Below, one piece after another: positions 1-64,000 of a DNA stretch of 64,000 bases. Within the stretch, counting starts at the first letter, position 1. Each line of letters opens with the position of its first letter. The notes under the pieces were generated by a model that was given only the letters and a program-made list of their open reading frames with translations, was not told the origin of the DNA and ran no database searches. The position numbers were made by a program, and so were the translations under genes. The stretch comes from Chthonomonadaceae bacterium (GTDB lineage: Bacteria; Armatimonadota; Fimbriimonadia; Fimbriimonadales; Fimbriimonadaceae): the NCBI GenBank assembly GCA_015709495.1, contig CP054189.1, positions 1,984,001 to 2,048,000 on the forward strand, written 5' to 3'.

Positions 1-694
1 GCTTGACGTCGATATCGTACGCGTTGTAATGCGTCAGAAACGGGCGCGCCGCCGCTCCACCCGCCACGATCTGGAGCATTGGAGTCTCGACCTCGACGTA
101 CCCTTGTTTCTCAAAGTATTTGCGGACGGCCGAAACGATCTTGCTGCGAGCTACCAGCGTGTCGCGCACCGGTTTGTTGGCGATGAGGTCCAGGTGCCTA
201 TGCCGGTAGCGCGCCTCGACGTCTTCGAGCGCATACCATTGCTGGCCGTCCTTCTCCTTGCCGATCGGCAGGGCGTGGAGGCACTTACTGAGTGGCTTGA
301 GTTCACGGACATGAATCGACCGCTCGCCGGTGCGGGTTCGAAACAGAAAACCAAGCACGCCCACATGGTCGCCGATGTCGAGCAGGGTGTACGCCTCCCA
401 CGCCTCCTCGCTGAGGTCATCCTTGCGGAAGTATGCCTGGATCTTTCCGTCTCCATCCGAAAGATGGGCGAATCCCGCCTTGCCCATCAGCCGATAGCTT
501 ACGATCCTGCCGGCAAACGCGACGTCCGGTGCCTCGGATTCGGCAAAATCCCCCTCGGAAGGAAACAGTTGCAGAAGATCGTCGGCAGAGCCTGTTGAGT
601 CAAACCGCTCGACCGCATACGGGTCGAGCCCCAACTCGCGAAGCCGCTCCAGCTTCTGAAGGCGAACGTCTCTCAAGGACAACTCTTCGGTCAT
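1..694 (-). CDS. lysS: Lysyl-tRNA synthetase, class II, N-terminal part (cut by window start)
   Basis: Charges tRNA-Lys with lysine in the cytoplasm. About 231 codons are visible, from an ATG at 692-694 to the window edge. The N-terminal region has the OB-fold anticodon-binding layout (VAFAGRIVSYRLMGK, then KIQAYFRKDDL). It is followed by the family stretch ALEDVEARYRHRHLDLI and the start of class II motif 1 (KYFEKQGYVEVETPML). The catalytic core with motifs 2 and 3 lies outside the window. The gene is divergent from the str cluster. It could be confused with aspartyl- or asparaginyl-tRNA synthetase, but the RYRHRHLDLI segment is typical of LysS. Confidence 0.93.
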   Translation of the reverse strand, partial: MTEELSLRDVRLQKLERLRELGLDPYAVERFDSTGSADDLLQLFPSEGDFAESEAPDVAFAGRIVSYRLMGKAGFAHLSDGDGKIQAYFRKDDLSEEAWEAYTLLDIGDHVGVLGFLFRTRTGERSIHVRELKPLSKCLHALPIGKEKDGQQWYALEDVEARYRHRHLDLIANKPVRDTLVARSKIVSAVRKYFEKQGYVEVETPMLQIVAGGAAARPFLTHYNAYDIDVK

Positions 695-798
695 TCGAAG
701 TAAGCATTCTACTTGACTTCCTCGGGGGGCGGGCCTGAGTGACGGACTGCCGAGAGGGTCCAACGGCCCGCCTGGAGTCCGCGAAGTCAAAGGAACGC

Positions 799-828
799 TT
801 GACAGCTTGATACCGGGCGCGTCATACT
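799..828 (+). promoter_or_regulatory. Probable promoter of the rpsL-rpsG-fusA operon
   Basis: A perfect -35 TTGACA (799-804), an 18-nt spacer and a -10-like CATACT (823-828). It is the best sigma-70-type match in the intergenic region and faces rpsL. Confidence 0.6.
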
Positions 829-938
829 ACGCCCAGGCACAACGAGGCGAGGCCTTTGCGTGTCGAATATCGGTCGAGGAGGCTGGGAGCCGGAGGATTC
901 TGAGAACGATTAAGGAGTCGGAATCGAGAAATGGGAGG

Positions 939-967
939 CCCCCTGCCGGCAGGTAGCGGGTTTTTTT
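939..967 (+). terminator. Attenuator-like hairpin in the rpsL leader
   Basis: A GC-rich palindrome (CCTGCCGGCAGG), with outer CCC/GGG pairs around a small bulge, is followed directly by seven T at 961-967. It lies downstream of the promoter and 70 nt before rpsL. It therefore looks like a transcription attenuator of the str operon rather than an end-of-gene terminator. No competing antiterminator was resolved by eye. Confidence 0.45.
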
Positions 968-1036
968 GTTGTCTTCCCGCCAGCGCCGACCGCGTTCGAC
1001 GCAGGGTCCGCGTGCCGCAAAGGACAAGAGAATCGT

Positions 1037-1417
1037 ATGCCAACAGTCAATCAACTGGTGCGGAAAGGGCGCAGGACGCCCAAGGTGAAGTCGAAGTCGC
1101 CGGCGCTCAAGGGCAACCCCCAGCGCAGGGGCGTCTGCACGATCGTACGAACGATGACGCCCAAGAAGCCCAATTCGGCTCTCCGCAAGGTGGCGCGCGT
1201 CCGATTGACGAATGGCGTCGAAGTCACGGCGTATATCCCCGGAATCGGCCACAACCTTCAGGAGCACTCGGTGGTGCTCGTTCGAGGCGGCCGTGTGAAG
1301 GACCTTCCCGGCGTGCGATACCACATCGTCCGCGGTACACAGCAGACTGCCGGCACGAACAACCGAATGCAAGGTCGCAGCAAATACGGTGCCAAGCGGC
1401 CGAAGGCGGCGAAGTAA
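1037..1417 (+). CDS. rpsL: 30S ribosomal protein S12
   Basis: 126 aa, the normal length for S12, a decoding-centre protein of the small subunit. The N-terminus [12 protein letters not shown] and the decoding loops [11 protein letters not shown] and [13 protein letters not shown] are intact. The lysines of both loops, where streptomycin-resistance changes commonly occur, are the wild-type residues, so this allele predicts streptomycin sensitivity at S12. It is the first gene of the str operon, followed 10 nt later by rpsG. Confidence 0.98.
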
Positions 1418-1427
1418 GGAGCGAGCG

Positions 1428-1898
1428 ATGCCGAGAAAAGGTCCAGTTTCCAAGCGAAGAATTCTTCCCGATCCGGTGTACGGCAGCGAACTTGCGCAGC
1501 GGTTCATCAACCGGATGATGCTCGACGGCAAGAAGTCCGTGTCTGAAAGGATTTTCTACTCTGCGATGGCCAACCTCGAACAGAAGACCGGAGAATCCGC
1601 GATCGAGGTGTTCGAGCGCGCCATGCAGAACGTGATGCCGAATGTTGAAGTGCGCCCGCGACGCGTGGGCGGCCAGACGTACCAAGTCCCGATGGACGTA
1701 CGGCCTGAGCGCCGACGCGCCCTCGCATTGCGTTGGCTCATCGAGTCCGCTCGGAAGAGGTCGGGCAACACGATGGTCGACAGGCTGACGTCTGAACTGC
1801 TCGACGCCGCCAACGGCACGGGCGTTGCGGTCAAGAAGCGCGAGGACACCCATCGCATGGCCGATGCGAACAAGGCGTTCTCGCACTATAGGTTCTAA
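1428..1898 (+). CDS. rpsG: 30S ribosomal protein S7
   Basis: 156 aa, the usual bacterial S7 length. S7 nucleates assembly of the 30S head by binding the 3' major domain of 16S rRNA. The start at 1428 is chosen because [10 protein letters not shown] is the family N-terminus and an AAGGAG-type ribosome binding site precedes it; a longer in-frame start inside rpsL is rejected. Family segments [23 protein letters not shown] and [18 protein letters not shown] are present. It sits between rpsL and fusA with short spacers, as in the classical str operon. Confidence 0.98.
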
Positions 1899-1909
1899 GG
1901 AAGGAACTT

Positions 1910-4039
1910 ATGGCACGGACGCATCCCCTCGAACGCATACGCAACATCGGTATTGCCGCTCATATCGACGCGGGCAAGACCACGACGACCGAGCGGATCC
2001 TCTATTACACGGGTCGCCAACACAAGATGGGCGAAGTTCACGAGGGCTCGGCGACGATGGATTGGATGGAGCAAGAGCAAGAGCGGGGAATCACCATCAC
2101 TTCCGCCGCGACGACTTGCTACTGGAAGGGAACCAACGGTGACCGAGAGGATCACCGCATCAACATCATCGATACGCCTGGACACGTCGACTTTACCGTC
2201 GAAGTCGAACGCTCGCTACGCGTTCTCGATGGCGTCGTAGCCGTATTCTGCGCCGTCGGTGGAGTCCAGCCCCAATCAGAAACCGTCTGGCGGCAGGCGA
2301 ACAAGTACAGCGTCCCCCGGATCATCTACGTGAACAAGATGGACCGCCTCGGGGCCAACTTCTTCGACGTGGTCGATAAGATTCGCCAGCGATTGGGTTC
2401 GAACGCCGCTCCGATCCAAGTGCCTTGGGGCGCGGAGAGCGATTACAAAGGGTACGTTGACCTCATCACCATGAAGGCGACGAAGTACACCTCCGACGAC
2501 GGCAAGCAATTCGAGGAAATCGACTGCCCGCCGGAGTTAGTGGAACTCGCAGCAGAATGGCGCGAGAAGATGATCGAGTCGATCGCCGACTTCGATGATT
2601 CCATCATGGAGACCTTCCTCGAAGGGGGAGAGATCAACGAAGCCGACCTCCGATCCGCGCTACGCAAGGGCACCATCGCCGGAAAGGTCGTGCCCGTCCT
2701 TAGCGGATCGAGCTTCAAGAACAAGGGCGTTCAGGCGATGCTCGATGCCATCGTCGATTTTCTGCCTTCGCCGCTCGACGTCGGTGCTGTTCATGGCGTC
2801 GATCCCAAGACCGAGCAAGAGGTCTTGCGACAGCCCGACGATAGCGAGCCTTTCTGCGCCCTAGCGTTCAAGATTATGAGCGACAAGTACGTCGGCAGGC
2901 TGACGTACCTGCGCGTGTACTCCGGGTTGCTCAAGAAGGGAAGTACGGTGCTCGTTTGCTACCGCGACCCGCAGACCAACGAACTTCGGAGCCGTTCGGA
3001 GCGGGTGGGCCGCATCCTTCAAATGCACGCCAACCACCGAGAGGACCTCGATGAGGCGGACGCAGGCTCGATCGTAGGCGTCATCGGCCTCAACGACGTG
3101 CATACGGGTCAAACGGTTTGCCAAGAGGGCAAAGCCGTGGTTTTGGAGGCTATCCGCTTCCCGGAGCCCGTCATTCAGATTGCGATCGAACCGAAAAGCC
3201 GCGCCGACCAGGAGAAACTGGCAACCTCGCTCCTCCGCCTGGCCCAAGAAGACCCGACGTTTCGGATGCACACCGACCAAGAGAGCGGCCAGACCATCAT
3301 TTCCGGCATGGGCGAACTCCACCTGGAGATCATCGTCGATCGTCTGAGCCGCGAGTTTGGAGTCCAAGCGAATCAAGGCAAGCCGCAGGTCGCCTATCGA
3401 GAGACCGTCCGGGTCAAGAGCAAGGCCGAAGGGCGCTTCGTTCGGCAAACGGGCGGTTCGGGCCAATATGGCCACTGCTGGCTCGAGTTGGAGCCGCTCC
3501 CACCTGGATCGGGGATTCAATTCGAGAACAAGGTCGTCGGCGGAGCGGTCCCGAAGGAGTTCATTCCTGCGATCGAGAAGGGCGTGCGCGAAGCGGCGCA
3601 ATCCGGCATTATGGCGGGCTATCCCGTCGTCGACGTAAAGATCTCGGTCGTGGATGGAAGCTATCACGAGGTCGACTCCAACGAAAACGCCTTTAGGCAG
3701 GCGGGCGTTCTTGGTTTTCGAGAAGGCATGAGGAAAGCGAACCCCGTACTGAAGGAGCCGATCATGCACGTCGAGGTGACGACGCCGGAAGCGAACGTAG
3801 GAGACGTAGTCGGCGACATTAACAGCCGCCGAGGACGAATTGAGGGCATGGAACCAGGCATGGGCGGGGTCACCGTCATCAATGCCCACGTGCCGCTCGC
3901 AGAGATGTTCGGGTATGTTACTACGTTGCGGTCTTTGACGCAAGGACGAGCGACGCCGAACGTAACACCCTCGCATTACGAGGAGGTTCCGCAGGGAATC
4001 GCGGCGGAAATCGTTGCGAAAGCCCAGGGCGGAAGATAG
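1910..4039 (+). CDS. fusA: Translation elongation factor G
   Basis: 709 aa, full-length EF-G, the GTPase that drives translocation of tRNA and mRNA on the ribosome. The P-loop [12 protein letters not shown] is at about residues 17-28, with switch [11 protein letters not shown] and the NKMD guanine-specificity motif after it. Domain IV shows GGSGQYGH and domain V shows [11 protein letters not shown] near the C-terminus. AAGGAAGG precedes the ATG. It is the last conventional gene of the str run here, because tuf, normally next, is displaced about 3.2 kb downstream by an accessory cassette. A run of 11 T follows at 4089-4099 but has no good stem in front. Confidence 0.98.
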
Positions 4040-4104
4040 GTTCCCCCACAACCGATACGGCGCCCTCTGTACCGGACACCTCGCAATCTTTTTTTTTTTG
4101 TATA

Positions 4105-4133
4105 TTCGGAATGGCCCTCCGGCGCGTTATAGT
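4105..4133 (+). promoter_or_regulatory. Candidate promoter of the pilin/MauE/C39 cassette
   Basis: TTCGGA (4105-4110), a 17-nt spacer and TATAGT (4128-4133), about 30 nt before the first cassette gene. It suggests the cassette has its own promoter and does not rely only on read-through from fusA. Confidence 0.45.
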
Positions 4134-4162
4134 GGTATCGGATCGTTGGTCTGGAGTCGAAC

Positions 4163-4852
4163 GTGCGCCAACTGCCGAGACGCCAAAAGGGGACCCTAGG
4201 GATGACTCTCATTGAAGTCATCTGCGTCGTGGGGATTGTCGCTTCCCTCGCAGCCCTCATGTTTCCGACGTTTGCAAGCAGCAGGCGCGCTGCTCAGGTC
4301 GGGGTGTGCCTGTCGAACCTACAGCAGTGCGATCGTGCCCTTAAGCTCTATAGCGTCGACTACGACGACATGGTGCCCCGAGGGAAGGACTGCGTGGACC
4401 TGCAGATTCCAGAGGTCCATCCCGCTTCCATTCGCCCAGAGATTCGAGCCATCCCTCTGCTGACCGATTTGACAGGGCCCTATCTTCAGAAGCGGGAGGT
4501 CTGGCGATGCCCGCTGGATTCCGGGACGTTGGCCCTCGATACCGCGCCGCACATGGCGTTTCCCAACCATCCTTCGCTGTTCGAATCGTGCGGAATGTCG
4601 TACTCGTTCATCACTAGCTTGGGCCTAGGCGCTAGTTGGACCTCGATCGAGCGGCTCAGCGAGCAGATGATCCTAGCCGACCAAGCGGGGCATTGGCATC
4701 CGGGTTCGCAAGCGCTCGATCCGCGAATGATGATCGGGGACCACATGACGCTCTGGCAAACCTACCGCTACAACATTGCCTACTTCGACGGGCATGTGGC
4801 CCAGAATCGTACGTACACGCAGCACCGCGATGCCTGGGGGCGCTCCCGATGA
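4163..4852 (+). CDS. Prepilin-like protein with N-terminal methylation motif and H-x-DG-type C-terminus
   Basis: 229 aa, GTG start. After a short basic leader comes a type IV prepilin cleavage/methylation site (KGTLG followed by MTLIEV) and one hydrophobic helix (VICVVGIVASLAALMFP), then a globular domain. The stretch CLSNLQQCDRALKLYSVDYDD and the C-terminal YFDGHVAQN are typical of the large pseudopilin families of Planctomycetota and Armatimonadota (DUF1559-like). Such proteins are processed by a prepilin peptidase and placed in the inner membrane or a pseudopilus; their individual roles are mostly unknown. Its stop overlaps the next start (ATGA), so it is probably translationally coupled to the MauE-like gene. 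Confidence 0.8.
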   Translation: MRQLPRRQKGTLGMTLIEVICVVGIVASLAALMFPTFASSRRAAQVGVCLSNLQQCDRALKLYSVDYDDMVPRGKDCVDLQIPEVHPASIRPEIRAIPLLTDLTGPYLQKREVWRCPLDSGTLALDTAPHMAFPNHPSLFESCGMSYSFITSLGLGASWTSIERLSEQMILADQAGHWHPGSQALDPRMMIGDHMTLWQTYRYNIAYFDGHVAQNRTYTQHRDAWGRSR

Positions 4853-5262
4853 GGTCGTTTGGCATGGCGCGCTGGGCGATTGTCGCCCTTCTTGTCGCCG
4901 CGGCCACCGCGAAGTTCGTCGATTTCGACGAAGCGATCGCTTCGATTGACCAGACCGATCTCCTGCCGGTCAAAGGTCAGAGGGCATTTCTTGCGGCCTT
5001 GATCAGCGTTGAGTTTCTGGCGGCCTTGCTGCTTACCCTATCAAGGTCCAGGTGGTTGTACCTTGGCCTTGGCGCGTTGTTCGCGGCTTTTGCTGGGTAT
5101 TCAGCGCTCAGGTTTCGATTGGGCCTACATGTCCCATGCTCCTGCTTCGGAGCTTTCGTCAAGATGCCTGCTTGGGCTTCGTTCTTGCTGAGCACCGCGA
5201 TTTGTCAAGTTTCTTTCAGCATGTTCTGGAAACAAAAACCCTATACGGAGAACCTATCATGA
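4849..5262 (+). CDS. MauE/DoxX-like redox-associated membrane protein
   Basis: 137 aa with four predicted membrane helices: residues about 5-20, 45-60, 65-82 and 103-120. The motif PCSCFG near residue 97 is the MauE-type Cys-x-Cys pair. MauE and relatives are inner-membrane proteins linked to disulfide formation or maturation of periplasmic cysteine-rich proteins, first known from methylamine dehydrogenase small-subunit maturation. Start and stop overlap the neighbouring genes by ATGA on both sides. The next gene encodes a secreted protein with eight cysteines, an obvious candidate client. That client relationship is inference from context. Confidence 0.7.
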   Translation: MRSFGMARWAIVALLVAAATAKFVDFDEAIASIDQTDLLPVKGQRAFLAALISVEFLAALLLTLSRSRWLYLGLGALFAAFAGYSALRFRLGLHVPCSCFGAFVKMPAWASFLLSTAICQVSFSMFWKQKPYTENLS

Positions 5263-5657
5263 TCAAGTCCCTCACACTCGTCCTATTGGCGGTTGTCTTC
5301 GGCTCCGCCACGGTCGCCACTCGGAAACCTGACCTTGAACCAGGCACGATCGATGCCAGAGTCGCCATCGGCTCGGGCTCGACATGCCGAATCGGTTGTA
5401 ACGACTGGCCAACGAGTCAGTGCGTCAACCACTGGCATATGATTAACGGAGTTCCTCACTTCGACTATTCTGAGTTGACAACTCGAAACCCTCACTTGGA
5501 GTGCGGATGGGCCTGGGGACAAGACACGTGCGTGCCCTTGCCAGATACCTTGTGCATAATGATACAACGCTTCATGGAGTATGATTGCGCTGGCGAGTAT
5601 TACGATCAGGACATAACCACCACAAGTACTTGTGAACTCCCCGGCAGCGGAGGATAG
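5259..5657 (+). CDS. Small secreted cysteine-rich protein, function unknown
   Basis: 132 aa. A short hydrophobic signal segment (residues 3-20, MIKSLTLVLLAVVFGSA) is followed by a mature region with eight cysteines at about residues 43, 47, 55, 82, 91, 99, 110 and 125. This is an even number, as expected for four disulfides. Histidines and tryptophans are frequent, for example VNHWHMINGVPHF. I do not recognise the family. It starts inside the end of the MauE-like gene (ATGA overlap), which couples its synthesis to a redox-type membrane protein. It could be a disulfide-stabilised exported peptide, a bacteriocin-like product or a pilus-associated minor component; the sequence alone does not decide. 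Confidence 0.6.
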   Translation: MIKSLTLVLLAVVFGSATVATRKPDLEPGTIDARVAIGSGSTCRIGCNDWPTSQCVNHWHMINGVPHFDYSELTTRNPHLECGWAWGQDTCVPLPDTLCIMIQRFMEYDCAGEYYDQDITTTSTCELPGSGG

Positions 5658-5661
5658 CAGA

Positions 5662-6618
5662 ATGCGGCTCGCTGCAGTATTGCTCGGTTGGATCGTTTTC
5701 GTCTGCATTGCCAGCGCAGACCTTCGCCAGGAAATCGCATCGAACCTCAGGCTGGGTAGAACGCAAGTCGAAGGTTGGGAGCTCAAGTGCCTGATTGGGA
5801 AACCAGAGGAGCCCAATTATGGCTACTGGACTGCCGGTTTCCACGAAGGGGCGAACTTCCTGAAGATCACACGGAACCACACGAACAAGGCCGGGGTCAC
5901 AAATCCCCTTACGATGGGCTACTTGAGGTGGAACGACATTCTCTATCAGTTTAACTATGGTGGAGACGAAACGAAACGAACTGTTGGAGGTGGCTCCATT
6001 TCCTCGAATGGATACATTGAGCAATCCGTGCTCATGGCCTATGAGCAGTGTGGACTGCGGTACGAGGACCTCGTTCAGTCCGCGGACTCCATTACTGGAG
6101 CGGGCAAGCAAAGGACAGTCACCGGACAACACGAGGGTCACCCCTACACGATCGTCGTCGAAAGGTTCCCGTTCGGATGGCGGGTTGTCGAGTTCAATAT
6201 CGAATACCTCTCGGGGTCGTTCGCTTCCCGCACACGGGGTCGACTCGAAGGCTGGACCGATAAAGCCGGAGTAACGCTCCCCCAAAGGGGCGCTCGCCAC
6301 CTCGAAGCTGTGAATCCAGAATTCGCTGGGCGGGGGAAGAGGCACCCTCGAGTGTTCGAGTGTGACTTCTCAACCCTGAAGCCTTCGACGAAGCTAACCC
6401 CGTTGGAAGTCTTCCGACCTGGCGCATTCGTGGTGGCTGGACCCTATAAGCTCCTGCAAATGACCGAGTCGGGGGAATTGGTGGATGGTTCCGGTCTCCT
6501 CAAAAAGCCGTTCCTCCCGTGGAACATCGCCTACGTGCTCTCCGTTGCGGGACTGGTGTTCTTTTCCTCGCTCTGGTTCTGGCAGTACAAGAGGAGGACC
6601 GCCGGATCGCGAAGGTAG
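5662..6618 (+). CDS. Secreted protein with C-terminal membrane anchor, function unknown
   Basis: 318 aa. It has an N-terminal signal peptide (MRLAAVLLGWIVFVCIASA), an extracytoplasmic domain of about 265 residues, one C-terminal membrane helix ([19 protein letters not shown]) and a basic tail ending RRTAGSRR. This type I topology places the domain outside the inner membrane. The ATG at 5662 is chosen because it begins the signal peptide; it lies 4 nt after the preceding stop. No known domain was recognised. Its 3' end overlaps the possible early starts of the C39-like peptidase gene. In context it may be the receptor, carrier or substrate of the cassette's peptidase. Confidence 0.6.
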   Translation: MRLAAVLLGWIVFVCIASADLRQEIASNLRLGRTQVEGWELKCLIGKPEEPNYGYWTAGFHEGANFLKITRNHTNKAGVTNPLTMGYLRWNDILYQFNYGGDETKRTVGGGSISSNGYIEQSVLMAYEQCGLRYEDLVQSADSITGAGKQRTVTGQHEGHPYTIVVERFPFGWRVVEFNIEYLSGSFASRTRGRLEGWTDKAGVTLPQRGARHLEAVNPEFAGRGKRHPRVFECDFSTLKPSTKLTPLEVFRPGAFVVAGPYKLLQMTESGELVDGSGLLKKPFLPWNIAYVLSVAGLVFFSSLWFWQYKRRTAGSRR

Positions 6619-7049
6619 CGCGATGGGGCCTGTGCGCGTTCGCCTTGCTGGCGGTCGCTCTCGTTTGGATGCGAGTACTTCAAGCTCAGCCAAGTTCCGG
6701 CTTTTGCGGCCACAGGGCCTTGGAGCGGTGGATGGAGGAGATAAAGTCCCCGGTCAAGACGAGGAACGAAGCCCTTGCGAAGCTCGCCTCCAGACCGCTG
6801 GTGAGTGTGGACGCGCTCTCGCGCTCCCTTTCCGAGGTCGGCGTGGCGCACCGCGTCGTATCGCCCGAGTTGCTGAACTCGGAAACGGTCCCGGCGATTC
6901 TGTGGCTGGACCGGGGCCATTTCGTCGTCGTCTTATCGCGCAGTGCACGGGGCTGGATCGTGTTCGACCCGGATGACTCCGAGCACAGCCGCTCATGGAG
7001 TGAAGATCGTCTCACCGCAGAGCGTGGAAGGCTTGCCATCGTACGATGA
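6519..7049 (+). CDS. Membrane-anchored C39-like cysteine peptidase without ABC transporter domains
   Basis: Up to 176 aa. A membrane helix ([16 protein letters not shown]) is followed by a C39-type domain: [10 protein letters not shown] with the candidate nucleophile Cys, then RGHFVVVLS with the His and [10 protein letters not shown] with the Asp. C39 peptidases cleave double-glycine leader peptides of exported peptides and usually sit at the N-terminus of ABC exporters; here the domain stands alone with a membrane anchor. The start is uncertain. The ATG at 6519 or GTG at 6558 lies inside the previous gene, and no good start is seen after that gene's stop at 6618. It closes the five-gene cassette. 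Confidence 0.6.
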
Positions 7050-7116
7050 ACGAGGCGAATTCAACGGAGAAACGAGCTCGAAAGCCCGAAATTCGCGAGC
7101 ATCGCCATCGCACAGG

Positions 7117-7122
7117 TATAAT
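7117..7122 (+). promoter_or_regulatory. -10 box of a probable tuf promoter
   Basis: A perfect TATAAT at 7117-7122, about 97 nt before the tuf start, with only a poor -35 (TTCGCG region near 7092). It suggests tuf has a separate promoter after being split from fusA. Confidence 0.5.
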
Positions 7123-7218
7123 CGTCCGTCGCATTCCCCACCGTGTGGTTGGGGTGAGACCGAAGTTGGGGCGACGGGTCGCCCCCCCGACCACGAGCAA
7201 GTCAAATCAAGAGTACCC

Positions 7219-8430
7219 ATGGCAAGAGCTAAGTTTGAGAGAACCAAACCGCACGTAAACATTGGAACAATCGGTCACGTCGACCACGGGAAAACGTCGT
7301 TGTCGGCGGCGATCACGTTCGTGCTGCAAGAAAAGGGCCTGGCGAAGGCCCAGAAGTACGATGAGATCGACGCCGCGCCGGAAGAGAAGGCTCGAGGCAT
7401 CACGATCAACATCGCGCACCTCGAGTACGAAACCGACAAGCGGCACTACGCGCACGTCGACTGTCCGGGTCACGCCGACTACATCAAGAACATGATTACG
7501 GGCGCGGCCCAGATGGACGGCGCGATTCTGGTCGTGTCGGCCGCTGATGGCCCCATGCCCCAGACAAGAGAGCACATTCTGCTCGCCCGTCAGGTCGGCG
7601 TCCCTTACATCATCGTCTATATCAACAAGACCGACCAAGTCGACGACCCCGAGCTCATCGATCTCGTCGAGCTTGAGGTTCGCGAACTCCTCAGCAAGTA
7701 CGGATTCCCCGGCGATGCGACTCCCATTCTCAAGGGTTCCGCGCTGAAGGTTCTCGACCAAGTCGAAGCGGGCAAGGTCGATTTCGACGACGCGAACACG
7801 AAGTCGATCCTTGAGTTGATGGACGCAGCGGACTCTTACATTCCAGAGCCCCAGCGCGACACGGACAAGCCGTTCCTGATGGCGGTCGAAGACGTGTTCA
7901 CGATCACGGGCCGCGGTACGGTTGCGACCGGCCGTGTCGAGCGGGGCCAGCTTCGCTCGATGGAGGAAGTCGAACTCGTGGGACTTCACCCCGAAATCAA
8001 GAAGACCGTCGTCACAGGCGTCGAGATGTTCCGAAAGACACTGGACTACTGTCAGGCGGGTGACAACGTCGGGCTGCTGCTTCGCGGCGTCGATCGCGAA
8101 ACCGTTGAGCGCGGAATGGTCCTCTGCAAGCCGGGTTCGATCAAGCCGCACACCAAGTTCGACTCCGAGGTGTACGTGCTCTCGAAGGAAGAAGGCGGCC
8201 GCCACACGCCATTCGTCTCCGGCTATCGTCCCCAGTTCTATTTCCGAACGACGGACGTTACCGGCACTCTCAACCTTCCTACGGGAGTCGAGATGTGTAT
8301 GCCGGGAGACAACGTGACGATGACCATCGAGCTGATTCAGCCGATCGCGATGGAGGTGGGCTCCAAATTCGCCATCCGTGAGGGTGGCCGAACCGTCGGA
8401 GCCGGTTCGATCACCAAGATATACGAGTAG
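7219..8430 (+). CDS. tuf: Translation elongation factor Tu
   Basis: 403 aa, the GTPase that delivers aminoacyl-tRNA to the ribosome. The start at 7219 is set by the family N-terminus [20 protein letters not shown]; longer in-frame starts upstream are rejected. The P-loop GHVDHGKT is at residues 19-26, switch II is DCPGHADY, and the guanine-specificity motif is NKTD, a mild variant of the usual NKVD or NKCD. The C-terminal barrels end with VGAGSITKI. In most bacteria tuf follows fusA directly; here an accessory cassette separates them. A terminator-like hairpin follows the stop. Confidence 0.98.
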
Positions 8431-8443
8431 AAAACTAGGAGGC

Positions 8444-8470
8444 GGCCCTCGACAATCGACGAGGGCCGTT
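8444..8470 (+). terminator. Probable intrinsic terminator between tuf and rpsJ
   Basis: An 8-bp perfect stem (GGCCCTCG / CGAGGGCC at 8444-8451 and 8460-8467) with an 8-nt loop, followed by GTTTCTCTT. The T tract is interrupted, so termination may be partial and rpsJ may be served by read-through. Confidence 0.55.
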
Positions 8471-8486
8471 TCTCTTCAAGGACACT

Positions 8487-8792
8487 ATGACCAACAAAGT
8501 TCGAATCCGACTCCGAGCGTTTGACCATCGCGTTCTCGACCTATCGGCTGAGAAGATCACAGAAACGGCCAAGCGTACGGGAGCTCGCGTGAAGGGGCCC
8601 ATCCCCTTGCCGACTAATATCCAAAGGTTCTGCGTGATTCGTGGGCCGCACATCGACAAGGAGTCGATGGAGCACTTCGAGTTGCGGACTCACAATCGTC
8701 TCATCGACATCGTCGAGCCCTCGAACAAGACAATCGACGCCCTGATGAGGCTGGACCTTCCGAGCGGAGTCGATATCGAAATCAAGAGCTGA
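8487..8792 (+). CDS. rpsJ: 30S ribosomal protein S10
   Basis: 101 aa, full-length S10, a head protein of the small subunit that also acts in NusB/NusE antitermination. The N-terminus [17 protein letters not shown] and the motifs GPIPLPT and [11 protein letters not shown] are diagnostic. In most bacteria rpsJ heads the S10 operon and is followed by rplC. Here a convergent flavoprotein gene follows instead, so rpsJ is separated from the rest of the S10 operon and linked to tuf. Confidence 0.97.
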
Positions 8793-8819
8793 GTCCTCTC
8801 CTCCTCGTAGACTCTTGCG

Positions 8820-8850
8820 ACGCCCTGCGGAAAACGTTTTCGCGGGGCGT
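8820..8850 (+). terminator. Terminator-like hairpin after rpsJ
   Basis: A long inverted repeat: ACGCCC with GGGCGT at the ends and a GAAAAC/GTTTTC core in the middle. There is no proper T tract on either strand. Its position between two convergent genes suggests a shared stem-loop that ends or stabilises both transcripts. Confidence 0.45.
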
Positions 8851-8867
8851 AACTCTGTCTGAACGGG

Positions 8868-10118
8868 CTATTCCGCGCCGGCGAACTCCGAAAGCGAGGC
8901 CAGGTCGAATCCCGGGCGGGACAGCAGGTCCTCCACGCGTCGCAAGTCGGCGCGAGAGAGGATCAGGGACCTCATGACTTCAAGTAGCGGCTCTTGCGCT
9001 TTCCAGTCTTGACGTAAGTCGATCAGGCCGGCAGCCCTACCGTCCTCGAACGCATACACCTCGGTCACAATGCTCGGGTCGTCGCTCTTTAGGGCCCACT
9101 TCCTCGCCGCCCTCTCCGGATAGCCGATGAGGTTCATCGACAGGTCGCCCACATCGGAAAAGAACACCGGAGGTTCGCGAAACTCGGCGATTTCGCCCGC
9201 CATCCCTCGCCCTGCGTGCTCTGCCGTCGCCTTCGCGTGCAGGTGGTGTTCCGCCCGGTACTGTTCGCCCAAGTTCGAGTCTGGGAACTCCACAGCGTCT
9301 CCTGCGACGAACACGTCGAGGTCTTCGGTGTAGAGCTGTGCGCCGGCCAACACTCCCTTGCGGACCGAAAGCCCGCTGGCCTTCGCCAACTCGGTACGCG
9401 GGAATGCCCCGATTCCGGCGACGATGAAATCGCCTTCGAACCGTTGTCCGTCTTCCGTGAACACGGTCCGTCCGTTCTCGATCCGGGTCACGTTGGCTCC
9501 CGCAACCAGCCTGACGCCTTTCGCTTGAAGTTCGCCGGTGATACTCTTCGAAACGGTTTCGGAAGGAAAGAGCGGCCATGCTCTCTGGCCGGCTTCAATC
9601 AACGTCACGCTGCAGCCGCGCCCAACCAAGGCGCAAGCGAGCTCCGCGCCAAGGTAGCCTGCGCCGATCAGAATCGCCGAAGCCCCCGAGCTCGCATGTC
9701 GACGAATCCTCGCGCTGTCCTCGGCCGTTCGAAGCACCCATGCTCCGTCCCCGCCGGGAATCGCAAGGCGGCGCGGCTCGCTCCCGAGGGCATAAAGGAG
9801 CTTGCCGTACTGAAATGATTCACCGCTTTCCGTGCCGACCGTCTTTGCGGATCGATCGATCGAGACGGCCCGCTTCCCCAGCAGAAGCTCGATTTGGTTT
9901 TGCGGATAGAAGCTCTCGTCTTTGCTGTGAAAGTCGTCGATGTTCTTCTCGTCGTTCCAAAGGAAGTACTTGGTGAAAGGCGGGCGGTCGTAGGGCGGTT
10001 CGGACTCCTCGCCCAACAGGGCGATCGTTCCGTTCGGATCGAGACTCCGGATCTGTACGGCTGCATAAGCGCAGGAAGTCCCGCCGCCCAGGAGCAAGTA
10101 GTCAAACACCTTCGGCAT
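8868..10118 (-). CDS. FAD/NAD(P)-dependent oxidoreductase, AIF / ferredoxin-reductase-like
   Basis: 416 aa. The N-terminal FAD-binding Rossmann motif is KVFDYLLLGGGTSCAYAA (residues 3-20), followed by GEESEPPYDRPPFTK, typical of apoptosis-inducing-factor and rubredoxin/ferredoxin reductase flavoproteins. A second dinucleotide fold (AILIGAGYLGAELA) binds NAD(P)H, and VFVAGDAVEF is the C-terminal FAD motif. Its electron partner is unknown. The start at 10118 has GAGGG just upstream and begins at the Rossmann strand; an upstream extension is rejected. It converges with rpsJ. Confidence 0.85.
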   Translation of the reverse strand: MPKVFDYLLLGGGTSCAYAAVQIRSLDPNGTIALLGEESEPPYDRPPFTKYFLWNDEKNIDDFHSKDESFYPQNQIELLLGKRAVSIDRSAKTVGTESGESFQYGKLLYALGSEPRRLAIPGGDGAWVLRTAEDSARIRRHASSGASAILIGAGYLGAELACALVGRGCSVTLIEAGQRAWPLFPSETVSKSITGELQAKGVRLVAGANVTRIENGRTVFTEDGQRFEGDFIVAGIGAFPRTELAKASGLSVRKGVLAGAQLYTEDLDVFVAGDAVEFPDSNLGEQYRAEHHLHAKATAEHAGRGMAGEIAEFREPPVFFSDVGDLSMNLIGYPERAARKWALKSDDPSIVTEVYAFEDGRAAGLIDLRQDWKAQEPLLEVMRSLILSRADLRRVEDLLSRPGFDLASLSEFAGAE

Positions 10119-10285
10119 GCCCTCATTGTGGCGCATTCTGTACGGCGAGGTAAGGAATAGCCTCTTGGTGAGTCCGCTGACGAGTTCCCAGGTCCGGGTC
10201 AGCCTCCGGATCCGTACTCCCGGCAATCCGCCAGCCCTGCCCGCGTCGTCGCTTGCGCGTCGAATGCCAAGTGCGAGACCTTATC

Positions 10286-12823
10286 TCAGGAAGGATTGGC
10301 GTACCGAGATCGTACTTCGAAGATTTCTTGAACGTCTCTTACTGTCAGTACCGTGTCATACAGTCCGATGGCCTCGCCCTCATGCTTGTTGATCCCCGTG
10401 TACGCGAGGCTGGAGTCCTCATACCGCTTAAACTTGTAAACGGCGTCGTTCATAAGGGCGCTGTTGAAAAGTCCAAGGCTTACAAGAAGCTCGAAGTCCT
10501 TGACATCGAGCCCAGTCACCTTCTTGAAGAGTCCCGGCTCCAGCTTCGTGATCACGTCCCGAAGCGTCCTTTCTCGATAGTCAGTTAGGTACATGAAGAT
10601 GGGAATCCGCGTCGCGAACTTGATCAGCTTCTCCTGAATCTCCTTTCGCTTGGATCTGTATTCCTTTTCGTCGTCGGAGAGTTGCTTCTTTTCCTTATCC
10701 GAAAGCTCGCGGTCGTTCGCTTCCTTCCGCGCCTTCTTCACCGAATCGGACTTGTTGATGATCGTTTCGATGTCCTGGTTGAGGCTTCGGAAACCCTCGA
10801 TGCTCATGATCGCTCGCAACGCCTCTTCATTGTCGAGGAGCTTCCTCAGCGTCCCGTTATCCACGTTTACAAGCAAAGCGCTCTCCCATCGCCGGGCGAG
10901 AAGCGGGGCAGTCGTGCCACTCATCGCCATGTCCAGGATTCCAGCGGCGTCGATCTGTTTCATGGAGCTGCCATCGTAGGCGAGCACAGGCAGGAAATCT
11001 ATGAACTCAGCCACCTTCTGTTCCGGACTCGTGGCTTCGTCTACGTTGAGTCGGCAGCCGTAGTCCGCGATCTGCCGTAGTGCGCGATCGGGCGCGAAGT
11101 CGAAGACATAGCACTCCTGCTTCAGAATCTCTTCGTGGTTAGGGTTCATCCCGTCGGGATTGAAGATCGTCCAGGGCGACTGAACGCGGAACGCGGATTG
11201 GAAGTAAGTCTCGGGGCTTTGCGAATTCCGCAGCATCAAAATCCCGGTCCAGGGCCGCACGGTGACCCCTGTGGTCAGCTTGCCGCACGTCAAAGTGATC
11301 GTCCTGGTGGCAAGGGGATCGTCCATCGCGTCCAAGACCGGCTTCAGGGCGGCCATGCCGATTCCAGCTTCGGTCCCGGCAGCGACGATCACTCGATAGC
11401 CGTGAAAGAACCGATTCTGCCGCTTCTTCAGTAGGTTCGCCATCGCATGGCACGACGCAACGTTCGGGAGGAACCAGATCGTGTGGGAAAGCACTTCCAG
11501 AAGTCGCGCGTCGGAGAAGGGCAGCGGCGGCTTCCTGGCGCCGAGCTTTAGGTTGTCAACAGTAGCGGGCGCATAGGAGCCGCGGATGAGGTCGAGCCAC
11601 TTCTGCACCTCGTCCTCATACTTGAACGTCGCCTGCGCACCGGCTCCTGTCGCCGAGAAGAACGCGTTCAAGTCGAAGCCGTCGAACTCTCCGCGCATTG
11701 CGATGTCCCGAATGTCGTCTGGGAGTTGGTAGGTCATCAAGACCATGCGCGGGAGCGGCAGATAGGGGTTGTCGGCCCCCTTCCAGTCGCGCTTGGCCCT
11801 TTGCTCGTCGGAATACGTCCAGTTGAAAATCTGCTCCTCGATGAACTCCCCCGAGGCGATGGCCCGGAACGGCGTACCAGATAGGTAGAGGTAGGCGTTC
11901 GTCGTGATCGGCATGGAGTCTTCGTCGAAGTATTTAATGCCTTCACCCTCTTCGAACTCGAGCTGCCGCTGGTCTTCCCCTTCGAAGAGGTCCTTGGCCG
12001 CCTCACGCCACGCGCCGTAGTGATACTCGTCGAGAATCACAAGGTCCCAATTGTCGTTGTGCACCCATTCGTTCTTCGTCTTGATGCCGCCCGTGCTCGT
12101 GTTCTTGCCCAGGTAATCCTGGAAAGACCCGAAGCAAACGATCGGGCGGCTCTTGTCGTAAGCCGGCTCACCCGTCTTCGGCACGTCCTTGCTGGCCACG
12201 AAGTGCCAGCCCTCGAAGTCGGTGTGCGTCTTAACGTCCTCTTCCCAAGCGCTTTGGACGGCGGGTTTGAAGGTGAGCACGAGGATGCGCTTCCAGCCCA
12301 TCTTCTTCGCCAGTTGGTAGGCGGCGAACGTCTTCCCAAAGCGCATCTTGGCGTTCCAGAGGAAGTGCGGCGGCTTGGTGGCGTCGTCGGCGAGGGCGTC
12401 TGAAAAGTACTGCGCCGTCTTTTCGACCGCGCGCTGCTGCTCGGGCCGCATGGCGAAGCTGCGCGTGCGGTTCTCCTCACTCTCCTTGCCTTCCACCAGC
12501 GCGATGATCGCTGCGCGCACGTCGTCCACCGTGCACTTGAACCACTCGCCCGCTTCGTTGCGCAGGCCTTTCTTGCGGAGGACGCGATGCACGTCGCGGT
12601 CGGTAAACGCGGTGCCGTCAGCGCGCATCGCCGATTCCTCAAGGTGGATGATGTAGGGCGGATCGCCGGGCCGCACGGTTGGATATTGCTGCGCGATTCG
12701 GGCACGCGCGTTGCCGGTCGTGTAGCCGACCTTGAGGAGCCCCGCGTATTGGGGATTGGTGTCCTCATAGGCGTAAACAACGGGGTTGGCCGCTGGTCGG
12801 GAGTGGAAGAACGTGTTGCTCAT
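10286..12823 (-). CDS. GIY-YIG nuclease / superfamily 2 helicase fusion, restriction-type
   Basis: 845 aa. Residues about 14-100 resemble the GIY-YIG (T5orf172) nuclease fold: VVYAYED, GLLKVGYTT, and a conserved Glu in GEWF. A DEAD/DEAH-type helicase follows, with NAKMRFGKT (Walker A, residues about 157-165), DLVILDEYHYG (motif II, about 260-270) and SGTPFRA (motif III). The C-terminal part is charged and coiled-coil-like (KKARKEANDRELSDKEKK). The domain order suggests an ATP-driven restriction subunit that translocates on DNA and cuts it. It is the last gene of the defence operon and overlaps the four-helix gene by ATGA. Confidence 0.78.
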   Translation of the reverse strand: MSNTFFHSRPAANPVVYAYEDTNPQYAGLLKVGYTTGNARARIAQQYPTVRPGDPPYIIHLEESAMRADGTAFTDRDVHRVLRKKGLRNEAGEWFKCTVDDVRAAIIALVEGKESEENRTRSFAMRPEQQRAVEKTAQYFSDALADDATKPPHFLWNAKMRFGKTFAAYQLAKKMGWKRILVLTFKPAVQSAWEEDVKTHTDFEGWHFVASKDVPKTGEPAYDKSRPIVCFGSFQDYLGKNTSTGGIKTKNEWVHNDNWDLVILDEYHYGAWREAAKDLFEGEDQRQLEFEEGEGIKYFDEDSMPITTNAYLYLSGTPFRAIASGEFIEEQIFNWTYSDEQRAKRDWKGADNPYLPLPRMVLMTYQLPDDIRDIAMRGEFDGFDLNAFFSATGAGAQATFKYEDEVQKWLDLIRGSYAPATVDNLKLGARKPPLPFSDARLLEVLSHTIWFLPNVASCHAMANLLKKRQNRFFHGYRVIVAAGTEAGIGMAALKPVLDAMDDPLATRTITLTCGKLTTGVTVRPWTGILMLRNSQSPETYFQSAFRVQSPWTIFNPDGMNPNHEEILKQECYVFDFAPDRALRQIADYGCRLNVDEATSPEQKVAEFIDFLPVLAYDGSSMKQIDAAGILDMAMSGTTAPLLARRWESALLVNVDNGTLRKLLDNEEALRAIMSIEGFRSLNQDIETIINKSDSVKKARKEANDRELSDKEKKQLSDDEKEYRSKRKEIQEKLIKFATRIPIFMYLTDYRERTLRDVITKLEPGLFKKVTGLDVKDFELLVSLGLFNSALMNDAVYKFKRYEDSSLAYTGINKHEGEAIGLYDTVLTVRDVQEIFEVRSRYANPS

Positions 12824-13425
12824 TTGCCGTCCCTCCGCTGCCGGCGCGTGCGGTAAAGCCGCTCAGTGAACCCGCCGTCCTGCTCGAAGGCAGCCGCCTG
12901 CGCCTGGACTTGGCGGCTCAGGAGCGCCGACGCCACAGCGATCAAAGCCAGGGCGCCGTTGGCCAGGGCTTCGGACTCCGTGGTTTCCGTGGACGGAGTG
13001 GACTGGGTGGACTCAACGGACGGAGATAACTTCGTAACAACGCGCCGCACCCAGGCTTCGACGGCTTCAACGCTTGCAGGCCGAAGATCGATGAATCGCT
13101 GCCGTCGTGGATCGTTGCGTCCCCAAACCGGCAAACTCCGATGCCTTAGAAAGTCTTCGTAGTCCAGGCGCAGCTCTTCCAGGCTGGCCCGCGCCACGTT
13201 GGTTAGCTTGAGTTCCATCTTCTTGGACGTTCCGCTTGCGACGCTCCCCTCGGCGATGTTCTGGGTCCCCGATCGCGCGGCCTGAACCATCTGATCGCGC
13301 ATCCGGCTTCTCGGGTCGATGTACCGTTCAACAAAATGCACAGTTACGTCATACACCAGTTGCGCCACCTGGAAACTCTTGAGGTTGCGATACCCGCCGT
13401 GCCTGGGGATCAAAGGCTCAGACAT
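12820..13425 (-). CDS. Four-helix-bundle protein with suffix domain, linked to the restriction locus
   Basis: 201 aa. The core resembles the S23/IVS four-helix-bundle family (RNLKSFQVAQLVYDVTVHFVE, then QMVQAARSGTQNIAEGS) with the extended motif GTSKKMELKLTNVARASLEE. Members occur inside restriction-modification loci and may help target recognition or subunit assembly, but the function is not established. A Ser/Thr/Glu-rich linker (ESTQSTPSTETTES) is encoded by a 9-nt repeat array (12972-13025). The start lies 51 nt after the methylase stop, and that gap is itself largely made of related 9-nt repeats. Confidence 0.7.
   Translation of the reverse strand: MSEPLIPRHGGYRNLKSFQVAQLVYDVTVHFVERYIDPRSRMRDQMVQAARSGTQNIAEGSVASGTSKKMELKLTNVARASLEELRLDYEDFLRHRSLPVWGRNDPRRQRFIDLRPASVEAVEAWVRRVVTKLSPSVESTQSTPSTETTESEALANGALALIAVASALLSRQVQAQAAAFEQDGGFTERLYRTRRQRRDGK
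12972..13025 (+). repeat. Six 9-nt tandem units (TGGACNNNG type) inside the four-helix gene
   Basis: Six contiguous 9-nt units on the + strand: CGGACTCCG, TGGTTTCCG, TGGACGGAG, TGGACTGGG, TGGACTCAA, CGGACGGAG. They code on the minus strand for the low-complexity linker of the four-helix protein. Because 9 is a multiple of 3, copy number can change without a frameshift. Confidence 0.75.
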
Positions 13426-13440
13426 AGCTCAACTCTCCCA

Positions 13441-13476
13441 TTGGGTCCACCACTTCCACCCTGTCCACCCCGTCCA
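13441..13476 (-). repeat. Four 9-nt tandem units upstream of the four-helix gene
   Basis: Read on the minus strand, the units are TGGACGGGG, TGGACAGGG, TGGAAGTGG and TGGACCCAA, ending exactly where the methylase stop codon begins. They share the TGGAC core with the array inside the four-helix gene but lie in the opposite orientation, so the two arrays form a large inverted pair. Confidence 0.75.
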
Positions 13477-15021
13477 CTATTCACCGTTCGGCTCCATTGG
13501 GCGGACTGTGGATTCGATGAAGGCGATCTCGTCTTTCACGAAGCCATAGCGTTTGTACAAGGCTTCGTCGTTCCACTCGCGGTCGAGGGGAACGTCTGGA
13601 ACAAAAGCGTATACATCCTTCGCCGCGTCTTGGGTCGGTTTACGGAGCGAAACGAGAAAACGTACAAATCGCGTCCGTAGATACGCTGCGTAGTTTTCGG
13701 CGCCCTCTCTCGACTCGAACGTCCCCGCGACGACATAAGATTCGGTGCATGCTTCACCGGGCCCCGCAACGACTGGTTTGCCAAGGAACATCGTCTCGAC
13801 TGCGGCACTGGTGCCCTGCACACGAGTCATCAAGACCTTCCACAGGTCGATCCACTCGACGTTCTTCTCAAATTCCGCGCGCTCAATCCAAGTGATTCGT
13901 TGCGAGCCGTAGAGCTTGACTGGGCTAGCCAGGCCCTCCGGGGAGTCCGCGCCGTGGACGTACGTTCTAAGACCGAATGGCTTCTGAGAAGAGACTCTAA
14001 GGTCAAGCGTGGCTTCCGGCTTGCTATTGGCGCGAAAGCTCCTGACTTTGTCAAGGATTGAAACCGCCTCATTCCGCCGGACCAAGACATCGTAGGCGTT
14101 CAGCGGCCTCGCGACGGGAGGGCCAAGGGGCTCGCCATCCCACATGGTCTGCACGGTGCAGGGGCCGCGGTAATCCCGGTCCCAGAGGAAGTAGCAGACT
14201 CCACCGCGGATCTTAACTCCGGGAAACCCATCGTAAAGCTTGGGGTAGTCCACGAGGTTCCTTAGGCGCTGTTCTTTCAGCATGCGATCTCTAAAGTCAT
14301 CAAGGCCCTTTCCTCCCGAGAACCACCGCGCAGGAATGATCATCGTCAGGAACCGGGGTTGGAGCTTCATGGCCTGTTCGACGAACCGGTGGTAGATCGG
14401 ACTGGCGCTGTTTCCAAATCCCTCGTCCTCCAGCTGATAGGGCGGATTGCCAACGATCACGTCGAACTGCATATCGAATAACTCCTCCGGCTTTTCCGTG
14501 TGGATAAAGGTGTACGCATGTGTCTCAAGCTCTGGGCCACGATCGAGACTGGAACTGCCGCTCCGCCTAGTGCCGCAATACGCGCACCGTCCGTCCCTCC
14601 AAGAGTGCTCGACGCGGTCGAACAGGATGTTGCCCTGCTCGTTTTTCCCAAACGAATCGCAAACCGAATACTTGCCGTTCGCGGTCTTGGAGCAGTAGAG
14701 CGAGCGGCGCGAGAGCAGAGCGGTCAGCTCCGTGATGGCCATGCCATAGAGCTGATTTCTCAGAATGTGGTTGATCCGTTCCTGCCTGTCCGTGATCTGC
14801 CCTTCCAATCCCTCGTCCAGCCGCTTGGCGATCTCGCGGAGGAACACCCCCGACTTGCACGCCGGGTCGAGGAACCGCGCGTTCGGGTCGCTCCAAAGTT
14901 GTTCGGGCAGCAAGTCCAGCATCTGGTTCGCCAGGGTAGGCGGCGTGAACACCTCATCGCTGCTGAGGTTGGCCAGGCACGTCAGCACGTCCGGATTGTA
15001 GCTCTCAGTCGCTTGCGTCAC
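13477..15021 (-). CDS. Eco57I-type N6-adenine DNA methyltransferase
   Basis: 514 aa from a GTG at 15021. Motif I FLDPACKSGVFL (about residues 50-61) binds S-adenosylmethionine, and VGNPPYQ (about 191-196) is the catalytic NPPY motif of N6-adenine or N4-cytosine methylases. Four cysteines around the insert (about 110, 121, 147, 150, ending CAYCG) may bind zinc. The C-terminal 200 residues probably carry target recognition. The start is chosen because [11 protein letters not shown] precedes the conserved SDEVFTPP and overlaps the HepT stop by GTGA. It is the catalytic methylase of the restriction island. Confidence 0.85.
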   Translation of the reverse strand: MTQATESYNPDVLTCLANLSSDEVFTPPTLANQMLDLLPEQLWSDPNARFLDPACKSGVFLREIAKRLDEGLEGQITDRQERINHILRNQLYGMAITELTALLSRRSLYCSKTANGKYSVCDSFGKNEQGNILFDRVEHSWRDGRCAYCGTRRSGSSSLDRGPELETHAYTFIHTEKPEELFDMQFDVIVGNPPYQLEDEGFGNSASPIYHRFVEQAMKLQPRFLTMIIPARWFSGGKGLDDFRDRMLKEQRLRNLVDYPKLYDGFPGVKIRGGVCYFLWDRDYRGPCTVQTMWDGEPLGPPVARPLNAYDVLVRRNEAVSILDKVRSFRANSKPEATLDLRVSSQKPFGLRTYVHGADSPEGLASPVKLYGSQRITWIERAEFEKNVEWIDLWKVLMTRVQGTSAAVETMFLGKPVVAGPGEACTESYVVAGTFESREGAENYAAYLRTRFVRFLVSLRKPTQDAAKDVYAFVPDVPLDREWNDEALYKRYGFVKDEIAFIESTVRPMEPNGE

Positions 15022-15368
15022 GAACCTTCGCGCTCCTCGAGCTGTGCCAGCAGTGCTTCGATGTTCGGCTTCAGAGCGATGGCGTCGCGGCTTGCCGCCT
15101 CCCAGACGATATCCACGTCCACATCGAAATAGCCGTGGACGAGAACATTGCGCATTCCCACGATCTTCGTCCATTGCACGTCCGGTGCAAGTTCGCGTAC
15201 CTCCTGCGGAACGGCCCGCGCTGCTTCGCCGATGATCTGCAGGTGCCGAACGAACCAGCCTTGAACAAGCTCGTTTCGCTCGAACTCTTCCTTGGATCGT
15301 GGAAGCTGCCGCTCGATCGCCGCGACCGCATCAAGGATGTCACGGAGGCGTTCCTTGGGGTCTCTCAA
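15018..15368 (-). CDS. hepT: HepT-like HEPN ribonuclease toxin (DUF86)
   Basis: 116 aa, TTG start. The HEPN catalytic motif R-x4-H-x-Y is intact at residues 73-80 (RNVLVHGY). HepT toxins cleave RNA and are neutralised by AMPylation of the conserved tyrosine by the partner MntA. The gene overlaps mntA by TTGA upstream and the methylase by GTGA downstream, so toxin, antitoxin and methylases are translated from one coupled message. The motif is undamaged, so an active toxin is expected. Confidence 0.88.
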
Positions 15369-15649
15369 AGCGCAACCGCCTCCCTGAGAACGCGATCGCG
15401 GATGCGCGGCTTCAAGCCCTTCTCGGTCACGACGTCCACCCTGCGACCTATGAGCTGCTCCAATTCGTACTGGAGCCCTCCAAGGTCGAATAGGCTGCGT
15501 CCTGGCTCGAGTTCAACGAGAAAGTCGACGTCGCTCGCATCATCCTCCTCGCCTCGTGCGCAGGAGCCGAAAAGGCGAACGCTCCTTGCGCCGTACGTTG
15601 CGGCGAGATTCAGAATCGCATCGCGCTTGCCGCGCAATTCGTCATTCAT
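15365..15649 (-). CDS. mntA: MntA-like nucleotidyltransferase antitoxin
   Basis: 94 aa. A minimal nucleotidyltransferase with the GS-x10-D-x-D signature: GS at residues 28-29 and DVD at 40-42, within [18 protein letters not shown]. The family adds AMP to the HepT toxin tyrosine and inactivates it. The start at 15649 ([10 protein letters not shown]) lies in an 8-nt overlap, ATGAATGA, with the upstream methylase-type gene; a longer reading frame upstream is rejected. It is immediately followed by hepT. Confidence 0.88.
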
Positions 15650-16325
15650 GGTTCGCTCCGATTTCCAGGAAGTGCACCGGCGGGTATTCCCGAACAGGCT
15701 CTGGGATGAACACATTCTGGCCGGTGTCGGACTTCAGCTTCGGCTTGCCCTCGCCGAACAAGTCCGCCGGAGCTTCGGTCGCGGCGGTTGGAAACAACTC
15801 GTGGAACGCATAGTCACGCCGCTTGAACTGGCTGCCGTTCACGGGCGACCACTCGGAAAAGATGATGGGACCGGGGTTGGGGCCGACGGTCTTCAGATCG
15901 AGCGCATCGCCCCAGATGATGTTGCGGGCAAGAAGATAGCGAACGGTTTCTCGACATTCCTGCCGCACGCGCTGACGAAAGCGCCGTTCATAGAATTCTG
16001 CAAAGAGGACGAAAAGGCGGTCCCGACATTCCCCGACGTTTTCCTCATCGATGTCAATCCCATAGATCGAGGAGACTGCGACGACCGCGCTCCGCTCCCA
16101 ATCGTGCCGGCTGCGCTTGTACCGCGCGTCCACGACGGCCAGCTTCCGCCTGAGGATTTCAACCAGGAAATTGCCAGTGCCGCAGGCAGGCTCGAGGAAG
16201 CGAGACTCGATCCGCTCGGTCTCCTGCTTGACGAGGTCGAGTATGGCATTGACCTCTCGCTCGCCGGTCAGCACCTCGCCTCTCTTGGCAACCCGTTCCT
16301 TCGACTTGATCTGCGCCGTCAACAT
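15642..16325 (-). CDS. Methylase-type subunit with SAM-binding motif but no NPPY motif
   Basis: 227 aa. The SAM-binding motif [15 protein letters not shown] is at residues 43-57, with [17 protein letters not shown] after it. No NPPY/DPPY catalytic motif is found; the protein ends with [17 protein letters not shown] and [10 protein letters not shown]. Small proteins of this layout occur as part of multi-gene restriction loci, so it may be one half of a split methylase completed by the 13477-15021 gene. The ATG at 16325 has GGGAGGG upstream. It is the first gene of the island operon. Confidence 0.7.
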
Positions 16326-16661
16326 CCCTCCCTATTATCTTGACCTATTGAGGAGCCGACGGCAAGAACTGGCTGCTTGTTGGCCTTGTTCATCGACGAT
16401 TCCATTGTACAAGCAGGTTGACCAAGTCAGTCCGGATAGGTTCGTTACGCTCCCAGCGCCGCTGCGGCCTTGGTCCGGGCGTTCCAGAGCCCTCCCCGAG
16501 TGGCCGGGTCACGGTAGGCGGGCAGAGGCCGGTCGGTGAAAGGCCCCACCCTTGATTGCAGCGCCCTCTGCGCGAAATCCGCCGCAGCCAGCAGAGCGCC
16601 GCTGAACCCGGCCGAGCCCGAGATCTAGGCAGGACCCCTCAAACTTTCAAGAAAAGTGTTC
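16326..16661. other. Region between the restriction island and the lipoprotein gene
   Basis: No intact gene. The part next to the island carries its ribosome binding site (GGGAGGG) and a TACAAT on the minus strand near 16405-16410 that could be its -10. The part at 16445-16624 reads as the tail of a protein-coding gene on the minus strand. Confidence 0.5.
16445..16624 (-). pseudogene. Possible 3' remnant of a gene
   Basis: An open stretch of 59 codons with no start codon at its beginning. A TAG at 16625-16627 closes it upstream and a TAA at 16445-16447 ends it. The translation looks like real protein (GALLAAADFAQRALQ, then GPFTDRPLPAYRDP and GGLWNARTKAAAALGA), but I do not recognise the family. 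It lies just outside the restriction island and may be a gene cut off when the island arrived. Confidence 0.35.
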
Positions 16662-16690
16662 TTGCAAGTTCTGCGCACCGGCGTTACAAT
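16662..16690 (+). promoter_or_regulatory. Promoter for a probably leaderless lipoprotein mRNA
   Basis: TTGCAA (16662-16667), a 17-nt spacer and TACAAT (16685-16690). The ATG starts only 6 nt after the -10, so transcription would begin at about the start codon. Confidence 0.6.
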
Positions 16691-16696
16691 GCTGGA

Positions 16697-17325
16697 ATGA
16701 GAACCGTAGTGTTGATGGCCCTATGCGCAGGACTTGTCGTTTCGCTGCAAGGCTGCTTCGGCAAAAAAGCCCCGAATACGAACCTCTGCTGGATGCCGCG
16801 CCGGAGTTTGGGACGGGAAATCTCACCACGATCCCCGCCTTTTTGGAAGGAACGTGGTGCATATGCAGCATCACCGATATGGAACTCGCCAAGCGGATGG
16901 GGCTTGAAGCGATCGCGGAAGAGGACGTCTCGCCGAACATCGTGTACACCTTCAAGCCGGACGGCACCTTTCGGACCCAGAAACTCCCGAAGGGCTGGGT
17001 GGTCGATGGGTCATGGAAAGTGGAAAACGACGGCGTCAAGCTCTCGTACGAGATGGTCGATGGCGTAACTTGGGACCAAGCGCGCGCGAACGTCCAGAAG
17101 AAGGCCGAAACGGGAACCCAAGCGGGCATTTTGACCGACATCGTCTACGAGACGGTCTTCAAAAGCCTGCCCGAACTTTGGAAGCTCAACCTCGCCTATG
17201 ACAAGAAGCGCCTTCTCTTCGCCGGGACGTCGCCTCTTGCCGCGATGGGGATGGGCGCGGACCCTGCGGCTTCTGCGAGCCGAGAAGGGAAGGGCTTGAT
17301 GCGGATGAAGGAAGTGAAGAATTAG
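16697..17325 (+). CDS. Secreted lipoprotein, reading frame broken at an A6 tract
   Basis: The start encodes a lipoprotein signal: MRTVVLMALCAGLVVSL and the lipobox LQGC. At the six-A run 16763-16768 the long frame continues one base back (-1), as about 186 codons containing KSPEYEPLLDAAPEFG, PAFLEGTWCICS and DGSWKVENDGVKLSYE. One extra A would join the two frames into a 209-aa lipocalin-like lipoprotein. Either the sequence lacks a base, the gene is newly inactivated, or slippage on the A tract makes the full protein. Both sides look like conserved protein, so sequencing error or slippage seems likelier than old decay. The function is unknown; it is probably attached to a membrane. Confidence 0.65.
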
Positions 17326-19877
17326 GAAGAGTCTTTCAGGTACTTGTCCAACCACGCGACCCATCGCGCCCATAGGTCGAGGATCGTTTCTTTTGCGGCG
17401 GGGCCGTGGTCTTCATAGGGGTACATATAGAGCGAGGCCGTTTTGCCGAGGGTCTCCAGCGCGTGAAACATCCGAACCGAGTTGATCGGCGCGGTTCCCA
17501 CGTTCTGGTCGTCCATTCCGTGGTACATAAGCAACGCGCCGTTCATTTGTTCGGCGTACAGCAACGGCGACATCGTGAGGTACGTCTCCCTTGCGTCCCA
17601 AAGCTGGCGCTGCTCCGATTGAAACGAAGCGGGCGTGAGGAGCCGGTTGTAGTTCCCGTCGCCCGCGATCCCCGCCTTGAAGAAGGGCGTGTGGATCATT
17701 GCGTTCGCCGTGCTGAAGGCCCCGTAGCTATGCCCGCCGATCGCAAGCCGCGTCCGGTCGATCAAGCCCTGAGCTTCGAGAGCGTCGATGGTGGCCGCAA
17801 GGTTGTTTCGTAGGTCCGAAACGTAGCGGTCGTTCATTCGCCCTTGCGCCCCGAAAATCGGGCAATCCGGCTCCACCAAGGCGTATCCCTGCAACACCAA
17901 GTACTCTTTGGACGTCGAGCCCGTGTTGGGAAATAGGTTCTTGTTGAAGCGCTGCCGAGTGCGGTCGTAGCTCGCTTGGTCGGTGTACTCGCGCGGATAA
18001 AACCAGAAGAACGCCGGGAGTCGGGGTTGGCCGATCACGAGTTCCGGAAGCGTGATCTTCACCCAGAACTCGTACCCATCGACCCGTTTGACCCGAATGA
18101 AGCGGCGTTCGAGTCGCGTTACTGCGGGAGTGGGGTCTTGGTTGTCGGTGAGCTTTCGTTCCGTTCCCTTGAAGTTGGTCCAAAACGCGTTAGGAGGTTC
18201 GGTCGGCGACTGGCGTACGATCAAGCCTTCGTTTTGATCTTCGTTCAGGAAGAGGGAAAACGTCTCGTACTTCTCGGCTGAGCTTTGCCAAAGCCTCGAT
18301 TTCTCGCCGGTCGCGATCGTAATGGCGTCGACGAACGGCCGCGGCGCTTCTTTCTCAGGGTCTTTGCCGAACTGGGTTCCTGAGAAGTACACCCTCTCTC
18401 CCGACCCGATTACGACCACGGAACGCCCATCGGCGTTGCGGCGCGTGACGAGGCTGCCTGCGGGCTCCGCGTTGGGCCCGGTCGCCGCTTTTTGTAGTTC
18501 GTAACGCTTGCCCGGGTCGCTCAATCGGACCGCATAGGTTACCGACTGACCCGACACCGTTTCCGTGAGGAAGAGCGTCTGGCAGTCCTCCGAGTAGTTC
18601 ACCGAATTGATCCCGCGCTCGCTCTCGTAGATCACCTTCTGGTTCGACTCCCCGAACGGCGCCTCCCAGAGCATGACCCGATCTTTCCTTGGTCCTGAGG
18701 GCGCGGCTTGCCCACCTTCGGCTCGCTGCGCGGGTTCGAGTTGCAGAAACGAAAGCCCTGCTCCGTCCGGCCGCCAACTCAGGCTTCTCTTCCCGGATGA
18801 GGGAGCCTGTCCGGTTGCCGCTCCTCCCTGGGGCCTTTGCTCTTCTTCCGTCCATGCGCCGGCGGCAGGGTCCTCCCCATAGGGAACGTCAGCGGAATCC
18901 GTGGGGTCGTCGTCGCTTAGGGGGCCAATGGTGCGTTTGCGAATCTCAGCGAGCGGTTTCCCTTCCGAGTCCCAAACCTCTTCGACCTCTCCAAAACTGC
19001 TCGCGGGAACGATGTAGCTGAAAGGTTCGAGGATCGTTACGACCCGAAAGTGCTTGCCATCCGGAGCGGGGTCCACCGACCGGATCATCGCCGGCTTGCC
19101 GATCTCCCGTACCCGTCCCGTCGCGACGTCGACGACCCCAAGCTGCCCGGTGGAATAGAAGCGAAACATCGCTTGATCGACCTGCGTTTCGAGGAGCGCC
19201 GCATACGTCCGGAGGCTCTCTTTTTGAGGCGTGGTAAGGCGCAGAGTGGGCTGCGAGGGCACGGCCTCGGGCCGTGGAGCTTGGCCCTGATTGGCGGGAC
19301 GAAAGACGCCGACGATTCTTGCGCCATCCGAAGTCCAGATGATCGAAGTGACTTGCGTGGGCAAGAGCGGACGTCCTGCGACTCTTCGGGACCGTCCCGT
19401 CGCAGCGTCCGCAACATAGATGTGCGCGGAATCGTTGCTGAGCCCGACAAACGCGATTTGCGAGCCGTCGGGAGACCATTCGCCGCCCGCGACGCGCGTC
19501 CCTTGGGGGGCGGGGATTTCAATCCACTTGCCCGATTCGACCTCATAAACGGCGAATCCAGCCGCATTTCGTACCGTGAGGTTGCGGTTCCGCTGAGCAA
19601 GCGTATCTACTCGGAAGCCGCCGAGATTAACGTAAGGCTTGGCCAAGGATTCGAGCGAAGGCATCCCGGAGCTTCTCGTGACGAGGAACCGCTTGCGGTC
19701 CGGGCTGAGGTCGCTCAGAGAGACGTTCGTATGCCGGGGCGCCAGAACCATTCTCTCGATCAGCGACGGAGGGGAAAGATACGCCTCAGCGCTCGCCGGG
19801 TTAGGCGATGCGGGCGCTTGTGCCCCGGCGTACGCCCCACTGGCAACGAGAGCGACCGCCCAAGTAAACCTTCGCAT
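17322..19877 (-). CDS. Secreted S9-family (prolyl oligopeptidase-like) peptidase
   Basis: 851 aa. The N-terminal signal peptide is MRRFTWAVALVASGAYAGA, followed by a long beta-propeller-like region with WSPDG-type repeats (GGEWSPDGSQIAF) and a C-terminal alpha/beta-hydrolase. The catalytic Ser is in IGGHSYGAF (about residue 715), the Asp in MDDQN and the His in EDHGP. The family cleaves peptides, often after proline or Ala, in the periplasm or outside the cell. The stop overlaps the convergent lipoprotein gene by 4 nt. Confidence 0.88.
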   Translation of the reverse strand: MRRFTWAVALVASGAYAGAQAPASPNPASAEAYLSPPSLIERMVLAPRHTNVSLSDLSPDRKRFLVTRSSGMPSLESLAKPYVNLGGFRVDTLAQRNRNLTVRNAAGFAVYEVESGKWIEIPAPQGTRVAGGEWSPDGSQIAFVGLSNDSAHIYVADAATGRSRRVAGRPLLPTQVTSIIWTSDGARIVGVFRPANQGQAPRPEAVPSQPTLRLTTPQKESLRTYAALLETQVDQAMFRFYSTGQLGVVDVATGRVREIGKPAMIRSVDPAPDGKHFRVVTILEPFSYIVPASSFGEVEEVWDSEGKPLAEIRKRTIGPLSDDDPTDSADVPYGEDPAAGAWTEEEQRPQGGAATGQAPSSGKRSLSWRPDGAGLSFLQLEPAQRAEGGQAAPSGPRKDRVMLWEAPFGESNQKVIYESERGINSVNYSEDCQTLFLTETVSGQSVTYAVRLSDPGKRYELQKAATGPNAEPAGSLVTRRNADGRSVVVIGSGERVYFSGTQFGKDPEKEAPRPFVDAITIATGEKSRLWQSSAEKYETFSLFLNEDQNEGLIVRQSPTEPPNAFWTNFKGTERKLTDNQDPTPAVTRLERRFIRVKRVDGYEFWVKITLPELVIGQPRLPAFFWFYPREYTDQASYDRTRQRFNKNLFPNTGSTSKEYLVLQGYALVEPDCPIFGAQGRMNDRYVSDLRNNLAATIDALEAQGLIDRTRLAIGGHSYGAFSTANAMIHTPFFKAGIAGDGNYNRLLTPASFQSEQRQLWDARETYLTMSPLLYAEQMNGALLMYHGMDDQNVGTAPINSVRMFHALETLGKTASLYMYPYEDHGPAAKETILDLWARWVAWLDKYLKDSS

Positions 19878-20001
19878 GGAGTGGGTTTCGACGCGGCGCC
19901 CGTGGGTTCCTCCCCCTGATGGATGAGATTGCGGACATCCGGGCGAGCCAAGCTTCGTTCAGCGCCGAGAGCAAGGGATCGCTCTAAGCCCAACTTGATT
20001 C

Positions 20002-22317
20002 TTACGGGGTCTTGGGAGGGAGCCCATAGAACCGGATCGCGCTCGGACGACTGCGGTCGTGGTACAGCGTTTGATGCGCGGCGACCATCCGAGTCCCCGT
20101 TGCAGCAGGTTCGCCCGTGTTGAGGTTACGCGCGAAGGAAGGGAAGGACTGGCTTGAGATCAGCACCTCGAGCGAGTGTCCAGCCTTGACTTCGTGCGCG
20201 GTGTCCCAAATGGGAAACGTGACTTTGTAGGTTTGCCCTGGGGTGAGGAGTTCCGGTCGATCGAAACCGCCGTGATACCTCGCGCGAATCTTCCCCGGCA
20301 CAGCGATCACGCGCCGAATCCCGTCGGAGTCCTTGTCGATCAAAGTCGCGAAGAAATCGGTGTCGCGAGCGGACGTAGCGAAGTACAATTCGACTTCGAT
20401 CGGTCCCGCGACGATCATCGGCTCCTTCAGGGGGCCGGTTGAGTACAACAGGAAGTCGTCGTCCGTCCTCTTGATGTTGAGGACCGTAGTCGCGTCGGCA
20501 GGGTTGATCTCCAAGTCCTTGGGTTCAAAAGCGATCTTCGCGGGATCATAGGTGAACCTGTCGGGCTCCTCCGACCCGGGTTTGATGGTCGAGAGCCCTC
20601 CGACCGAACGAAAGTACAGCGTGGTGAGCTCCGAGCTTGGGTCAGGCCAACCTGCCAGTTCGCGCCACTCGTTCGCGCCAGTGACGAATACACGGGCCGT
20701 AGGCTGTCCCTTCCAAACGTCGCGCTCCTTCAGCCAATGATCGAACCAGCGCAAGTACACCGACTGCAACTCCAGGATGGCCTCGGGGCCGTAGTCCACA
20801 TCGCCGATCGAAGTCGTGGTGTTGAACGCATGAGTCCAGGGACCGTAAATCAGATGTTGGTTCCGCTTCTTGAGCCGGTTCATCGCCATCCAATTCAGCC
20901 GCGTCCCAATCCCGTCGCCATCCCACCAACCGCTGATGTGCAGCGCGGGTATATCGACTTTGGGGAGGTCGGGATGAAAGTTGACTCGCCCAAACGCTTG
21001 GGACGATTCCTTCGACAGCCAATCGTCGAAAAACGGGATGTTCTTGCCCAGAAGTTCGTCGTCGATGCTGGCCAGAGGGAGGGACAACAGCGCTTCCGGC
21101 TTGGAAAACGGAGTGAAGATCGAAGAATCAGGAGAGGGCTTTTCGACGACTCGTAGCCACCAAATCGCGCCGAGAAGTATAGGGACGCCGTGGTCGATGG
21201 GGAAGTTGAAGAAAGGGTCCGGGGGGGACACTTGGGGCACGATGCACTTCAACGCGGCAGGGCGTTCGACCGCGGCCCACCATTGCACCCAGCCGACGTA
21301 GCTTCCGCCGATCATGCCCACTCTCCCACTGCACCAAGGCTGCTTCTCGATCCATCCGATCGTGTCGAATCCGTCGTCGCGCTCATGGACAAAGGGGGTC
21401 CACTCGCCGGCGCTTTCCCCGCGTCCGCGAACGTCTTGGCTCACGAAGGCATAGCCCCGCCTGGCCCACCATTCGCCTTCGATGGCCGAGGGCTTTCTTC
21501 CGTAAGGCGTTCGGACCAAGATGACCGGGTAGTCGCCTTCTTGCGCGGGGCGTATCACTTCTGCCGCGAGTTCGACTCCATCACGCATCGGAACGCGAAC
21601 GTTCGACTCGATCTTCACTGCGAACTCGGGCTTGCTCAGTTCAGGATACTTGAGCGTCGGATCTTCGACCAGCTTTTCGAAGCCAAGGCGGACGATGGTA
21701 GTACGCTGGGTGGGGATGTCCCACGCGACTACGCCTTCTCCCTCCACCGTGAAAACGTCGAAAGCGACCGTCGGAAACTTGAGATTGTGAACTTTTGCGA
21801 CGAGGGGCTTGCCGCCGACTTCGATGCGCTGGCTGAGCTTCGCGACGACTTCAATCGGTATCGCCGTGAGCGCATCGATCACAAAGGTATCGACCTTCTG
21901 GCTTGAAGCGACGCTCGGGTTGAAGGCGTCTGCGACGGTGCCTGTGGTGAAGGGGTGATAATTGGAGAAAAACACGCGGGTCGGGGCGTAGCTCACTTCT
22001 CGTTCTTGCCCGCCAGCGACGATCTTCGCCTTCCCATCCTTGGCACTGATCATGGCACGAGTACCCTGGACGGTCTGGTCGAGGGTGAACTCGGTAAGGG
22101 TTCCCTCCACGAGGCGGCCTTGCAGCTCGCTCCGGACCTCGACGTTGGCCACTTTGATTTCTGTGACCGAACGGAACGTCCCCTCGGCCTGCCGTTCGAG
22201 GGTGCTCGTGCCGATCTTCGCGCCGAGGGCGGTATAGGTGAACTCGATCTTCTCGGCTTGGGCGAGAAGCGCGGCCAGAACAGAGACGATGAGGATCATC
22301 GCGCGGAGCGTTCTCAT
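20002..22317 (-). CDS. Secreted CocE/NonD-family hydrolase (S15, X-Pro dipeptidyl-peptidase-like)
   Basis: 771 aa. Signal peptide MRTLRAMILIVSVLAALLAQA. Residues about 20-230 form an extra N-terminal beta-rich domain. The alpha/beta-hydrolase then begins with VRVPMRDGVELAAEVIRP and carries RTPYGRKP, QDVRGRGES and the nucleophile motif GGSYVGW (Ser near residue 336), with GWWDGDGIG further on. A C-terminal jelly-roll (PXPD_C) ends the protein. It acts on acyl or peptide bonds; the substrate cannot be told. Same orientation as the S9 peptidase upstream of it in coordinates but 125 nt away, so it may have its own promoter. Confidence 0.85.
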   Translation of the reverse strand: MRTLRAMILIVSVLAALLAQAEKIEFTYTALGAKIGTSTLERQAEGTFRSVTEIKVANVEVRSELQGRLVEGTLTEFTLDQTVQGTRAMISAKDGKAKIVAGGQEREVSYAPTRVFFSNYHPFTTGTVADAFNPSVASSQKVDTFVIDALTAIPIEVVAKLSQRIEVGGKPLVAKVHNLKFPTVAFDVFTVEGEGVVAWDIPTQRTTIVRLGFEKLVEDPTLKYPELSKPEFAVKIESNVRVPMRDGVELAAEVIRPAQEGDYPVILVRTPYGRKPSAIEGEWWARRGYAFVSQDVRGRGESAGEWTPFVHERDDGFDTIGWIEKQPWCSGRVGMIGGSYVGWVQWWAAVERPAALKCIVPQVSPPDPFFNFPIDHGVPILLGAIWWLRVVEKPSPDSSIFTPFSKPEALLSLPLASIDDELLGKNIPFFDDWLSKESSQAFGRVNFHPDLPKVDIPALHISGWWDGDGIGTRLNWMAMNRLKKRNQHLIYGPWTHAFNTTTSIGDVDYGPEAILELQSVYLRWFDHWLKERDVWKGQPTARVFVTGANEWRELAGWPDPSSELTTLYFRSVGGLSTIKPGSEEPDRFTYDPAKIAFEPKDLEINPADATTVLNIKRTDDDFLLYSTGPLKEPMIVAGPIEVELYFATSARDTDFFATLIDKDSDGIRRVIAVPGKIRARYHGGFDRPELLTPGQTYKVTFPIWDTAHEVKAGHSLEVLISSQSFPSFARNLNTGEPAATGTRMVAAHQTLYHDRSRPSAIRFYGLPPKTP

Positions 22318-22394
22318 AAGGGCGTTCTACCCAGGTTCGCCCCCTGCGCGCCCCCTCGAGGGACCGTTTGCCTACGGGTGGCTGAGCTCAGGGA

Positions 22395-22423
22395 TTGGCA
22401 GACTCCGCGAGTCCTGCTATTCT
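22395..22423 (+). promoter_or_regulatory. Promoter with leaderless geometry before the small membrane protein
   Basis: TTGGCA (22395-22400), a 17-nt spacer and TATTCT (22418-22423). The ATG at 22430 follows after 6 nt, and no Shine-Dalgarno sequence fits in between. Confidence 0.65.
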
Positions 22424-22429
22424 TTGAGC

Positions 22430-22984
22430 ATGGCGAGCGGATTTCCCCCTGATCCCCTTGAGCGGCGACCTGACGATCGGACTGACTATTCAGGTTACTA
22501 TTATCGGAATACTGGGCAATCGACCTACGGCACGCCCGATAAACTGCGAGCCCTGTCGGAGGGCTACTTCGGATTGAACTGGGTCTTCATTGGGAACGTG
22601 ATGATTATGATCACGGCCAACATTTGTTACGGCGTTTTCAATTCGGGCTACCGGGCGTTTCTCTTCATTGCGCTCGGCCTCATCGCCGGTCAATTCGTGT
22701 ATGTGACGTTCGCGTCGCTGCCCTTGAACAAGAAGATCGCGCATGGGAAGGGATGGCCTCCTTCGAATGCGGTCTTGGCTTCCGTTCTTATGGCGCTCAA
22801 TTCGGTCATTTGTTGCGGGGCCATCGGCTACGTCGTCATGCAAATGATCGCTGGCGCGGAGATCAAGAAGTACGGAGTGAAGCAGGGCGCGTTCGGTTAT
22901 CGAAAGAAGCAGATTCAGCAACGGATCGAGCAAATGCGCGCAGAGCAACGCGCGGCGCACACCTCCGTGCGTTTTGACACGTAG
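22430..22984 (+). CDS. Small membrane protein, function unknown
   Basis: 184 aa. A polar N-terminus with YSGYYYRNTGQSTYG is followed by three or four membrane helices: residues about 48-68, 73-92 and 110-132. The C-terminal tail is basic, glutamine-rich and coiled-coil-like (KKQIQQRIEQMRAEQRA). I do not recognise the family. The start is supported by a good promoter 6 nt upstream. Its 3' side borders the tRNA-Val island. Confidence 0.6.
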   Translation: MASGFPPDPLERRPDDRTDYSGYYYRNTGQSTYGTPDKLRALSEGYFGLNWVFIGNVMIMITANICYGVFNSGYRAFLFIALGLIAGQFVYVTFASLPLNKKIAHGKGWPPSNAVLASVLMALNSVICCGAIGYVVMQMIAGAEIKKYGVKQGAFGYRKKQIQQRIEQMRAEQRAAHTSVRFDT

Positions 22985-23048
22985 GTCGCCCTCCGTCAGC
23001 CCTTTCTTGCCCGCTCGACGCCCCGCGAGCGAGATTTCCCCAGTTCAG

Positions 23049-23099
23049 GTCTGGTGGGCGATGACGGGTTCGAACCGCCGACATCCTCGGTGTAAACGA
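23049..23099 (-). repeat. Displaced tRNA-Val 3' half (distal attachment site)
   Basis: 51 bases identical to 25235-25285. It contains the anticodon region, T-loop and CCA end but lacks the 5' half of the tRNA, so it is not a working gene. Confidence 0.85.
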
Positions 23100-23191
23100 C
23101 AATTGTCGAGCCTCAAGCGATCGTTTCAGATTCGACGTGCGTTCCAGATCGTCTCAGATCGGCCAGCCGAATTGAGAGACAATTGAGAGAC
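23097..23191. repeat. Small palindrome and tandem repeat next to the distal att copy
   Basis: CGACAATTGTCG (23097-23108) is a perfect palindrome across the end of the att copy. The 11-mer AATTGAGAGAC is repeated in tandem at 23170-23191. Between them, three copies of a YYCAGATYG-like word occur (about 23125-23160). Such elements near an att site can be recombinase or accessory-factor sites. Confidence 0.4.
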
Positions 23192-23224
23192 AAAGACGAT
23201 TGATGCAAGCCTCGCCGATTGGTA

Positions 23225-23253
23225 TTGACATGTAGGCACGTGTCTGCTATTAT
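23225..23253 (+). promoter_or_regulatory. Strong promoter of the island's DUF1848 gene with an operator-like inverted repeat
   Basis: Consensus TTGACA (23225-23230), a 17-nt spacer and TATTAT (23248-23253). An inverted repeat, GACATGT-aggc-ACGTGTC (23227-23244, one mismatched pair), covers the -35 and spacer and could bind a dimeric repressor. The GTG start is 8 nt after the -10. Confidence 0.6.
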
Positions 23254-23261
23254 TCGAGAAC

Positions 23262-24179
23262 GTGGTCATTTCGGCTAGCTACAAAACGGACATTCCGGCG
23301 TTCTATGGCAGATGGCTCCTGAATCGTCTCGATGCGGGCTACTGCTGGGTCAAGAATCCTGTAAGTGGCCGACCCTTCTTTGTCTCGCTCGCACGCCAAG
23401 ATGTTGAGGGGATCGTCTTCTGGACAAAGAACCCATGGCCGTTCATGGCATTTGCCCAACACGTCCGCGACCGTGGCCACCCCTTTTATTTCCAGCACAC
23501 GATCACGGGATATGGCGAGTCGATCGAGCGTGCTGTCCTTCCTGCCTGGCGGTCCAGCGAAGCGGCCAAGCGGCTTGTCGATACATTTGGTGCCGGTTCT
23601 GTCGTCTGGCGCTACGACCCGATTGTGGTGACTGGTGCCATGCCAAGCGACTGGCATGTCGAGAATTTCGGCCAGCTTGCTGCCGCGCTCGCCGGATATG
23701 TCGATGAGGTCGCAACGAAGTTCCTCGTCTTGCACTCGAAAACGCGTCGAAACTTGACCGCAGCAATTGGACGCACGTGGAAAGATCCCGATCCCACATC
23801 GAAAGCGAGCATTCTGCGGACATTCAACAATATCGCCAAAAGCCATAACATGAAGCTAACGCTGTGTTCGCAGCCCGACATTCCGGTCGAGCTTCCCCAC
23901 GCAATTTGCATCGATGCCTTGCGGCTGAATGCATTGGGTGCCCATATCGTGGCGCCAAAGACTCTTGGCAATCGTCCCGGTTGCCTCTGCATTGAAGCTC
24001 GGGACATCGGCGATTACGACACCTGCCCTCAAGGCTGTGCATATTGCTACGCCACTCAGAATCAACGTATTGCCGTTCAAAGGCACAAGCTGCACGACCC
24101 GCATGCCGAATCGCTCATTCCCATGCAATGCCCCAAACGAATCTCGCCGTTGCGCCAAACGGCTCTCTTTGACGCCTAG
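23262..24179 (+). CDS. DUF1848 family protein (cargo of the tRNA-Val island)
   Basis: 305 aa, GTG start. The N-terminus VISASYKTDIPAFYG and the segment DVEGIVFWTKNPWPF are family hallmarks. The C-terminus has the cysteine cluster CLCIEARDIGDY followed by TCPQGCAYCYA, a CxC plus C-x3-C-x2-C pattern that suggests a metal or iron-sulfur centre. The biochemical role of DUF1848 is not established. It converges with the methyltransferase gene with a 4-nt overlap. The promoter indicates strong, probably regulated, leaderless expression. Confidence 0.85.
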   Translation: MVISASYKTDIPAFYGRWLLNRLDAGYCWVKNPVSGRPFFVSLARQDVEGIVFWTKNPWPFMAFAQHVRDRGHPFYFQHTITGYGESIERAVLPAWRSSEAAKRLVDTFGAGSVVWRYDPIVVTGAMPSDWHVENFGQLAAALAGYVDEVATKFLVLHSKTRRNLTAAIGRTWKDPDPTSKASILRTFNNIAKSHNMKLTLCSQPDIPVELPHAICIDALRLNALGAHIVAPKTLGNRPGCLCIEARDIGDYDTCPQGCAYCYATQNQRIAVQRHKLHDPHAESLIPMQCPKRISPLRQTALFDA

Positions 24180-25108
24180 GGTCTCCGAAAGATCGTCAGT
24201 CGACCGTAAAACCCGAAATACGGATCATCGAATTCTGGGTCTCTAAAGACTTGGCCGACGCCAGCCGATTCACCCATCTGGTCGAGCTCCCGTCGAAGCT
24301 GGCAGAGCTCGACTGGCCTTCGATGGTCGCTCGTCGTAACATTTCTTGGCGGTTCCGCATTCTCTTCTTCCAAAATGAGCTCGAAGCCCTCATTGAATAG
24401 GCTCTGCACGGCCCTTTGGGTAAGCGCCAGCTTCTCGTCCACGTTTGGGGTCAAGATAATGCCGACGCCGCCGCTTCGAATTTGAGCCGCATAAGTGCCG
24501 AAGAGCTTCATCTGTCGTCTCGCATCCGATGGGTTCAAAGGCATGGAAAAGAGATGGTTCGCCACGAGGATGTCGCATGTGGGCATCGCTGAAGCTAAGG
24601 AGATCGATGCACCCGAAAGCCGGTTCTGTCTCTGAAGGCTCCTCCACAACATATGGCTTGTCTTCGTCATCTCTTGGCTTTCCTCAATCGAGGCGATGTC
24701 ATAAGAGCCGCCCTTCGTGGCGGTCCAGGCTGCAAGTGCCCATGCCGAGCTTCCCGTACCGGAACCCAGATCGAGGACTTGCGCACGTTCGGGCAGCGCT
24801 TTCGCACTCTTGCATGCCCCAAGGGAGATGAGAAGATTGTCCGCGCGCATTAGGTGGAACTTGAGTGCATAGGCATCTCCAATCGCTGGCAAGTCGTAAT
24901 CCACAGGTTGACTTCCGGAAAGCTTGTGCAACTCCTCATTGGCGTCCCGGAGCTGGCTCAGATGCCGACGCTGCTCAGGACCCGGCAGGCTGCCGATTTG
25001 GGTACGGTAACAATTGACAAGCGCTTCTTCGAGAGCCTCGATCGCGGAGAGTTCTTTGCAAAGGGCAAGAGCCATGCCCTCCTGGTCAGCCAAATGCCAG
25101 TTTGTCAA
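24176..25108 (-). CDS. SAM-dependent methyltransferase-like protein (cargo of the tRNA-Val island)
   Basis: 310 aa from a TTG at 25108; an alternative ATG lies 11 codons later. An N-terminal helical region of about 100 residues is followed by the SAM-binding motif AQVLDLGSGTGSSAWAL (about 108-124), an acidic end of strand 2 (DIASIEES) and CDILVANHLFSM at the motif IV position. The substrate is unknown; it does not resemble DNA methylases with NPPY. It converges on the DUF1848 gene, and the two are the only genes of the island. Confidence 0.65.
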   Translation of the reverse strand: MTNWHLADQEGMALALCKELSAIEALEEALVNCYRTQIGSLPGPEQRRHLSQLRDANEELHKLSGSQPVDYDLPAIGDAYALKFHLMRADNLLISLGACKSAKALPERAQVLDLGSGTGSSAWALAAWTATKGGSYDIASIEESQEMTKTSHMLWRSLQRQNRLSGASISLASAMPTCDILVANHLFSMPLNPSDARRQMKLFGTYAAQIRSGGVGIILTPNVDEKLALTQRAVQSLFNEGFELILEEENAEPPRNVTTSDHRRPVELCQLRRELDQMGESAGVGQVFRDPEFDDPYFGFYGRLTIFRRP

Positions 25109-25234
25109 CCAGTGAGCCGAAACTTACGTTCTCCGCGAGCGCAGTTGCCAACTGTAGTCTTCAGCCGGACCTATATTTGAACTTTGGCAGGGCTCGTAGA
25201 GCGCCTCGTCGATCAAGAGCAACAGTCTATATAA

Positions 25235-25285
25235 GTCTGGTGGGCGATGACGGGTTCGAACCGCCGACATCCTCGGTGTAAACGA
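25235..25285 (-). repeat. Proximal attachment repeat inside tRNA-Val
   Basis: The 51-bp copy that forms the 3' part of the working tRNA-Val gene. It matches 23049-23099 exactly and ends at tRNA nucleotide 28, in the anticodon stem. Confidence 0.85.
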
Positions 25286-25312
25286 GGCGCTCTACCGCTG
25301 AGCTAATCGCCC
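25238..25312 (-). tRNA. tRNA-Val (anticodon TAC)
   Basis: 75 nt including an encoded CCA. The acceptor stem GGGCGAT pairs with ATCGCCC, the anticodon stem CCTCG/CGAGG encloses the loop TTTACAC (anticodon TAC), and the T-loop is GGTTCGAACCC-like. The gene is intact although it serves as the insertion site of a mini-island at its 3' half. Confidence 0.93.
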
Positions 25313-25486
25313 GCCCGACGCTCGGGCTCCATCATATCCCGTACGCGGAGGTTTCCGCACGAGTCCCGTATCCTGGGGCCGTCGCAAGCCTTTCCCGAAC
25401 GAAAGCGGGAGCGTTCGGCGGCATCGACATCGTATGTTCAGTAATCCGCTTTCGACAAGATTCCGATTCTAAGTGTGTCGATGGGC

Positions 25487-25534
25487 TTGCGCTTTTTCAA
25501 CATTCGCGTTAGAATGGTCCTTACGCTAAGGACC
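25487..25534 (+). promoter_or_regulatory. Amidase promoter followed by a perfect palindrome over start point and RBS
   Basis: TTGCGC (25487-25492), a 17-nt spacer and TAGAAT (25510-25515). A perfect 8-bp inverted repeat GGTCCTTA-CGC-TAAGGACC (25516-25534) lies immediately after and ends at the ATG. It overlaps the expected transcription start and contains the ribosome binding site TAAGGA. It could be a protein operator, or an RNA hairpin if transcription starts earlier. Confidence 0.5.
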
Positions 25535-27256
25535 ATGCGACGACTGCTCTGCCTGATTCCATGGATGGGACTTCTGGTGAGCGCGGTTCAAGGGCAATCT
25601 CCGCCCAGCGAAGCGCGAATTCACTATACGCACCGTGGCGAGCTCACGACTCCGGCGTTTCGCATCGGCGAGGAGTGCTATGTCGCTCTGGCCCGAATCA
25701 ACGAATTGAACTGGAGCGCGGTAGTCGCCGGTAGCCGAGTGACCGTCACGGCAGGTCCCCACAAGGTGACCGTCGCTCCCAAGTTTCACCAAGGTCAAAC
25801 GCTCATTCCCCTCGGCGCGGTGCTGAAGGAACTGGGCGGCGGAACTGGCTGGGCGCAAGACGCTCGTACGTTTGAAGTCTGGTCTGAGGTGATCGAGATC
25901 GGCGTTGTGGACGGTTCCATCCGGATCAAGACGAGTTTGGACGTTCGGCCGAGTTGGTTGCGCCTAGAGGGTCCGGCTGGCTTGGCTCTCGATTTGTCGG
26001 GAGCGAGGCTCACTTCGCGTTCGAAGATCGGTACGTCGGGCAGCGCGCTCGTGCGCCAAGCGACGCCCCAGACCGTCAGAATCCTTTTCGACAAGTCTTC
26101 TCCTACGCAACCTCTGAAGGCGCTTCCCGATCTCCTCAGGGAATGGGAGGTGCCGATCGTCCCAGCCAAGGGACCTGAGCCCGCGCGGACGCCACCAGAG
26201 ACTCGAAGCACCGGCGCCAAAGAGCCCATCCAAGCCCCGCCGTCCGCGAGTTTGGCAACTGCGCCCGAACCTTCCCTCGGGGGCTCGCCCGCGGGCGTCG
26301 AATGGGAACCATGGGACAAGCAGCCGCCGAAGTGGAGTGGGCCGCTGTCGCCTCAGGCAGGGCCCGTGCGAATGACCTCCGATGGCCCGCAATCGGGGTC
26401 CATGCTGCTGAAGCTGAGTGGCCCGCTTCCTGACGCTGCAAGGTTCACGCGGCCTGAGCCTTCGGTGCTCGAGATCGTTCTTCCCCGAACTCGCTGGTCG
26501 GCCGACGCGCTTGCGGGATTTCGTTCGGCGAGCATCAAGGAGGCGGTGATCGAGAATCGGGGCAAAGAAGCCGTTTTGCGGCTGACCCTCGTTCGCCCGA
26601 TGGGCTTGCAGCTTGCCCACGAGCCGGACGGGATCCATTTGACGCTCATCAAGCCGAACGTCGGAAACGGGAAACTGGCCGGCAAGGTGGTGGTGGTCGA
26701 TGCTGGGCACGGCGGCCACGACACCGGCGCGCGAAGCCCCGACAAGAAGCTGAACGAGAAGGACCTAGCTCTCGCCATCGCAAACCTGACCGCAAAGAGG
26801 CTCAGCGAACAAGGGGCGACGGTCGTGCTCACCCGAAAGGGCGACCAGTTCATCGCGCTCAAGGAACGGAGCGAGATTGCCAATCGTAACGGCGCTCACT
26901 TCTTCTTGAGCGTTCACATCAACTCCAATCAGGCGGCGAACTCGTCGACGGGCGGAATCACGTTCTATCATCAGCAGGACCCGGTCGGGATGCTCCTGGC
27001 CGATTGTATTCAGGGCGAGATCGCAAAGGTTAGCGGGCTTCCGAATCTGGGCACTTGGAGCGACCGGCGCATCTACGAAACCGGATTCGCCGTACTCCGA
27101 TATGCGAAAATGCCGGCAGTTCTGATCGAGATGGGATTCATCAACAACTCGAAGGACCGCGCTCGTATGTCCACCGCTGATTTCAAGGAGAAAGTCGCGG
27201 GAGCGATCGTGCAAGGTCTGAGGGCCTATTTGGGAGATGGCAAGCAAGAAGACTAA
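25535..27256 (+). CDS. N-acetylmuramoyl-L-alanine amidase, AmiC-like, with AMIN and copper-amine-oxidase-like N-terminal domains
   Basis: 573 aa from ATG 25535. Signal peptide MRRLLCLIPWMGLLVSAVQG; a small domain (about 30-120, TLIPLGAVLKELGG) like the copper amine oxidase N-terminal module; a Pro/Ala-rich linker; an AMIN-like domain (about 285-380); and a C-terminal Amidase_3 zinc domain. Metal and catalytic residues are seen in VDAGHGGHDTGA, NEKDLALAIA, LSVHINS and IEMGFINN. It cleaves peptide stems from glycan strands in the periplasm, typically during cell separation. The start follows TAAGGA. The 3' end overlaps the GerMN gene by 20 nt. Confidence 0.9.
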   Translation: MRRLLCLIPWMGLLVSAVQGQSPPSEARIHYTHRGELTTPAFRIGEECYVALARINELNWSAVVAGSRVTVTAGPHKVTVAPKFHQGQTLIPLGAVLKELGGGTGWAQDARTFEVWSEVIEIGVVDGSIRIKTSLDVRPSWLRLEGPAGLALDLSGARLTSRSKIGTSGSALVRQATPQTVRILFDKSSPTQPLKALPDLLREWEVPIVPAKGPEPARTPPETRSTGAKEPIQAPPSASLATAPEPSLGGSPAGVEWEPWDKQPPKWSGPLSPQAGPVRMTSDGPQSGSMLLKLSGPLPDAARFTRPEPSVLEIVLPRTRWSADALAGFRSASIKEAVIENRGKEAVLRLTLVRPMGLQLAHEPDGIHLTLIKPNVGNGKLAGKVVVVDAGHGGHDTGARSPDKKLNEKDLALAIANLTAKRLSEQGATVVLTRKGDQFIALKERSEIANRNGAHFFLSVHINSNQAANSSTGGITFYHQQDPVGMLLADCIQGEIAKVSGLPNLGTWSDRRIYETGFAVLRYAKMPAVLIEMGFINNSKDRARMSTADFKEKVAGAIVQGLRAYLGDGKQED

Positions 27257-27893
27257 GAAAGGCAAGAAGCGGAGACCGGGCCTCGGAATGCCGGTTGCTG
27301 TCGGATTGTTGGGGCTCCTGGTTGTGGGCGGCCTCGCCGCTTACGTTGCTTGGGCGCCGGCCGACCGGATTCCAGGTTGGCTCAAGCGTCCCGACAAGCG
27401 AACGACGTCTCGACCCGTCGAGCCGACTGTTACGCCAGAGCCGACGCCCGAAGTCGAACAGGAAGTGATTCTCCTGAGCCCGAGCTATCTGGGCGGAGAA
27501 CTGGGGTTTACCGAAAAGGTCGCCAAGGTCCCCCAAGGCGAAGATCCCAAGGCGTTCGTGCTCAACCGATTCCTCGATGCGGCGGCGATCACCGCGGCGG
27601 ACGTTCGAGTCCTATCGGTCCATATCAACTCAGAGGGCCTTGCGACGCTTTCGTTCAACAAGCTGCTCGGCCAAGGGCTGGGATCGATGGACGAATCGAC
27701 GCTTGTAAACGGGCTGCGATGCGTGATCGGCCAATTCCCGGAAGTCAACAGCATGGAGATGTTCGCCGACGGCGAGAAGATCGACACGCTGGGGCACTTC
27801 GATTTCAGCGAGCCGATTCCCGTCAAGAGGCCGAGCGAATGGCATCGGGACGCCACGCCTTCCGAAGCGCCAGAACCATCGCCAACAGGCTGA
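27237..27893 (+). CDS. GerMN-domain protein with single membrane helix
   Basis: 218 aa. A Lys-rich cytoplasmic N-terminus (MASKKTKKGKKRR), one membrane helix (about 18-40), a Pro/Thr linker and a GerMN domain (about 75-190) with DVRVLSVHINSEGLATLSF and VNGLRCVIGQFPEV. GerMN modules are found with amidases in envelope and spore-type contexts and are thought to be cell-wall-associated. The overlap with the amidase gene suggests the two act together on peptidoglycan. Its 3' end overlaps the convergent M50B-like gene by about 71 nt. Confidence 0.78.
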   Translation: MASKKTKKGKKRRPGLGMPVAVGLLGLLVVGGLAAYVAWAPADRIPGWLKRPDKRTTSRPVEPTVTPEPTPEVEQEVILLSPSYLGGELGFTEKVAKVPQGEDPKAFVLNRFLDAAAITAADVRVLSVHINSEGLATLSFNKLLGQGLGSMDESTLVNGLRCVIGQFPEVNSMEMFADGEKIDTLGHFDFSEPIPVKRPSEWHRDATPSEAPEPSPTG

Positions 27894-28515
27894 TTCCGCA
27901 CCAAGCCACGGCCCATATGATGCCCGGAATCCCCGAAGCTCCCGCTGCGATTTGGGCGTCATTCTCAAAGTCGCCCAGAGCGCTAATGCCCAGAAGGACC
28001 CAGAGCGCCTGAACCGACGCAAAGCACTGCTGCATCCCGAGGAACTGCACTCCCAGCATCGCGGCGGGACCGCCTGCTTGTTTGCCAAACAGGAACAGCA
28101 GCGCGATCCAACCCCCGATCGAGAGAAGGCCAATCAAGTCGCCCCGGACCCAGAGAATCAGGCCGACCGATAGGAGAATCGCCAATCCGGATAAGGCTCG
28201 CCGGGCTCTTTTTGCGTCGGGGCCCATCACGATGAGGCCCGCGCCCACAGCCGACGCTCCAACGTAGCCGGCCGAGGCGATCAAAAGCGTGCTGCCGCCC
28301 ACAGATTGAGTTACGCCTGACCCATCCCCAAAGACGAGGATCGTCTTCGCCGAACCGCCGGTTGCCAAGGTCATGAGCGCGTGCATCAACTCGTGAATGT
28401 GGGTGTTGAGGTAGACGATGGGAAGCGTGAGCAGCGAGAGCGCTGGCACCACCCACGTGACGGCGCTGAGACCGGCAGCGACAAGTACGAGTTTACGCCT
28501 GTTCTGGAGCGTCAC
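27823..28515 (-). CDS. M50B-like membrane metalloprotease
   Basis: 230 aa with about six membrane helices. The zinc motif HELMH is in the first part (THIHELMHALMTLATGG), as in the peptidase_M50B-like family. The likely third ligand is not obvious. It is the last gene of the minus-strand operon starting at 33414 and overlaps the PAP2 gene by 23 nt. Proteolytic activity and substrate are inferred from the family only. Confidence 0.7.
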   Translation of the reverse strand: MTLQNRRKLVLVAAGLSAVTWVVPALSLLTLPIVYLNTHIHELMHALMTLATGGSAKTILVFGDGSGVTQSVGGSTLLIASAGYVGASAVGAGLIVMGPDAKRARRALSGLAILLSVGLILWVRGDLIGLLSIGGWIALLFLFGKQAGGPAAMLGVQFLGMQQCFASVQALWVLLGISALGDFENDAQIAAGASGIPGIIWAVAWCGISLLAMVLALRKAWRPDAIRSAS

Positions 28516-29077
28516 TTTCCGTCGTTTCCCCGCCCGTTGGACCTCTTCGCTTCCTAATCCTCATCCAAACATCATACGATTCGGTCACGACCCAGGCTGC
28601 AAAGACGCCTGTGGCCCAGCCGAAGACGACCTGATAGGGGTAGTGAACTCCGACATAGACCCTCGAAAGACCGGTGAGAAACGCAACCCCGATCCAGAGG
28701 TAGCCCCACCTGCCCAAGTACCGCGTCATCACAAACGCTACGGCGGCCATGTTCGCGGAGTGCGCGGATGCGGTCCCGTAGCTTGTGAGCAGCCCGACGC
28801 GGAGCGTCACGTCGGGAAGCTCGACACAGGGACGTACCGCTTGGAGCCAGGCCTTGAGGACGTCAGTCGTTTCGTTGGCGAGCGCAACGGCAAGAAGCGA
28901 AAGAGAGACCGCAAGCCGAGATCGCTGGCCTCGAACGAGCATAGCGACGATGAGCGCCAACAGACCGATCCGAACCCAGGTCCACTTCGTGGCTTGACTG
29001 AATGTGTAGAAGAGGGGCGTCCAGCCATCCGGCCACCCGTTGATCCAACGGAAGACGGCTTCGTCCCATGCCTTCAT
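28493..29077 (-). CDS. PAP2-family membrane phosphatase
   Basis: 194 aa, five or six membrane helices. The three phosphatase motifs are present: KAWLQAVRP (K-x6-R-P), a divergent middle motif YGTASAHSAN with the His, and SRVYVGVHYPYQV with Arg and His. Such enzymes dephosphorylate lipid pyrophosphates such as undecaprenyl pyrophosphate or phosphatidic acid. Lying 5 nt after murB, a role in recycling the peptidoglycan lipid carrier is a reasonable inference. Confidence 0.78.
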   Translation of the reverse strand: MKAWDEAVFRWINGWPDGWTPLFYTFSQATKWTWVRIGLLALIVAMLVRGQRSRLAVSLSLLAVALANETTDVLKAWLQAVRPCVELPDVTLRVGLLTSYGTASAHSANMAAVAFVMTRYLGRWGYLWIGVAFLTGLSRVYVGVHYPYQVVFGWATGVFAAWVVTESYDVWMRIRKRRGPTGGETTESDAPEQA

Positions 29078-29082
29078 CGCCC

Positions 29083-30057
29083 TTACGCCTCTCCCTTCGG
29101 ATGAATCGGAAAGTAGTGCATCCAGTCGCCAAGGTAAAGCACCTCTTCCTCCATCAGAACCCCAAACTCGAGTTCGACGCGCCGTTTCGCGATCGAGGCG
29201 AGGTCACGGATTTCGGTTGCCGTCGCGTTGTTCACGTTGACGATGAAGTTCGCATGGCGGGAACTGAACATCGCTCCGCCCTGCCGATAGCCTTTCAGGC
29301 CTACGGCTTCGATCAAATAGCCCGCTGGAACGATCCCCTTCTCCTGCAACTCCGTCGGCAACGTCGTCAGCTTCGCCGCCAACTTGCCGTCATAGACGTT
29401 CTTGAAGAAGCTTCCTGCGCTCGCTTGGGGAGGCTGCTTTCGAATGCGTTGCCTCTGGAAGTCCTTTGCTGAATCGTAGATCGCCTTTGGGTCGCCCGCT
29501 TCGAGCTTGAGCGCAACCCGCAGGAGCGCGATCGCCGGAGGGTCGGGCGCGCGCAGGATCGAGTTCCGATAGGCGAACTTCATGAACGCCGGATCAAGCC
29601 ACTTGCGAACGCCGTCTTGAACCACCTCGATCTCCCGTATCCACGGCGCGATCGAGTTGCGGTAGGCGCCCGCATTGCTCACCAGCGCCCCTCCCAAGGT
29701 GCCCGGAATTCCCACGGCGAACTCAAGTCCAGAAAGGCCGGCCTGAGCCGTCTTCAGAAACAACATCTGAAAACTGCACCCGGTCTCCGCTACGACCGTG
29801 CCATCCGAAGCGACCTCGATTCCGGCGCACCGATTGTGCAGCACCAGCCCCGGAACCCCTCGATCGGAAGGAAGCACGTTGCTCCCCCAGCCGAGAATCG
29901 TGATCCAAGCGCCGGAGTCCTGCGAGATGCGAGCAAGCCGCTCGAACTCGTTGAGCGTATCGACTTCGGCAAACCACTCGGCCGGGCCCCCAGCTTTGAG
30001 CGTGGTGAACGGCTTCAGGCTGACGTTGCTTCGTACGCCCGGAAGACTGTCGATCAT
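29083..30057 (-). CDS. murB: UDP-N-acetylenolpyruvoylglucosamine reductase
   Basis: 324 aa. This FAD enzyme reduces UDP-GlcNAc-enolpyruvate to UDP-MurNAc, the second committed step of peptidoglycan synthesis. FAD-binding motifs ILGWGSNVLPSDRGV and GIPGTLGGALVSNAGAY are clear. The catalytic serine lies in SAGSFFKN, and the C-terminal glutamate region is LMEEEVLYLG. Start and tsaB stop overlap by ATGA. Its placement in an operon with a histidine kinase and tsaB is unusual, since murB is usually next to other mur genes. Confidence 0.92.
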   Translation of the reverse strand: MIDSLPGVRSNVSLKPFTTLKAGGPAEWFAEVDTLNEFERLARISQDSGAWITILGWGSNVLPSDRGVPGLVLHNRCAGIEVASDGTVVAETGCSFQMLFLKTAQAGLSGLEFAVGIPGTLGGALVSNAGAYRNSIAPWIREIEVVQDGVRKWLDPAFMKFAYRNSILRAPDPPAIALLRVALKLEAGDPKAIYDSAKDFQRQRIRKQPPQASAGSFFKNVYDGKLAAKLTTLPTELQEKGIVPAGYLIEAVGLKGYRQGGAMFSSRHANFIVNVNNATATEIRDLASIAKRRVELEFGVLMEEEVLYLGDWMHYFPIHPKGEA

Positions 30058-30623
30058 GGGGCGCTTCCCGCCGTTCCATACGGTTTCTTCGGTCGAGAGA
30101 TGCTGGGTTCCATCCCGTAGGCTGGGGCGAGAGCCTCAGGCTTGAGAAATCGAAGTTTTTCGCTGAGTCGAGCGGCGCGCTCCGCCGAAGGAAAGGAGTC
30201 TGGTTGTCCTTCGGTACCGTAGGTCGCCCAGTCGGCTCTCCATTCGCGCGATTCGAGAACCGATCCTTCCTTGCTCCGAACCAACCATCGCGACTTGCCC
30301 GTGGGGACGGCCACGATCTCGCCTTCGATGAGGTCGAAACTCGAAACGCCGGCAGCTTCGCCCCCGTTGGCATGGGCCCAGACCTTGGCAAGCATCACGG
30401 CCACGCGAGTGCCGGTAAAGCTGCCGGGTCCCACGTCGGCGACGAACCTGCGGACCTCCTTCAGCGGAACGCCCGCTTGCCGCAGGACCTCATCGACCAG
30501 TTCCAGCGTCGTTCCGCTCGCGCCTTGCTGGGCAAGCGACTCCCTCGAACCCAACACGCGGCCACCGGACTCAAAGAGGCAAACGCTGACTATGGGGCTG
30601 GAGGTCGAGAGCGCAAGGGTCAA
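30054..30623 (-). CDS. tsaB: tRNA threonylcarbamoyladenosine biosynthesis protein TsaB
   Basis: 189 aa from TTG 30623. TsaB partners with TsaD and TsaE to make t6A at position 37 of ANN-decoding tRNAs. It has the ASKHA fold start (LTLALSTSSPIVSVCLFE) and the motif DVGPGSFTGTRVAV. The TTG is preferred because it begins the first beta strand and overlaps the upstream stop by TTGA; a long upstream extension is rejected as out-of-family. Coupled to murB downstream. Confidence 0.88.
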   Translation of the reverse strand: MTLALSTSSPIVSVCLFESGGRVLGSRESLAQQGASGTTLELVDEVLRQAGVPLKEVRRFVADVGPGSFTGTRVAVMLAKVWAHANGGEAAGVSSFDLIEGEIVAVPTGKSRWLVRSKEGSVLESREWRADWATYGTEGQPDSFPSAERAARLSEKLRFLKPEALAPAYGMEPSISRPKKPYGTAGSAP

Positions 30624-31684
30624 GGGGCAGGCTCCACGCTCATCGCCTTCACAAGCGCCTCCAGCGAGGCTTGAACCGCGCTCGTGAGGGCTTGCCCCTT
30701 CAGACGGAACCGAACGACCCAGTACACTTCCTCGCCGGCTCCGACCGCGTCGAGAGTGGCCAGAGGTCCACTGGCGTCTCGGCCCATCCGCCAAACTCTT
30801 CCCATCACGAACCCGGCCTTGTTCGGGGACGGCCGGTTTTCCTCCCTCTTCTGAACCGACTCAAAGAGATTCAATGATTCCGCGGAACGCGATTGAAAGG
30901 CCCGCGCCGGGGGTTCGGAGTCGCGGGGCGATGCCACACGCACCTCCACCCCGCCAGGAACGGCGTCGCTTTTCAACAGGCCCTCTGAGGCGGACTTCGG
31001 CTCGAACCTCCATCCGTCCGGCACGCGGAGCTCGTACTTTCGGCCGGCGGTCTCCACCAGAAAGCCCATTGGAGCGACTTCGCGGGAGCCACCGCTTGGC
31101 TTGGAACCGAGCACGATGACCGAACTGGGTTTTGAAGGAGAACTTGTGCCCGTGGGAAGGGAAGCGGCTGGGTTCTCGGGGTCCTCAGGTTTGGGCAAGT
31201 CCCCCGAAACGGTGCGAAGGGACTGGAGGGACCGCCTCCAAGCGAACTCGGCTTCTTCGAAACCAGCAGCGGGGCTCGATAGGCGAAACAGAAACTTCTT
31301 CGGGGTGGCGGAGTACATGAGCGCCACGAGAATGACCTCGGGCGCGCCGTCCGTCAAGACGTTAACTTTCGTCATTAAGAGGGGTACGCCCAACACCTCT
31401 TCCGTCCACTGGCGCTCGACTTCTCGCTTCATCTGCTCGTTGACGTGCTTTTGGGAGATTTGCCAGATGTCGGGTTCGGAGCTGAACGCGACCGCGAGGA
31501 TTTCCAGTTTCGCTTGCATCCCTGCGTTCAACGGGATTTCGATCGCCGCATCGTCCTTGACGGCGTTTATCTGCCACGCAGCCGGAAACTCGAGCGTCAT
31601 CCCGACGGCTCCGTTGACATACGGCTTGACCTCCCCTTGGAGCAGAACCGGCGCCGCGACTAAGAGTGCTAACCAATGCATCAC
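30620..31684 (-). CDS. Secreted protein with two similar domains, function unknown
   Basis: 354 aa. Signal peptide MMHWLALLVAAPVLLQG, then two weakly similar regions (about 20-150 and 205-350). Each begins with a short segment of the type GMTLEFPAAW or KYELRVPDGWRFEP and ends with an alpha helix after a FRL-type strand. A Pro/Ser-rich linker separates them. The pattern resembles PsbP/DcrB-like domains but this is tentative. The start overlaps the histidine kinase stop (ATGA) and the stop overlaps tsaB (TTGA). Confidence 0.6.
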   Translation of the reverse strand: MMHWLALLVAAPVLLQGEVKPYVNGAVGMTLEFPAAWQINAVKDDAAIEIPLNAGMQAKLEILAVAFSSEPDIWQISQKHVNEQMKREVERQWTEEVLGVPLLMTKVNVLTDGAPEVILVALMYSATPKKFLFRLSSPAAGFEEAEFAWRRSLQSLRTVSGDLPKPEDPENPAASLPTGTSSPSKPSSVIVLGSKPSGGSREVAPMGFLVETAGRKYELRVPDGWRFEPKSASEGLLKSDAVPGGVEVRVASPRDSEPPARAFQSRSAESLNLFESVQKREENRPSPNKAGFVMGRVWRMGRDASGPLATLDAVGAGEEVYWVVRFRLKGQALTSAVQASLEALVKAMSVEPAP

Positions 31685-33414
31685 TTTCCCTCGTTTGGAC
31701 GATCTGGGCTCGGCAAGAGCACGACGAACTTCGCCCCCTCTCCTTCCGCGCCGATCTCGATGACCGTTCCTCGGTGAGCCTCCGCGATCCCTTTCACGAT
31801 CGAGAGTCCGAGGCCCATTCCTTTGACTCTACCGCTGAAGAACGGCTGAAAGATCTTGTTCTTGATGTTCGATTCTACGCCGGGACCGGAGTCTTGAACT
31901 TCAATGGCGACGTACCGGAGATTCGGTCGAAGCCTGAGTTGACGGACCAGCGATGGCTCCGCCATTCGGGTGCTGATCCTGAGTTCACCCTCGTTCATCC
32001 AAACGATCGAGTTCTCGATCAGTTCGGACAGCGCTCGCCGAATCCGCTTCGCATCCGACTGGATCAGCGGAATCTCATCCGAAAGATTCAGTTGCAGCTT
32101 GATCCCTGCGCGGCGCGGGATCACTTCCGAAACGGTCTCGCTCACAAGCGCGTTGATGTCGGTGGGTTCGAGCCTGATCTGTGTCGCCGTCACAAAGTCT
32201 CGGAAGTCTTGAAGAATCTCCTCGACCCTCACGACGTTGGCGTCGAGGCTTTCGATGATCGGACCCAGTTCCTGGGCGTCGGATTGCCCGGTCGAAACTA
32301 TGTGCCGCAACTCGTTCACGTCTCCCTTGAGAGCGAATACCCTGTTGCCGATCATGTGGGAGCTCTTCGCGCTCAACTCTCCCCATGCCGCCATTCGCTC
32401 GCCCGCGCGGAGCTTCTCGATGCTTCGGATCGTCTCGAGGCCGGTGGCGAGTTGTTCGCCGATCGCTTGGAGGATGCGTTGATCCGAGTCGGTGAATCGG
32501 TTGTCGAGGAACGCATGCTCCGATCTCTTGCGGATGACGCGAATCACCCCCGTGCAGTGGTTCCGAAAGACGACGGGTACTGCCAAGAACCCTGCGATTT
32601 CGCTCGCTGGAAACTCGAGGAACCGACCCCTCCATCGGGGATCGTCTTGGGGCTGATCGAGCCGGATGGGCTGAGCGTTCTCGCAAACCCACCCTGTGCA
32701 ACCCTCACCGGCGTTGTAGTGAATTTGTCCCCGCATCTCCTTCAGTCTGCCCGTTGAGGCGCGGAGCGTGAAAACCTCTTCAGAAGGGTCGCGAATAAAG
32801 ATCGAACACGCCTGAAACTGGAGCACTTCGCCCGCTACGCGAATCACAAGATCGAGAAGCTGCTCTTCGCCTTCCGCGTTGTCGAGGGCGCTCCCGACCA
32901 GAACGAGCGCCTGTTCCCGAAGGCGCTGCTCCTCTCGCTCCAAGACCAGTTCCAGAAGGTTCGCCAGAACTTCGCAATAGAGCTTGTCGCCCTCGTCGTA
33001 GTCGTTCTCGCGGTCGGATTCGACGTTCAGGACGGCCCGAATCCTCCCGTCTTGATCTCGCACGGGGATGGCGATCTCGCTCACCGTGGATTCAAACAGC
33101 TTGCGATAACGAGGCTCGGCTTGGACGTTTCCGGTGACGAACGAATTGCCTGTTGCGGCGACGAACCCAACGATCCCTTCGGCCGAGGCCACGTTGACCT
33201 CGACAAACTTCTCAAAGCCCGCTTGGTCCCACTCTTCGCCGACGCCGTGCCGGAGCTCCAAGCACCCCTTCTCGTCGTTCATCAGGGCCAGCATCGCGTT
33301 GCGAGAAGACGTTCCCTGAAGCGCCGCAGATGCGATGAGGCCCAAAGCCTTGCCGAAGTCCTTTTCCCGGACGACGACCGCAACGACTTCAGCGATCTCG
33401 ACGAGACCCCGCAT
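31681..33414 (-). CDS. GAF-domain sensor histidine kinase
   Basis: 577 aa, no membrane helix. Two GAF-like sensor domains (about 1-155 and 170-325) precede the kinase. The phospho-acceptor region is ELSAKSSHMIGNRVF with His353. ATP-binding boxes follow: SELIENSIVW (N box), VQDSGPGV (G1) and GMGLGLSIVKG (G2). It probably senses a cytosolic small molecule and phosphorylates a response regulator not present in this window. It heads a six-gene operon containing tsaB and murB. A CATAAT lies 7 nt before the ATG, suggesting a leaderless message. Confidence 0.88.
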   Translation of the reverse strand: MRGLVEIAEVVAVVVREKDFGKALGLIASAALQGTSSRNAMLALMNDEKGCLELRHGVGEEWDQAGFEKFVEVNVASAEGIVGFVAATGNSFVTGNVQAEPRYRKLFESTVSEIAIPVRDQDGRIRAVLNVESDRENDYDEGDKLYCEVLANLLELVLEREEQRLREQALVLVGSALDNAEGEEQLLDLVIRVAGEVLQFQACSIFIRDPSEEVFTLRASTGRLKEMRGQIHYNAGEGCTGWVCENAQPIRLDQPQDDPRWRGRFLEFPASEIAGFLAVPVVFRNHCTGVIRVIRKRSEHAFLDNRFTDSDQRILQAIGEQLATGLETIRSIEKLRAGERMAAWGELSAKSSHMIGNRVFALKGDVNELRHIVSTGQSDAQELGPIIESLDANVVRVEEILQDFRDFVTATQIRLEPTDINALVSETVSEVIPRRAGIKLQLNLSDEIPLIQSDAKRIRRALSELIENSIVWMNEGELRISTRMAEPSLVRQLRLRPNLRYVAIEVQDSGPGVESNIKNKIFQPFFSGRVKGMGLGLSIVKGIAEAHRGTVIEIGAEGEGAKFVVLLPSPDRPNEGK

Positions 33415-33603
33415 GGCGCAGATTATGACGCTTCGATCTGGATTCGAGTGCGCGGGCCCTGAGTCGGGGGACGAGAAGCTATCTCAGGAGCTGGCTCCGG
33501 TGGTCCGGCGTGCCGGGGTATTGAAGCCAAAGGCGTAGCCTTGGAACCTCGCGTCCAGCAGCGATTGAATCCGGCTGGGAAAACACTCGGCTCTCGATAT
33601 GCG

Positions 33604-34680
33604 TTAGCCAAACTCGGGCTCGTCGGGACGGGCGATTCGGCCCTCATAGGGAAGCAACTTCGGCAAGGGCGAGGAAGGGAGGAGCTGGTACCAGAAAGCC
33701 GCCGACGAGTAATCGTTCGAGAGCTTGTTGGCGTGGCCGTGTTCGATCGACACCCGAATGGACTTCCGAAACCGAATCGGGTCTTCGATATGAAACCGGT
33801 ACATCGAGTTCTTACCCTTCCAGTTCCAGTTGGGGTTGCCCGAATACACGGTAAGGCCGTGGTAAGGCGCGCAATACTCCGTCCTCGGGCAAAAAGCCAT
33901 GTTGAAGTAGTCTTCCGTGCCCGTTCCATGAAGCGCGGGAGGCCAAGGCTCGCCATCGACAAAGATCATGTCGTCGCCTTCGCCATACCAATCATTCGCC
34001 TGTCTCTGGAAGCAATCGACGCTCAACACGCACCCCACGTAGATGCCGTCGCCCGCCGCGTCGAGGATCGTGTAGTTTCCCGATCCATCCAAGTTCGGGT
34101 TCTTGCCCCAGACGTCCCAGAGGTTCTCGTTGGTCAGCCTCTCCGTACACCATCCATCCGTCGGGCTTTCGCGCCTCCACTGGCAGCAAAATCGGCCAAC
34201 TTCGTCGGGCTGGCGGGAAGGGTGTTGTTCGTAATCGAGGTAGAAGTACAGGTTCACCGGCTCGGGATTATCGTTGACGATTTCGATCCGCGCCGCATCG
34301 AAGGGCATCGGCCACCAGCTGTTCATTCCCCTGCCGTCCTGGGGGCTCATCTGCAAGGGCAAACTCACAAAGTCCTTGTGCATCCCGAATCCGATCCCAA
34401 AAAAATCCCCCAACGGGCACTCGATGCTGGGATGCGCCTGCCCGTCCCACCAAGCTCGGATCGCCAACCCCCGCAGGAAGTGGGGTCCCCCTCCCCCGGC
34501 CGTCATCCATAGATGACGCACGCACCCAGGCTCATTGGACTGGAGGACCGTCCGGGCCTCCCCCGGCTCAAGACCCCACCAGTCGTGATTCCCGCCGTCG
34601 CGGTCGAAGCTCGATGACCGTAGGGAGCGATAGTCGCGCAACAAGGGCAACCCGCTCAGACTCCCGTTTCCCAGTTTCAC
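33604..34680 (-). CDS. DUF2961 family protein (probable carbohydrate-active enzyme)
   Basis: 358 aa from a GTG at 34680. The N-terminus RSSSFDRDGGNHDWWGLEPGE is the family hallmark. Later segments are HLWMTAGGGGPHFLRGLAIR, NDWYGEGDDMIFVDGE and GTGTEDYFNMAF. Structural work on DUF2961 relatives supports activity on fructosyl linkages for some members, but the substrate here is open. No signal peptide is evident at this start. A long upstream open extension overlaps the divergent glycosyltransferase and is rejected. Confidence 0.8.
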   Translation of the reverse strand: MKLGNGSLSGLPLLRDYRSLRSSSFDRDGGNHDWWGLEPGEARTVLQSNEPGCVRHLWMTAGGGGPHFLRGLAIRAWWDGQAHPSIECPLGDFFGIGFGMHKDFVSLPLQMSPQDGRGMNSWWPMPFDAARIEIVNDNPEPVNLYFYLDYEQHPSRQPDEVGRFCCQWRRESPTDGWCTERLTNENLWDVWGKNPNLDGSGNYTILDAAGDGIYVGCVLSVDCFQRQANDWYGEGDDMIFVDGEPWPPALHGTGTEDYFNMAFCPRTEYCAPYHGLTVYSGNPNWNWKGKNSMYRFHIEDPIRFRKSIRVSIEHGHANKLSNDYSSAAFWYQLLPSSPLPKLLPYEGRIARPDEPEFG

Positions 34681-34776
34681 GGCGCAAGGGATTCTCTGCC
34701 CAGAGCGCGCATTCCTGCGACGGAGCTTTCGATGAGGAGCAACTTCCGAACAAAATGGATGCCTGTAGGCGAGCCC

Positions 34777-35811
34777 ATGACCGATCCCGTAGCGAGCATT
34801 CTCATTCCCACGAGGAACCGCGCCCAACTCCTGCCGGCGACCCTTCAGAGCGCCCAGCGACAACGGCTCGACTCCTTGGAGATCGTGGTCATCGACGACG
34901 CATCGGACGACGACACCGAGTCGGTGGCGCAAAGGGCGCAGGCTCTCGATCAGAGGGTTCGGTATGTGCGGCTTGAGAACCGCGAAGGAGCCTGCCACGC
35001 CCGAAACCTCGGACTCAAACTGACGGGGGCGCCTTATGTCCAGTTCCTCGACTCCGACGACCTCCTTCACCCCGAGAAGCTGAGCTTTCAGGCCTCTTTG
35101 CTGGACAACAACCCGGCGGCTGACCTCGCGGTATGCCAGGTTGGGTTGTTCCTCAAGTCCCCCGGCGACACTGACCGGCTCTGGAACACGTTTCAACGAC
35201 CTGACGTGCTCGGAAGGTGGCTCAGACACGACAACCCTTGGGTAACGGTCGCTCCGCTTTGGCGACGATCTGCGCTGGTTCGGTTCGGCGGGTTCGAGGA
35301 AAGCCTTGAGACCTCGCAGGACTTCGAGCACGCTTCGAGGTCAATGGCGCTAGGGGCAGAGGCGCTTCTGCATCCTCACCTGCTGGCGTACTACCGGCTC
35401 CCTTCCGGGCCCACCATCGGCACGGAAACGCTAAGTCTCCGCAACGGAGCGCATCTCTACGTGTTTCGTAGGGTGTTCGAGATTCTGAGCGGCCGAGGCG
35501 AATTGAACGTCGAGCGTGCGCGCGACCTTGCGGACAGCTTGCTGTGGGTCGCTTCGAATGCCGTCGCGATGGCGGAGGCGACTGTCGCGAGAGAAGCGCT
35601 CGATTTCGCCTGTCGGTTGCGCCCGGACCTTCCAGCCGATTTCCACTCGTTGATCGCCGACCTCGACCGGCTTCAACCAAAGGAAGTAATTGCCCGCCTC
35701 GAAAGTCATTTCGACCGGTCGGTTCGGGAGGGCTGGTGGGGAAAGGCGCGAATCGGGACCGAACCGCTCGAACCCGTGCCGCGCTCGGCGTTCAGACGAA
35801 GGTCGCAGTAA
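34777..35811 (+). CDS. Glycosyltransferase family 2 (GT-A)
   Basis: 344 aa. N-terminal GT-A fold: VASILIPTRNRAQLLPATL, VVIDDASDDDTE, GACHARNLGLKL and the DXD-type motif FLDSDDLLHPEK near residues 86-97. It transfers a sugar from a nucleotide donor, and the acceptor is unknown. The C-terminal 120 residues are helical and lack membrane segments. The start is uncertain: in-frame ATGs at 34732 and 34759 are possible, but MTDPVASILIP begins at the fold. Confidence 0.85.
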   Translation: MTDPVASILIPTRNRAQLLPATLQSAQRQRLDSLEIVVIDDASDDDTESVAQRAQALDQRVRYVRLENREGACHARNLGLKLTGAPYVQFLDSDDLLHPEKLSFQASLLDNNPAADLAVCQVGLFLKSPGDTDRLWNTFQRPDVLGRWLRHDNPWVTVAPLWRRSALVRFGGFEESLETSQDFEHASRSMALGAEALLHPHLLAYYRLPSGPTIGTETLSLRNGAHLYVFRRVFEILSGRGELNVERARDLADSLLWVASNAVAMAEATVAREALDFACRLRPDLPADFHSLIADLDRLQPKEVIARLESHFDRSVREGWWGKARIGTEPLEPVPRSAFRRRSQ

Positions 35812-35824
35812 GGACCTGCGTGCC

Positions 35825-36781
35825 TCAGTACGTCGAGGTCACCTTGTTGATGAATTCCGGCCGGTCCGGGTCGTAGGCCCTGCACCGGGCAGCCAGCAAC
35901 GCCAACCACTGGCCGAAGACGATGTCGGAAAGCGGCCGCAATTCGCTCGGAACCGTTTGGGGCATCGCAGGGGCTTGAATCACGTCGCAGCCTTGCTGCT
36001 CGAGGCCTTCGACGCTCTCGCCAAACAGAATTGCGCAGCTGAGGGGTCCGGCAAGCGCACGCGGGCCGTGTTGAAAGTCCGCCGTGGAATACGCCTTGCA
36101 CGGAACGAGCGCGCACTCCATCAACTTGAGCGCGCATTCAAGCGCCGTGCTGAAGCCATAACCCCTGCCCAGAGAAAAGCACACGTTCGACCGAACGACT
36201 CGGCCCGATGTCCGTTCGGCGGACTCTCTCGCTGCCTCGATCCAGGCGTCCGTAGGTAGACCCTTCTCGGGTGGGGGGAGGGGTGCGCCTAGCGAGCGCG
36301 CCAGTTGATAAAGCGCCAGCAGCGTGCAGGTATAGGTCTTGGTCGCGGCGACCGACTTTTCGACCCCCGAATTCAACGCGAGCACGAACTCGGCTGCGCT
36401 CCCGACTGGAGATTCCTTGTGGTTCGTCAGGGCGAGCGCCGTGTGGCCGGCCTCCCTCGAAGAACGCAGCACCTCGGCGACGTCCGCTGCGGCCCCGCTT
36501 TGCGATATCCCAACCACGAGAGCGTTTGGATAGCGAACTCGCGTTCCGTATCTCGTGAGGACGCTCGGAGCGCAAAGTACGGTGGGGATGCCCAAGTGAA
36601 CTTCGAACAAATAGCGCGCGTAGAGGGCCGCATTGTCCGACGAACCCCTCGCGACCAACACGATCAAATCGAATTGACGCCCCCGCAGCGCTTTCACGAG
36701 TTCAGCTTCATAGACGGCGCTGTTGCCGCTGAGGACCGCCGGCTGCTCCCGAATCTCCGATTCCATCCATTGCCCAAGCAT
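35825..36781 (-). CDS. Double-SIS sugar isomerase, GlmS C-domain / AgaS-like
   Basis: 318 aa. The N-terminus WMESEIREQPAVL and two SIS domains (about 30-165 and 185-310) match the isomerase half of glucosamine-fructose-6-phosphate aminotransferase and the AgaS/NagB-II amino-sugar-phosphate deaminases. Key motifs are VLVARGSSDNAALYARY, GISQSGAAADV and ECALKLMECALVP with the catalytic Glu region. There is no glutaminase domain, so an amino-sugar-6-phosphate deaminase/isomerase is more likely than GlmS itself. Confidence 0.85.
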   Translation of the reverse strand: MLGQWMESEIREQPAVLSGNSAVYEAELVKALRGRQFDLIVLVARGSSDNAALYARYLFEVHLGIPTVLCAPSVLTRYGTRVRYPNALVVGISQSGAAADVAEVLRSSREAGHTALALTNHKESPVGSAAEFVLALNSGVEKSVAATKTYTCTLLALYQLARSLGAPLPPPEKGLPTDAWIEAARESAERTSGRVVRSNVCFSLGRGYGFSTALECALKLMECALVPCKAYSTADFQHGPRALAGPLSCAILFGESVEGLEQQGCDVIQAPAMPQTVPSELRPLSDIVFGQWLALLAARCRAYDPDRPEFINKVTSTY

Positions 36782-36830
36782 CTCGTGAGGCTACCGCGAT
36801 GGAGGGCCCGTTTGTGCGTAGACTTGGAAT

Positions 36831-37433
36831 ATGGAGAAACGCGCATTCACTTTGTCGATCGGGGAAGAGGCGCCCGACTTCCGACTCCCCGCGACCGACG
36901 GCAGGGAGTATGCCTTAGCCGACTTTGAGGACGCCGACGTCTTGGTTGTGATGTTCACTTGCAACCATTGCCCTTACGTGATCGGGAGCGATGAGGACAC
37001 GAGGCAAATCGCCCTCGACTATGCGCCCAAGGGCGTCCGATTCGTCGCGATCAGCTCCAACTCGCCGCGAACCTATGAGGCCGACAGCTTCGACAACATG
37101 GCAAAGCGGATGGAGGAGCACGGGTTCCCATGGCCGTACCTCTTCGATGCCACCCAGCAAGTCGCGCTGGCGTATGGCGCCCTGCGAACCCCGCATTTCT
37201 TCGTGTTCGACGGAGATCGAAAGCTCGTCTATACCGGCAGGGCGATCGACTCTCCTCGGGATTATCGCCATGCCACCACCCGCGAGTTGCGCGACGCGTT
37301 GGACGACCTCTTTGCGGGACGAGAAGTGAAGGTTTCCGTGACGAACCCGATCGGCTGCAACGTGAAATGGGAAGGCAAAGAGGCGCATTGGATGCCGCCG
37401 GAGGCCTGCGATCTGGTACCTGTTCCTCGGTAG
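36831..37433 (+). CDS. Thioredoxin-like redoxin (AhpC/TSA type)
   Basis: 200 aa. AhpC/TSA start ([20 protein letters not shown]), active-site motif [10 protein letters not shown] with a CxxC pair, and [11 protein letters not shown], then [13 protein letters not shown] with the cis-proline TP. It is cytoplasmic, since there is no signal peptide, and probably acts in thiol redox or peroxide reduction. A TAGACT -10-like box lies 6 nt before the ATG, suggesting leaderless expression. Confidence 0.88.
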
Positions 37434-37529
37434 TCCCATGAGGGTTTCCGCTCGGCCGTCGATACGGCATCGACACGCCGTCCTAGGTTCGGTTACCCTA
37501 AGGCCGGTGCAAAGCGTCAAAACAATTCG

Positions 37530-38099
37530 GTGGTGTCTGCGATCGTAAACAGCGCAAAGGTGGAGTCCTTTGACGAGGATCGAGTCCTGATCGACCGGTT
37601 TCTTTCTGGCGAGGCCGAGGCTTTCGAACGTCTTTACACCCGCTATTACGACAAGGTTTTCTCGGTGGCGCGGGGTGTTCTAATGGACGCCGATGAGGCC
37701 GCCGATGCCGTGCAAGAGATATTTACCCTCGTTTACAAAAATCTCGGCAGGTTCGACAACCGGGCGCGCTTCAGCACATGGCTCTTCCGAATCGCAGTCA
37801 ACCGCAGCATCCAGCAAGCCCGCGCCAACAGGCATCGAAGCCGGCAATCGCCGCTCAACGATGCGATTACGCAAGAAGCCGACCCCGTCGAAGTCGACTC
37901 GGACCCGAAGGTCGAAGCGGCGCTGGCTGAGCTTTCGGCTTCCGACCGCGCGATCCTTTCGCTGTTCTATTGGGAAGAACTCTCCCTCAACGAGATCGCC
38001 GAGAGCATGGGGTGCAGTCCGAACGCGGCCAAGACCCGGCTTTATCGGGCAAGAGAGAGGTTTCGAGAGAAGTACGACGCCCTGGAGGATCGGCCATGA
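37530..38099 (+). CDS. ECF-type RNA polymerase sigma factor
   Basis: 189 aa from a GTG at 37530. Region 2 (ERLYTRYYDKVFSVARGVL, DEAADAVQEIFTLVYKNL, FSTWLFRIAVNR) and region 4 (SASDRAILSLFYWEELSLNEIAE, then AAKTRLYRARERF) are complete, and regions 1.1 and 3 are absent, as in the ECF group. It is coupled by ATGA to a membrane protein that is a natural anti-sigma candidate, and through it to a prepilin gene. A hairpin (37453-37480) lies upstream. Confidence 0.92.
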   Translation: MVSAIVNSAKVESFDEDRVLIDRFLSGEAEAFERLYTRYYDKVFSVARGVLMDADEAADAVQEIFTLVYKNLGRFDNRARFSTWLFRIAVNRSIQQARANRHRSRQSPLNDAITQEADPVEVDSDPKVEAALAELSASDRAILSLFYWEELSLNEIAESMGCSPNAAKTRLYRARERFREKYDALEDRP

Positions 38100-38914
38100 A
38101 AGGCATTCCCCGAGACGTCGATCAACTCATGTGGGCCCTCGCCGAAGCGCGGGACGCGAAAGCCCAACTCGATTTCGAAGAGCGGTTTCCCGACCTCAAG
38201 TACGAGCTCGCCAAGCGAATCTCTCTGGTGCGGAACCTAAAGGGTTCAAGACCGGGACCTCAAACCGGCGACCCGCCTCCAGCGTTCGTTCCTCCTCGAA
38301 TCCACCCTCCTGCGGGCCTGAACTGGCGTTGGTCTTTTGCTGCGGCGCTGATGGTCGCGGCCCTCGCTTTCGGGTCGTATGCGGGCTACCGCGCCTTCCG
38401 TTCCGCGCCGAGGGAGTTAGAGCCTGAACCTGGCGCTGTTCGAATTGAGGGATTTCGCGATGCCCCGATTCGACGCGACGACGCGCTTTCGCAACCTCCC
38501 ATCGCAAACCCCGTCCCACAGCCCCAAGGCAATCTCCCTGAGGGCTCTTCGACCGAGCCGATCGTCGTGAGTTGCAGCGGGGAAGGGGTCAAGTTGGTTG
38601 ACGCTCTGGACCAGATCGCCAAGAAGGCCGGGATTCTAATCGAGGTCGCTCCTGGGTTTCCCGACAAGACGATATCGTTCAAGTACGCGAGCTGGAGCGT
38701 GGATTCGATTCTCAACGACCTCTCCCTTCGCTTTGGCTTCAGCGTGTTCAAGCAATCCGACCGGCATTATCTGCTGATTCCGGCCGTGGAAGGGGAGCCC
38801 GGCGACAGCTCCGCTTCCGCAGGCGGCTCGGAGAAGCGCACAGATTCGTCGGGCGCCAGCGAGGGGCAGGACCCCCCGAGAGGGTCGCGGCTCGCGCCTG
38901 AACTCGGGCGATGA
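38096..38914 (+). CDS. Membrane protein with C-terminal STN-like domain, candidate anti-sigma factor
   Basis: 272 aa. The cytoplasmic N-terminus of about 75 residues (MKGIPRDVDQLMWALAEARD, then LKYELAKRISLVRNLKG) could hold the sigma factor. One membrane helix (about 79-98) and a Pro-rich linker lead to a periplasmic domain, about 155-235: GEGVKLVDALDQIAKKAGI, DKTISFKYASWSVDSILNDLS and FSVFKQSDRHYLL. This matches the STN (secretin and TonB N-terminus) module. No HxxxCxxC zinc motif is seen. It overlaps the sigma gene before it and the pilin gene after it, both by ATGA. Confidence 0.72.
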   Translation: MKGIPRDVDQLMWALAEARDAKAQLDFEERFPDLKYELAKRISLVRNLKGSRPGPQTGDPPPAFVPPRIHPPAGLNWRWSFAAALMVAALAFGSYAGYRAFRSAPRELEPEPGAVRIEGFRDAPIRRDDALSQPPIANPVPQPQGNLPEGSSTEPIVVSCSGEGVKLVDALDQIAKKAGILIEVAPGFPDKTISFKYASWSVDSILNDLSLRFGFSVFKQSDRHYLLIPAVEGEPGDSSASAGGSEKRTDSSGASEGQDPPRGSRLAPELGR

Positions 38915-39756
38915 AGCTATCGCCCCGCGAACTCTCGGTAGACGTTTTCCGTCATGGGAGCATGCGCAAGCGAACCTGCGGCACGCGTAAGTTGGCTTTC
39001 ACATTGATCGAGATCCTCGTCGTGATCGCCATCATCGCGATCCTTGCGGCGATCTTGTTTCCTGTGTTCAGCCGTGCAAAGGAGTCGGCGCTTGCGACTC
39101 GCTCGATGGCCCAGATGAAGCAATTGGGACTCGCGCTCGTAATGTACGCCTCCAATCACGATGACTATTACGTTCCCTGTTCGCTCAGATCGACCGATCC
39201 GGCCGCCGTCCCCGTGCTGTGGCCTTCGCTTCTCTTGCCTTATGTCAAGAACGAAGAGGTATTTGTGACGCCCGGGACGGAAGGTGCGTTCGCGGGAAGC
39301 TGGAACACGCGATTCAATCAAAGCGTCGGCTACAACGAGTCCACAGCCTACGACCCGTTCGGGTGCGTTCCTGGCGCTTTCGTGCCGCCTTGCGAGGGCT
39401 TCACATCCGTCATCAGCTTCGCCACAACCGAGTTCGTCGCCTCAGCCGGTCTCTTTGCGGTGACCCCAAACGGGCCCGGAGGGAAGTACCGAGGCTATAC
39501 GTTCAACCCGTTCAATGGCCCCGATCATCCAACCCTCCCGCATTTGGGGCTGCCCCTGATTTCCGATCGTGACCTTGTTCAAGAACTGTCTCACCTGAGC
39601 GCGGCCCAACTCAAGCCGATTTTCTGCAGGTTCTTTCGCACGGGCAAAGAAGAGGGCCGCACGCCGATCGTTTTCGCGGACGGACACACGAAGTCGTACT
39701 CTGCCAAGTCGCTTCAATCGTTCCAATCAGGGGTGATTTTTCGCTTCCGCGATTAG
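38911..39756 (+). CDS. Prepilin-like protein with N-terminal methylation motif
   Basis: 281 aa (or 264 from a second ATG at 38962). The prepilin site and helix are KLAFTLIEILVVIAIIAIL, with LFPVFSRAKESALATRS after it, the signature of the abundant Armatimonadota/Planctomycetota pseudopilins. The C-terminal FADGHTKSYSAKS is the H-x-DG-like end. It is co-translated with the ECF sigma factor and the STN-domain protein, so its expression is probably tied to that regulatory unit. It is paralogous in style to the 4163-4852 gene. Confidence 0.85.
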   Translation: MKLSPRELSVDVFRHGSMRKRTCGTRKLAFTLIEILVVIAIIAILAAILFPVFSRAKESALATRSMAQMKQLGLALVMYASNHDDYYVPCSLRSTDPAAVPVLWPSLLLPYVKNEEVFVTPGTEGAFAGSWNTRFNQSVGYNESTAYDPFGCVPGAFVPPCEGFTSVISFATTEFVASAGLFAVTPNGPGGKYRGYTFNPFNGPDHPTLPHLGLPLISDRDLVQELSHLSAAQLKPIFCRFFRTGKEEGRTPIVFADGHTKSYSAKSLQSFQSGVIFRFRD

Positions 39757-39820
39757 CCCTTGCCGAGATTCCGCTCGCAAGCGGTTATACTTGCTTTGAG
39801 TCAGTTCAAGGAACCCGTCC

Positions 39821-40543
39821 ATGCCGTTGCGAAGGTCCGATGTCATCGAAATGATCGGCGAGAAGTCGATTCTGTTTCTTGTCGGAGGTGTTGTGAGCAT
39901 CCTTGTTGGGTTGCTCTTTGCCAACTACAATTACGGCGGATATGTGACGGGCCTTGTGTGGGTCCTTCTGCTGGCGGGCGTGGGGATGATCATCGCGGCC
40001 CTCTATAGCGGCACGAAGGTTCGTGAGGTGGGCGATTGCGAGGCCCAGTGCCCGTACTGCAACGCCGTCAATCGACTCGTCGCCGCGCCCGACGACGACT
40101 TCCGGTGCAGTTACTGCCAGCGGCTGATCCCGGTCAAGGACGGCGAGATTCTCGAGGTCCACCAAGTTCGCTGCGGCTACTGCAACGAACTCAACTTCTA
40201 CAGCGAGAAAAACGACGTGCTGATTTGCGAGAAGTGCGATCATGAGATTCCGATCACAGTCGGCGAAGGGAAGCCGGTCCGGCACGTACCCCGTGCCTAC
40301 ACGGTTACCGACGACGAACGTCTTTATGAACTCGTTTTGACCGGCCACGGCCAGCACAAGCAAGAAGAGCTTATTCAGACCCTGCAACACATGCTCGCCC
40401 TCAACCGAAACCAGGTGAAGCAGCTTCTCGAAGAGACGCCGGTCACGCTTCTCACGGGGATCACGCGAAAGAAGGCAGAAATGCTGGCGGCTCAACTGGC
40501 CGTGAACGAAGGCACCGCCGAGTTCCATCCGCTCGGCGAATAA
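39821..40543 (+). CDS. Membrane protein with zinc ribbons and an L7/L12-like C-terminal domain
   Basis: 240 aa. Two membrane helices (about 16-35 and 42-62) are followed by two zinc-ribbon units: CPYCNAVNR with CSYCQ, and CGYCNELNF with CEKCD. The C-terminal 70 residues (LYELVLTGHGQHKQEELIQT, then VKQLLEETPVTLL and GITRKKAEMLAAQL) follow the strand-helix-helix pattern of the ribosomal protein L7/L12 C-terminal domain, including the place of VLT and the KKAE helix. The domain in L7/L12 recruits translation GTPases; its role on a membrane protein is unknown. Confidence 0.65.
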   Translation: MPLRRSDVIEMIGEKSILFLVGGVVSILVGLLFANYNYGGYVTGLVWVLLLAGVGMIIAALYSGTKVREVGDCEAQCPYCNAVNRLVAAPDDDFRCSYCQRLIPVKDGEILEVHQVRCGYCNELNFYSEKNDVLICEKCDHEIPITVGEGKPVRHVPRAYTVTDDERLYELVLTGHGQHKQEELIQTLQHMLALNRNQVKQLLEETPVTLLTGITRKKAEMLAAQLAVNEGTAEFHPLGE

Positions 40544-40648
40544 ACCCGGGCCACGGCGATTGAACGGGTACGCGCTACGCTGGGGTATCCTTTGCCGTCC
40601 ATTTACCAACCACGGCCAAATGCACAACGCGCATGGAAGCGTGGCGTC

Positions 40649-43600
40649 ATGGGGGTTAATGACACCGTGAAGTTGATGCATTCTGGAATTACCCGCCGCC
40701 TGCGCGCCGGGGTCGGCAGGTTACTTCTTCTCTTTTTGGGTTCCCTGCTAATGGCCCTTACGCCTCGGATGGCCCTTGCCGCTGGAGGAGAGAACGTTCA
40801 CCTTGAGTTCACGTCCTCTCACCTGACCTATCTCTTCGTTTCGCTGGCGATCGGCGCGATCTCGTTGATCACCGCGTTCTTCTTGGCGAAGTCGATCCTT
40901 GCGAAGTCGCCCGGCAACGAGAGCATGCAGGAGGTCGGGAGCGCGATCAAAGAGGGTGCGCTCGCCTACCTCAAGAAGCAGGTCGGCACGATGTCGGTCT
41001 TCATCTTGGCGCTCGCGGTTCTGCTGGTCGTGATCTTCCAGTCCAGAATCGGGCTGTCGCTCTCGATTTGGACTTCCGTCAGCTTCATCGGCGGCGTCTT
41101 GGCCTCCTACATTGCAGGCTTTGCGGGCATGATCATGGCCGTCAACGCCAACACGCGCACGGCACACGCAGCGCTGACCAGCCCTCGGCAATCGCTCGAA
41201 GTCGCTTTCAGGAGCGGCGCGGTAGCCGGATTGCTTACGGTGGGCATGGGCCTCGTGGGCGCGACCCTCATTTTCTTGCTGGCCAGGGGCGACGCAATGC
41301 AGCTCTTGGTCGGGTTTGGATTGGGCGGTTCGCTCGCCGCGCTCTTCATGCGTGTCGGTGGCGGCATTTACACGAAAGCGGCCGATGTGGGCGCGGACCT
41401 CGTCGGTAAGGTCGAAGCCGGCATCCCTGAGGACGATCCTCGGAACCCCGCTACCATCGCGGACAACGTGGGCGACAACGTCGGGGACTGCGCCGGAATG
41501 GCTGCCGATGTGTTCGAATCTTATGAAGTCACGCTCGTCGCCGCTATCGTCTTGGGCGCAGCGACGGCCGCGGTCTTCGATCAAGCCACTTGGATGAAAC
41601 TCGTGCTCTTCGCCCTGATGGCTCGCGGCGTGGGCATCATCGCTTCAATCATCGGGGTGTTCTCAGTAAGGGGTTCCGACGACGTGGACACCGACAGCCT
41701 CAAACCGATCCGGAGGGGCTTCGCGGTTTCGGCAGTCGTAGCGATCCTCGGTACAGTCGGACTTGCCTACTTTATGATGGGCGGAATGGGCGATCCGATC
41801 CAGACGACTCAGCTCACTTCGCTCGGCAAGCTGAGTTGGGATGAGGCGGCCCAGATTCGCGAAATCCGCGACGGAATCGCGACCGAAGCGAAGAAGTCGC
41901 CCTGGGAGGTGACAGCGCAGGAGATCCAAAGCAGTGCGGAAGGCAAGGCGCTGGGACTGGATACCGACGAGGCGATGACCTCGATTCAACTGGCGCTCAT
42001 GGCAGGGGCTGAGAAGCAGCCACAGCCTGACGAATTGGCAGGTTATGCGCCGATCAACTTCAACGACGCGAACAACAAGGTTCTCAACTACGCCGTGCGG
42101 TCGCAATCGGCCGAGCCGGGCCAAGCGCAACCGATCGTCACTCTGAAAGAGGAGTTCGGCGGCAAGAACTTCTTCATGTTCAAGCTGAAGATCACGCGAC
42201 CCGCTACGACGACGCCGGACGGACAAGAAATCCCTGGATCAACCGAAGAGCGCTGGTTCCCTCCCACGGACGAGGGGTACTTGGATAAGCAGATCGCGGA
42301 AGCTGCCAAAGCCCCTGCGAATCTCAAGGTCGAGAAGCTGGAGCGGGTTCCTGTCGAGTTCTATTCCAACTCCGAAGGCAAGGTCGCGATGGCCGTGGAC
42401 GGGAAAGTGCCGTATCCGCATCGCCAGTTCTTCGGTGGAAACTTCACGTACGGTTCGTACTACACCCAGTCTGTCGACGAGATCCGAGCCATCGACAAGG
42501 CGCGCGAGACCGACCCGATGAAGTCCTTGCCGCCGGACAACCCAATCGCTATCGCGGTCGCAGACCACACGACGGTTCCGTGGCACCTGTTCTTTTGGGC
42601 GATCTTCTTCGGGATCCTGATGGCCTTCGCCATCGAACAGTTGACCGACTACTACGTCTCGACGCACAAGAAACCGGTCCGAGAAGTCGCCGGACTCTCG
42701 ACCGCGGGCCCAGCGCCGATGATCATCACCGGCTTCGCCCTTGCCAAAGAGTCGAGCGTGTTCTCGGTCTTCGCCATCGTAATCGCGCTCGTGTTCCCGC
42801 TCCTCCTGTTCCCCGAGCCCACGTACGGAACGTTCATCCTGAGCTTCTATGGGATCGCGCTTGTAGGGTTGGGCTTGCTCACAACGACCGGCTACATCCT
42901 GGCGATGGACACCTTTGGCCCGATCTCCGACAACGCGCAAGGCGTGTTTGAAATGTCGAAGGCGGGGCACGGCAACGAGCGGGCCAGCAAGGCCGTACAG
43001 CGACTCGACGCCGCGGGCAACACCACGAAGGCGTTGACCAAGGGCTTCGCAATCGCTACGGCGGTCGTGGCCGCGGTCGCGCTGTTCCACTCCTATATCG
43101 AGGAAGCGCAGCTTGCGAGCGCGGGTCTTCGACTGGAGATGCCGGAGATATTCCTCGGCCTCTTGATCGGTGGCGCAGCGCCATTCCTGTTCTCTGCGTT
43201 CTCCATCAACGCCGTGGGGCGGGCCGCCTTCTTCCTCATCAACGAGGTGCGAAGGCAGTTCAAGGCCGATCCAGGAATCATGAAGGGCACGAGCAAGCCG
43301 GACTACGGCAAGTGCGTGGCCATCGTTACCGAAGCGGCGCAGAAGGAACTGCTCGGTCCGGGCATCCTCGCGATCGCCCTGCCGATGGCCGTTGCGTTTG
43401 GATTCTCGATTGGTAAAGAGCCCGTTCTCATCGGGGGCGTCGAATACAATCTCACCGGGGCGCAGGCTCTCGGTGGATTCCTTGCCGGCGCGATCCTCAG
43501 CGGGCAGCTCATGGCGGTCCTCCTGGCGAACGCCGGCGGAATCTGGGACAACGCGAAGAAGCTGATCGAGGACGGCCTGTACGGAGGCAAGGGAACCGAG

Positions 43601-43954
43601 GCCCACAAGGCGGGCGTGGTCTGCGATACCGTCGGTGATCCTTTCAAGGACACCGCAGGACCTGCGCTCAACCCGCTCATCAAGGTCATGAACCTGGTGG
43701 CCCTGCTCCTTGCGCCCGTAGTCATTCAGGTTCGGTCCGAAGCCGCCCAAATCGGCATCACCGTAGCTTGTGTGCTCGCTCTTGCTTTCTCGATCTGGTG
43801 GTCGAAGCGGGGTTCGATGCTCGATGCGCTCGTTGGCTCCACTGAGGACGCCGACGCGATCGCTCCGAGCGCCCCCGTTGCGCCGCCAGCAGCCAAGAAG
43901 CGAATCACCGTCGAGGACGAACCCTCTTCGGAGGAAGAGTCCAGCAAAGAGTGA
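40649..43954 (+). CDS. hppA: K+-independent H+-translocating membrane pyrophosphatase with large extra loop domain
   Basis: About 1101 aa, far longer than the usual 670-800. It couples pyrophosphate hydrolysis to proton pumping across the inner membrane. Catalytic segments DNVGDNVGDCAGMAADVFES, DTFGPISDNAQG and DTVGDPFKDTAGPALNPLIK are intact. The determinant GNTTKA carries Lys, the mark of K+-independent H+ pumps. Between helices at about 41780 and 42575 lies an extra soluble stretch of about 260 residues not typical of the family. The N-terminus adds a signal-like helix. The start is uncertain: 40649 or 40676. A strong terminator follows. Confidence 0.92.
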   Translation: MGVNDTVKLMHSGITRRLRAGVGRLLLLFLGSLLMALTPRMALAAGGENVHLEFTSSHLTYLFVSLAIGAISLITAFFLAKSILAKSPGNESMQEVGSAIKEGALAYLKKQVGTMSVFILALAVLLVVIFQSRIGLSLSIWTSVSFIGGVLASYIAGFAGMIMAVNANTRTAHAALTSPRQSLEVAFRSGAVAGLLTVGMGLVGATLIFLLARGDAMQLLVGFGLGGSLAALFMRVGGGIYTKAADVGADLVGKVEAGIPEDDPRNPATIADNVGDNVGDCAGMAADVFESYEVTLVAAIVLGAATAAVFDQATWMKLVLFALMARGVGIIASIIGVFSVRGSDDVDTDSLKPIRRGFAVSAVVAILGTVGLAYFMMGGMGDPIQTTQLTSLGKLSWDEAAQIREIRDGIATEAKKSPWEVTAQEIQSSAEGKALGLDTDEAMTSIQLALMAGAEKQPQPDELAGYAPINFNDANNKVLNYAVRSQSAEPGQAQPIVTLKEEFGGKNFFMFKLKITRPATTTPDGQEIPGSTEERWFPPTDEGYLDKQIAEAAKAPANLKVEKLERVPVEFYSNSEGKVAMAVDGKVPYPHRQFFGGNFTYGSYYTQSVDEIRAIDKARETDPMKSLPPDNPIAIAVADHTTVPWHLFFWAIFFGILMAFAIEQLTDYYVSTHKKPVREVAGLSTAGPAPMIITGFALAKESSVFSVFAIVIALVFPLLLFPEPTYGTFILSFYGIALVGLGLLTTTGYILAMDTFGPISDNAQGVFEMSKAGHGNERASKAVQRLDAAGNTTKALTKGFAIATAVVAAVALFHSYIEEAQLASAGLRLEMPEIFLGLLIGGAAPFLFSAFSINAVGRAAFFLINEVRRQFKADPGIMKGTSKPDYGKCVAIVTEAAQKELLGPGILAIALPMAVAFGFSIGKEPVLIGGVEYNLTGAQALGGFLAGAILSGQLMAVLLANAGGIWDNAKKLIEDGLYGGKGTEAHKAGVVCDTVGDPFKDTAGPALNPLIKVMNLVALLLAPVVIQVRSEAAQIGITVACVLALAFSIWWSKRGSMLDALVGSTEDADAIAPSAPVAPPAAKKRITVEDEPSSEEESSKE

Positions 43955-43969
43955 CGGCCGCTTGACCAC

Positions 43970-44006
43970 ACGCCCTGGGGCTCGTTGAGCCCTGGGGCGT
44001 TTTTTT
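43970..44006 (+). terminator. Intrinsic terminator of hppA
   Basis: The stem ACGCCC-tg-GGGCTC and GAGCCC-tg-GGGCGT encloses a GTT loop and runs into seven T. It is one of the clearest terminators in the window. Confidence 0.9.
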
Positions 44007-44084
44007 ATTGTGCCTTGACGCAATTTTCCTGGACAAAGCACGAATTCGCAAAACGTCCTATACAATATCAATGAGGGGGTGGCC

Positions 44085-44327
44085 ATGGCTGATCCTCGAG
44101 ATATTGAAGCCACGAAATACGCGCGACGCGAGTTCATCAAGCATCGGCTCGACGTGACGATGGCGGAGATCCGTGTGAGTCACGGGGTCGTGTACATTCG
44201 GGGTATCGTTCGCCGCGATCCCCAAGCTCACTACGACAACGTGAGCAACGAGACCGAGCGCGTGGGGCGGTTGCTCAAGCAGCGTCCTGAGATTCGGGAC
44301 GTTGTGGTTGAAGCTAAGTTCCTGTAG
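44085..44327 (+). CDS. Small BON-like domain protein
   Basis: 80 aa. ATG 44085 is preceded by GAGGGGG at a normal distance, and a TACAAT box lies at 44061-44066. The centre VTMAEIRVSHGVVYIRGIVRR and the end EIRDVVVEAKFL match the strand-turn-strand pattern of BON domains, which often bind phospholipids or polysaccharide. There is no signal peptide. The partner and function are unknown. Confidence 0.6.
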   Translation: MADPRDIEATKYARREFIKHRLDVTMAEIRVSHGVVYIRGIVRRDPQAHYDNVSNETERVGRLLKQRPEIRDVVVEAKFL

Positions 44328-44336
44328 AACCGGTAC

Positions 44337-45659
44337 TCAGGCCGAAGCATGGATGGCCCGCGCTTCCCGCTCCCGAAGCGACCTACCTACTTCTCCCACC
44401 AGGTAGAAGCTACCTGTGACCAAGAGGACGCCGCCTTCGGGCGTCTCCTGCAGCGATTGATCCAAAGCGCTTACGAGGTCGGAATGAGCGGAGCAAGGAA
44501 CACCGGCCCTGGTGGCGCACTCAGCGACCAGCAAGGGGGGCATCGCTCGGAAGAAGTCGATCGGAGCCGCGTGGCCCCGCCCGACCCGCCCGACGAGCGG
44601 TTCGAAAAACGCGGCGCAATCGTGCCCACTGAGCATCCCCACAAGGAGCACAACGGGGAGGCCGGAGAACTCCTCATCGAGAGTGCCCCGTAGCTCCCTC
44701 GCCGAGTCTGCATTGTGGGCGCCGTCGAGGACGATTCGCTTTCCAGCATGCTCACGCACTTCGAATCGACCCGGCAGCCGGGTTCGAGCGAGCGCCTCGC
44801 AAGCCGCGCTGGGGTCTTCAATCGCCTGAGAAGCCTCGGCAGCGGCCAGCGCGAGCGCAGCGTTGTCGATCTGGTGAGGGCCCTTCATGCCGGGAACAAC
44901 CGGCGAGAAACGTCTCGTCGGAGTCTGGACCACGTAAGCGCCCTTCCCATCCCGCTCGGCAACGACTTCACGTCCCACTCGCCACAACGGGCAACCCCGC
45001 TCTTGGGCGACCTTCAGGACGACCTCCATCGCCGGGACTGGAAGGTTGCCGACGACTGCAGGAACTCCCGGCTTGAGAATGCCCGCCTTTGCCTTTGCAA
45101 TGTTCTGAAGCGTGGGCCCAAGGATCTCTCCATGGTCCAATCCGATGCTTGCGATCACGCTGCAATCTGGGGCGATTACGTTGGTGGCGTCGAGTTTGCC
45201 GCCAAGACCCACTTCAAGGGCCACCCAATCGCACCCTGCGTCCCCCCAGCACCTAAGACCCATCGCCGTCTTAAACTCGAACTCGGTTACGGGGCCCAGT
45301 TCGGACTCGTCCATGCTCGTTGCGACAGGGATCAGGGCCTCCACAAGCCGCGCGAACTCGTCGTCGGAAATCGGCTCCCCTCCCAGTTGAATCCGCTCGG
45401 TGACGTGGTACACATACGGACTGAAGTAGCCCCCGACCCGGAATCCCTGACTCATCAATACCGACTGCACGTAAGCCGTTGTGGAGCCTTTGCCGTTCGT
45501 ACCTGCCACATGGATGAACCGGGGAGCCAAATCCCCTTCGATTGAGTTCAAGAGCCCCGCACGAACGACGAACTCCCGCATCCGGTCGAGCCCAAGACGC
45601 CACCCTCGGTGCTGCAGCCCGGAAACGAACTCAAGGGCTTGTTCGAATGTCAGCGGCAT
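44337..45659 (-). CDS. folC: Bifunctional folylpolyglutamate / dihydrofolate synthase
   Basis: 440 aa. Mur-ligase-type enzyme that adds glutamate to folates. The P-loop HVAGTNGKGSTTAYV is near residues 50-64. Other family motifs are RVGGYFSPYVYHVTERI, VALEVGLGGKLDATNVI, SIGLDHGEILG and VLDGAHNADSAREL. The stop lies 9 nt from the convergent BON-like gene. It lies 10 nt downstream of dapL and is probably co-transcribed with it. Confidence 0.93.
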   Translation of the reverse strand: MPLTFEQALEFVSGLQHRGWRLGLDRMREFVVRAGLLNSIEGDLAPRFIHVAGTNGKGSTTAYVQSVLMSQGFRVGGYFSPYVYHVTERIQLGGEPISDDEFARLVEALIPVATSMDESELGPVTEFEFKTAMGLRCWGDAGCDWVALEVGLGGKLDATNVIAPDCSVIASIGLDHGEILGPTLQNIAKAKAGILKPGVPAVVGNLPVPAMEVVLKVAQERGCPLWRVGREVVAERDGKGAYVVQTPTRRFSPVVPGMKGPHQIDNAALALAAAEASQAIEDPSAACEALARTRLPGRFEVREHAGKRIVLDGAHNADSARELRGTLDEEFSGLPVVLLVGMLSGHDCAAFFEPLVGRVGRGHAAPIDFFRAMPPLLVAECATRAGVPCSAHSDLVSALDQSLQETPEGGVLLVTGSFYLVGEVGRSLREREARAIHASA

Positions 45660-45669
45660 CTTGGCTCGC

Positions 45670-46863
45670 CTATCGCACCAGGTCCGGGATTAGGCCCGAC
45701 GCGGCGATCCTTTGAACGACCTCAGCGAACCGCTCGCCTTCCCGATCTCCCTTGAGCGTAAGAGACATCCGCAGGTAGCCTTCCCCTTCGCTCCCGTAGC
45801 CGCTTCCCGGGATGGCGACGACGTTGGCCCTCCTCAGCAGTTCGGCACAGAATTCCGCGCTCGACATGTCCCCGCGCGGAACCCGAGTCCAGATGTAGAA
45901 AGTGGCTTTGGGTTTCGGGACGTTCCAGCCGATCGACCTCAGGCCGTCGCACAGGAGGTCGCGTCTTCGCTGATAAAGCGCCAGCGTCGACGAGTTATCG
46001 ACCGATTCGAGCGCCACTGCTCCGGCTTCGGCGACGGCGGGGAACTGCTTGCTGTCCAGATTCGACTTCAGCGCCGCGAGGTTCTGAACCGCGTCTGGAT
46101 TCCCCACGGCGAACCCGAGCCGCCATCCGGTCATATTGAACATCTTGCTGAGCGAATGGAACTCGAGCGAAACCTCCTTGGCCCCAGACACCTGTAGTAC
46201 CGTGGGATTCCGGAAGCCGTCGTAGGTTACCGTCGCGTACGCCATGTCGTTGACGAGGAGAATGTCGTACGTTCGGCAAAACTCCACGAGGTCTCGGTAG
46301 AACTCGGGCGTGGCCACGGCGCCGGTCGGGTTGTGAGGATAGCAGACGAAAAACAGCTTGGCGCGTTTGGCGACGTCTGAAGGAATCTCATCCAGTCGCG
46401 GAAGGAACCCATTTCCCTCTTTGAGCGGCGTTTCGTACACCTGGCCGCCCGCAAAAAGCCCGTTCACCTTGTAGACCGTGTATCCAGGGTTCGGAACGAT
46501 CACGTAGTCGCTGGGATCGACATAGGCCCAGCAGAGGTGGGCGAGCCCCTCCTTGCTTCCGATCAATTGAACGAGTTCGGCCGCCGGGTCGACCGCCACC
46601 CCAAACTCACGCTGGTACCAGGACGCGGCGGCGTCGAGGAACCTGCGCCACCCGCGCGGCGTCTCATCGTAGCGGTGGGTCTCAGGGTTCCGTGCGGCTT
46701 GGCCCAGCGCGTCGATCACCGGTTGGGGCGTAGGGAGATCGGGGTCGCCGATGCCGAGGTCGATGACGTCTGCGCCAGAAGCGACCGCCTCGGCCTTGAT
46801 TCGCGCGATTTCGGCGAACAGATAGGGAGGTACCAGGTCGAGGCGATGAGCTCTGGCCGGCAT
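45670..46863 (-). CDS. dapL: LL-diaminopimelate aminotransferase
   Basis: 397 aa, PLP class I/II aminotransferase. It converts tetrahydrodipicolinate directly to LL-diaminopimelate for lysine and peptidoglycan synthesis. The family segment LIGSKEGLAHL distinguishes DapL from general aspartate aminotransferases. The PLP lysine is in FHSLSKMFNMTGWRLGF, and YPHNPTGAVAT and the Arg in GEGYLRMSL fit the fold. It is first in a two-gene operon with folC. tRNA-Pro lies about 60 nt away on the other strand. Confidence 0.88.
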   Translation of the reverse strand: MPARAHRLDLVPPYLFAEIARIKAEAVASGADVIDLGIGDPDLPTPQPVIDALGQAARNPETHRYDETPRGWRRFLDAAASWYQREFGVAVDPAAELVQLIGSKEGLAHLCWAYVDPSDYVIVPNPGYTVYKVNGLFAGGQVYETPLKEGNGFLPRLDEIPSDVAKRAKLFFVCYPHNPTGAVATPEFYRDLVEFCRTYDILLVNDMAYATVTYDGFRNPTVLQVSGAKEVSLEFHSLSKMFNMTGWRLGFAVGNPDAVQNLAALKSNLDSKQFPAVAEAGAVALESVDNSSTLALYQRRRDLLCDGLRSIGWNVPKPKATFYIWTRVPRGDMSSAEFCAELLRRANVVAIPGSGYGSEGEGYLRMSLTLKGDREGERFAEVVQRIAASGLIPDLVR

Positions 46864-46922
46864 TTCGGACTGAATTGTACCTACGACGCCCGATTCCAGG
46901 TACCCTCCGATTCGCCTTTCGT

Positions 46923-46999
46923 CGGGGCGTGGCGCAGTTTGGTAGCGCGCCTGCTTTGGGAGCAGGAGGCCCCCGGTTCAAGTCCGGGCGCCCCGACCA
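46923..46999 (+). tRNA. tRNA-Pro (anticodon TGG)
   Basis: 77 nt including an encoded CCA. The acceptor CGGGGCG pairs with CGCCCCG, the anticodon stem CCTGC/GCAGG encloses TTTGGGA with anticodon TGG, and the T-loop is GGTTCAAGTCC. No insertion or att-like duplication was seen near it. Confidence 0.95.
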
Positions 47000-47084
47000 G
47001 TTTTCAGAGGGTGGGTTCGTTTCGGGCCTGGTCACCGTGCCTGAACTGAAGCGCAGAAGGGGTAGTAGCTACTTCGTTTCGCGA

Positions 47085-47106
47085 GACCCGGTAGGAGTAC
47101 CGGGTC
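47085..47106. other. Perfect 9-bp hairpin between tRNA-Pro and the PEP-CTERM gene
   Basis: GACCCGGTA and TACCGGGTC enclose a GGAG loop. No T tract follows on the + strand, so it is not a standard terminator. It may be a processing or regulatory stem upstream of the PEP-CTERM gene. Confidence 0.4.
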
Positions 47107-47187
47107 GCATTCCTCAAAGCTGTGTTACTATGGAAGGGAATCAAGTGCCTCGGTGCTTGAATGTCACGTTCAAAGGAGAAACAAAAG

Positions 47188-47805
47188 ATGCGTATTCGTA
47201 CAATGGCGCAGGTTGCTGCTTGCGCTCTTCTCACCACCGCCGCGACGACTTCGTTTGCGGTCCTCGTCGACTTTGAGGGTCAAGGCCACGGCGCTGCCCT
47301 TACGAATGGCTACGGCGGCCTCGATTGGACCACCAACTCATGGACGCTGGACGGGTCGTTGATGCCCGCGGGCTGCGGCTACGATATTGGCCGGGTGTCC
47401 GGCAACAACGTCGGCTATAGCGCCTGGGAGGTCGACTTCGGCTTCGCGACTTCCGACGGTGCCAACTTCCAGAGCCTGTCGTTCTGGATGGTTCCCGCGT
47501 GGAATGACGGCGTGTCCGTCCACATTGATGCTTACGAAGGCGGCTTCGGGGGCACGCTGGTGGTGTCGCAAGACTTTACGGCGAGCCTCTCCGACGGCGT
47601 GGCCCAATACACGATGAGCGCGCCCTATGCGGGACTGACGGACGCTTGGGTGTTCACCATGAGCGGCGGCACCAACGTCCATACGGGCGGCAGTGGTTCC
47701 CATCTCTCGTTCGATGACATCGAGTACAGCACGGTGCCGGAGCCGGCTTCGATGGCTGCTCTCGGTCTGGGCGCTGCTGCGCTCCTTCGCCGACGGCGGA
47801 AGTAA
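47188..47805 (+). CDS. PEP-CTERM protein
   Basis: 205 aa from ATG 47188, with AAGGAG 9 nt upstream. Signal peptide MRIRTMAQVAACALLTTAATTSFA, a beta-rich secreted domain (VDFEGQGHGAALTNGYGGLD, then SFDDIEYS) and the C-terminal sorting signal VPEPASMAALGLGAAALL ending RRRRK. PEP-CTERM proteins are cleaved by an exosortase in the inner membrane and exported, often with exopolysaccharide. No exosortase is in the window. A second PEP-CTERM gene lies at 53659-54429. Confidence 0.88.
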   Translation: MRIRTMAQVAACALLTTAATTSFAVLVDFEGQGHGAALTNGYGGLDWTTNSWTLDGSLMPAGCGYDIGRVSGNNVGYSAWEVDFGFATSDGANFQSLSFWMVPAWNDGVSVHIDAYEGGFGGTLVVSQDFTASLSDGVAQYTMSAPYAGLTDAWVFTMSGGTNVHTGGSGSHLSFDDIEYSTVPEPASMAALGLGAAALLRRRRK

Positions 47806-47828
47806 GTTAATCTGCCGAAAGGCTACGA

Positions 47829-47862
47829 AGGGCGCGGGCCATCGGGTCCGTGTCCTTTTTTT
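47829..47862 (+). terminator. Intrinsic terminator of the PEP-CTERM gene
   Basis: A 12-bp stem with three G-U pairs (AGGGCGCGGGCC against GGTCCGTGTCCT, loop ATCG) is followed by seven T. Confidence 0.8.
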
Positions 47863-48054
47863 GTTCTGGTTGGGCTCCAACCCAATCGCCCAGCCGGGGA
47901 AACAGACCTCGCCTTCGCCCCTCCTGTCTGGGTGGCTCCACCGGGCGGATTGCCGTGCCGTTTGTCCCATAGGGTTGGGGTATTTGGTACGGATCGACAG
48001 AAAAACGTCCCCGCACCTGACTCGAAGAGCCGACCGAGGAGGAGAACGCCCCTC

Positions 48055-49242
48055 CTACACGCTCTCAGGGAAGGGCCAGGAGGGAAGCGTTCGCTTCAAC
48101 GGCCGATCCTCCCGATAGCCCAATTCGTACTCCGCCTGCAAGATCGTGTGAATCTCGTGGGTCCCCTCATAGATCATCGCGCCCCGCGAGTTGCGGAAGT
48201 AGCGCTCGACCGGGAACTCGTCGCTATAGCCATACGCGCCATGAATCTCAACAGCTTTGTGGGCCGCATCGAAGGCCGCTGCGCAGTTCGTCCACTTCGC
48301 CAGCGAAACCTCGCGCGTGTGGCGTGCGCCCGCATTCTTCATCCACCCGACCTGATAGTAAAGAAGCCTGCCGATATCCCGGCCCTGGACCATGGAAGCG
48401 ATCATCTGCTGCACGAGTTGCTTCTTTCCGATGGGTTCGCCGCCCACCTTGCGGTCGTTCGCGTAGGGCACGCAAGCGTCGAGGCAGGCCTGAATGATCC
48501 CCACCGCGCCCGAAGCGACCGTGTACCGGCCATGATCGAGCGCAGACATGGCCACTCGAAAACCGTCGCCGTCGTCGCCGAGCCTGTTTTCTGCGGGGAC
48601 TCGGACGTTATCGAAGAAGATCTGCCCCGTGTTGCCCGCGCGAACGCCAAGCTTGCCCTTGAGTGGCCTTGACGAGAACCCCGGCATGTCCCGCTCGACG
48701 ATGAGCGCGACGTGGCCTCCTCCTTCGAGCCGGGCGATCACAAGGAACTGATGAGCGTAGTCGCTCAGGCTGATCCAAGTCTTCTCGCCAGTCAAAAGGT
48801 AGTCGCTTCCCTCTTTCGCAGCGCGGGTCTGAATGTTGATCGCGTCCGACCCCGCGTTCGGCTCGGTGAGTCCAAAGCCGCCGATTCGAGCTCCTTTGGC
48901 GAGCAGCGGAAGCCACCGGCGCTTTTGTTCGTCGGTGCCCCACTGCAAAAGAGTCAGGCTGTGGAGGCCGCTATGGACGCTCATCACGACCCTCGCGCTG
49001 GTGTCCACCCGCTCGAACTCCTCGCAGACGATGCCCAGCGAGATGTAGTCGGTATCCATGCCTCCGTACTTCGCGGGGAGGCTGACGCCGGCAAACCCAC
49101 CCTCGCCGAGGCGCTCGAGGAATTCAGGCGAGGGATCTGCGTTGGCGTCCCGCTCGCGGAGTCCGGGCAAGACCGCGTCGAGCGCGAACTTCCTGGCAGA
49201 CTCGCGGATCAAGGCGTGTTCGGGTGTGGGAGAGAAGTCCAT
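48055..49242 (-). CDS. Acyl-CoA dehydrogenase
   Basis: 395 aa, a typical length. It oxidises acyl-CoA to enoyl-CoA with FAD. Family signatures are GGFGLTEPNAGSDAIN, EKTWISLSDYA, GAYGYSDEFPVERYFRNSRG and IYEGTHEIH with the catalytic-region Glu. The start at 49242 begins the standard N-terminus MDFSPTPEHALIRESAR. A TACAAT box lies 10 nt before it with almost no leader. The best fit is a short-chain or glutaryl-type enzyme, but specificity is not readable. Confidence 0.92.
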   Translation of the reverse strand: MDFSPTPEHALIRESARKFALDAVLPGLRERDANADPSPEFLERLGEGGFAGVSLPAKYGGMDTDYISLGIVCEEFERVDTSARVVMSVHSGLHSLTLLQWGTDEQKRRWLPLLAKGARIGGFGLTEPNAGSDAINIQTRAAKEGSDYLLTGEKTWISLSDYAHQFLVIARLEGGGHVALIVERDMPGFSSRPLKGKLGVRAGNTGQIFFDNVRVPAENRLGDDGDGFRVAMSALDHGRYTVASGAVGIIQACLDACVPYANDRKVGGEPIGKKQLVQQMIASMVQGRDIGRLLYYQVGWMKNAGARHTREVSLAKWTNCAAAFDAAHKAVEIHGAYGYSDEFPVERYFRNSRGAMIYEGTHEIHTILQAEYELGYREDRPLKRTLPSWPFPESV

Positions 49243-49473
49243 CGGGAGGTCTATTGTACCGTGGGGTGTTGGTCCTCCGTGGTCGCTACGAGAAGGCGAC
49301 GTGCATGCCCCCTCGCCGGACTGGTACTGGCAAGGAACCGGCTCCAATTAACGTGCCTTTCGAACTCGGGTGCACGCCGGCTGTTCATCACCGACTGATT
49401 CCATTGATTGTTGAAACGTTCGAGTCTTGCGCAAAAATGTTGTATAGTCTCCATTGATGGGGATATCTCAGCG

Positions 49474-51033
49474 ATGATACAGGTTCGCGTAAAGTTTGCT
49501 TGTTTCGTCACCCTCTTGTCGGTCGTTGGCCAATCGTTGGGTCAGGAGCCTCCACCGTCTCCGGGAGGGGGCCAAGGGTATTTTGAGGTGACGTACTCGG
49601 GTGGTGCCTGGTCCTCGACCGGGGAGGCAGGGACTGTTGTGGGCACGTATGGCCCGGAGCAACAGGAAAATTGGGGGGGGGCTTCAACGGGCGGCGGAGC
49701 CGGGGATCCTCCGGTTATGGTCTTGGGACCTGGCTTCGCGAGTTGCTCTGGAAGGATCACCGCTACTTTCACTTGGAACAACGAAGGGAATCCGGCTAAC
49801 GTCCCCCCGCCCGTGGCCATAGTCCGTCAGGTTTCCTCAGCCAGTTGGTTCGGAGACTCTGGGAGTTGTGCGAACGGGTTGGGCCATCCAGCCATTTTCG
49901 GTGAGTCCGGGGAGATGTCGACAGGCGTCAAGTGGTCGATTAGGGAAAACCCTGGAACAAGTTTCACGGTCACGTGTGATCCTTCAGCCGAAGCTTTCCT
50001 CGAAGAGGGATGGCTTCCAGGCGCAATAGCTGGCGGCGTGAATGTTACTTATAGCGCTAGGGCATTTGCTTTCAGAATTCGACTCGTCGGCGTGCTAAAT
50101 CCGGTCGTCGACAAGCGTCTCTTAATCGGTCAGAAGTTACGTGCGACTGTAGACCTTGGCGGCCTGCCAGTAACTGGAGCAACGCAGTTCTCGTGGGATG
50201 TCAAGGGTGGAGCGCCATTCCTGTCGTACACGGCCTCAATTGATGCGGCATCGTACGTGGCTTGGCTGGCAACGACAGAGCCCACAGGCTCAATCAACTT
50301 TCACTTGGCAAGGCCACAATCGACAACGATATCGTGCTCTATTCAACTGGGTTCGCCCGATATGGTCCTCAACCTTGAGGAGTCGGCCCTCGCGGAGGCC
50401 CCAGTACGCTTTCATGAGATACAATCAATCGGACAAATGACGCTTTTGCGCAATAATGGAAATCAGTCCTATGCGGTAGACCCGGTCAATCCCGCTTCAT
50501 TCGCCCTTTGGGGAGCGACTTACCCGCCCAATATCCTATGGGGGATATTCTACGACCTTTGGATTGAGACGCCTGCTCCATTCGCTCCTCCAGACTATGG
50601 GAACTTTGCGTTTGTTCAGCTTATGGAGAATCGAAGCTCGTATGTTGACGCCTCCGGTTTGCACGAGCACGCTCCTGGATGGGGCCTCGATAGTGTCTAT
50701 CCGCATTCGCCTCCAGGTTGGGTGGCAGCAGTTTCTCACCAGGCTTCCGGCGGAAGCCGATGGGCACTCTTTTCTGATAAGCCCGGATTCCACAACATTG
50801 AAGGAGCAACTCAACTCAATCAAGATGCGGACTTCAGGCTCTATGATTTCTATGTCCCACCCGACAACGCCGCTGGCACAAGTGCAGTCGTACCCCTACA
50901 CCTTCTAACCTGGAGGGCCAAGGGGACGGCTTCTTGGAGCGGTGCGCAATGGGAGGCTGTTGACACCGGTTCCGCGCTCGGTACAATGCTTAGCTATCCG
51001 CTGCATCCAATATGGACTCAAGTCCACAATTAA
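49474..51033 (+). CDS. Large secreted protein, function unknown
   Basis: 519 aa. Signal peptide MIQVRVKFACFVTLLSVVGQ, then a Gly/Pro-rich region and a beta-rich body. It has only a few cysteines, mainly in the first third. No known domain was recognised. Codon use looks less GC-biased than its neighbours, which is weak evidence of transfer. It is followed 12 nt later by the TPR-like secreted protein, so the pair is probably one operon. A TATAGT box lies about 25 nt upstream of the start. Confidence 0.6.
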   Translation: MIQVRVKFACFVTLLSVVGQSLGQEPPPSPGGGQGYFEVTYSGGAWSSTGEAGTVVGTYGPEQQENWGGASTGGGAGDPPVMVLGPGFASCSGRITATFTWNNEGNPANVPPPVAIVRQVSSASWFGDSGSCANGLGHPAIFGESGEMSTGVKWSIRENPGTSFTVTCDPSAEAFLEEGWLPGAIAGGVNVTYSARAFAFRIRLVGVLNPVVDKRLLIGQKLRATVDLGGLPVTGATQFSWDVKGGAPFLSYTASIDAASYVAWLATTEPTGSINFHLARPQSTTISCSIQLGSPDMVLNLEESALAEAPVRFHEIQSIGQMTLLRNNGNQSYAVDPVNPASFALWGATYPPNILWGIFYDLWIETPAPFAPPDYGNFAFVQLMENRSSYVDASGLHEHAPGWGLDSVYPHSPPGWVAAVSHQASGGSRWALFSDKPGFHNIEGATQLNQDADFRLYDFYVPPDNAAGTSAVVPLHLLTWRAKGTASWSGAQWEAVDTGSALGTMLSYPLHPIWTQVHN

Positions 51034-51045
51034 GGGGATCAATCC

Positions 51046-51933
51046 ATGAAGTATCTGAGTATTCTCGTTATCTCTTCCGCGACGATGGTGTTGAACTCAA
51101 CCGTCAACACTGCCCAAAGTACGTGGCCGGAGGCGTTGTGCGCGAAGGCGAAGACGGCGAATCAGACTCGGTCGGAGGCGGTACCAAACCAGGTTAGTGA
51201 CCAGCAGGGACGAGGCAGCGACATCTACGCTCTGATCCTCCGATCTGCCGACCCTAAAGAACTCACGCAGGCACAGGAAGAGATGCTGCGCCAGTACCAC
51301 GCTGGATTTGCCCGTGACATCAAACGGGCCGAAGCACTGATCGATCAGGGAAGATCAGCCGAGGGCAGGTTGCTTCTCGAAGGACGGCTCGCGGCATTTC
51401 CGTGGGAAGGGCTAACCGCGATCAGATTGGCGGACGCACACTTCCAACTGGAGCAAAACCAAGCGGCATACGACCTTCTTGCTCCAAGGGCTAACAGCAA
51501 CGCTGCTGAGGGGCTGCTGCTGCGCGCCTCGCTGGCTGCGGCTCGGCGTGGGGAAGTATATCCGGGCCAGCGCCAATACTGCCTCGACCGAATCCTTCCA
51601 CAGGATTGGGCAGAAATGAAGGGGGCGCTACTTGAAAGCTCGGTCCCTTCCGAAAACACGCCTCGAAGCGTCGAGCTATTGTCGTCCCTTGCGATAGCCC
51701 TGTCGGAATCCAGCGTGCGCGAGCCACACGTTCTCTTCCACCTCGCCAACGTACTTCGGATTGATCCGACAAACCCGCTCGCTTGCTGGAAAGTTGGCGA
51801 CATCCAGTTGCGGAACCGCCGCTATGCCGATGCCGTCAGGAGTTATGAGAGGGCGCAATCCAGGGCGCGAGGGCCGATGGTGACCATCGTCGGGAGGCAG
51901 CTCGAAATCGCCAAGTACCTTAGGGATAACTAA
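51046..51933 (+). CDS. Secreted TPR-like protein, function unknown
   Basis: 295 aa. Signal peptide MKYLSILVISSATMVLNSTV. The body is mostly alpha-helical with TPR-like repeats: AAYDLLAPRANSNAAEGLLL, and HLANVLRIDPTNPLACWKVG with RNRRYADAVRSYERAQS. It probably acts as a periplasmic scaffold. TTAAGGGGATCAATCC before the ATG is a good ribosome binding site. It follows the 519-aa secreted protein closely and may bind it. Confidence 0.65.
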   Translation: MKYLSILVISSATMVLNSTVNTAQSTWPEALCAKAKTANQTRSEAVPNQVSDQQGRGSDIYALILRSADPKELTQAQEEMLRQYHAGFARDIKRAEALIDQGRSAEGRLLLEGRLAAFPWEGLTAIRLADAHFQLEQNQAAYDLLAPRANSNAAEGLLLRASLAAARRGEVYPGQRQYCLDRILPQDWAEMKGALLESSVPSENTPRSVELLSSLAIALSESSVREPHVLFHLANVLRIDPTNPLACWKVGDIQLRNRRYADAVRSYERAQSRARGPMVTIVGRQLEIAKYLRDN

Positions 51934-51977
51934 CCTGGCGGTGTCCTAGGACCTGAGCTTCGTTCCAGCCTGAAAGC

Positions 51978-52005
51978 TTAAGCAAATCCGGCATTCTGGT
52001 ACAAT
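51978..52005 (+). promoter_or_regulatory. Probable promoter of the RNA-binding protein gene
   Basis: A TACAAT (52000-52005) with a weak TTAAGC upstream at 16-nt spacing. The gene starts at 52132, so the mRNA would have a leader of about 120 nt, of the size seen in cold-shock genes. Confidence 0.45.
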
Positions 52006-52131
52006 CTCCCCGTTACGCTTCACGTCGGAATTTCGAGCTTCAGTACCCGGCCTCGAGCCTGTTCCTGAGTTGATATCGAGCCTTGAATCGGAACAGATCA
52101 AGCGGCCCCAGCGCCGCGCAAGGAGGCCAAC

Positions 52132-52461
52132 ATGGCTACAAAAACACTCTACGTGGGCAATTTGCCCTACTCCCTCACCGAAACTGACCTGACCAGCGCA
52201 TTCGCGAACTTCGGCGGCCGAAACGCCCGCATCATCGAGGGACGAGGCTTCGGCTTCGTCGACATCGAGTCCGAGCAAATGGAAGCAGCAGTTTCCGCGA
52301 TGAACGGAAAGGAGATGTCCGGAAGGACGCTCACCGTCAACGAAGCGCGGCCCAAGGAAGATCGACCTCGCGACAACTACCGCTCCGGCGGCGGTGGCGG
52401 AGGCGGATACTCCAGTGGAAACCGCGGCGGGGGTGGCGGAGGCAAACGAAGGAGCTGGTAG
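52132..52461 (+). CDS. Glycine-rich RRM RNA-binding protein
   Basis: 109 aa. One RNA-recognition motif with RNP2 (KTLYVGNLPYSL) and RNP1 (RGFGFVDIES), then a Gly/Arg-rich tail (YRSGGGGGGGYSSGN, ending KRRSW). Such bacterial and cyanobacterial proteins bind single-stranded RNA and are often cold-induced. The ribosome binding site AAGGAGG is strong, and the long leader suggests control at the RNA level. Confidence 0.93.
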   Translation: MATKTLYVGNLPYSLTETDLTSAFANFGGRNARIIEGRGFGFVDIESEQMEAAVSAMNGKEMSGRTLTVNEARPKEDRPRDNYRSGGGGGGGYSSGNRGGGGGGKRRSW

Positions 52462-52484
52462 CGGCTTCAGAACGCATCTCCAGA

Positions 52485-52525
52485 GGGGTGGGGGACTTCG
52501 GGTCCCCTGCCCCTTCCATTATTTT
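52485..52525 (+). terminator. Terminator of the RRM gene
   Basis: The inner stem GGGGAC/GTCCCC over a TTCGG loop and the outer GGGG/CCCC are separated by a TG/TG internal loop. A T-rich TTCCATTATTTT follows. Confidence 0.75.
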
Positions 52526-52621
52526 GATGCGCGCACCGCTAACCTGTTTGCGCCTTCCGCGTATCCTTTCTTGGTCGTCCATTCGTCCCTACTTCGCGCC
52601 CTCGGGCCGTAAGGCAAAACC

Positions 52622-53521
52622 GTGTCTGATCATCCTCATTCCGAATCGCACCAGCCTCATGAAGTCCAGTTTGGACCGTTCCTGTTTTGGACTTCGCTCC
52701 AAGTCGTCGCAGCGTTCTTGATCTTCCGCTTTGCTTTTCCCGCAAGCTTCTTTGCAGAGATCAGCCAGCCATGGGCAATCTTGGTTTGGACGGTGGCGCT
52801 GGGGATTCCTCTCAGTCTGTTCGAATACCTCTACCACCGTTATCTTCTCCATTCCGCAGTGCTGCCGTTCCTGGGCTCGATGCACCGAGCCCACAGCCAT
52901 CACCACGGACTTACGAAGGTCAAGGCGCCCGTCACTCCGAAGGCGCCGGACGAGTTGGTTACGGTCGAGAGCGACTATCCAATCGAGTTCGAGCACCAGG
53001 CGGAGTCGATGATGTTCCCCACGTACTCGATTTCGATCTTCTTCGCAGTGTTCTTGGTGCTTCTCGCCCTGCCGCTCAAACTCGCCTTTCCGGGCGCGCC
53101 CGTCATAACGGCGGTCCTCATCACGGTCACTCTTAGCTACTCCTTGTATGAGGCCTGGCACGCGGTCATGCACCTGCCGATGGACCGGTTCTGGAGCAAG
53201 CTGCTGAACCACAGACGGATCGGGCGCGTCGCCAAGCACGTCTACAGCTTCCACCTGATGCACCACTGGAGGCCGACGTGCAACTTGGCCGTCGTGGGCT
53301 TCTGGGGGTTTGCGATCTGGGACCACCTATTCCGAACTCACCGCAGGCCGCGGCGGTTGCCCGTGGACGGCGCGGAGGTTAGCTACGCCGACGTCAGCTT
53401 GCGGCAACCCCTTTGGCCGATCCGAGTATTGGATAAGGTCGGCGCACGGCTTTACAAGGGGTCGAGGAAGGTCGAGGACTTCTTCCGAAGAACCCTTCTT
53501 CGAAGACCGGCGAGAGGATAG
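52622..53521 (+). CDS. Fatty-acid hydroxylase / sterol desaturase-type membrane protein
   Basis: 299 aa, GTG start. Four membrane helices and the di-iron histidine boxes of the superfamily: YHRYLLH, HRAHSHHH, YEAWHAVMH and FHLMHHW. Members hydroxylate or desaturate lipids, carotenoids or hopanoids. The N-terminus is His-rich (MSDHPHSESHQPHEV). The C-terminal 60 residues are basic. The substrate is unknown. Confidence 0.85.
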   Translation: MSDHPHSESHQPHEVQFGPFLFWTSLQVVAAFLIFRFAFPASFFAEISQPWAILVWTVALGIPLSLFEYLYHRYLLHSAVLPFLGSMHRAHSHHHGLTKVKAPVTPKAPDELVTVESDYPIEFEHQAESMMFPTYSISIFFAVFLVLLALPLKLAFPGAPVITAVLITVTLSYSLYEAWHAVMHLPMDRFWSKLLNHRRIGRVAKHVYSFHLMHHWRPTCNLAVVGFWGFAIWDHLFRTHRRPRRLPVDGAEVSYADVSLRQPLWPIRVLDKVGARLYKGSRKVEDFFRRTLLRRPARG

Positions 53522-53602
53522 GCGGTCTCCTCGCCTTCCTGAAAAGAGCGGCGAGACGCGTCCACCCGCGTAGGATCGATCGTCCTGAACCCTAGAATGG
53601 AC

Positions 53603-53630
53603 GAGCCTCGAAGCGAACGCTTCGAGGCTC
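53603..53630. terminator. Bidirectional hairpin between two convergent genes
   Basis: A perfect 12-bp stem GAGCCTCGAAGC / GCTTCGAGGCTC with a GAAC loop. It lies between the hydroxylase and the minus-strand PEP-CTERM gene, and has no long T tract. Confidence 0.6.
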
Positions 53631-53658
53631 CTCCGTTTCGGGAACGAGAACTCAGTTC

Positions 53659-54429
53659 TTACTTGCGTCGGCGTCGAGCCAAGAACGCAAAGCCAGCGCC
53701 GAGAATCGCCATGGTGGCGGGCTCGGGTACTGCAGATCCGTTGATCACGAACGGCATGTCGTGCGGGCCGGTGAAGGTGCCGCTGTCGACGGCGTTCGCC
53801 CATCCGGAAGCCGTGAACTGCATCGCATTGGACCCTGGCTTGTTGTTCTGGCCGAGGATCGTCACGGGCGGCTGCCAAGGGCCGCTCGAAAGCGTGCCGC
53901 CGAACTGCCAGGCAACCCAGTAGGTGCCGGGGCCGAGGACCCAGCCGAGGTTGCTGGAGTGCGCATCCATCACCGGGCGGTTGGATGCCAAGAGGTTCGT
54001 ATCGATGACTCGGTAGATTCCCGACCAAGCCGTGCTACCCAGCACGTTGGTGGCTGTGTTGCCAAACGTGGGGGCGCCGAAGGCTGGTCCCACGGCCGGC
54101 TGGGCGTTGAAGATCACGACCCGCAGGTCATTGATCGTAGACGTCGTGGTGGATCCCGTTTGGTACGCCATGAAATCGATCGAGTCGATGGTCCACTGGT
54201 CGCCAGCGCCGATCGTGAAGTCGTCAGCCATCCAGTTGCCCGCGCTGACCTGGGCGCCATATCCGTAGATATTGTTGCCCAAAGCGGTCTGAAGCGAGCT
54301 AGCATCCGCGCCGCCGAAACCTCCGGCTGGGTGCGTGACGATCCCACCATTGTCATGAAGAACTGCTGCCGCTGCGAAGCTCGAGGCTACAGCAAGCGAA
54401 GTGATAAGCAATGCTTTGTGTTTCAACAC
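53659..54429 (-). CDS. PEP-CTERM protein
   Basis: 256 aa from a GTG at 54429, 6 nt after AGGAGG; TTG alternatives lie one codon either side. Signal peptide LKHKALLITSLAVASSFAAA, a beta-rich secreted domain (WMADDFTIGAGDQWTIDSID) and the sorting tail VPEPATMAILGAGFAFLA ending RRRRK. Like the 47-kb PEP-CTERM protein, it needs an exosortase encoded elsewhere. Confidence 0.88.
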   Translation of the reverse strand: MLKHKALLITSLAVASSFAAAAVLHDNGGIVTHPAGGFGGADASSLQTALGNNIYGYGAQVSAGNWMADDFTIGAGDQWTIDSIDFMAYQTGSTTTSTINDLRVVIFNAQPAVGPAFGAPTFGNTATNVLGSTAWSGIYRVIDTNLLASNRPVMDAHSSNLGWVLGPGTYWVAWQFGGTLSSGPWQPPVTILGQNNKPGSNAMQFTASGWANAVDSGTFTGPHDMPFVINGSAVPEPATMAILGAGFAFLARRRRK

Positions 54430-54742
54430 CAATTTCCTCCTGAAGCGAATGTGGTCCGCCTACGGTCCCGAAAAGCTCCGAAACCGAGCCGGACGATCAC
54501 AAGTTCTCCGCAACCCTGCCGGGTACGGATTACTTGCTTCTACAATATCAGGGTTTTCAGGGGTTTGTGACGGTTATTTTCGTTCTGGCTGAGAATCCGG
54601 CAAAACTACCTGGTAGCGAGCTTCTCCATCGAGGCGGGAAAGTCGAAATTCCTCGTCGCCCCAAGGCGGCTGGCCGTTTCCTGTCGCAGCCGACCCTCGT
54701 TCGGTATACTGCCCGAACTCAACACGGATCGGGGAACTCGAC

Positions 54743-57259
54743 TTGCAGTCTCGCAGTTATATCTTTCTTCTCATCGTACTGGGGCTCGCTGCCCTGTCTG
54801 GATGGATTTTCAGTCGCGAACAGGTCAAGTACGGCCTCGACGTTCAGGGAGGGGTCAGGTTCACCTACGAAATGGACCTTTCCAGCCTTACCCAGGACCA
54901 GCGACAAAGCCTGGACCTCGTCAGGGCGAACACCATTCGGATCATGAACTCCCGCGTCTCGTCGGCGCTTGGCGTCGTCGAAGGGACCGTTCAACCCAAG
55001 GGTCTCGACCAGATCATCGTCGAACTTCCGGGCGAGACCGATATCGCCAAGGCGCGTGGGGTTCTCAGCACGACGGCGTCGATCGAGTTCTATTGGGCCA
55101 AGACGGTCGCTACGCGCACGGCGGGATTCCGCAAATACACCGGCGGCGAGATCGGCACCTACAACGGTAGCCCGGGGATCTATTTCTCGCTGCGAGCCAA
55201 CGCGGAGAAGCTTATCGAACCGGGCGCGCCCGAATACATTGAGATGATTCGGAGTTGGGGCGAGCCGATCCTACAAGGCGGAGACCTCAAGAGGGCCAGC
55301 GCCCAGCAGGTTGGGGGTGGCTACCAGCCCTACATGGAGTTTACGGCGGAGGGAGCGCGGAAGCTCAAGTCATGGAGCCAAAGGGTGCTGAATCGAGGCG
55401 AGCATCTGGCCGCCGTCCTCGACAACGTCGTCATCAGCATCGCGCCGGTCAAGGATGGAGTGGTCCTTTCGGACAACGCCATCATCGACGGAACCTTCGA
55501 TACCGGCTACGTGAAGACCTTGGTGGACCTTCTGAATGCGGGCGCCCTTCCAGTGACGCTGAAGGAGATTCAAAGTGAGAAGGTCGATCCGACGATCGGC
55601 AAGCAAGCGCTGAGCATGATCTACCAGGCCGGAATGTGGGCTTTCGGATTCACGATCGCTTTCTTGCTGATCTACTACGTCTTTCCTGGCTTCGTCGCGA
55701 TGTTGGCGCTGGCGCTGTATGCACTGTTCACGATCACCGCTTTGAAGCTGATCGGCGCGACGTTCTCGCTTGCGGCCATCGCAGGCTTCATCCTTTCGGT
55801 GGGCATGGCGGTCGACGCGAACATTCTGGTCTTCGAACGTCTGAAAGAGGAGTTGCGAGGGGGGAAAACGCTGGCCGCCGCGATCGAACTCGGGTTCAAA
55901 CGGGCCTTACCGGCCATTGTGGACTCGAACGCCTGTACGATCCTTACGTCTTTGGTGCTGATGATTCTCGGAACGGGCCCGGTAAAGGGCTTCGCGACGA
56001 CTCTCATCATCGGCGTCGCGATTTCGCTGTTTACCGCGGTCACGATCACCCGATCCCTGCTCAAGTTCTTCGTGGGATCGGGTCTGGGAGCCAACGAAAA
56101 ATGGTATGGCCTTTCGAGGCAGTGGTTCGGAGAAAAGCTCGAAGCCGAGGCGGATCGACGGCAGATGCCGATCGTCCAGAAGCGAAACGTGTTCTTTCTC
56201 ATTTCGGGCTTGGTGATCTTGCCGGGCCTGATCGCGGTGGGCATGGGAGGCATCAAACGCAACGTCGAATTTCTTGGCGGATACGAAGTTTCGGTTCGGA
56301 TGGGCGACCGGCAAGAGACGACGGCCCAACTCGTGGCGAACCTGGAAAAGGCGGGGATATCGGGCGGCAACGTCAAGCTCGCGGGCGAGGGCTCGAACCG
56401 GCTCGCTTATATCACGGTCGGCGAGGTGAAGGGAACTGAAGATGTCGAGGCCGCCAAGATCAAGATCGCCGAAGCGGCAGGCTTCACCGCGGGTGATGTC
56501 GCCGGAGGGCAAAATGTCGGCCCGACAATTCAGCAAGAAATGGTTCGAAACGCGATCTTGGGCGTGATCATCAGTTCGATCCTGATCGTGCTGTACCTTG
56601 CGATCCGCTTCGGATTCGCGCTCGGCGGGTTTCCGGTCGGGCTTCGGTTCAGTTTCGCCGTCATCATGGCGTTGCTTCACGACGTGCTACTCGTCGTTGG
56701 GCTCGCGGCGATCTTCGGATTCGCTTTGGGCTGGGAAATCAGCGGCCTCTTCGTTACTGCGATGCTCACGGTGATCGGCTTCTCGACCCACGACTCGATC
56801 GTTATCTTCGACCGTATCCGAGAAAACCTGAGGCGGCACATTCCGGGCGAGGACATCGGCACCCTCATCAATCGATCGGTCACCCAGTCGATCGCGCGGT
56901 CGATCAACACGTCCGGCGTCGTGATCGTCTCGCTGATCCTGCTGATCGCCATAGGTTCCGCGACGCCCGATCTCAAGTTTTTCAACACCGTGATGCTGTG
57001 CGGCATCGTTGCGGGCACCTATTCGTCCATTTGGAACGCCGCGCCGATCCTGTACGTCTTGGACCGGTGGTTTGCCAAGTCTCGAGGCGAACACGCGACG
57101 TTGCTCGGCATCACGGCACAGGAACTCAAGGCCCAGCGCATCCTCTCCCAAACCGCCCGTCCGGCGGGGCAGGCTTCGGAGCCGACAGAAGACACGGGAT
57201 ACGGCCAGGTCCGACGCCGAAAGGCCAAACCCACGGGCGAGCAAGAGATCGAGGATTAG
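54743..57259 (+). CDS. secDF: Fused protein-export membrane protein SecDF
   Basis: 838 aa from a TTG at 54743. The SecD half has VKYGLDVQGGVRFTYE, a large periplasmic domain and a membrane part with GFILSVGMAVDANILVFERLK. The SecF half begins near residue 450 (GGIKRNVEFLGGYEVSVRM) and has VIMALLHDVLLVVGL and IGFSTHDSIVIFDRIREN. SecDF uses the proton-motive force to pull preproteins out of the Sec channel. Fusion into one chain occurs in many bacteria. A TATACT box is near 54706. The stop overlaps the convergent gene by 4 nt. Confidence 0.95.
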   Translation: MQSRSYIFLLIVLGLAALSGWIFSREQVKYGLDVQGGVRFTYEMDLSSLTQDQRQSLDLVRANTIRIMNSRVSSALGVVEGTVQPKGLDQIIVELPGETDIAKARGVLSTTASIEFYWAKTVATRTAGFRKYTGGEIGTYNGSPGIYFSLRANAEKLIEPGAPEYIEMIRSWGEPILQGGDLKRASAQQVGGGYQPYMEFTAEGARKLKSWSQRVLNRGEHLAAVLDNVVISIAPVKDGVVLSDNAIIDGTFDTGYVKTLVDLLNAGALPVTLKEIQSEKVDPTIGKQALSMIYQAGMWAFGFTIAFLLIYYVFPGFVAMLALALYALFTITALKLIGATFSLAAIAGFILSVGMAVDANILVFERLKEELRGGKTLAAAIELGFKRALPAIVDSNACTILTSLVLMILGTGPVKGFATTLIIGVAISLFTAVTITRSLLKFFVGSGLGANEKWYGLSRQWFGEKLEAEADRRQMPIVQKRNVFFLISGLVILPGLIAVGMGGIKRNVEFLGGYEVSVRMGDRQETTAQLVANLEKAGISGGNVKLAGEGSNRLAYITVGEVKGTEDVEAAKIKIAEAAGFTAGDVAGGQNVGPTIQQEMVRNAILGVIISSILIVLYLAIRFGFALGGFPVGLRFSFAVIMALLHDVLLVVGLAAIFGFALGWEISGLFVTAMLTVIGFSTHDSIVIFDRIRENLRRHIPGEDIGTLINRSVTQSIARSINTSGVVIVSLILLIAIGSATPDLKFFNTVMLCGIVAGTYSSIWNAAPILYVLDRWFAKSRGEHATLLGITAQELKAQRILSQTARPAGQASEPTEDTGYGQVRRRKAKPTGEQEIED

Positions 57260-58197
57260 TCCGGCCCGCCGAAGAGGGCAAGCGCCGCGGGGCTTCCGGG
57301 GCGAAATCCGGCCGCGGAACACGCCTCTACGGCGAGGCGAGCGCCTTGCCGCAATTCCTCCTCGCCAGTCCGGTCGAGAGGCACGAACTCGTCATCTGTT
57401 GCCGTCGCCTGAAGTTCCGACTCGAGCAGACGGGCCGCTCGCAGAGCCTCATTGAGCACTTCGAGCGGGGCCGGACTGGTAGGGAGATTGAAGCCCAGGC
57501 CAATGACCCGATGCCGTACGCCTTGGGTGACATTCCCCAGTCGAAAGATCTCATTTGGTTCCCAACTCGCCAGAGCCAAGAGGTCATGGGGCCAGTTGGG
57601 CTCGCGCCAAACAAACTCGCCCTCCGGCGAAAGATCGAAGCCCATGCGAGCCGCTTGAACCCAAACCTCCCGTTCGGGGATTCCTCCCTCAGGACCCACC
57701 AGGCCAATGGAAACGCCGACGTCGAGCGATTCCCTCCTCTCAAGCAGTTCGGCCACCTTGGGGTCGATCATGTCGGGGGTCGGGAGCGGCATCGGAATGC
57801 GCTCCAACTGCTCGGCGATGGGTCGGACTCGCTCCAGAAGTTGGGCTGCCGAACCCGAGGAGAGAGTGCCTCTCGAACTGACGACGTCCCAGCAGAGGGC
57901 GATCGAGTCGTAGGAGGGCCTAGAGTCGGAGGGAGTCAGGGGGGCCCAGCTCACGTCGGCAAGCCCAAGAACGAAGACGCTGGGGTTCTCCAACGCCCCG
58001 AGCGCGGAAGGCGAAAGCAGCGAGCGGGTGGTCTCCCCTCGGGAGGTTCGCGGTCCGACGAGTTCGATGACGTACTGCGTTGCGTGCAGGGGGCCGCCCC
58101 CGATCTCTGGGAGCGTGATCTGGGTTGAGTCGAACGCAACCTGCGGATCGCGCGATAGGACCGCTCCAAAGACGCCTTGAGCGTTGTCTGAGTCCAC
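57256..58197 (-). CDS. Conserved-looking protein of unknown function, weakly ZipA-C-like
   Basis: 313 aa, soluble, no signal peptide. It consists of two alpha/beta-looking halves. The end IGLGFNLPTSPAPLEVLNEA, then RAARLLESELQATATDDEFV and RQGARLAVEACSAAG, resembles the layout of the FtsZ-binding C-terminal domain of ZipA, but there is no N-terminal membrane anchor and similarity is weak. It lies 2 nt downstream of era and is probably co-transcribed with it and the GH42-like gene. Confidence 0.5.
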   Translation of the reverse strand: MDSDNAQGVFGAVLSRDPQVAFDSTQITLPEIGGGPLHATQYVIELVGPRTSRGETTRSLLSPSALGALENPSVFVLGLADVSWAPLTPSDSRPSYDSIALCWDVVSSRGTLSSGSAAQLLERVRPIAEQLERIPMPLPTPDMIDPKVAELLERRESLDVGVSIGLVGPEGGIPEREVWVQAARMGFDLSPEGEFVWREPNWPHDLLALASWEPNEIFRLGNVTQGVRHRVIGLGFNLPTSPAPLEVLNEALRAARLLESELQATATDDEFVPLDRTGEEELRQGARLAVEACSAAGFRPGSPAALALFGGPD

Positions 58198-58199
58198 CG

Positions 58200-59093
58200 T
58201 TACTCCATATATTCAAGCTCGCGGAGGACGCGATGCGACATTCGCCAGTTCTCACGAACTCCTACGTGAAGGTCGAGATATACGTGTCGTCCCAGGAGTG
58301 CTTCAATCTCCGCCCGCGCTTCTTGCCCCACGGCCTTGATGAAGGCTCCGTGCTTGCCGATGAGGATTCCCTTCTGGCTCGCCCGCTCGACGAGAAGGCT
58401 CGCGCCGATGCGGAGTAGGTTTGGTTCTTCCTCCCATTGCTCGATGAGGACGGCCGTCGCGTAGGGGATTTCCTGGCGAGATTTGAGCAAGACCTTCTCC
58501 CGAATCAACTCGCTCACTAGGAACCGGGCCGACTGGTCCGTAAAGTCCTCTTCGCCAAAGAGCGGCGGCTGCTCGGGAAGCTCGCCAACGATGAGGTCGC
58601 AGAGCTTGTCGAGATTGTCGCCCGTCGTCGCGCGGGTGAGCATATACTTCTCAGTCCTAAAGAGCTGGCAATAGAGTTCGACGTGCGCTTGGACATGTTC
58701 GGGCTTGAGTCGGTCCATCTTGTTTAGGCACAGGATCACCGGCGTCTCCTTCAAGGACTGCGAGCCAAGAAGCTCCGCGAGGCTTTGGTCGAGCGCGTCG
58801 GGCTTGCTGGAGGAGTCCACGACGACGACGATGGCATCGACATCCTGAACCGCGGACTTCGCCTGGTCCACCATCGCCTTGCCCAGCTGCGTGTGAGGTT
58901 CGTGGATGCCGGGCGTATCGACGAGCCCGAACTGAAAATTGGGGCCGTGGACGATCCCAACGGCGCGCCGCCGCGTCGTCTGGGGACGGGACCCCACGAT
59001 CGAGACCTTCTGCCCCACGAGGGCGTTCGTGAGCGTGCTCTTGCCCACGTTCGGCTTGCCCATCAGCGCCACGATTCCGGAGCGAAAAGCCAT
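58200..59093 (-). CDS. era: GTPase Era
   Basis: 297 aa. Ras-like GTPase with a C-terminal KH domain that assists 16S rRNA 3'-end maturation and 30S assembly. Motifs are ALMGKPNVGKST (G1), SRPQTTRRR (Era-specific switch I), LVDTPGIHEP (G3) and CLNKMD (G4). The KH domain has QKGILIGKHGAFIKAVGQEA. The gene is 3 nt downstream of the GH42-like gene, so it may be translated from the same mRNA. Confidence 0.93.
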   Translation of the reverse strand: MAFRSGIVALMGKPNVGKSTLTNALVGQKVSIVGSRPQTTRRRAVGIVHGPNFQFGLVDTPGIHEPHTQLGKAMVDQAKSAVQDVDAIVVVVDSSSKPDALDQSLAELLGSQSLKETPVILCLNKMDRLKPEHVQAHVELYCQLFRTEKYMLTRATTGDNLDKLCDLIVGELPEQPPLFGEEDFTDQSARFLVSELIREKVLLKSRQEIPYATAVLIEQWEEEPNLLRIGASLLVERASQKGILIGKHGAFIKAVGQEARAEIEALLGRHVYLDLHVGVRENWRMSHRVLRELEYME

Positions 59094-59096
59094 CGC

Positions 59097-62000
59097 CTAG
59101 TCCCGCTTTCGGAACATCACCCCGAGTCCAAGCTCGTCGAACCCCTCAGGGGCATTGGACTTCCCGCGGCCGCCGTTGGAATCCATGGGCCGTCGCCTGC
59201 TTCGTCGCCGCCGGCCCACCTTTCCGGGTTCTTCGGTAGCGGGCTCTTCAAAGGGCGCTTCCTCGAAAGGTTCGGTGGCGAGAGGTTTGAGGAACCACTC
59301 GTCGGAGATCTCTTCGGGAACTCCGCCTTCGATCCATTCACCCAGTTGGACGATCGACACGTCGAGCGTATCGAGGTCGAACCGCGTCGTGTTTTCGGGG
59401 CGCGTCGGAATGTCCTCCATGCGGAGCGCGTCGTCGGGGGATACGGCGAGCAGCGCCTGGAGTTCCTCGCGCAAGCCGACGAGGAACAGATGCGTCGAGC
59501 CGTCCAGCGCGTGGAATCGTAGCGTTGCGGACTCAATCGTGCTCCAATCGCCTTTGAGCAGATCGTACGCGGAGAAGTTCGCCGGAAGCGCGAGCGCGCG
59601 CTGGCCTTCGCCGGTGCAGTGAATCGTCAAGAACGGGGGCCGAACGTGGACGACGTCGCTGTGGAAATTCCAGACGTGCGCGCCGGCATATTGCCCCAGC
59701 GAGCGAATCAGTCCGGAACTCACCGAGGGCTCGCCCAAGAACACGCTCGTCCAGTTGTTTTCCGGGCTGCTAGGGTCGCGAAATTCCTTCACCACGAAGC
59801 TGGGCAGTCCGGTTTGCGAGTATTCCCCAAGCACGGTCGCTTCTTCGGGGATGGCAAAGTAGCTCGGCACCATCGTGCCCCCTCCCACGACCCCGCGGTC
59901 GGGAAACGCTTCGCACAAGGGATGCCTTCGGTTGAGGATCGTGGTTCCGGTCCGGCTGTGGAAAGGCTGAGGCTTGAGGGCGATTCCCGTGACCTCACGC
60001 GCCCGTTCCAGACTCTCTCGCCCTGCGTCGAAAAGCCCGGCCGCATACAGCCAGAACAGCACCTTGCCCGACTTCTGAAGCCTCGCCTTGATCGCCGCCC
60101 GATGCTCACTCCTCATGTCCCATGCGTTGAGGAAGATGTACACCTTGCTTTCGGGGAACTGTTCGCGGTGGGCGAGATCGCTCAACAAGTAAAAGCCTGC
60201 GCTCAGTCCGGAACGAAGCACGGATTCCCGCACGTTTTGCACGAGTTGCGCGAAGGACTCCTTATCGACCAAGTAGGCGAGCGCGCGTTCGTCGATGAAT
60301 ACGGCGACGTCCGGACCGCCGAGGGGGGCCGACATCCGCTGAATGAACTTGCTCAGGGCTTGCGTCCCTCGGTTCCAGATGGTCGATGTCTTGAGCCAAC
60401 CGTTGCCCCAAAGGTCCATCCAGCAAACGCCCGAAGCGTGGGCGAGAGCCGCCCCAATGCCTCTCCAATGGACGCATTCGAGGGCCTGGGGAGTCTTGAT
60501 GACGGGGTTGAAGTCGTCGGACTCGGCGTAGGAACTGATCGCGGTCTTGTAGTCTTCCTCGCTGATGTAGAGCTTCCCATTGAGCGGAAAGCTGTCGACC
60601 GGGCAAGGGAAGGGCGCGGCTCCACCCGGCTCTCGATTTCGGTAGCTGGGGGGACCGGCCACGAAGTCGATCTCGGGAGTTCGGAGGATCTTGCCGAGTG
60701 AGAGGTGGCCGCTGGCCGGGTGAGCCCACTCGAAGGTGTACCCATAGCTCACTCCTGCAAGGAAGTAGCCCGCGCTCGCTTCCTTGACGGCGTAGGCGAG
60801 GTCCGCCACGCGGCTTGCCGTCGCATCGCTCAGGAACAGGTGGTAATCCACCCACGGCCGTTCCTTCCGGCTCAGACGCACAAAACTTACGTCCTCAGCT
60901 TTCGGGGTTTGGAACGGCGGAATCTCCAGGTTCGCGAAGCTCGCCTGCCCGTTGAACCATGCCGCCCTCAGCGAAACCTCATCCCCGTTGTAGCGGGTTC
61001 GAGCCCAATCGCGAAACTTCCTCGTGGCGGCTCGGGAGGTGTCATATCCGACGCCATCTGCGATGAACCACTCGCCCCGCTCAAGGTGAATCCCGATGAG
61101 GTGTTGGCTAACTGCGGACTTGCGGATCTGCTTGATGAAGTCGATGAGGCACTTGCGAGCTTCGTCCCAGTACTCGTCGTCGGCCACGCTCGGCTCGGCG
61201 AACCTCCCTGATTGATCGCTGTAGACCGCGTCGGGGTAGGACGACTCCCAGCCGGTCGGAGACACGAACACAAGCCGAAGGATCACTTGAGCCTCGGGGT
61301 CTGCTTCCGCCGCCTTCGAGATGAGGTAGGAAGCGATCGCCACAGATTCCGACACCGCGGCGCGGTCGACTTCGAGTTCCGTGAGCAAGAAGTGCAGGTG
61401 TACTCCCGCAGCGCCCGCCATGTGAATCTCCTCGAACACGATCGCCGAACGCTCTTCCGTGGTCGGGCTGCCAAAAAAGGCCAGCGGGGGGATGACCTTG
61501 CCCTCCCTGACCAGCGTTGGAATCCCATCCCGCACTACGATCTGGGGCGCGTCGGCGGGAATCGGGATCAGCGGTTTCGGCTCCGGCTTCTTCGGCTCCT
61601 CGACGACTGTTTGGGGCTCGGGGGCGGTGGCTTCGGGAGTTCGATCTTTCGCGGACGTTCGGGTTTGCCGAGTCCTTGGCTGAACGGCTGCCGCCGCGGT
61701 GATTTCGAGGTCCTGGTGCTCTCGTCTCCTTCGATCGCGGCTCTTGCGGGGTACCGATCCACGAGCTTCCGGGCTTTGGCTGCGGGGAGGGCGGGGCTCG
61801 ATGGCGCGGAACGAAAACGTAGGGAAGCCCACGGAGAACTCCTCAAGGGGATCAACCGTTGCTGGCTCGTCCTTGACCTTCGATCGCGTGCGCCTAGGCT
61901 TTCGCTGAGGCTCGACGGGCTCCGGCGCGTCCTTTGCCATGTTCGGCTCGGGGGTGGCTTCGGCAGAAACGTCCGGCTTCTTTCGCCTCCTCGATCCGCG

Positions 62001-62246
62001 CGGGGCAGCGGGAGGGTCGCTTGTTTCAGGAGCGGCCTCGTTCGCGGGCGGATCGCCCTCTACGTCGAAGGCGAGCTGCTTTGCGTCAGGGTCTTCATCG
62101 GCGGCCTTGCGCCTTCGCCCGCGGGTGGAGGCTTTCGGCGCAGGCTTGCTCTGGCTTTCCGAACTTGCCTCGACGGGGGAAGCGGGCTCGGCGGACGAAT
62201 CAGCAGGAGCCTCGGTAATGTCGTCAGACTGTTTTTTTCTTCGCAT
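59097..62246 (-). CDS. GH42-like beta-galactosidase-fold protein with long charged, disordered ends
   Basis: 1049 aa. Residues about 1-240 are low-complexity and highly charged, with repeated RRRK/RKPRR clusters. A (beta/alpha)8-like domain follows (VFEEIHMAGAAGVHLHFLLT, HLIGIHLERGEWF, RKFRDWARTRYNG, then AGVSYGYTFEWA). Next is a Rossmann-like trimerisation-type domain (VYIFLNAWDMRSEHRAAIK, LFWLYAAGLFD) and a C-terminal beta domain (AHVWNFHSDVVHVRPPFL). The last 60 residues are acidic, then RRRRSRRR. No signal peptide, so it would act in the cytoplasm. Catalytic acids are not certain. It heads an operon with era. Confidence 0.65.
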   Translation of the reverse strand: MRRKKQSDDITEAPADSSAEPASPVEASSESQSKPAPKASTRGRRRKAADEDPDAKQLAFDVEGDPPANEAAPETSDPPAAPRGSRRRKKPDVSAEATPEPNMAKDAPEPVEPQRKPRRTRSKVKDEPATVDPLEEFSVGFPTFSFRAIEPRPPRSQSPEARGSVPRKSRDRRRREHQDLEITAAAAVQPRTRQTRTSAKDRTPEATAPEPQTVVEEPKKPEPKPLIPIPADAPQIVVRDGIPTLVREGKVIPPLAFFGSPTTEERSAIVFEEIHMAGAAGVHLHFLLTELEVDRAAVSESVAIASYLISKAAEADPEAQVILRLVFVSPTGWESSYPDAVYSDQSGRFAEPSVADDEYWDEARKCLIDFIKQIRKSAVSQHLIGIHLERGEWFIADGVGYDTSRAATRKFRDWARTRYNGDEVSLRAAWFNGQASFANLEIPPFQTPKAEDVSFVRLSRKERPWVDYHLFLSDATASRVADLAYAVKEASAGYFLAGVSYGYTFEWAHPASGHLSLGKILRTPEIDFVAGPPSYRNREPGGAAPFPCPVDSFPLNGKLYISEEDYKTAISSYAESDDFNPVIKTPQALECVHWRGIGAALAHASGVCWMDLWGNGWLKTSTIWNRGTQALSKFIQRMSAPLGGPDVAVFIDERALAYLVDKESFAQLVQNVRESVLRSGLSAGFYLLSDLAHREQFPESKVYIFLNAWDMRSEHRAAIKARLQKSGKVLFWLYAAGLFDAGRESLERAREVTGIALKPQPFHSRTGTTILNRRHPLCEAFPDRGVVGGGTMVPSYFAIPEEATVLGEYSQTGLPSFVVKEFRDPSSPENNWTSVFLGEPSVSSGLIRSLGQYAGAHVWNFHSDVVHVRPPFLTIHCTGEGQRALALPANFSAYDLLKGDWSTIESATLRFHALDGSTHLFLVGLREELQALLAVSPDDALRMEDIPTRPENTTRFDLDTLDVSIVQLGEWIEGGVPEEISDEWFLKPLATEPFEEAPFEEPATEEPGKVGRRRRSRRRPMDSNGGRGKSNAPEGFDELGLGVMFRKRD

Positions 62247-62566
62247 GTGCGGTTGTTTTTCGGACGCCGGAGATTCGAATCGGCACGGGGTAGGGTGCGG
62301 GCTCCAGCGCGATAGGGCAATTGAAATTGGTCTTTGTCGCTTGGGTCTTCATTTCGATGCGTTGGGCGAATTCGGGTGGGTCTCATGACAGGCATCTCGC
62401 TCTCCGAACAAGAACCGTCTAACGCAGCTTACGATGGCCTTTCGCGAATCGCAAGTGAGTATGGCAGATACCTACGCTTCGGGACCCAAAGCGCGCGCGT
62501 CCCCTAGGATTTTCGCCGGGTGTTACCGAGGATTCAAACGAGGCCCGCAACGGGCCAAGAACGACA
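62247..62566. other. Intergenic region between the GH42-like gene and the FliK-like gene
   Basis: 320 bases between two divergent genes. Short open frames cross it but none looks like protein from a known family. No convincing promoter or Shine-Dalgarno sequence was found for either gene. Confidence 0.4.
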
Positions 62567-64000
62567 ATGAACCCAATATCGCTCAACTTAGGTCCTGTCG
62601 CGGCGCACCCGAGCGGCGCAGCAGGGCGAATCCAAGCCGAGCCGAACGGGAAGCGTCGAAACGACAAGGCACACCCGCCGCCTGGCGGACTGGGTCCACC
62701 TGGCGCGGCATCGCGGACGGGAGGAGAAGCAAGAGACAGAGGGCCGATCGCCCCGTCGAAACAGCCGGACTCCGAACCCCAAAACCCCGCGAAGCCCGCA
62801 AACGCCGACGCCGAATCGGTTCCCTCGAAACTCCAAGCGAGCACGGCAGAAGCTGAAGTTCGTCTGGCAGCGCCTTCTTGGGGTGTCCCTGAGAACTTTC
62901 AGTCGCTTGTGGTCTCCGTTATGGGAGGCACACAGCCAATCATCGCCGAGCCCGCTGCGGCTCCGATTCCGGATTCGCTTCGCGCGGAAGCAACGGCCGG
63001 AACGGTTCCTTCGGCAGCTCACGCGGAATCCGTTTCGATCCCAGGCTTCGTCCTCGGGGATCGAGCGGGAGATGCCGCTCAACCTGGGGAAGCCCCGGTC
63101 TTTGACCTTCCTGTGGACGAGTCTTTTGCCGCGGAACTCGTGCCGGGCCCGCTCATTCAGGGCTCAAGCGGCTCCGAATCGCAAAGCATTGCGGAGGTTC
63201 CGGAGCCGATCCTCTCACCGATTTTCGATTCAACTCAAGTTGCAGGCGACTCCTCTGAGAAGGCCGCTCAGACCCCGCAGCAGGTTGCCAAGGCCCCGGC
63301 CAAAGCAAGCGAAGTGGCGGAGGTTGCGAGCGCGGCCCCTCTCGTTGAAGGCGAAGGCGCGGCGGCCCAAATCGCCTCTCGAGAAACGGCTCCGGACAGA
63401 CCCAACGACGAAGCGACAGCAGCACCCTCCGATTCGGTGGGAACACAGCCCGAGTCTTTCACAGGCGGCGAAGGCTCGGTCGGCGCGGAAACTCCCAGTG
63501 GCCAAGGCGCCTCTCTCAAGGCAGAACCTGCCTCCGGGGACGCCGCAGGCTCGGAAGGGCCGCCCCTCGACGCTATCAGAGCCGCCAGTGCTCAGACGAC
63601 GCCGCTAACGCGTGTTCGATCTGAGCCCTCCGAACTGACGAGCCTTTCTGCGGACGTTCGCAACCGCGTCGTGGCCCAAGTTGCCGACCATATCGAGTCG
63701 ATCCTTGCCGTCCGACCCCGCAACGGTGTCGTGTTGCGGCTCGAACCCCACGATCTTGGGGTGGTCGAAATCGGCCTGAAGGCAACGGAAGGCGGCGTCG
63801 AAGCGAAGCTCGCTGCGAGTCACGCGAGCGTTCACGCCGCTCTCGAACAAAGTAAGGCGCAACTCGGTGCGGCCATGGAAGCGAAAGGGCTGACTGTGGT
63901 TGCGCTGACAATTGAGTCCCAGTCCGACCTCGGAAACCAAGCTCACCAGCAGGCGCGGCCCGACTCGGGCCAGCCCCAAAACTCCTCACTTCGAGGCCAG
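62567..64000 (+). CDS. fliK: Flagellar hook-length control protein FliK-like (cut by window end)
   Basis: At least 478 codons, open at the window edge. The long N-terminal part is Ala/Pro/Glu/Ser-rich and disordered, as in FliK rulers. The conserved C-terminal domain is near the end: VVLRLEPHDLGVVEIGLKAT, VEAKLAASHASVHAALEQS and AKGLTVVALTIES, matching the LxPExLGxVEV-type motif of FliK. FliK measures hook length and switches export specificity. The ATG at 62567 is the best start but has a weak ribosome binding site. It implies flagellar genes continue beyond the window. Confidence 0.82.
   Translation, partial: MNPISLNLGPVAAHPSGAAGRIQAEPNGKRRNDKAHPPPGGLGPPGAASRTGGEARDRGPIAPSKQPDSEPQNPAKPANADAESVPSKLQASTAEAEVRLAAPSWGVPENFQSLVVSVMGGTQPIIAEPAAAPIPDSLRAEATAGTVPSAAHAESVSIPGFVLGDRAGDAAQPGEAPVFDLPVDESFAAELVPGPLIQGSSGSESQSIAEVPEPILSPIFDSTQVAGDSSEKAAQTPQQVAKAPAKASEVAEVASAAPLVEGEGAAAQIASRETAPDRPNDEATAAPSDSVGTQPESFTGGEGSVGAETPSGQGASLKAEPASGDAAGSEGPPLDAIRAASAQTTPLTRVRSEPSELTSLSADVRNRVVAQVADHIESILAVRPRNGVVLRLEPHDLGVVEIGLKATEGGVEAKLAASHASVHAALEQSKAQLGAAMEAKGLTVVALTIESQSDLGNQAHQQARPDSGQPQNSSLRGQ

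What the first reader, a model, noticed from the sequence alone, without database searches (positions are those of the whole stretch)
4105..7049. A five-gene pilin / MauE / 8-Cys protein / anchored protein / C39 peptidase cassette splits fusA from tuf
Seen: between fusA and tuf, normally adjacent, lie five co-oriented genes with ATGA overlaps or near-zero spacing and their own candidate promoter. Known: MauE-like proteins assist disulfide-rich periplasmic proteins; C39 domains cut double-glycine leaders; prepilin-like proteins build pseudopili. Inference: the set could make, fold, process and display or export a disulfide-rich peptide. I know of no described system with this gene set. Placement next to highly expressed translation genes may ensure strong expression.
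Basis: partly seen in the sequence, partly recalled or inferred. Interest (0 to 1): 0.78.

Follow-up and report, generated by a model that had tools for sequence, protein, structure and literature searches.

The report
Exported disulfide-rich protein maturation cassette
Five genes wedged between two protein-synthesis genes form one version of a recurring, apparently undescribed bacterial cassette that seems to export a small cysteine-rich protein, lock it with disulfide bonds and trim it outside the cytoplasm with a protease type otherwise known mainly from bacteriocin exporters.

Summary
The five genes are there and are no accident of this locus. A core of MauE, a small exported Cys-rich protein and a C-terminally anchored protein recurs across Armatimonadota: an automatic rule finds it after 17 of 47 MauE genes against 1 of 323 other ORFs. 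All five genes in the same order occur in another genus (G131). The 8-Cys proteins are one new family. The anchored protein has the LolA/LolB fold (shown on a relative) and is fused to C39 in two genomes. Where C39 is present, the 8-Cys precursor usually carries a bacteriocin-type double-glycine leader after its Sec signal peptide; cassettes without C39 lack it (5 of 6 against 0 of 19). Of 32 C39 loci 11 have such a Sec-plus-leader ORF nearby, against 0 of 88 controls; some substrates are large RHS proteins. Best reading: Sec export, MauE-driven disulfides, then C39 leader removal outside the cytoplasm, with a pseudopilin as optional partner. The window's own leader is degenerate, and the fusA-tuf position is specific to this species. 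Activity and product are unknown.

The parts
4163..4852 (+). g1: prepilin/pseudopilin-like protein (229 aa, GTG start), cleavage site G|MTLIE, C-terminal FDGH motif
   Evidence: TIGR02532 16.6 bits (cut-off 16.3); closest cassette relative is the pilin of G131, E 2e-43; 33 pilin-like matches in own genome
4849..5262 (+). g2: MauE-family membrane thiol oxidoreductase; invariant K22, E55, C97-x-C99-F
   Evidence: Pfam MauE E 5.2e-17, 62.8 bits (cut-off 27); invariant columns
5259..5657 (+). g3: Sec-exported 8-Cys protein (132 aa), proposed product of the cassette
   Evidence: One family with 7 invariant Cys in 16 proteins; leave-one-out E 2e-12; AlphaFold core pLDDT 90-98, all beta
5340..5375 (+). 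Degenerate double-glycine-type leader in g3 (PGTIDARVAIGS), placed where relatives have LTxxEMxxxxG[AKR]
   Evidence: Position from alignment A7; relatives' motifs; the window itself fails the regex
5662..6618 (+). g4: signal peptide plus C-terminal TM protein, proposed membrane-anchored LolA-fold partner
   Evidence: Family by leave-one-out HMM, but this member only E 6.7; hhalign to family E 3.5e-4, probability 37, over the C-terminal half; fold shown for the G131 relative
6606..7049 (+). g5: C39 (double-glycine) peptidase with one N-terminal hydrophobic segment if started at ATC 6606 (alternative GTG 6519); catalytic Cys 6705-6707, His 6918-6920, probable Asp 6966-6968
   Evidence: Pfam C39 E 2e-4, 21.6 bits; Cys and His invariant in A4; profile A4 best PDB match 6mpz, double-glycine protease domain, E 1.6e-8
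6589..6597 (+). AAGAGGAGG, Shine-Dalgarno-like, 8 nt before ATC 6606 (may also simply encode the KRR end of g4)
   Evidence: Read

Best explanation
A maturation and export unit for a disulfide-rich secreted protein. (1) The 8-Cys precursor is exported by Sec (signal peptide: seen in the sequence). (2) MauE, in some relatives joined to a DsbA/thioredoxin domain, drives disulfide formation outside the cytoplasm (inferred from family, CxC motif and gene linkage). (3) The membrane-anchored LolA-fold protein binds or holds the precursor at the membrane next to C39 (fold shown for a relative; role inferred; fusion to C39 in G205 and G206 supports joint action). (4) Where C39 is encoded, this peptidase, itself exported or anchored with its domain outside, removes a second, double-glycine-type leader lying between the Sec signal peptide and the first core cysteine and so releases the mature protein (inferred from leader/C39 co-occurrence). 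(5) A pseudopilin, using the genome's shared prepilin peptidase and secretins, may push the product out or form its scaffold (speculative). The function of the product is unknown; competition or surface interaction are my likeliest guesses.
For: Recurrence: 17 of 47 MauE loci have the exported Cys-rich ORF and then the anchor, against 1 of 323 control ORFs; full five-gene order in G131. Common 8-Cys family. C39 profile best matches PCAT/ComA double-glycine proteases. Leader in 5 of 6 C39+ and 0 of 19 C39- cassettes, p 1.1e-4; dereplicated 4 of 5 and 0 of 18, p 5.6e-4. Exact-motif Sec-plus-leader ORF near 11 of 32 C39 loci against 0 of 88 controls; 5 of 13 among loci whose neighbours I had not read before the regex was set, p 1.6e-5. 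LolA-C39 fusions beside 8-Cys proteins. Anchor fold LolA, Z 14.6. MauE joined to a DSBA domain in L092, and weakly to a thioredoxin domain in L041. Third own-genome locus: C39, DUF1573-like, thioredoxin-bearing membrane protein, Sec plus double-glycine Cys-rich protein, pilin. 4 secretins and one prepilin peptidase in own genome.
Against: The window's own leader is degenerate and fails every regex. Graded scoring of the leader against C39 status gave p 0.07 with one search region and 0.04 (strict) or 0.004 (relaxed) with another. Window C39 is just under Pfam's cut-off and its start codon is uncertain; with GTG 6519 two hydrophobic segments would leave the peptidase in the cytoplasm. g4 of the window is not detected by the family HMM (E 6.7). 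Most cassettes lack C39. A pilin lies within 1.3 kb in only 5 of 26. No ABC or outer-membrane exporter is encoded among the five genes. All evidence is from sequence and prediction; there are no expression or activity data.
Confidence: 0.7

Rival explanations
1. The cassette makes an exported disulfide-bonded protein, but C39 is not its leader peptidase: it serves as a non-cleaving chaperone or acts on another target, and the window copy may be losing the leader function.
For: Degenerate leader in the window; window C39 under the Pfam cut-off; most cassettes do without C39; two other C39-bearing loci are broken by transposases.
Against: Cys and His are invariant in the 5 aligned C39s, the window's included; leader/C39 association; G159 differs at only one position in g5 (7030).
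Confidence: 0.2
2. Redox-enzyme maturation set: the 8-Cys protein is a small subunit of an electron-transfer enzyme, like the MauA light chain, matured by MauE.
For: MauE is known from methylamine dehydrogenase maturation (stated in PMC7794033, passages); tryptophans recur near the third and fourth cysteines in the family.
Against: No Pfam or NCBIfam match to any such subunit; no large catalytic subunit or other mau gene among the ORFs listed beside the cassettes; the tryptophans are not conserved in the window's protein.
Confidence: 0.05
3. Accidental grouping of unrelated envelope genes dropped between fusA and tuf, a site that takes up insertions in this family.
For: The same-genus genome G001 has no match to the MauE protein and a 345-bp fusA-tuf gap; fusA-tuf carries different inserts in six other relatives.
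Against: Same set and order in G131 and the core in many others.
Confidence: 0.03

Closest known systems
FapD of the Pseudomonas Fap amyloid operon (periplasmic C39 peptidase; PMC5557850 and PMC6173800, passages read)
   Same: C39 peptidase with a Sec signal, separated from an ABC transporter, encoded with Sec-exported substrates; shown active in the periplasm
   Different: FapD's substrate is reported as unclear and Fap proteins lack canonical C39 sites; Fap substrates are amyloid-repeat proteins with a FapF pore, here a Cys-rich protein with MauE and a LolA-fold partner, and a near-canonical leader in relatives
Double-glycine leader bacteriocins and peptidase-containing ABC transporters (PCAT, ComA)
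   Same: C39 domain closest to PCAT/ComA domains; leader LSx2ELx2IxGG (definition from PMC3897388)
   Different: No ABC transporter; the leader follows a Sec signal peptide; the peptidase is on the other side of the membrane
mau cluster, and MauE-bearing candidate RiPP families in Streptomyces (decRiPPter, PMC7794033, passages)
   Same: MauE beside a small disulfide-bonded or precursor-like product
   Different: No other mau gene seen in the cassette; here LolA-fold and C39 partners
LolA/LolB/RseB superfamily (DUF1329, Pfam LolA_like)
   Same: Predicted fold of the G131 anchor, Z 14.6 to 3bk5 (rmsd 3.6, 209 aligned) and 9tp6 (rmsd 3.2, 205 aligned)
   Different: Anchored by a C-terminal TM, encoded after an 8-Cys gene, fused to C39 in two genomes

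Membership tests
MauE (PF07291) | Pfam match over the curated cut-off | tested here: met
   62.8 bits against 27
Peptidase C39 (PF03412) | Pfam match over the curated cut-off | tested here: inconclusive
   Window 21.6 against 22; cassette relatives 49.9, 49.5, 40.1, 32.1 bits
Peptidase C39 (PF03412) | Catalytic Cys and His | tested here: met
   C63 and H134 invariant in A4
Peptidase C39 (PF03412) | Proteolytic activity at a double-glycine motif | not testable with these tools
   Needs an assay
Double-glycine bacteriocin with PCAT exporter | Leader LSx2ELx2IxGG in the precursor | tested here: inconclusive
   Not matched in the window; matched with tolerated changes in 5 of 6 C39+ cassettes; graded scores p 0.07, 0.04 and 0.004
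Double-glycine bacteriocin with PCAT exporter | C39 fused to an ABC transporter | tested here: not met
   g5 ends at 7049 after the peptidase domain and tuf follows
Fap system | Sec-exported or anchored C39 peptidase | tested here: inconclusive
   One N-terminal hydrophobic segment if ATC 6606 is the start; visible in relatives L081, L083, L148, L199
Fap system | Amyloid-repeat subunits FapB/FapC and FapF pore encoded with the peptidase | tested here: not met
   g3 is Cys-rich without such repeats and none of the five genes looks like an outer-membrane barrel; FapF elsewhere in the genome was not searched
LolA superfamily | Fold | tested here: inconclusive
   Met for the G131 relative (Foldseek 6.7e-7, Z 14.6); the window's g4 itself was not modelled, hhalign E 3.5e-4 with probability 37
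Type IV pilin/pseudopilin | Prepilin cleavage/methylation motif | tested here: met
   TIGR02532 16.6 against 16.3; Pfam N_methyl 16 against 21.2, under its cut-off

The most novel reading that the evidence does not exclude
Armatimonadota run an undescribed, general pathway of extracytoplasmic double-glycine processing: Sec signal peptide, then a bacteriocin-type leader, then cargo; the leader is cut outside the cytoplasm by a stand-alone exported C39 peptidase. Cargo ranges from 8-Cys beta proteins oxidised by MauE or a VKOR-like protein to 700-1500 aa proteins, RHS proteins among them. The leader would be a post-Sec sorting or activation tag, with the LolA-fold protein as docking partner. The window cassette is one branch.
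Probability: 0.55. Interest if true: 0.85.

Novelty: new variant of a known kind. Interest (0 to 1): 0.76.

Why it matters
C39 peptidases are best known as gatekeepers of bacteriocin export, acting in the cytosol as part of ABC transporters. FapD is a periplasmic exception whose substrate is reported as unclear. Here many exported C39s sit beside Sec-exported proteins carrying the classical leader, which gives that class concrete, testable substrates. It also defines an unannotated 8-Cys protein family and couples it to a thiol oxidase and a LolA-fold anchor, in a phylum where secretion and competition are little studied.

Tried and rejected
Rejected: a known family for the 8-Cys protein (no Pfam or NCBIfam match beyond chance for 16 members; no PDB sequence match; Foldseek best E 0.77; VIA best Z 4.6). 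NCBIfam finds no bacteriocin leader model in five leader pieces. Rfam: nothing in 1-12000. Led nowhere: weak matches to P0003 in other relatives (the loci L044-L046 that I read carry no cassette). L117, the closest own-genome pilin, shows no cassette. A lone MauE stands at L040. 22 of 47 fetched MauE loci show no following Cys-rich exported ORF by rule or by eye, mostly the weaker MauE matches.

Open: genome contigs gave two loci only, so whether the cassette occurs outside Armatimonadota is not known. Papers: the searches showed no description of this gene set or of Sec plus double-glycine leaders; the library holds only part of the literature. A resemblance to the Bacteroidota NVEALA peptides (Sec-like N-terminus, conserved motif, Cys-rich tail, MauE nearby) is recalled from memory and untested; the paper search for the name found nothing and Pfam, scanned for 16 members, did not list it.

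Errors corrected: L077 was read in the wrong frame; L093 was; one search has both right (the window's protein stands for L077). The 'best background' in the leave-one-out runs contains true family members, so the ranks there are no control. L039 and L042 (contig ends) were left out of the Fisher tests. In one search L090's pilin was missed by the rule.

Full report
WHAT IS THERE. The window lies in a single-contig genome of 2,897,187 bp. Between fusA (1910-4039) and tuf (7219-8430) stand five plus-strand genes: a prepilin-like protein, MauE, an exported protein with eight cysteines, a protein with signal peptide and C-terminal TM, and a C39 peptidase. ATGA overlaps join the first three; g3 and g4 are 4 bp apart; g4 and g5 overlap. 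The consensus scan finds no plus-strand promoter upstream. The genome of the same species, G159, has the set, with 10 differences in 4041-7215, while the 10 kb around is 97.55% identical.

THE POSITION IS LOCAL. In 20 relatives' tuf loci, fusA and tuf are under 35 bp apart in 6 and about 300-350 bp apart in 2, among them G001 of the same genus; 6 have other insertions, and in 6 fusA is not in the fetched stretch. In the eight intervals that I read the cassette is absent, and six are too short to hold it. The cassette thus sits at a site that is often interrupted, and its place beside translation genes is no conserved feature.

THE CORE RECURS. MauE of the window has matches in 6 of 61 genomes, its own included. 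A MauE profile hits 59 of 291 genomes of the phylum at 1e-5; the phylum name Armatimonadota comes from two named loci whose contig lengths equal those of G140:C60 and G130:C45. I fetched 47 MauE loci (7, 40). By an automatic rule 21 of 47 are followed by an exported Cys-rich ORF and 17 by that and then an anchored protein; of 323 other ORFs in the same loci the numbers are 4 and 1 (p 5e-16). The rule misses some cases visible by eye (L077, L082, L086, L093). Three further 8-Cys proteins found without MauE (L151, L152, L153) are followed by a protein of the size of the anchor. The own genome has a second copy, L090, with a MauE fusion, a 7-Cys protein, an anchor and a pilin, beside ribosomal protein genes.

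THE FIVE-GENE FORM RECURS. G131 (L081) has pilin, MauE, 8-Cys, anchor and C39 in the same order (phmmer 2e-43 for the pilin, 1.9e-17 for the 8-Cys protein, 3.9e-4 for C39). C39 directly after the anchor is also found in G075, G092, G093 and G141; in G103 and G097 such loci are broken by transposase genes.

THE PARTS. The 8-Cys proteins form one family with seven invariant cysteines in 16 aligned members; the window's member is found by a profile built without it (E 2e-12). Six of the 27 proteins tested (L041, L078, L090, L092, L092b, L098) stay above 1e-3 or unmatched and may be another type; L093 was misread there. AlphaFold gives an all-beta core at pLDDT 90-98 with no significant PDB match. 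The anchors form a family by leave-one-out profiles, 20 of 27 below 1e-4, but the window's own gives 6.7; hhalign links it at E 3.5e-4, probability 37, over its C-terminal half. The model of the G131 anchor (mean pLDDT 66.6) has the LolA/LolB fold: Foldseek 6.7e-7 to LolA3, Z 14.6 to 3bk5 and 9tp6. C39 profiles match PCAT and ComA double-glycine proteases best.

LEADER AND C39. In C39-bearing cassettes the 8-Cys precursor shows, between Sec signal and first core cysteine, LTRAEMNLTRGA (G131), LTLGEMKAAQGA (G141), LSAEEMKDTGGR (G075) and LTKAEMNCSAGK (G092, G093), close to the published LSx2ELx2IxGG (PMC3897388, passage). The regex, which I wrote after seeing most of them, hits 5 of 6 C39+ and 0 of 19 C39- proteins (p 1.1e-4); without near-duplicates 4 of 5 and 0 of 18 (5.6e-4); also without G141, 3 of 4 and 0 of 18 (2.6e-3). 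Graded scoring is weaker: p 0.07 (with a search region that cut off the G092/G093 motif), 0.04 strict and 0.004 relaxed. The window's leader, PGTIDARVAIGS, keeps only an acidic residue and GS.

A WIDER RULE. The C39 profile hits 72 of 291 genomes. I examined 32 C39 loci, chosen by me (cassettes first, then mostly short open frames), so they are no random sample. With a fixed-spacing motif and a hydrophobic segment before it, 11 of 32 have such an ORF within 3 kb, against 0 of 88 control loci (p 1.1e-7); a looser motif gives 16 of 32 and 6 of 88. Because I had seen some of these, the fairer subset is the 13 loci whose neighbours I had not read: 5 of 13 (p 1.6e-5). L201 and L202 carry the motif but were not counted by the rule. 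Of the large substrates, the three that I scanned are RHS-repeat proteins; their leaders follow signal-like segments. G205 has two anchor-C39 fusions beside proteins with LSESQMENAKAG and LSEVQMENAKAG, one of which matches the 8-Cys profile at 5.9e-7; G206 has one fusion (for the G205 fusion Pfam gives LolA_like 29.4 bits, cut-off 30, and C39 61 bits). G229 has a Cys-rich protein with LTSEDLAALHGG, a following 297 aa exported protein without a Pfam match, and a C39-DUF1573 fusion. The own genome's third locus, L207, has C39, a DUF1573-like protein (under its cut-off), a thioredoxin-bearing membrane protein that looks VKOR-like by eye, a Cys-rich Sec protein with NAELDLVVGG, and a pilin; G138 has the same order.

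MECHANISM. Shown: gene linkage, family and fold matches, leader/C39 association, fusion. Inferred: Sec export, MauE-driven oxidation, LolA-fold docking, C39 cleavage outside the cytoplasm. In many of the relatives listed, C39 begins with one signal-like hydrophobic segment, so its domain should be outside; for the window this needs the ATC start at 6606. Speculative: the pilin's role. It lies within 1.3 kb in 5 of 26 loci, against 2.1% expected from control loci (p 2e-4) or 3.4% from the own genome's pilin density (p 0.0017). The own genome has four secretins and one prepilin peptidase.

KNOWN SYSTEMS. FapD is the precedent for a periplasmic C39; its paper says the target remains unclear, that Fap proteins have no canonical C39 sequences, and that this class is yet to be characterised (PMC5557850, passages); a later review says the same of the substrate (PMC6173800, passages). 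A review of RiPP proteases describes C39 within PCATs (PMC10885120, passages), and a polymorphic-toxin survey mentions C39-like domains as toxin domains (PMC3482391, passages). MauE is noted in three candidate RiPP families of Streptomyces (PMC7794033, passages). I found no account of the present arrangement in the searches listed under Tried and rejected.

VERDICT. A real, recurring, apparently undescribed maturation cassette, best filed as a new variant of C39 leader processing moved outside the cytoplasm. The pathway claim rests on co-occurrence and needs one biochemical test.

Noticed in passing
G000:C1 ~1870767-1874010 (L090 6268-9510): Second own-genome cassette (MauE fusion, 7-Cys protein, anchor, pilin) lies beside rplE and other ribosomal protein genes, so two own copies neighbour ribosomal operons.
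   Followed up: partly
G000:C1 ~2095239-2099483 (L207 3240-7484): Third own-genome locus: C39, DUF1573-like, VKOR/thioredoxin-like, Sec-exported Cys-rich protein with a double-glycine leader, pilin.
   Followed up: partly
L190, L191, L193, L194, L195, L196, L157, L201, L202, L203: Large exported proteins (RHS repeats in the three scanned: L190, L201, L157) with Sec signal plus double-glycine leader beside C39 peptidases.
   Followed up: partly
L083 8924-10591; L097 2244-3893; L093 8915-10531; L082 2315-4852; L150 7211-8899: A DUF2079-type membrane protein follows the cassette in several genomes of other families (Pfam tested for L083 and L097 only).
   Followed up: partly
L149 and L150; L093 6730-7134: C39-bearing loci interrupted by transposase genes with truncated MauE; L093 has a premature stop in its 8-Cys gene.
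   Followed up: no
L175, L176, L178, L184, L185, L172: The fusA-tuf interval carries different inserted genes in other relatives (a sensor kinase/regulator pair, a pilin, others), as if it were an insertion-prone site.
   Followed up: no
window 7046-7258: A 70-codon ORF overlaps the end of the C39 gene by ATGA and runs into the start of tuf; whether it is real was not tested.
   Followed up: no
L084 3260-3721: A 12-Cys protein with a twin-arginine-like N-terminus and a pilin gene lie near the G094 cassette.
   Followed up: no

Follow-up and report, generated by a model that had tools for sequence, protein, structure and literature searches.

The 2.2-kb segment adjoining the tRNA-Val(TAC) gene in the 64-kb window (the whole stretch of 64,000 nucleotides that was analysed) is very probably a CIME-type integrative element, non-autonomous and devoid of an integrase, that is putatively moved in trans, or in cis by a neighboring element. 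ARAGORN found one full copy of tRNA-Val(TAC), at 25238–25312 on the minus strand, and a repeat search revealed a perfect 51-bp direct repeat at 23049–23099 and 25235–25285, 100% identical and separated by 2,186 bp from start to start, just as the sequence-only reading had described. The repeat comprises nucleotides 28–75 of the tRNA (to the CCA) plus three further nucleotides (GAC). The proximal copy (25235–25285, minus strand) lies within the intact tRNA, which comparison with 20 relatives indicated to be the integration target, its present 3' half coming from the element. The distal copy (23049–23099, minus strand) is the displaced tRNA 3' half, with its break point in the anticodon loop. 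Across the 2.9-Mb single-contig host genome, the 51-mer is confined to these two sites with up to three mismatches allowed, and a perfect repeat of this length cannot be due to chance.

Exactly two genes, convergent and overlapping by 4 nt, fill the interval between the repeats, as had also been proposed. The first (23262–24179, plus strand) encodes a 305-aa DUF1848 protein that matched Pfam PF08902 with E = 1.8e-77 (261 bits, compared to a gathering cut-off of 30.5) and the PADLOC profile RTasDUF1848 with 6e-38. This was the only PADLOC profile matched, the DRT reverse transcriptase partner being absent from the two ORFs. The second (24176–25108, minus strand) encodes a 310-aa SAM-dependent methyltransferase-like protein, whose match to Methyltransf_23 (E = 3.7e-4) falls below the Pfam cut-off. 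Both appear to be cargo: neither is a recombinase or a transfer gene, and the reported absence of an integrase was confirmed for the whole 64-kb window, which contains no integrase-like ORF. There was no phage packaging, capsid, structural or replication gene among the two proteins by PHROGs, which gave weak matches to entries of unknown function and to a tRNA methyltransferase. The GC content is 55.2% inside the element and about 60% in the flanks. No further copy of the methyltransferase gene was found in the other 290 of 291 genomes of the phylum; being unique, it gives no support to the idea that methyltransferase and DUF1848 form a conserved unit. A probable DUF1848 promoter (TTGACA-17-TATTAT; 23225–23253, plus strand) was identified from the sequence and from comparison of upstream regions. 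It lies inside a block, ATGTAGKC...TGTCTGCTAT, that precedes the DUF1848 genes of the genus (window 23225–23253; L030, L067, L068 and L108) and is possibly an operator.

Next to the distal repeat is a conserved block of ~95 bp (23103–23197, minus strand) with the features of an arm-type recombination end, defined by a 34-sequence alignment (A4) and by two sequence models, R1 (tRNA part plus block) and R2 (the block alone, built from 34 ends). When relatives were searched with the region at the DNA level, the matches other than tRNA genes fell on window positions 23052–23194, that is, the displaced tRNA half and about 95 bp of the inner end of the element. One was in the congener G001 (82%) and three were in G013, which has three tandem copies of the end block, and all of them adjoin displaced tRNA-Val halves. 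The aligned block runs from GTCTCTCAAAT-GTCTCTCAATT through two TGAGAC motifs and TTGAACCT to the tRNA core. It includes two direct arm repeats, GTCTCTCAATT GTCTCTCAATT (23170–23191, minus strand), which a motif scan showed to be the sole two occurrences in the 64-kb window, and which are probable integrase arm-binding sites, given that matching repeats lie upstream of integrase genes. The alignments also show an inverted arm motif pair, GATCTGAGAC GATCTGGAAC (23141–23160, minus strand), of which the second copy is degenerate here. R1 matched 103 of the 113 genomes of the order, many of these matches covering the tRNA-Val part only. R2 gave hits in 49 of the phylum's 291 genomes; 46 of these belong to the host's family, and in the remaining three the match was weak. 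The end blocks adjoin the 3' halves of Val-TAC, Val-GAC, Val-CAC, Pro-GGG, Arg-CCT, Thr-GGT, Leu-like and other tRNAs, and no arm repeat was found in viral contigs. Seen without such comparison, the locus shows a direct repeat and nothing else, and might be put down to an ordinary duplication, tandem or segmental, of a portion of the tRNA, with no site-specific recombination involved. This explanation is very improbable, considering that the break lies in the anticodon loop, that displaced halves at many loci are followed by this end block, and that the layout is identical at paralogous loci of other tRNAs.

Integrases with matching repeats were found in the relatives. The tRNA-Val(TAC) gene of G001, which belongs to the same genus, holds a 72-kb element whose distal end is the one 82% identical to that of the window element. 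About 110 bp past the tRNA end starts the gene for a 399-aa tyrosine integrase (Phage_integrase, E = 3.6e-11), with three GTCTCTCAA repeats directly upstream, and the displaced tRNA half and end block sit 72 kb from the integrase end. The element also encodes a type I restriction system and has metal-efflux-type genes. Integrases related to that of G001 (52–65% identity) are present in many genomes of the family, and many of their genes directly follow a Val, Pro or Arg tRNA, with GTCTCTCAA repeats or a close variant. We infer that the arm repeats are probably arm-binding sites with subfamily specificity. The host's only homologue of the G001 integrase (41–43% identity; L061 6686–8044, host C1:341685–343043) is located at tRNA-Val(GAC) and adjoins a TraG/TrwB-like gene. 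Its arm repeats are GGTTCCTAA and not of the GTCTCTCAA type, and the same-species genome G094 has a 71%-identical integrase, likewise with GGTTCCTAA repeats. The host's own integrase was considered as a helper for the window element, but judged unlikely because its arm repeats differ. Its locus is probably a separate, larger element, of which no distal end was found within about 21 kb. The two genomes of the species yielded no cognate integrase for the window element, and the host would now appear to lack one. The end block offers a searchable handle for such elements, and pairing it with integrases of known tRNA target makes mobilization in trans testable.

Integrase-less segments such as the window element are common. 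Of the 29 complete segments lying between one tRNA copy and the next, 25 carry no integrase of the G001 type, as judged by a profile specific to that integrase family, and 17 of these 25 are 4 kb or less (including one 124-bp fragment), in a sample drawn from stretches of up to 20 kb around the ends, which favors short segments. Several integrase-less segments have arm repeats at both ends (the 2.77-kb G001 Pro element, the G013 Pro array and G075 Thr). Their cargo is varied, and includes HepT-type toxin-antitoxin genes, RHS proteins, an Ntox16 toxin domain, a P-type ATPase, esterases and sugar-utilization genes. The host itself contains a second integrase-less element, of 3,007 bp, at tRNA-Pro(GGG) (L030 5360–8445; host C1:1100359–1103444), which is also found in G094; it carries DUF1848, a TcmP-like protein and DUF5131, and its end again abuts the DUF1848 gene. 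Tandem arrays in which each segment ends in a tRNA 3' half were found at G013 Val-GAC, G013 Pro, G074 Arg and G075 Thr. The G013 Val-GAC array (L106 1030–4894) consists of three units of 0.9, 1.1 and 1.8 kb. In one of these units there is an MNT/HepT-type pair, of which G013 has another copy (L024; 85% identity over 653 bp) just past its tRNA-Val(TAC) array.

These arrays raise the tentative possibility that one Armatimonadota family runs a tRNA-anchored cassette system, in which integrase-less units from about 1 kb, with a common ~95-bp arm block and a tRNA 3' half, would stand in tandem at several tRNAs and be moved in trans by radiated, tRNA-specific tyrosine integrases. As a narrower form of the preferred reading, small elements would be regular products, gained and lost singly in the tandem arrays through integrases acting in trans, in the manner of integron cassettes, which we consider conceivable but rather doubtful. 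Besides the arrays themselves, two observations are consistent with it. A methyltransferase and AlkB-like oxygenase pair in the G001 Pro element (L108 2251–3673) recurs in a 1.7-kb tRNA-Arg element of G074 (L120 9104–10449; 30% and 50% identity), placing it in small elements of two different genera and at different tRNA targets, and DUF1848 genes abut the arm block at two different tRNA targets. However, repeated accretion and deletion would yield the same picture, no shuffling was observed in the sampled arrays, and the sampling bias towards short segments applies here as well. (The methyltransferase of the G001 Pro element matches PADLOC C3a159.)

The history of the site was examined in relatives, which the sequence-only reading had expected to show an empty tRNA-Val site. 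At 20 relatives' loci, compared over about 0.4 to 8 kb of downstream flank, tRNA-Val(TAC) is single-copy, with a longest downstream match of 17 nt. As no second tRNA 3' fragment above this length turned up at any of the 20 loci, the target is usually unoccupied. The expectation was borne out to that extent, but no empty site bearing both host flanks was found among the relatives examined. In 14 of the 20 loci, the tRNA gene adjoins the same amidase gene as in the host, and on this comparison the tRNA-Val(TAC)/amidase neighborhood is evidently ancestral. In G094, both flanks are 96–97% identical to those of the host, with other DNA between them (L067 5968–8198), containing a 188-aa ORF and a DUF1848 gene, and with no distal repeat, arm block or methyltransferase. 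To judge from these two genomes, members of the species differ at this site, and the G094 locus looks rearranged. Relatives that kept both genes in place but had no second tRNA copy had been named as evidence against integration. G094 goes only part of the way, having a DUF1848 gene and no second copy, but the gene is a different one (71% identity) in the opposite orientation, and the methyltransferase is missing. Overall, the interpretation of the locus as an integrated element was upheld by evidence that the sequence-only reading lacked: the conserved distal end, the integrase-bearing relatives with the same arm repeats, the many integrase-less segments and the 20 single-copy loci.

Arm repeats are present at the proximal end of the 72-kb G001 element and of several integrase-less elements, whereas those of the tRNA-Val element are distal only, with none at its tRNA-proximal end. 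The window copy may therefore be crippled. (Inside the proximal end, at 25196–25209, is a 14-nt inverted copy of tRNA-Val nucleotides 18–31, GTAGAGCGCCTCGT; a piece similar to GTAGAGCGCCTCGT was also seen near the distal end of the G001 element, in direct orientation.) The missing proximal arm sites are consistent with a narrower view of the element as a decayed remnant, in which deletions stripped a larger, integrase-bearing island of its integrase, its transfer genes and the proximal arm, leaving a fixed, immobile scar with two cargo genes. Such decay is a known route to CIMEs (PMC5704250), and would fit the failure to find a cognate integrase in the host genome and the rearranged occupant of the same site in G094, which is devoid of the distal end. 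On the other hand, about 87% of the insert is taken up by the two ORFs, both intact, and gene debris is absent; the displaced tRNA copy, although non-functional, has kept its identity over all 51 bp; and other integrase-less segments (those at G001 Pro, G013 Pro and G075 Thr mentioned above) have kept both arms. We consider the chances of the remnant view to be just short of even.

The preferred reading, that of a non-autonomous integrative element, implies the following sequence of events, as deduced from the sequences. An ancestor or helper with a G001-type tyrosine integrase specific for tRNA-Val(TAC) would have joined circular DNA to the anticodon loop and 3' half of the tRNA gene. The incoming copy would have restored the tRNA, while the former 3' half came to lie 2.2 kb off, beside the arm-site block. 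The element would thus have retained both attachment repeats and the distal arm repeats, with the integrase absent, and its excision or transfer would depend on an integrase from elsewhere, acting either in trans or, if a second element integrated at the same att, in cis. The recombination mechanism, the function of the arm sites and the mobilization of the element are all predicted from these comparisons.

CIMEs are defined as ICE- or IME-derived elements that retain attL and attR, have lost their integration and transfer genes, and are mobilized after accretion (PMC5704250). By its predicted function the window element works like a CIME, and the two parts of this definition that can be tested by sequence agree with it: attL and attR are retained in the form of the 51-bp repeats and the distal arm block, albeit with no proximal arm repeats, and the two ORFs include no integration or transfer gene. 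As to a possible derivation from an ICE or IME, its distal end is 82% identical to that of the integrase-bearing 72-kb element. ICESt1-type accretion likewise produces tandem arrays at one target from elements with attL and attR but no integration or transfer genes (PMC5704250). Compared to the known CIMEs, the units of this family are as small as about 1–3 kb, occupy many tRNA targets in one bacterial family, and share one arm-site block, and several integrase-less members have arm repeats at both ends. Known CIMEs are surpassed in scale: the end block is common to the family, the tRNA targets are numerous, units can be as short as about 1 kb, and arrays occur.

Phage satellites such as tycheposons are tRNA-targeted elements that depend on helpers; the window element differs from them in having no phage structural or packaging gene. 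They are named in a paper (PMC11389934) that also describes CALIN cassette arrays, which similarly consist of small gene units devoid of their own integrase and mobilized in trans (as predicted here), but are bounded by attC sites rather than by tRNA halves and arm repeats. The ssrA islands of Dehalococcoides are also tandem, bounded by copies of an RNA-gene end, and in some cases lack a recombinase, but they use a serine recombinase and a tmRNA target instead of a tyrosine integrase and tRNA genes (PMC3146451). Like the tDNA islands found by Islander, the window element has an intact tRNA gene and, correctly ordered and oriented with respect to it, a displaced 3' fragment, but those islands carry an integrase, and Islander rejects candidates that have none or that are under 2 kb (PMC4383910). 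Because such finders demand an integrase and a length of at least 2 kb, knowledge of tRNA islands rests largely on integrase-bearing elements, and most of the tRNA-bounded segments sampled in this one bacterial group fail the Islander rule despite a shared, recognizable recombination end. A literature search on Fimbriimonadaceae and integrase returned no paper.

DUF1848 genes are rare in the order, with six above the cut-off in 113 genomes, including that of the window. Four of the six begin 45–70 bp from an arm block: those of the host's Val and Pro elements, the G094 Pro element and the G001 Pro element. The partners in the host and G094 Pro elements, TcmP-like and DUF5131, constitute the PADLOC candidate defence pair PDC-M30, and those in the G001 Pro element are the methyltransferase and AlkB-like oxygenase; this methyltransferase is weakly similar (24%, E = 3e-5) to that of the window. 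The partners of the paralogues give a slight hint that both DUF1848 and the methyltransferase are enzymes, most likely with nucleic acid or some other component of the cell as their target. In other bacteria, 80 DUF1848 loci were inspected: three have a tRNA within about 6 kb and none has a duplicated tRNA end. DUF1848 was therefore rejected as a mobility gene and is best regarded as a passenger, so that the earlier suggestion that the small element is a clue to DUF1848 was only half right. No DUF1848 gene was found in viral contigs, and eight distant homologues in phage records have no bearing on the window element.

The library searched contained no paper on DUF1848. In 40 homologues, residues C255, C259, Y261 and C262 are invariant, forming a CX3CX2C (CX3CXYC) motif at the C-terminus; this is presumably the cysteine cluster on which Pfam already remarks. 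An AlphaFold model (mean pLDDT 89) matched 19 chains with Z of 8 or more, nearly all of them radical SAM proteins, including 3can (Z = 10.3, rmsd 2.6, 153 aligned), Elp3 (9.8), spore photoproduct lyase (8.9) and RlmN (8.3), while Foldseek alone gave no match with E ≤ 0.001. On this model, DUF1848 looks like a radical-SAM-like barrel with a C-terminal cluster motif. In radical SAM enzymes, the cluster motif follows the first strand. Because the DUF1848 motif is C-terminal and the first residue of the model aligns well downstream of the start of the radical SAM templates, the protein may be a circularly permuted radical SAM barrel. A fold-level hypothesis is thereby available for a protein whose paralogues occur together with methyltransferase, AlkB-like and candidate defence genes. 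In Chloroflexi, DUF1848 genes (L169 and L172) have GAACNNNNGTTC, a LexA/SOS-type palindrome, at the promoter, indicating possible control of these genes by DNA damage.
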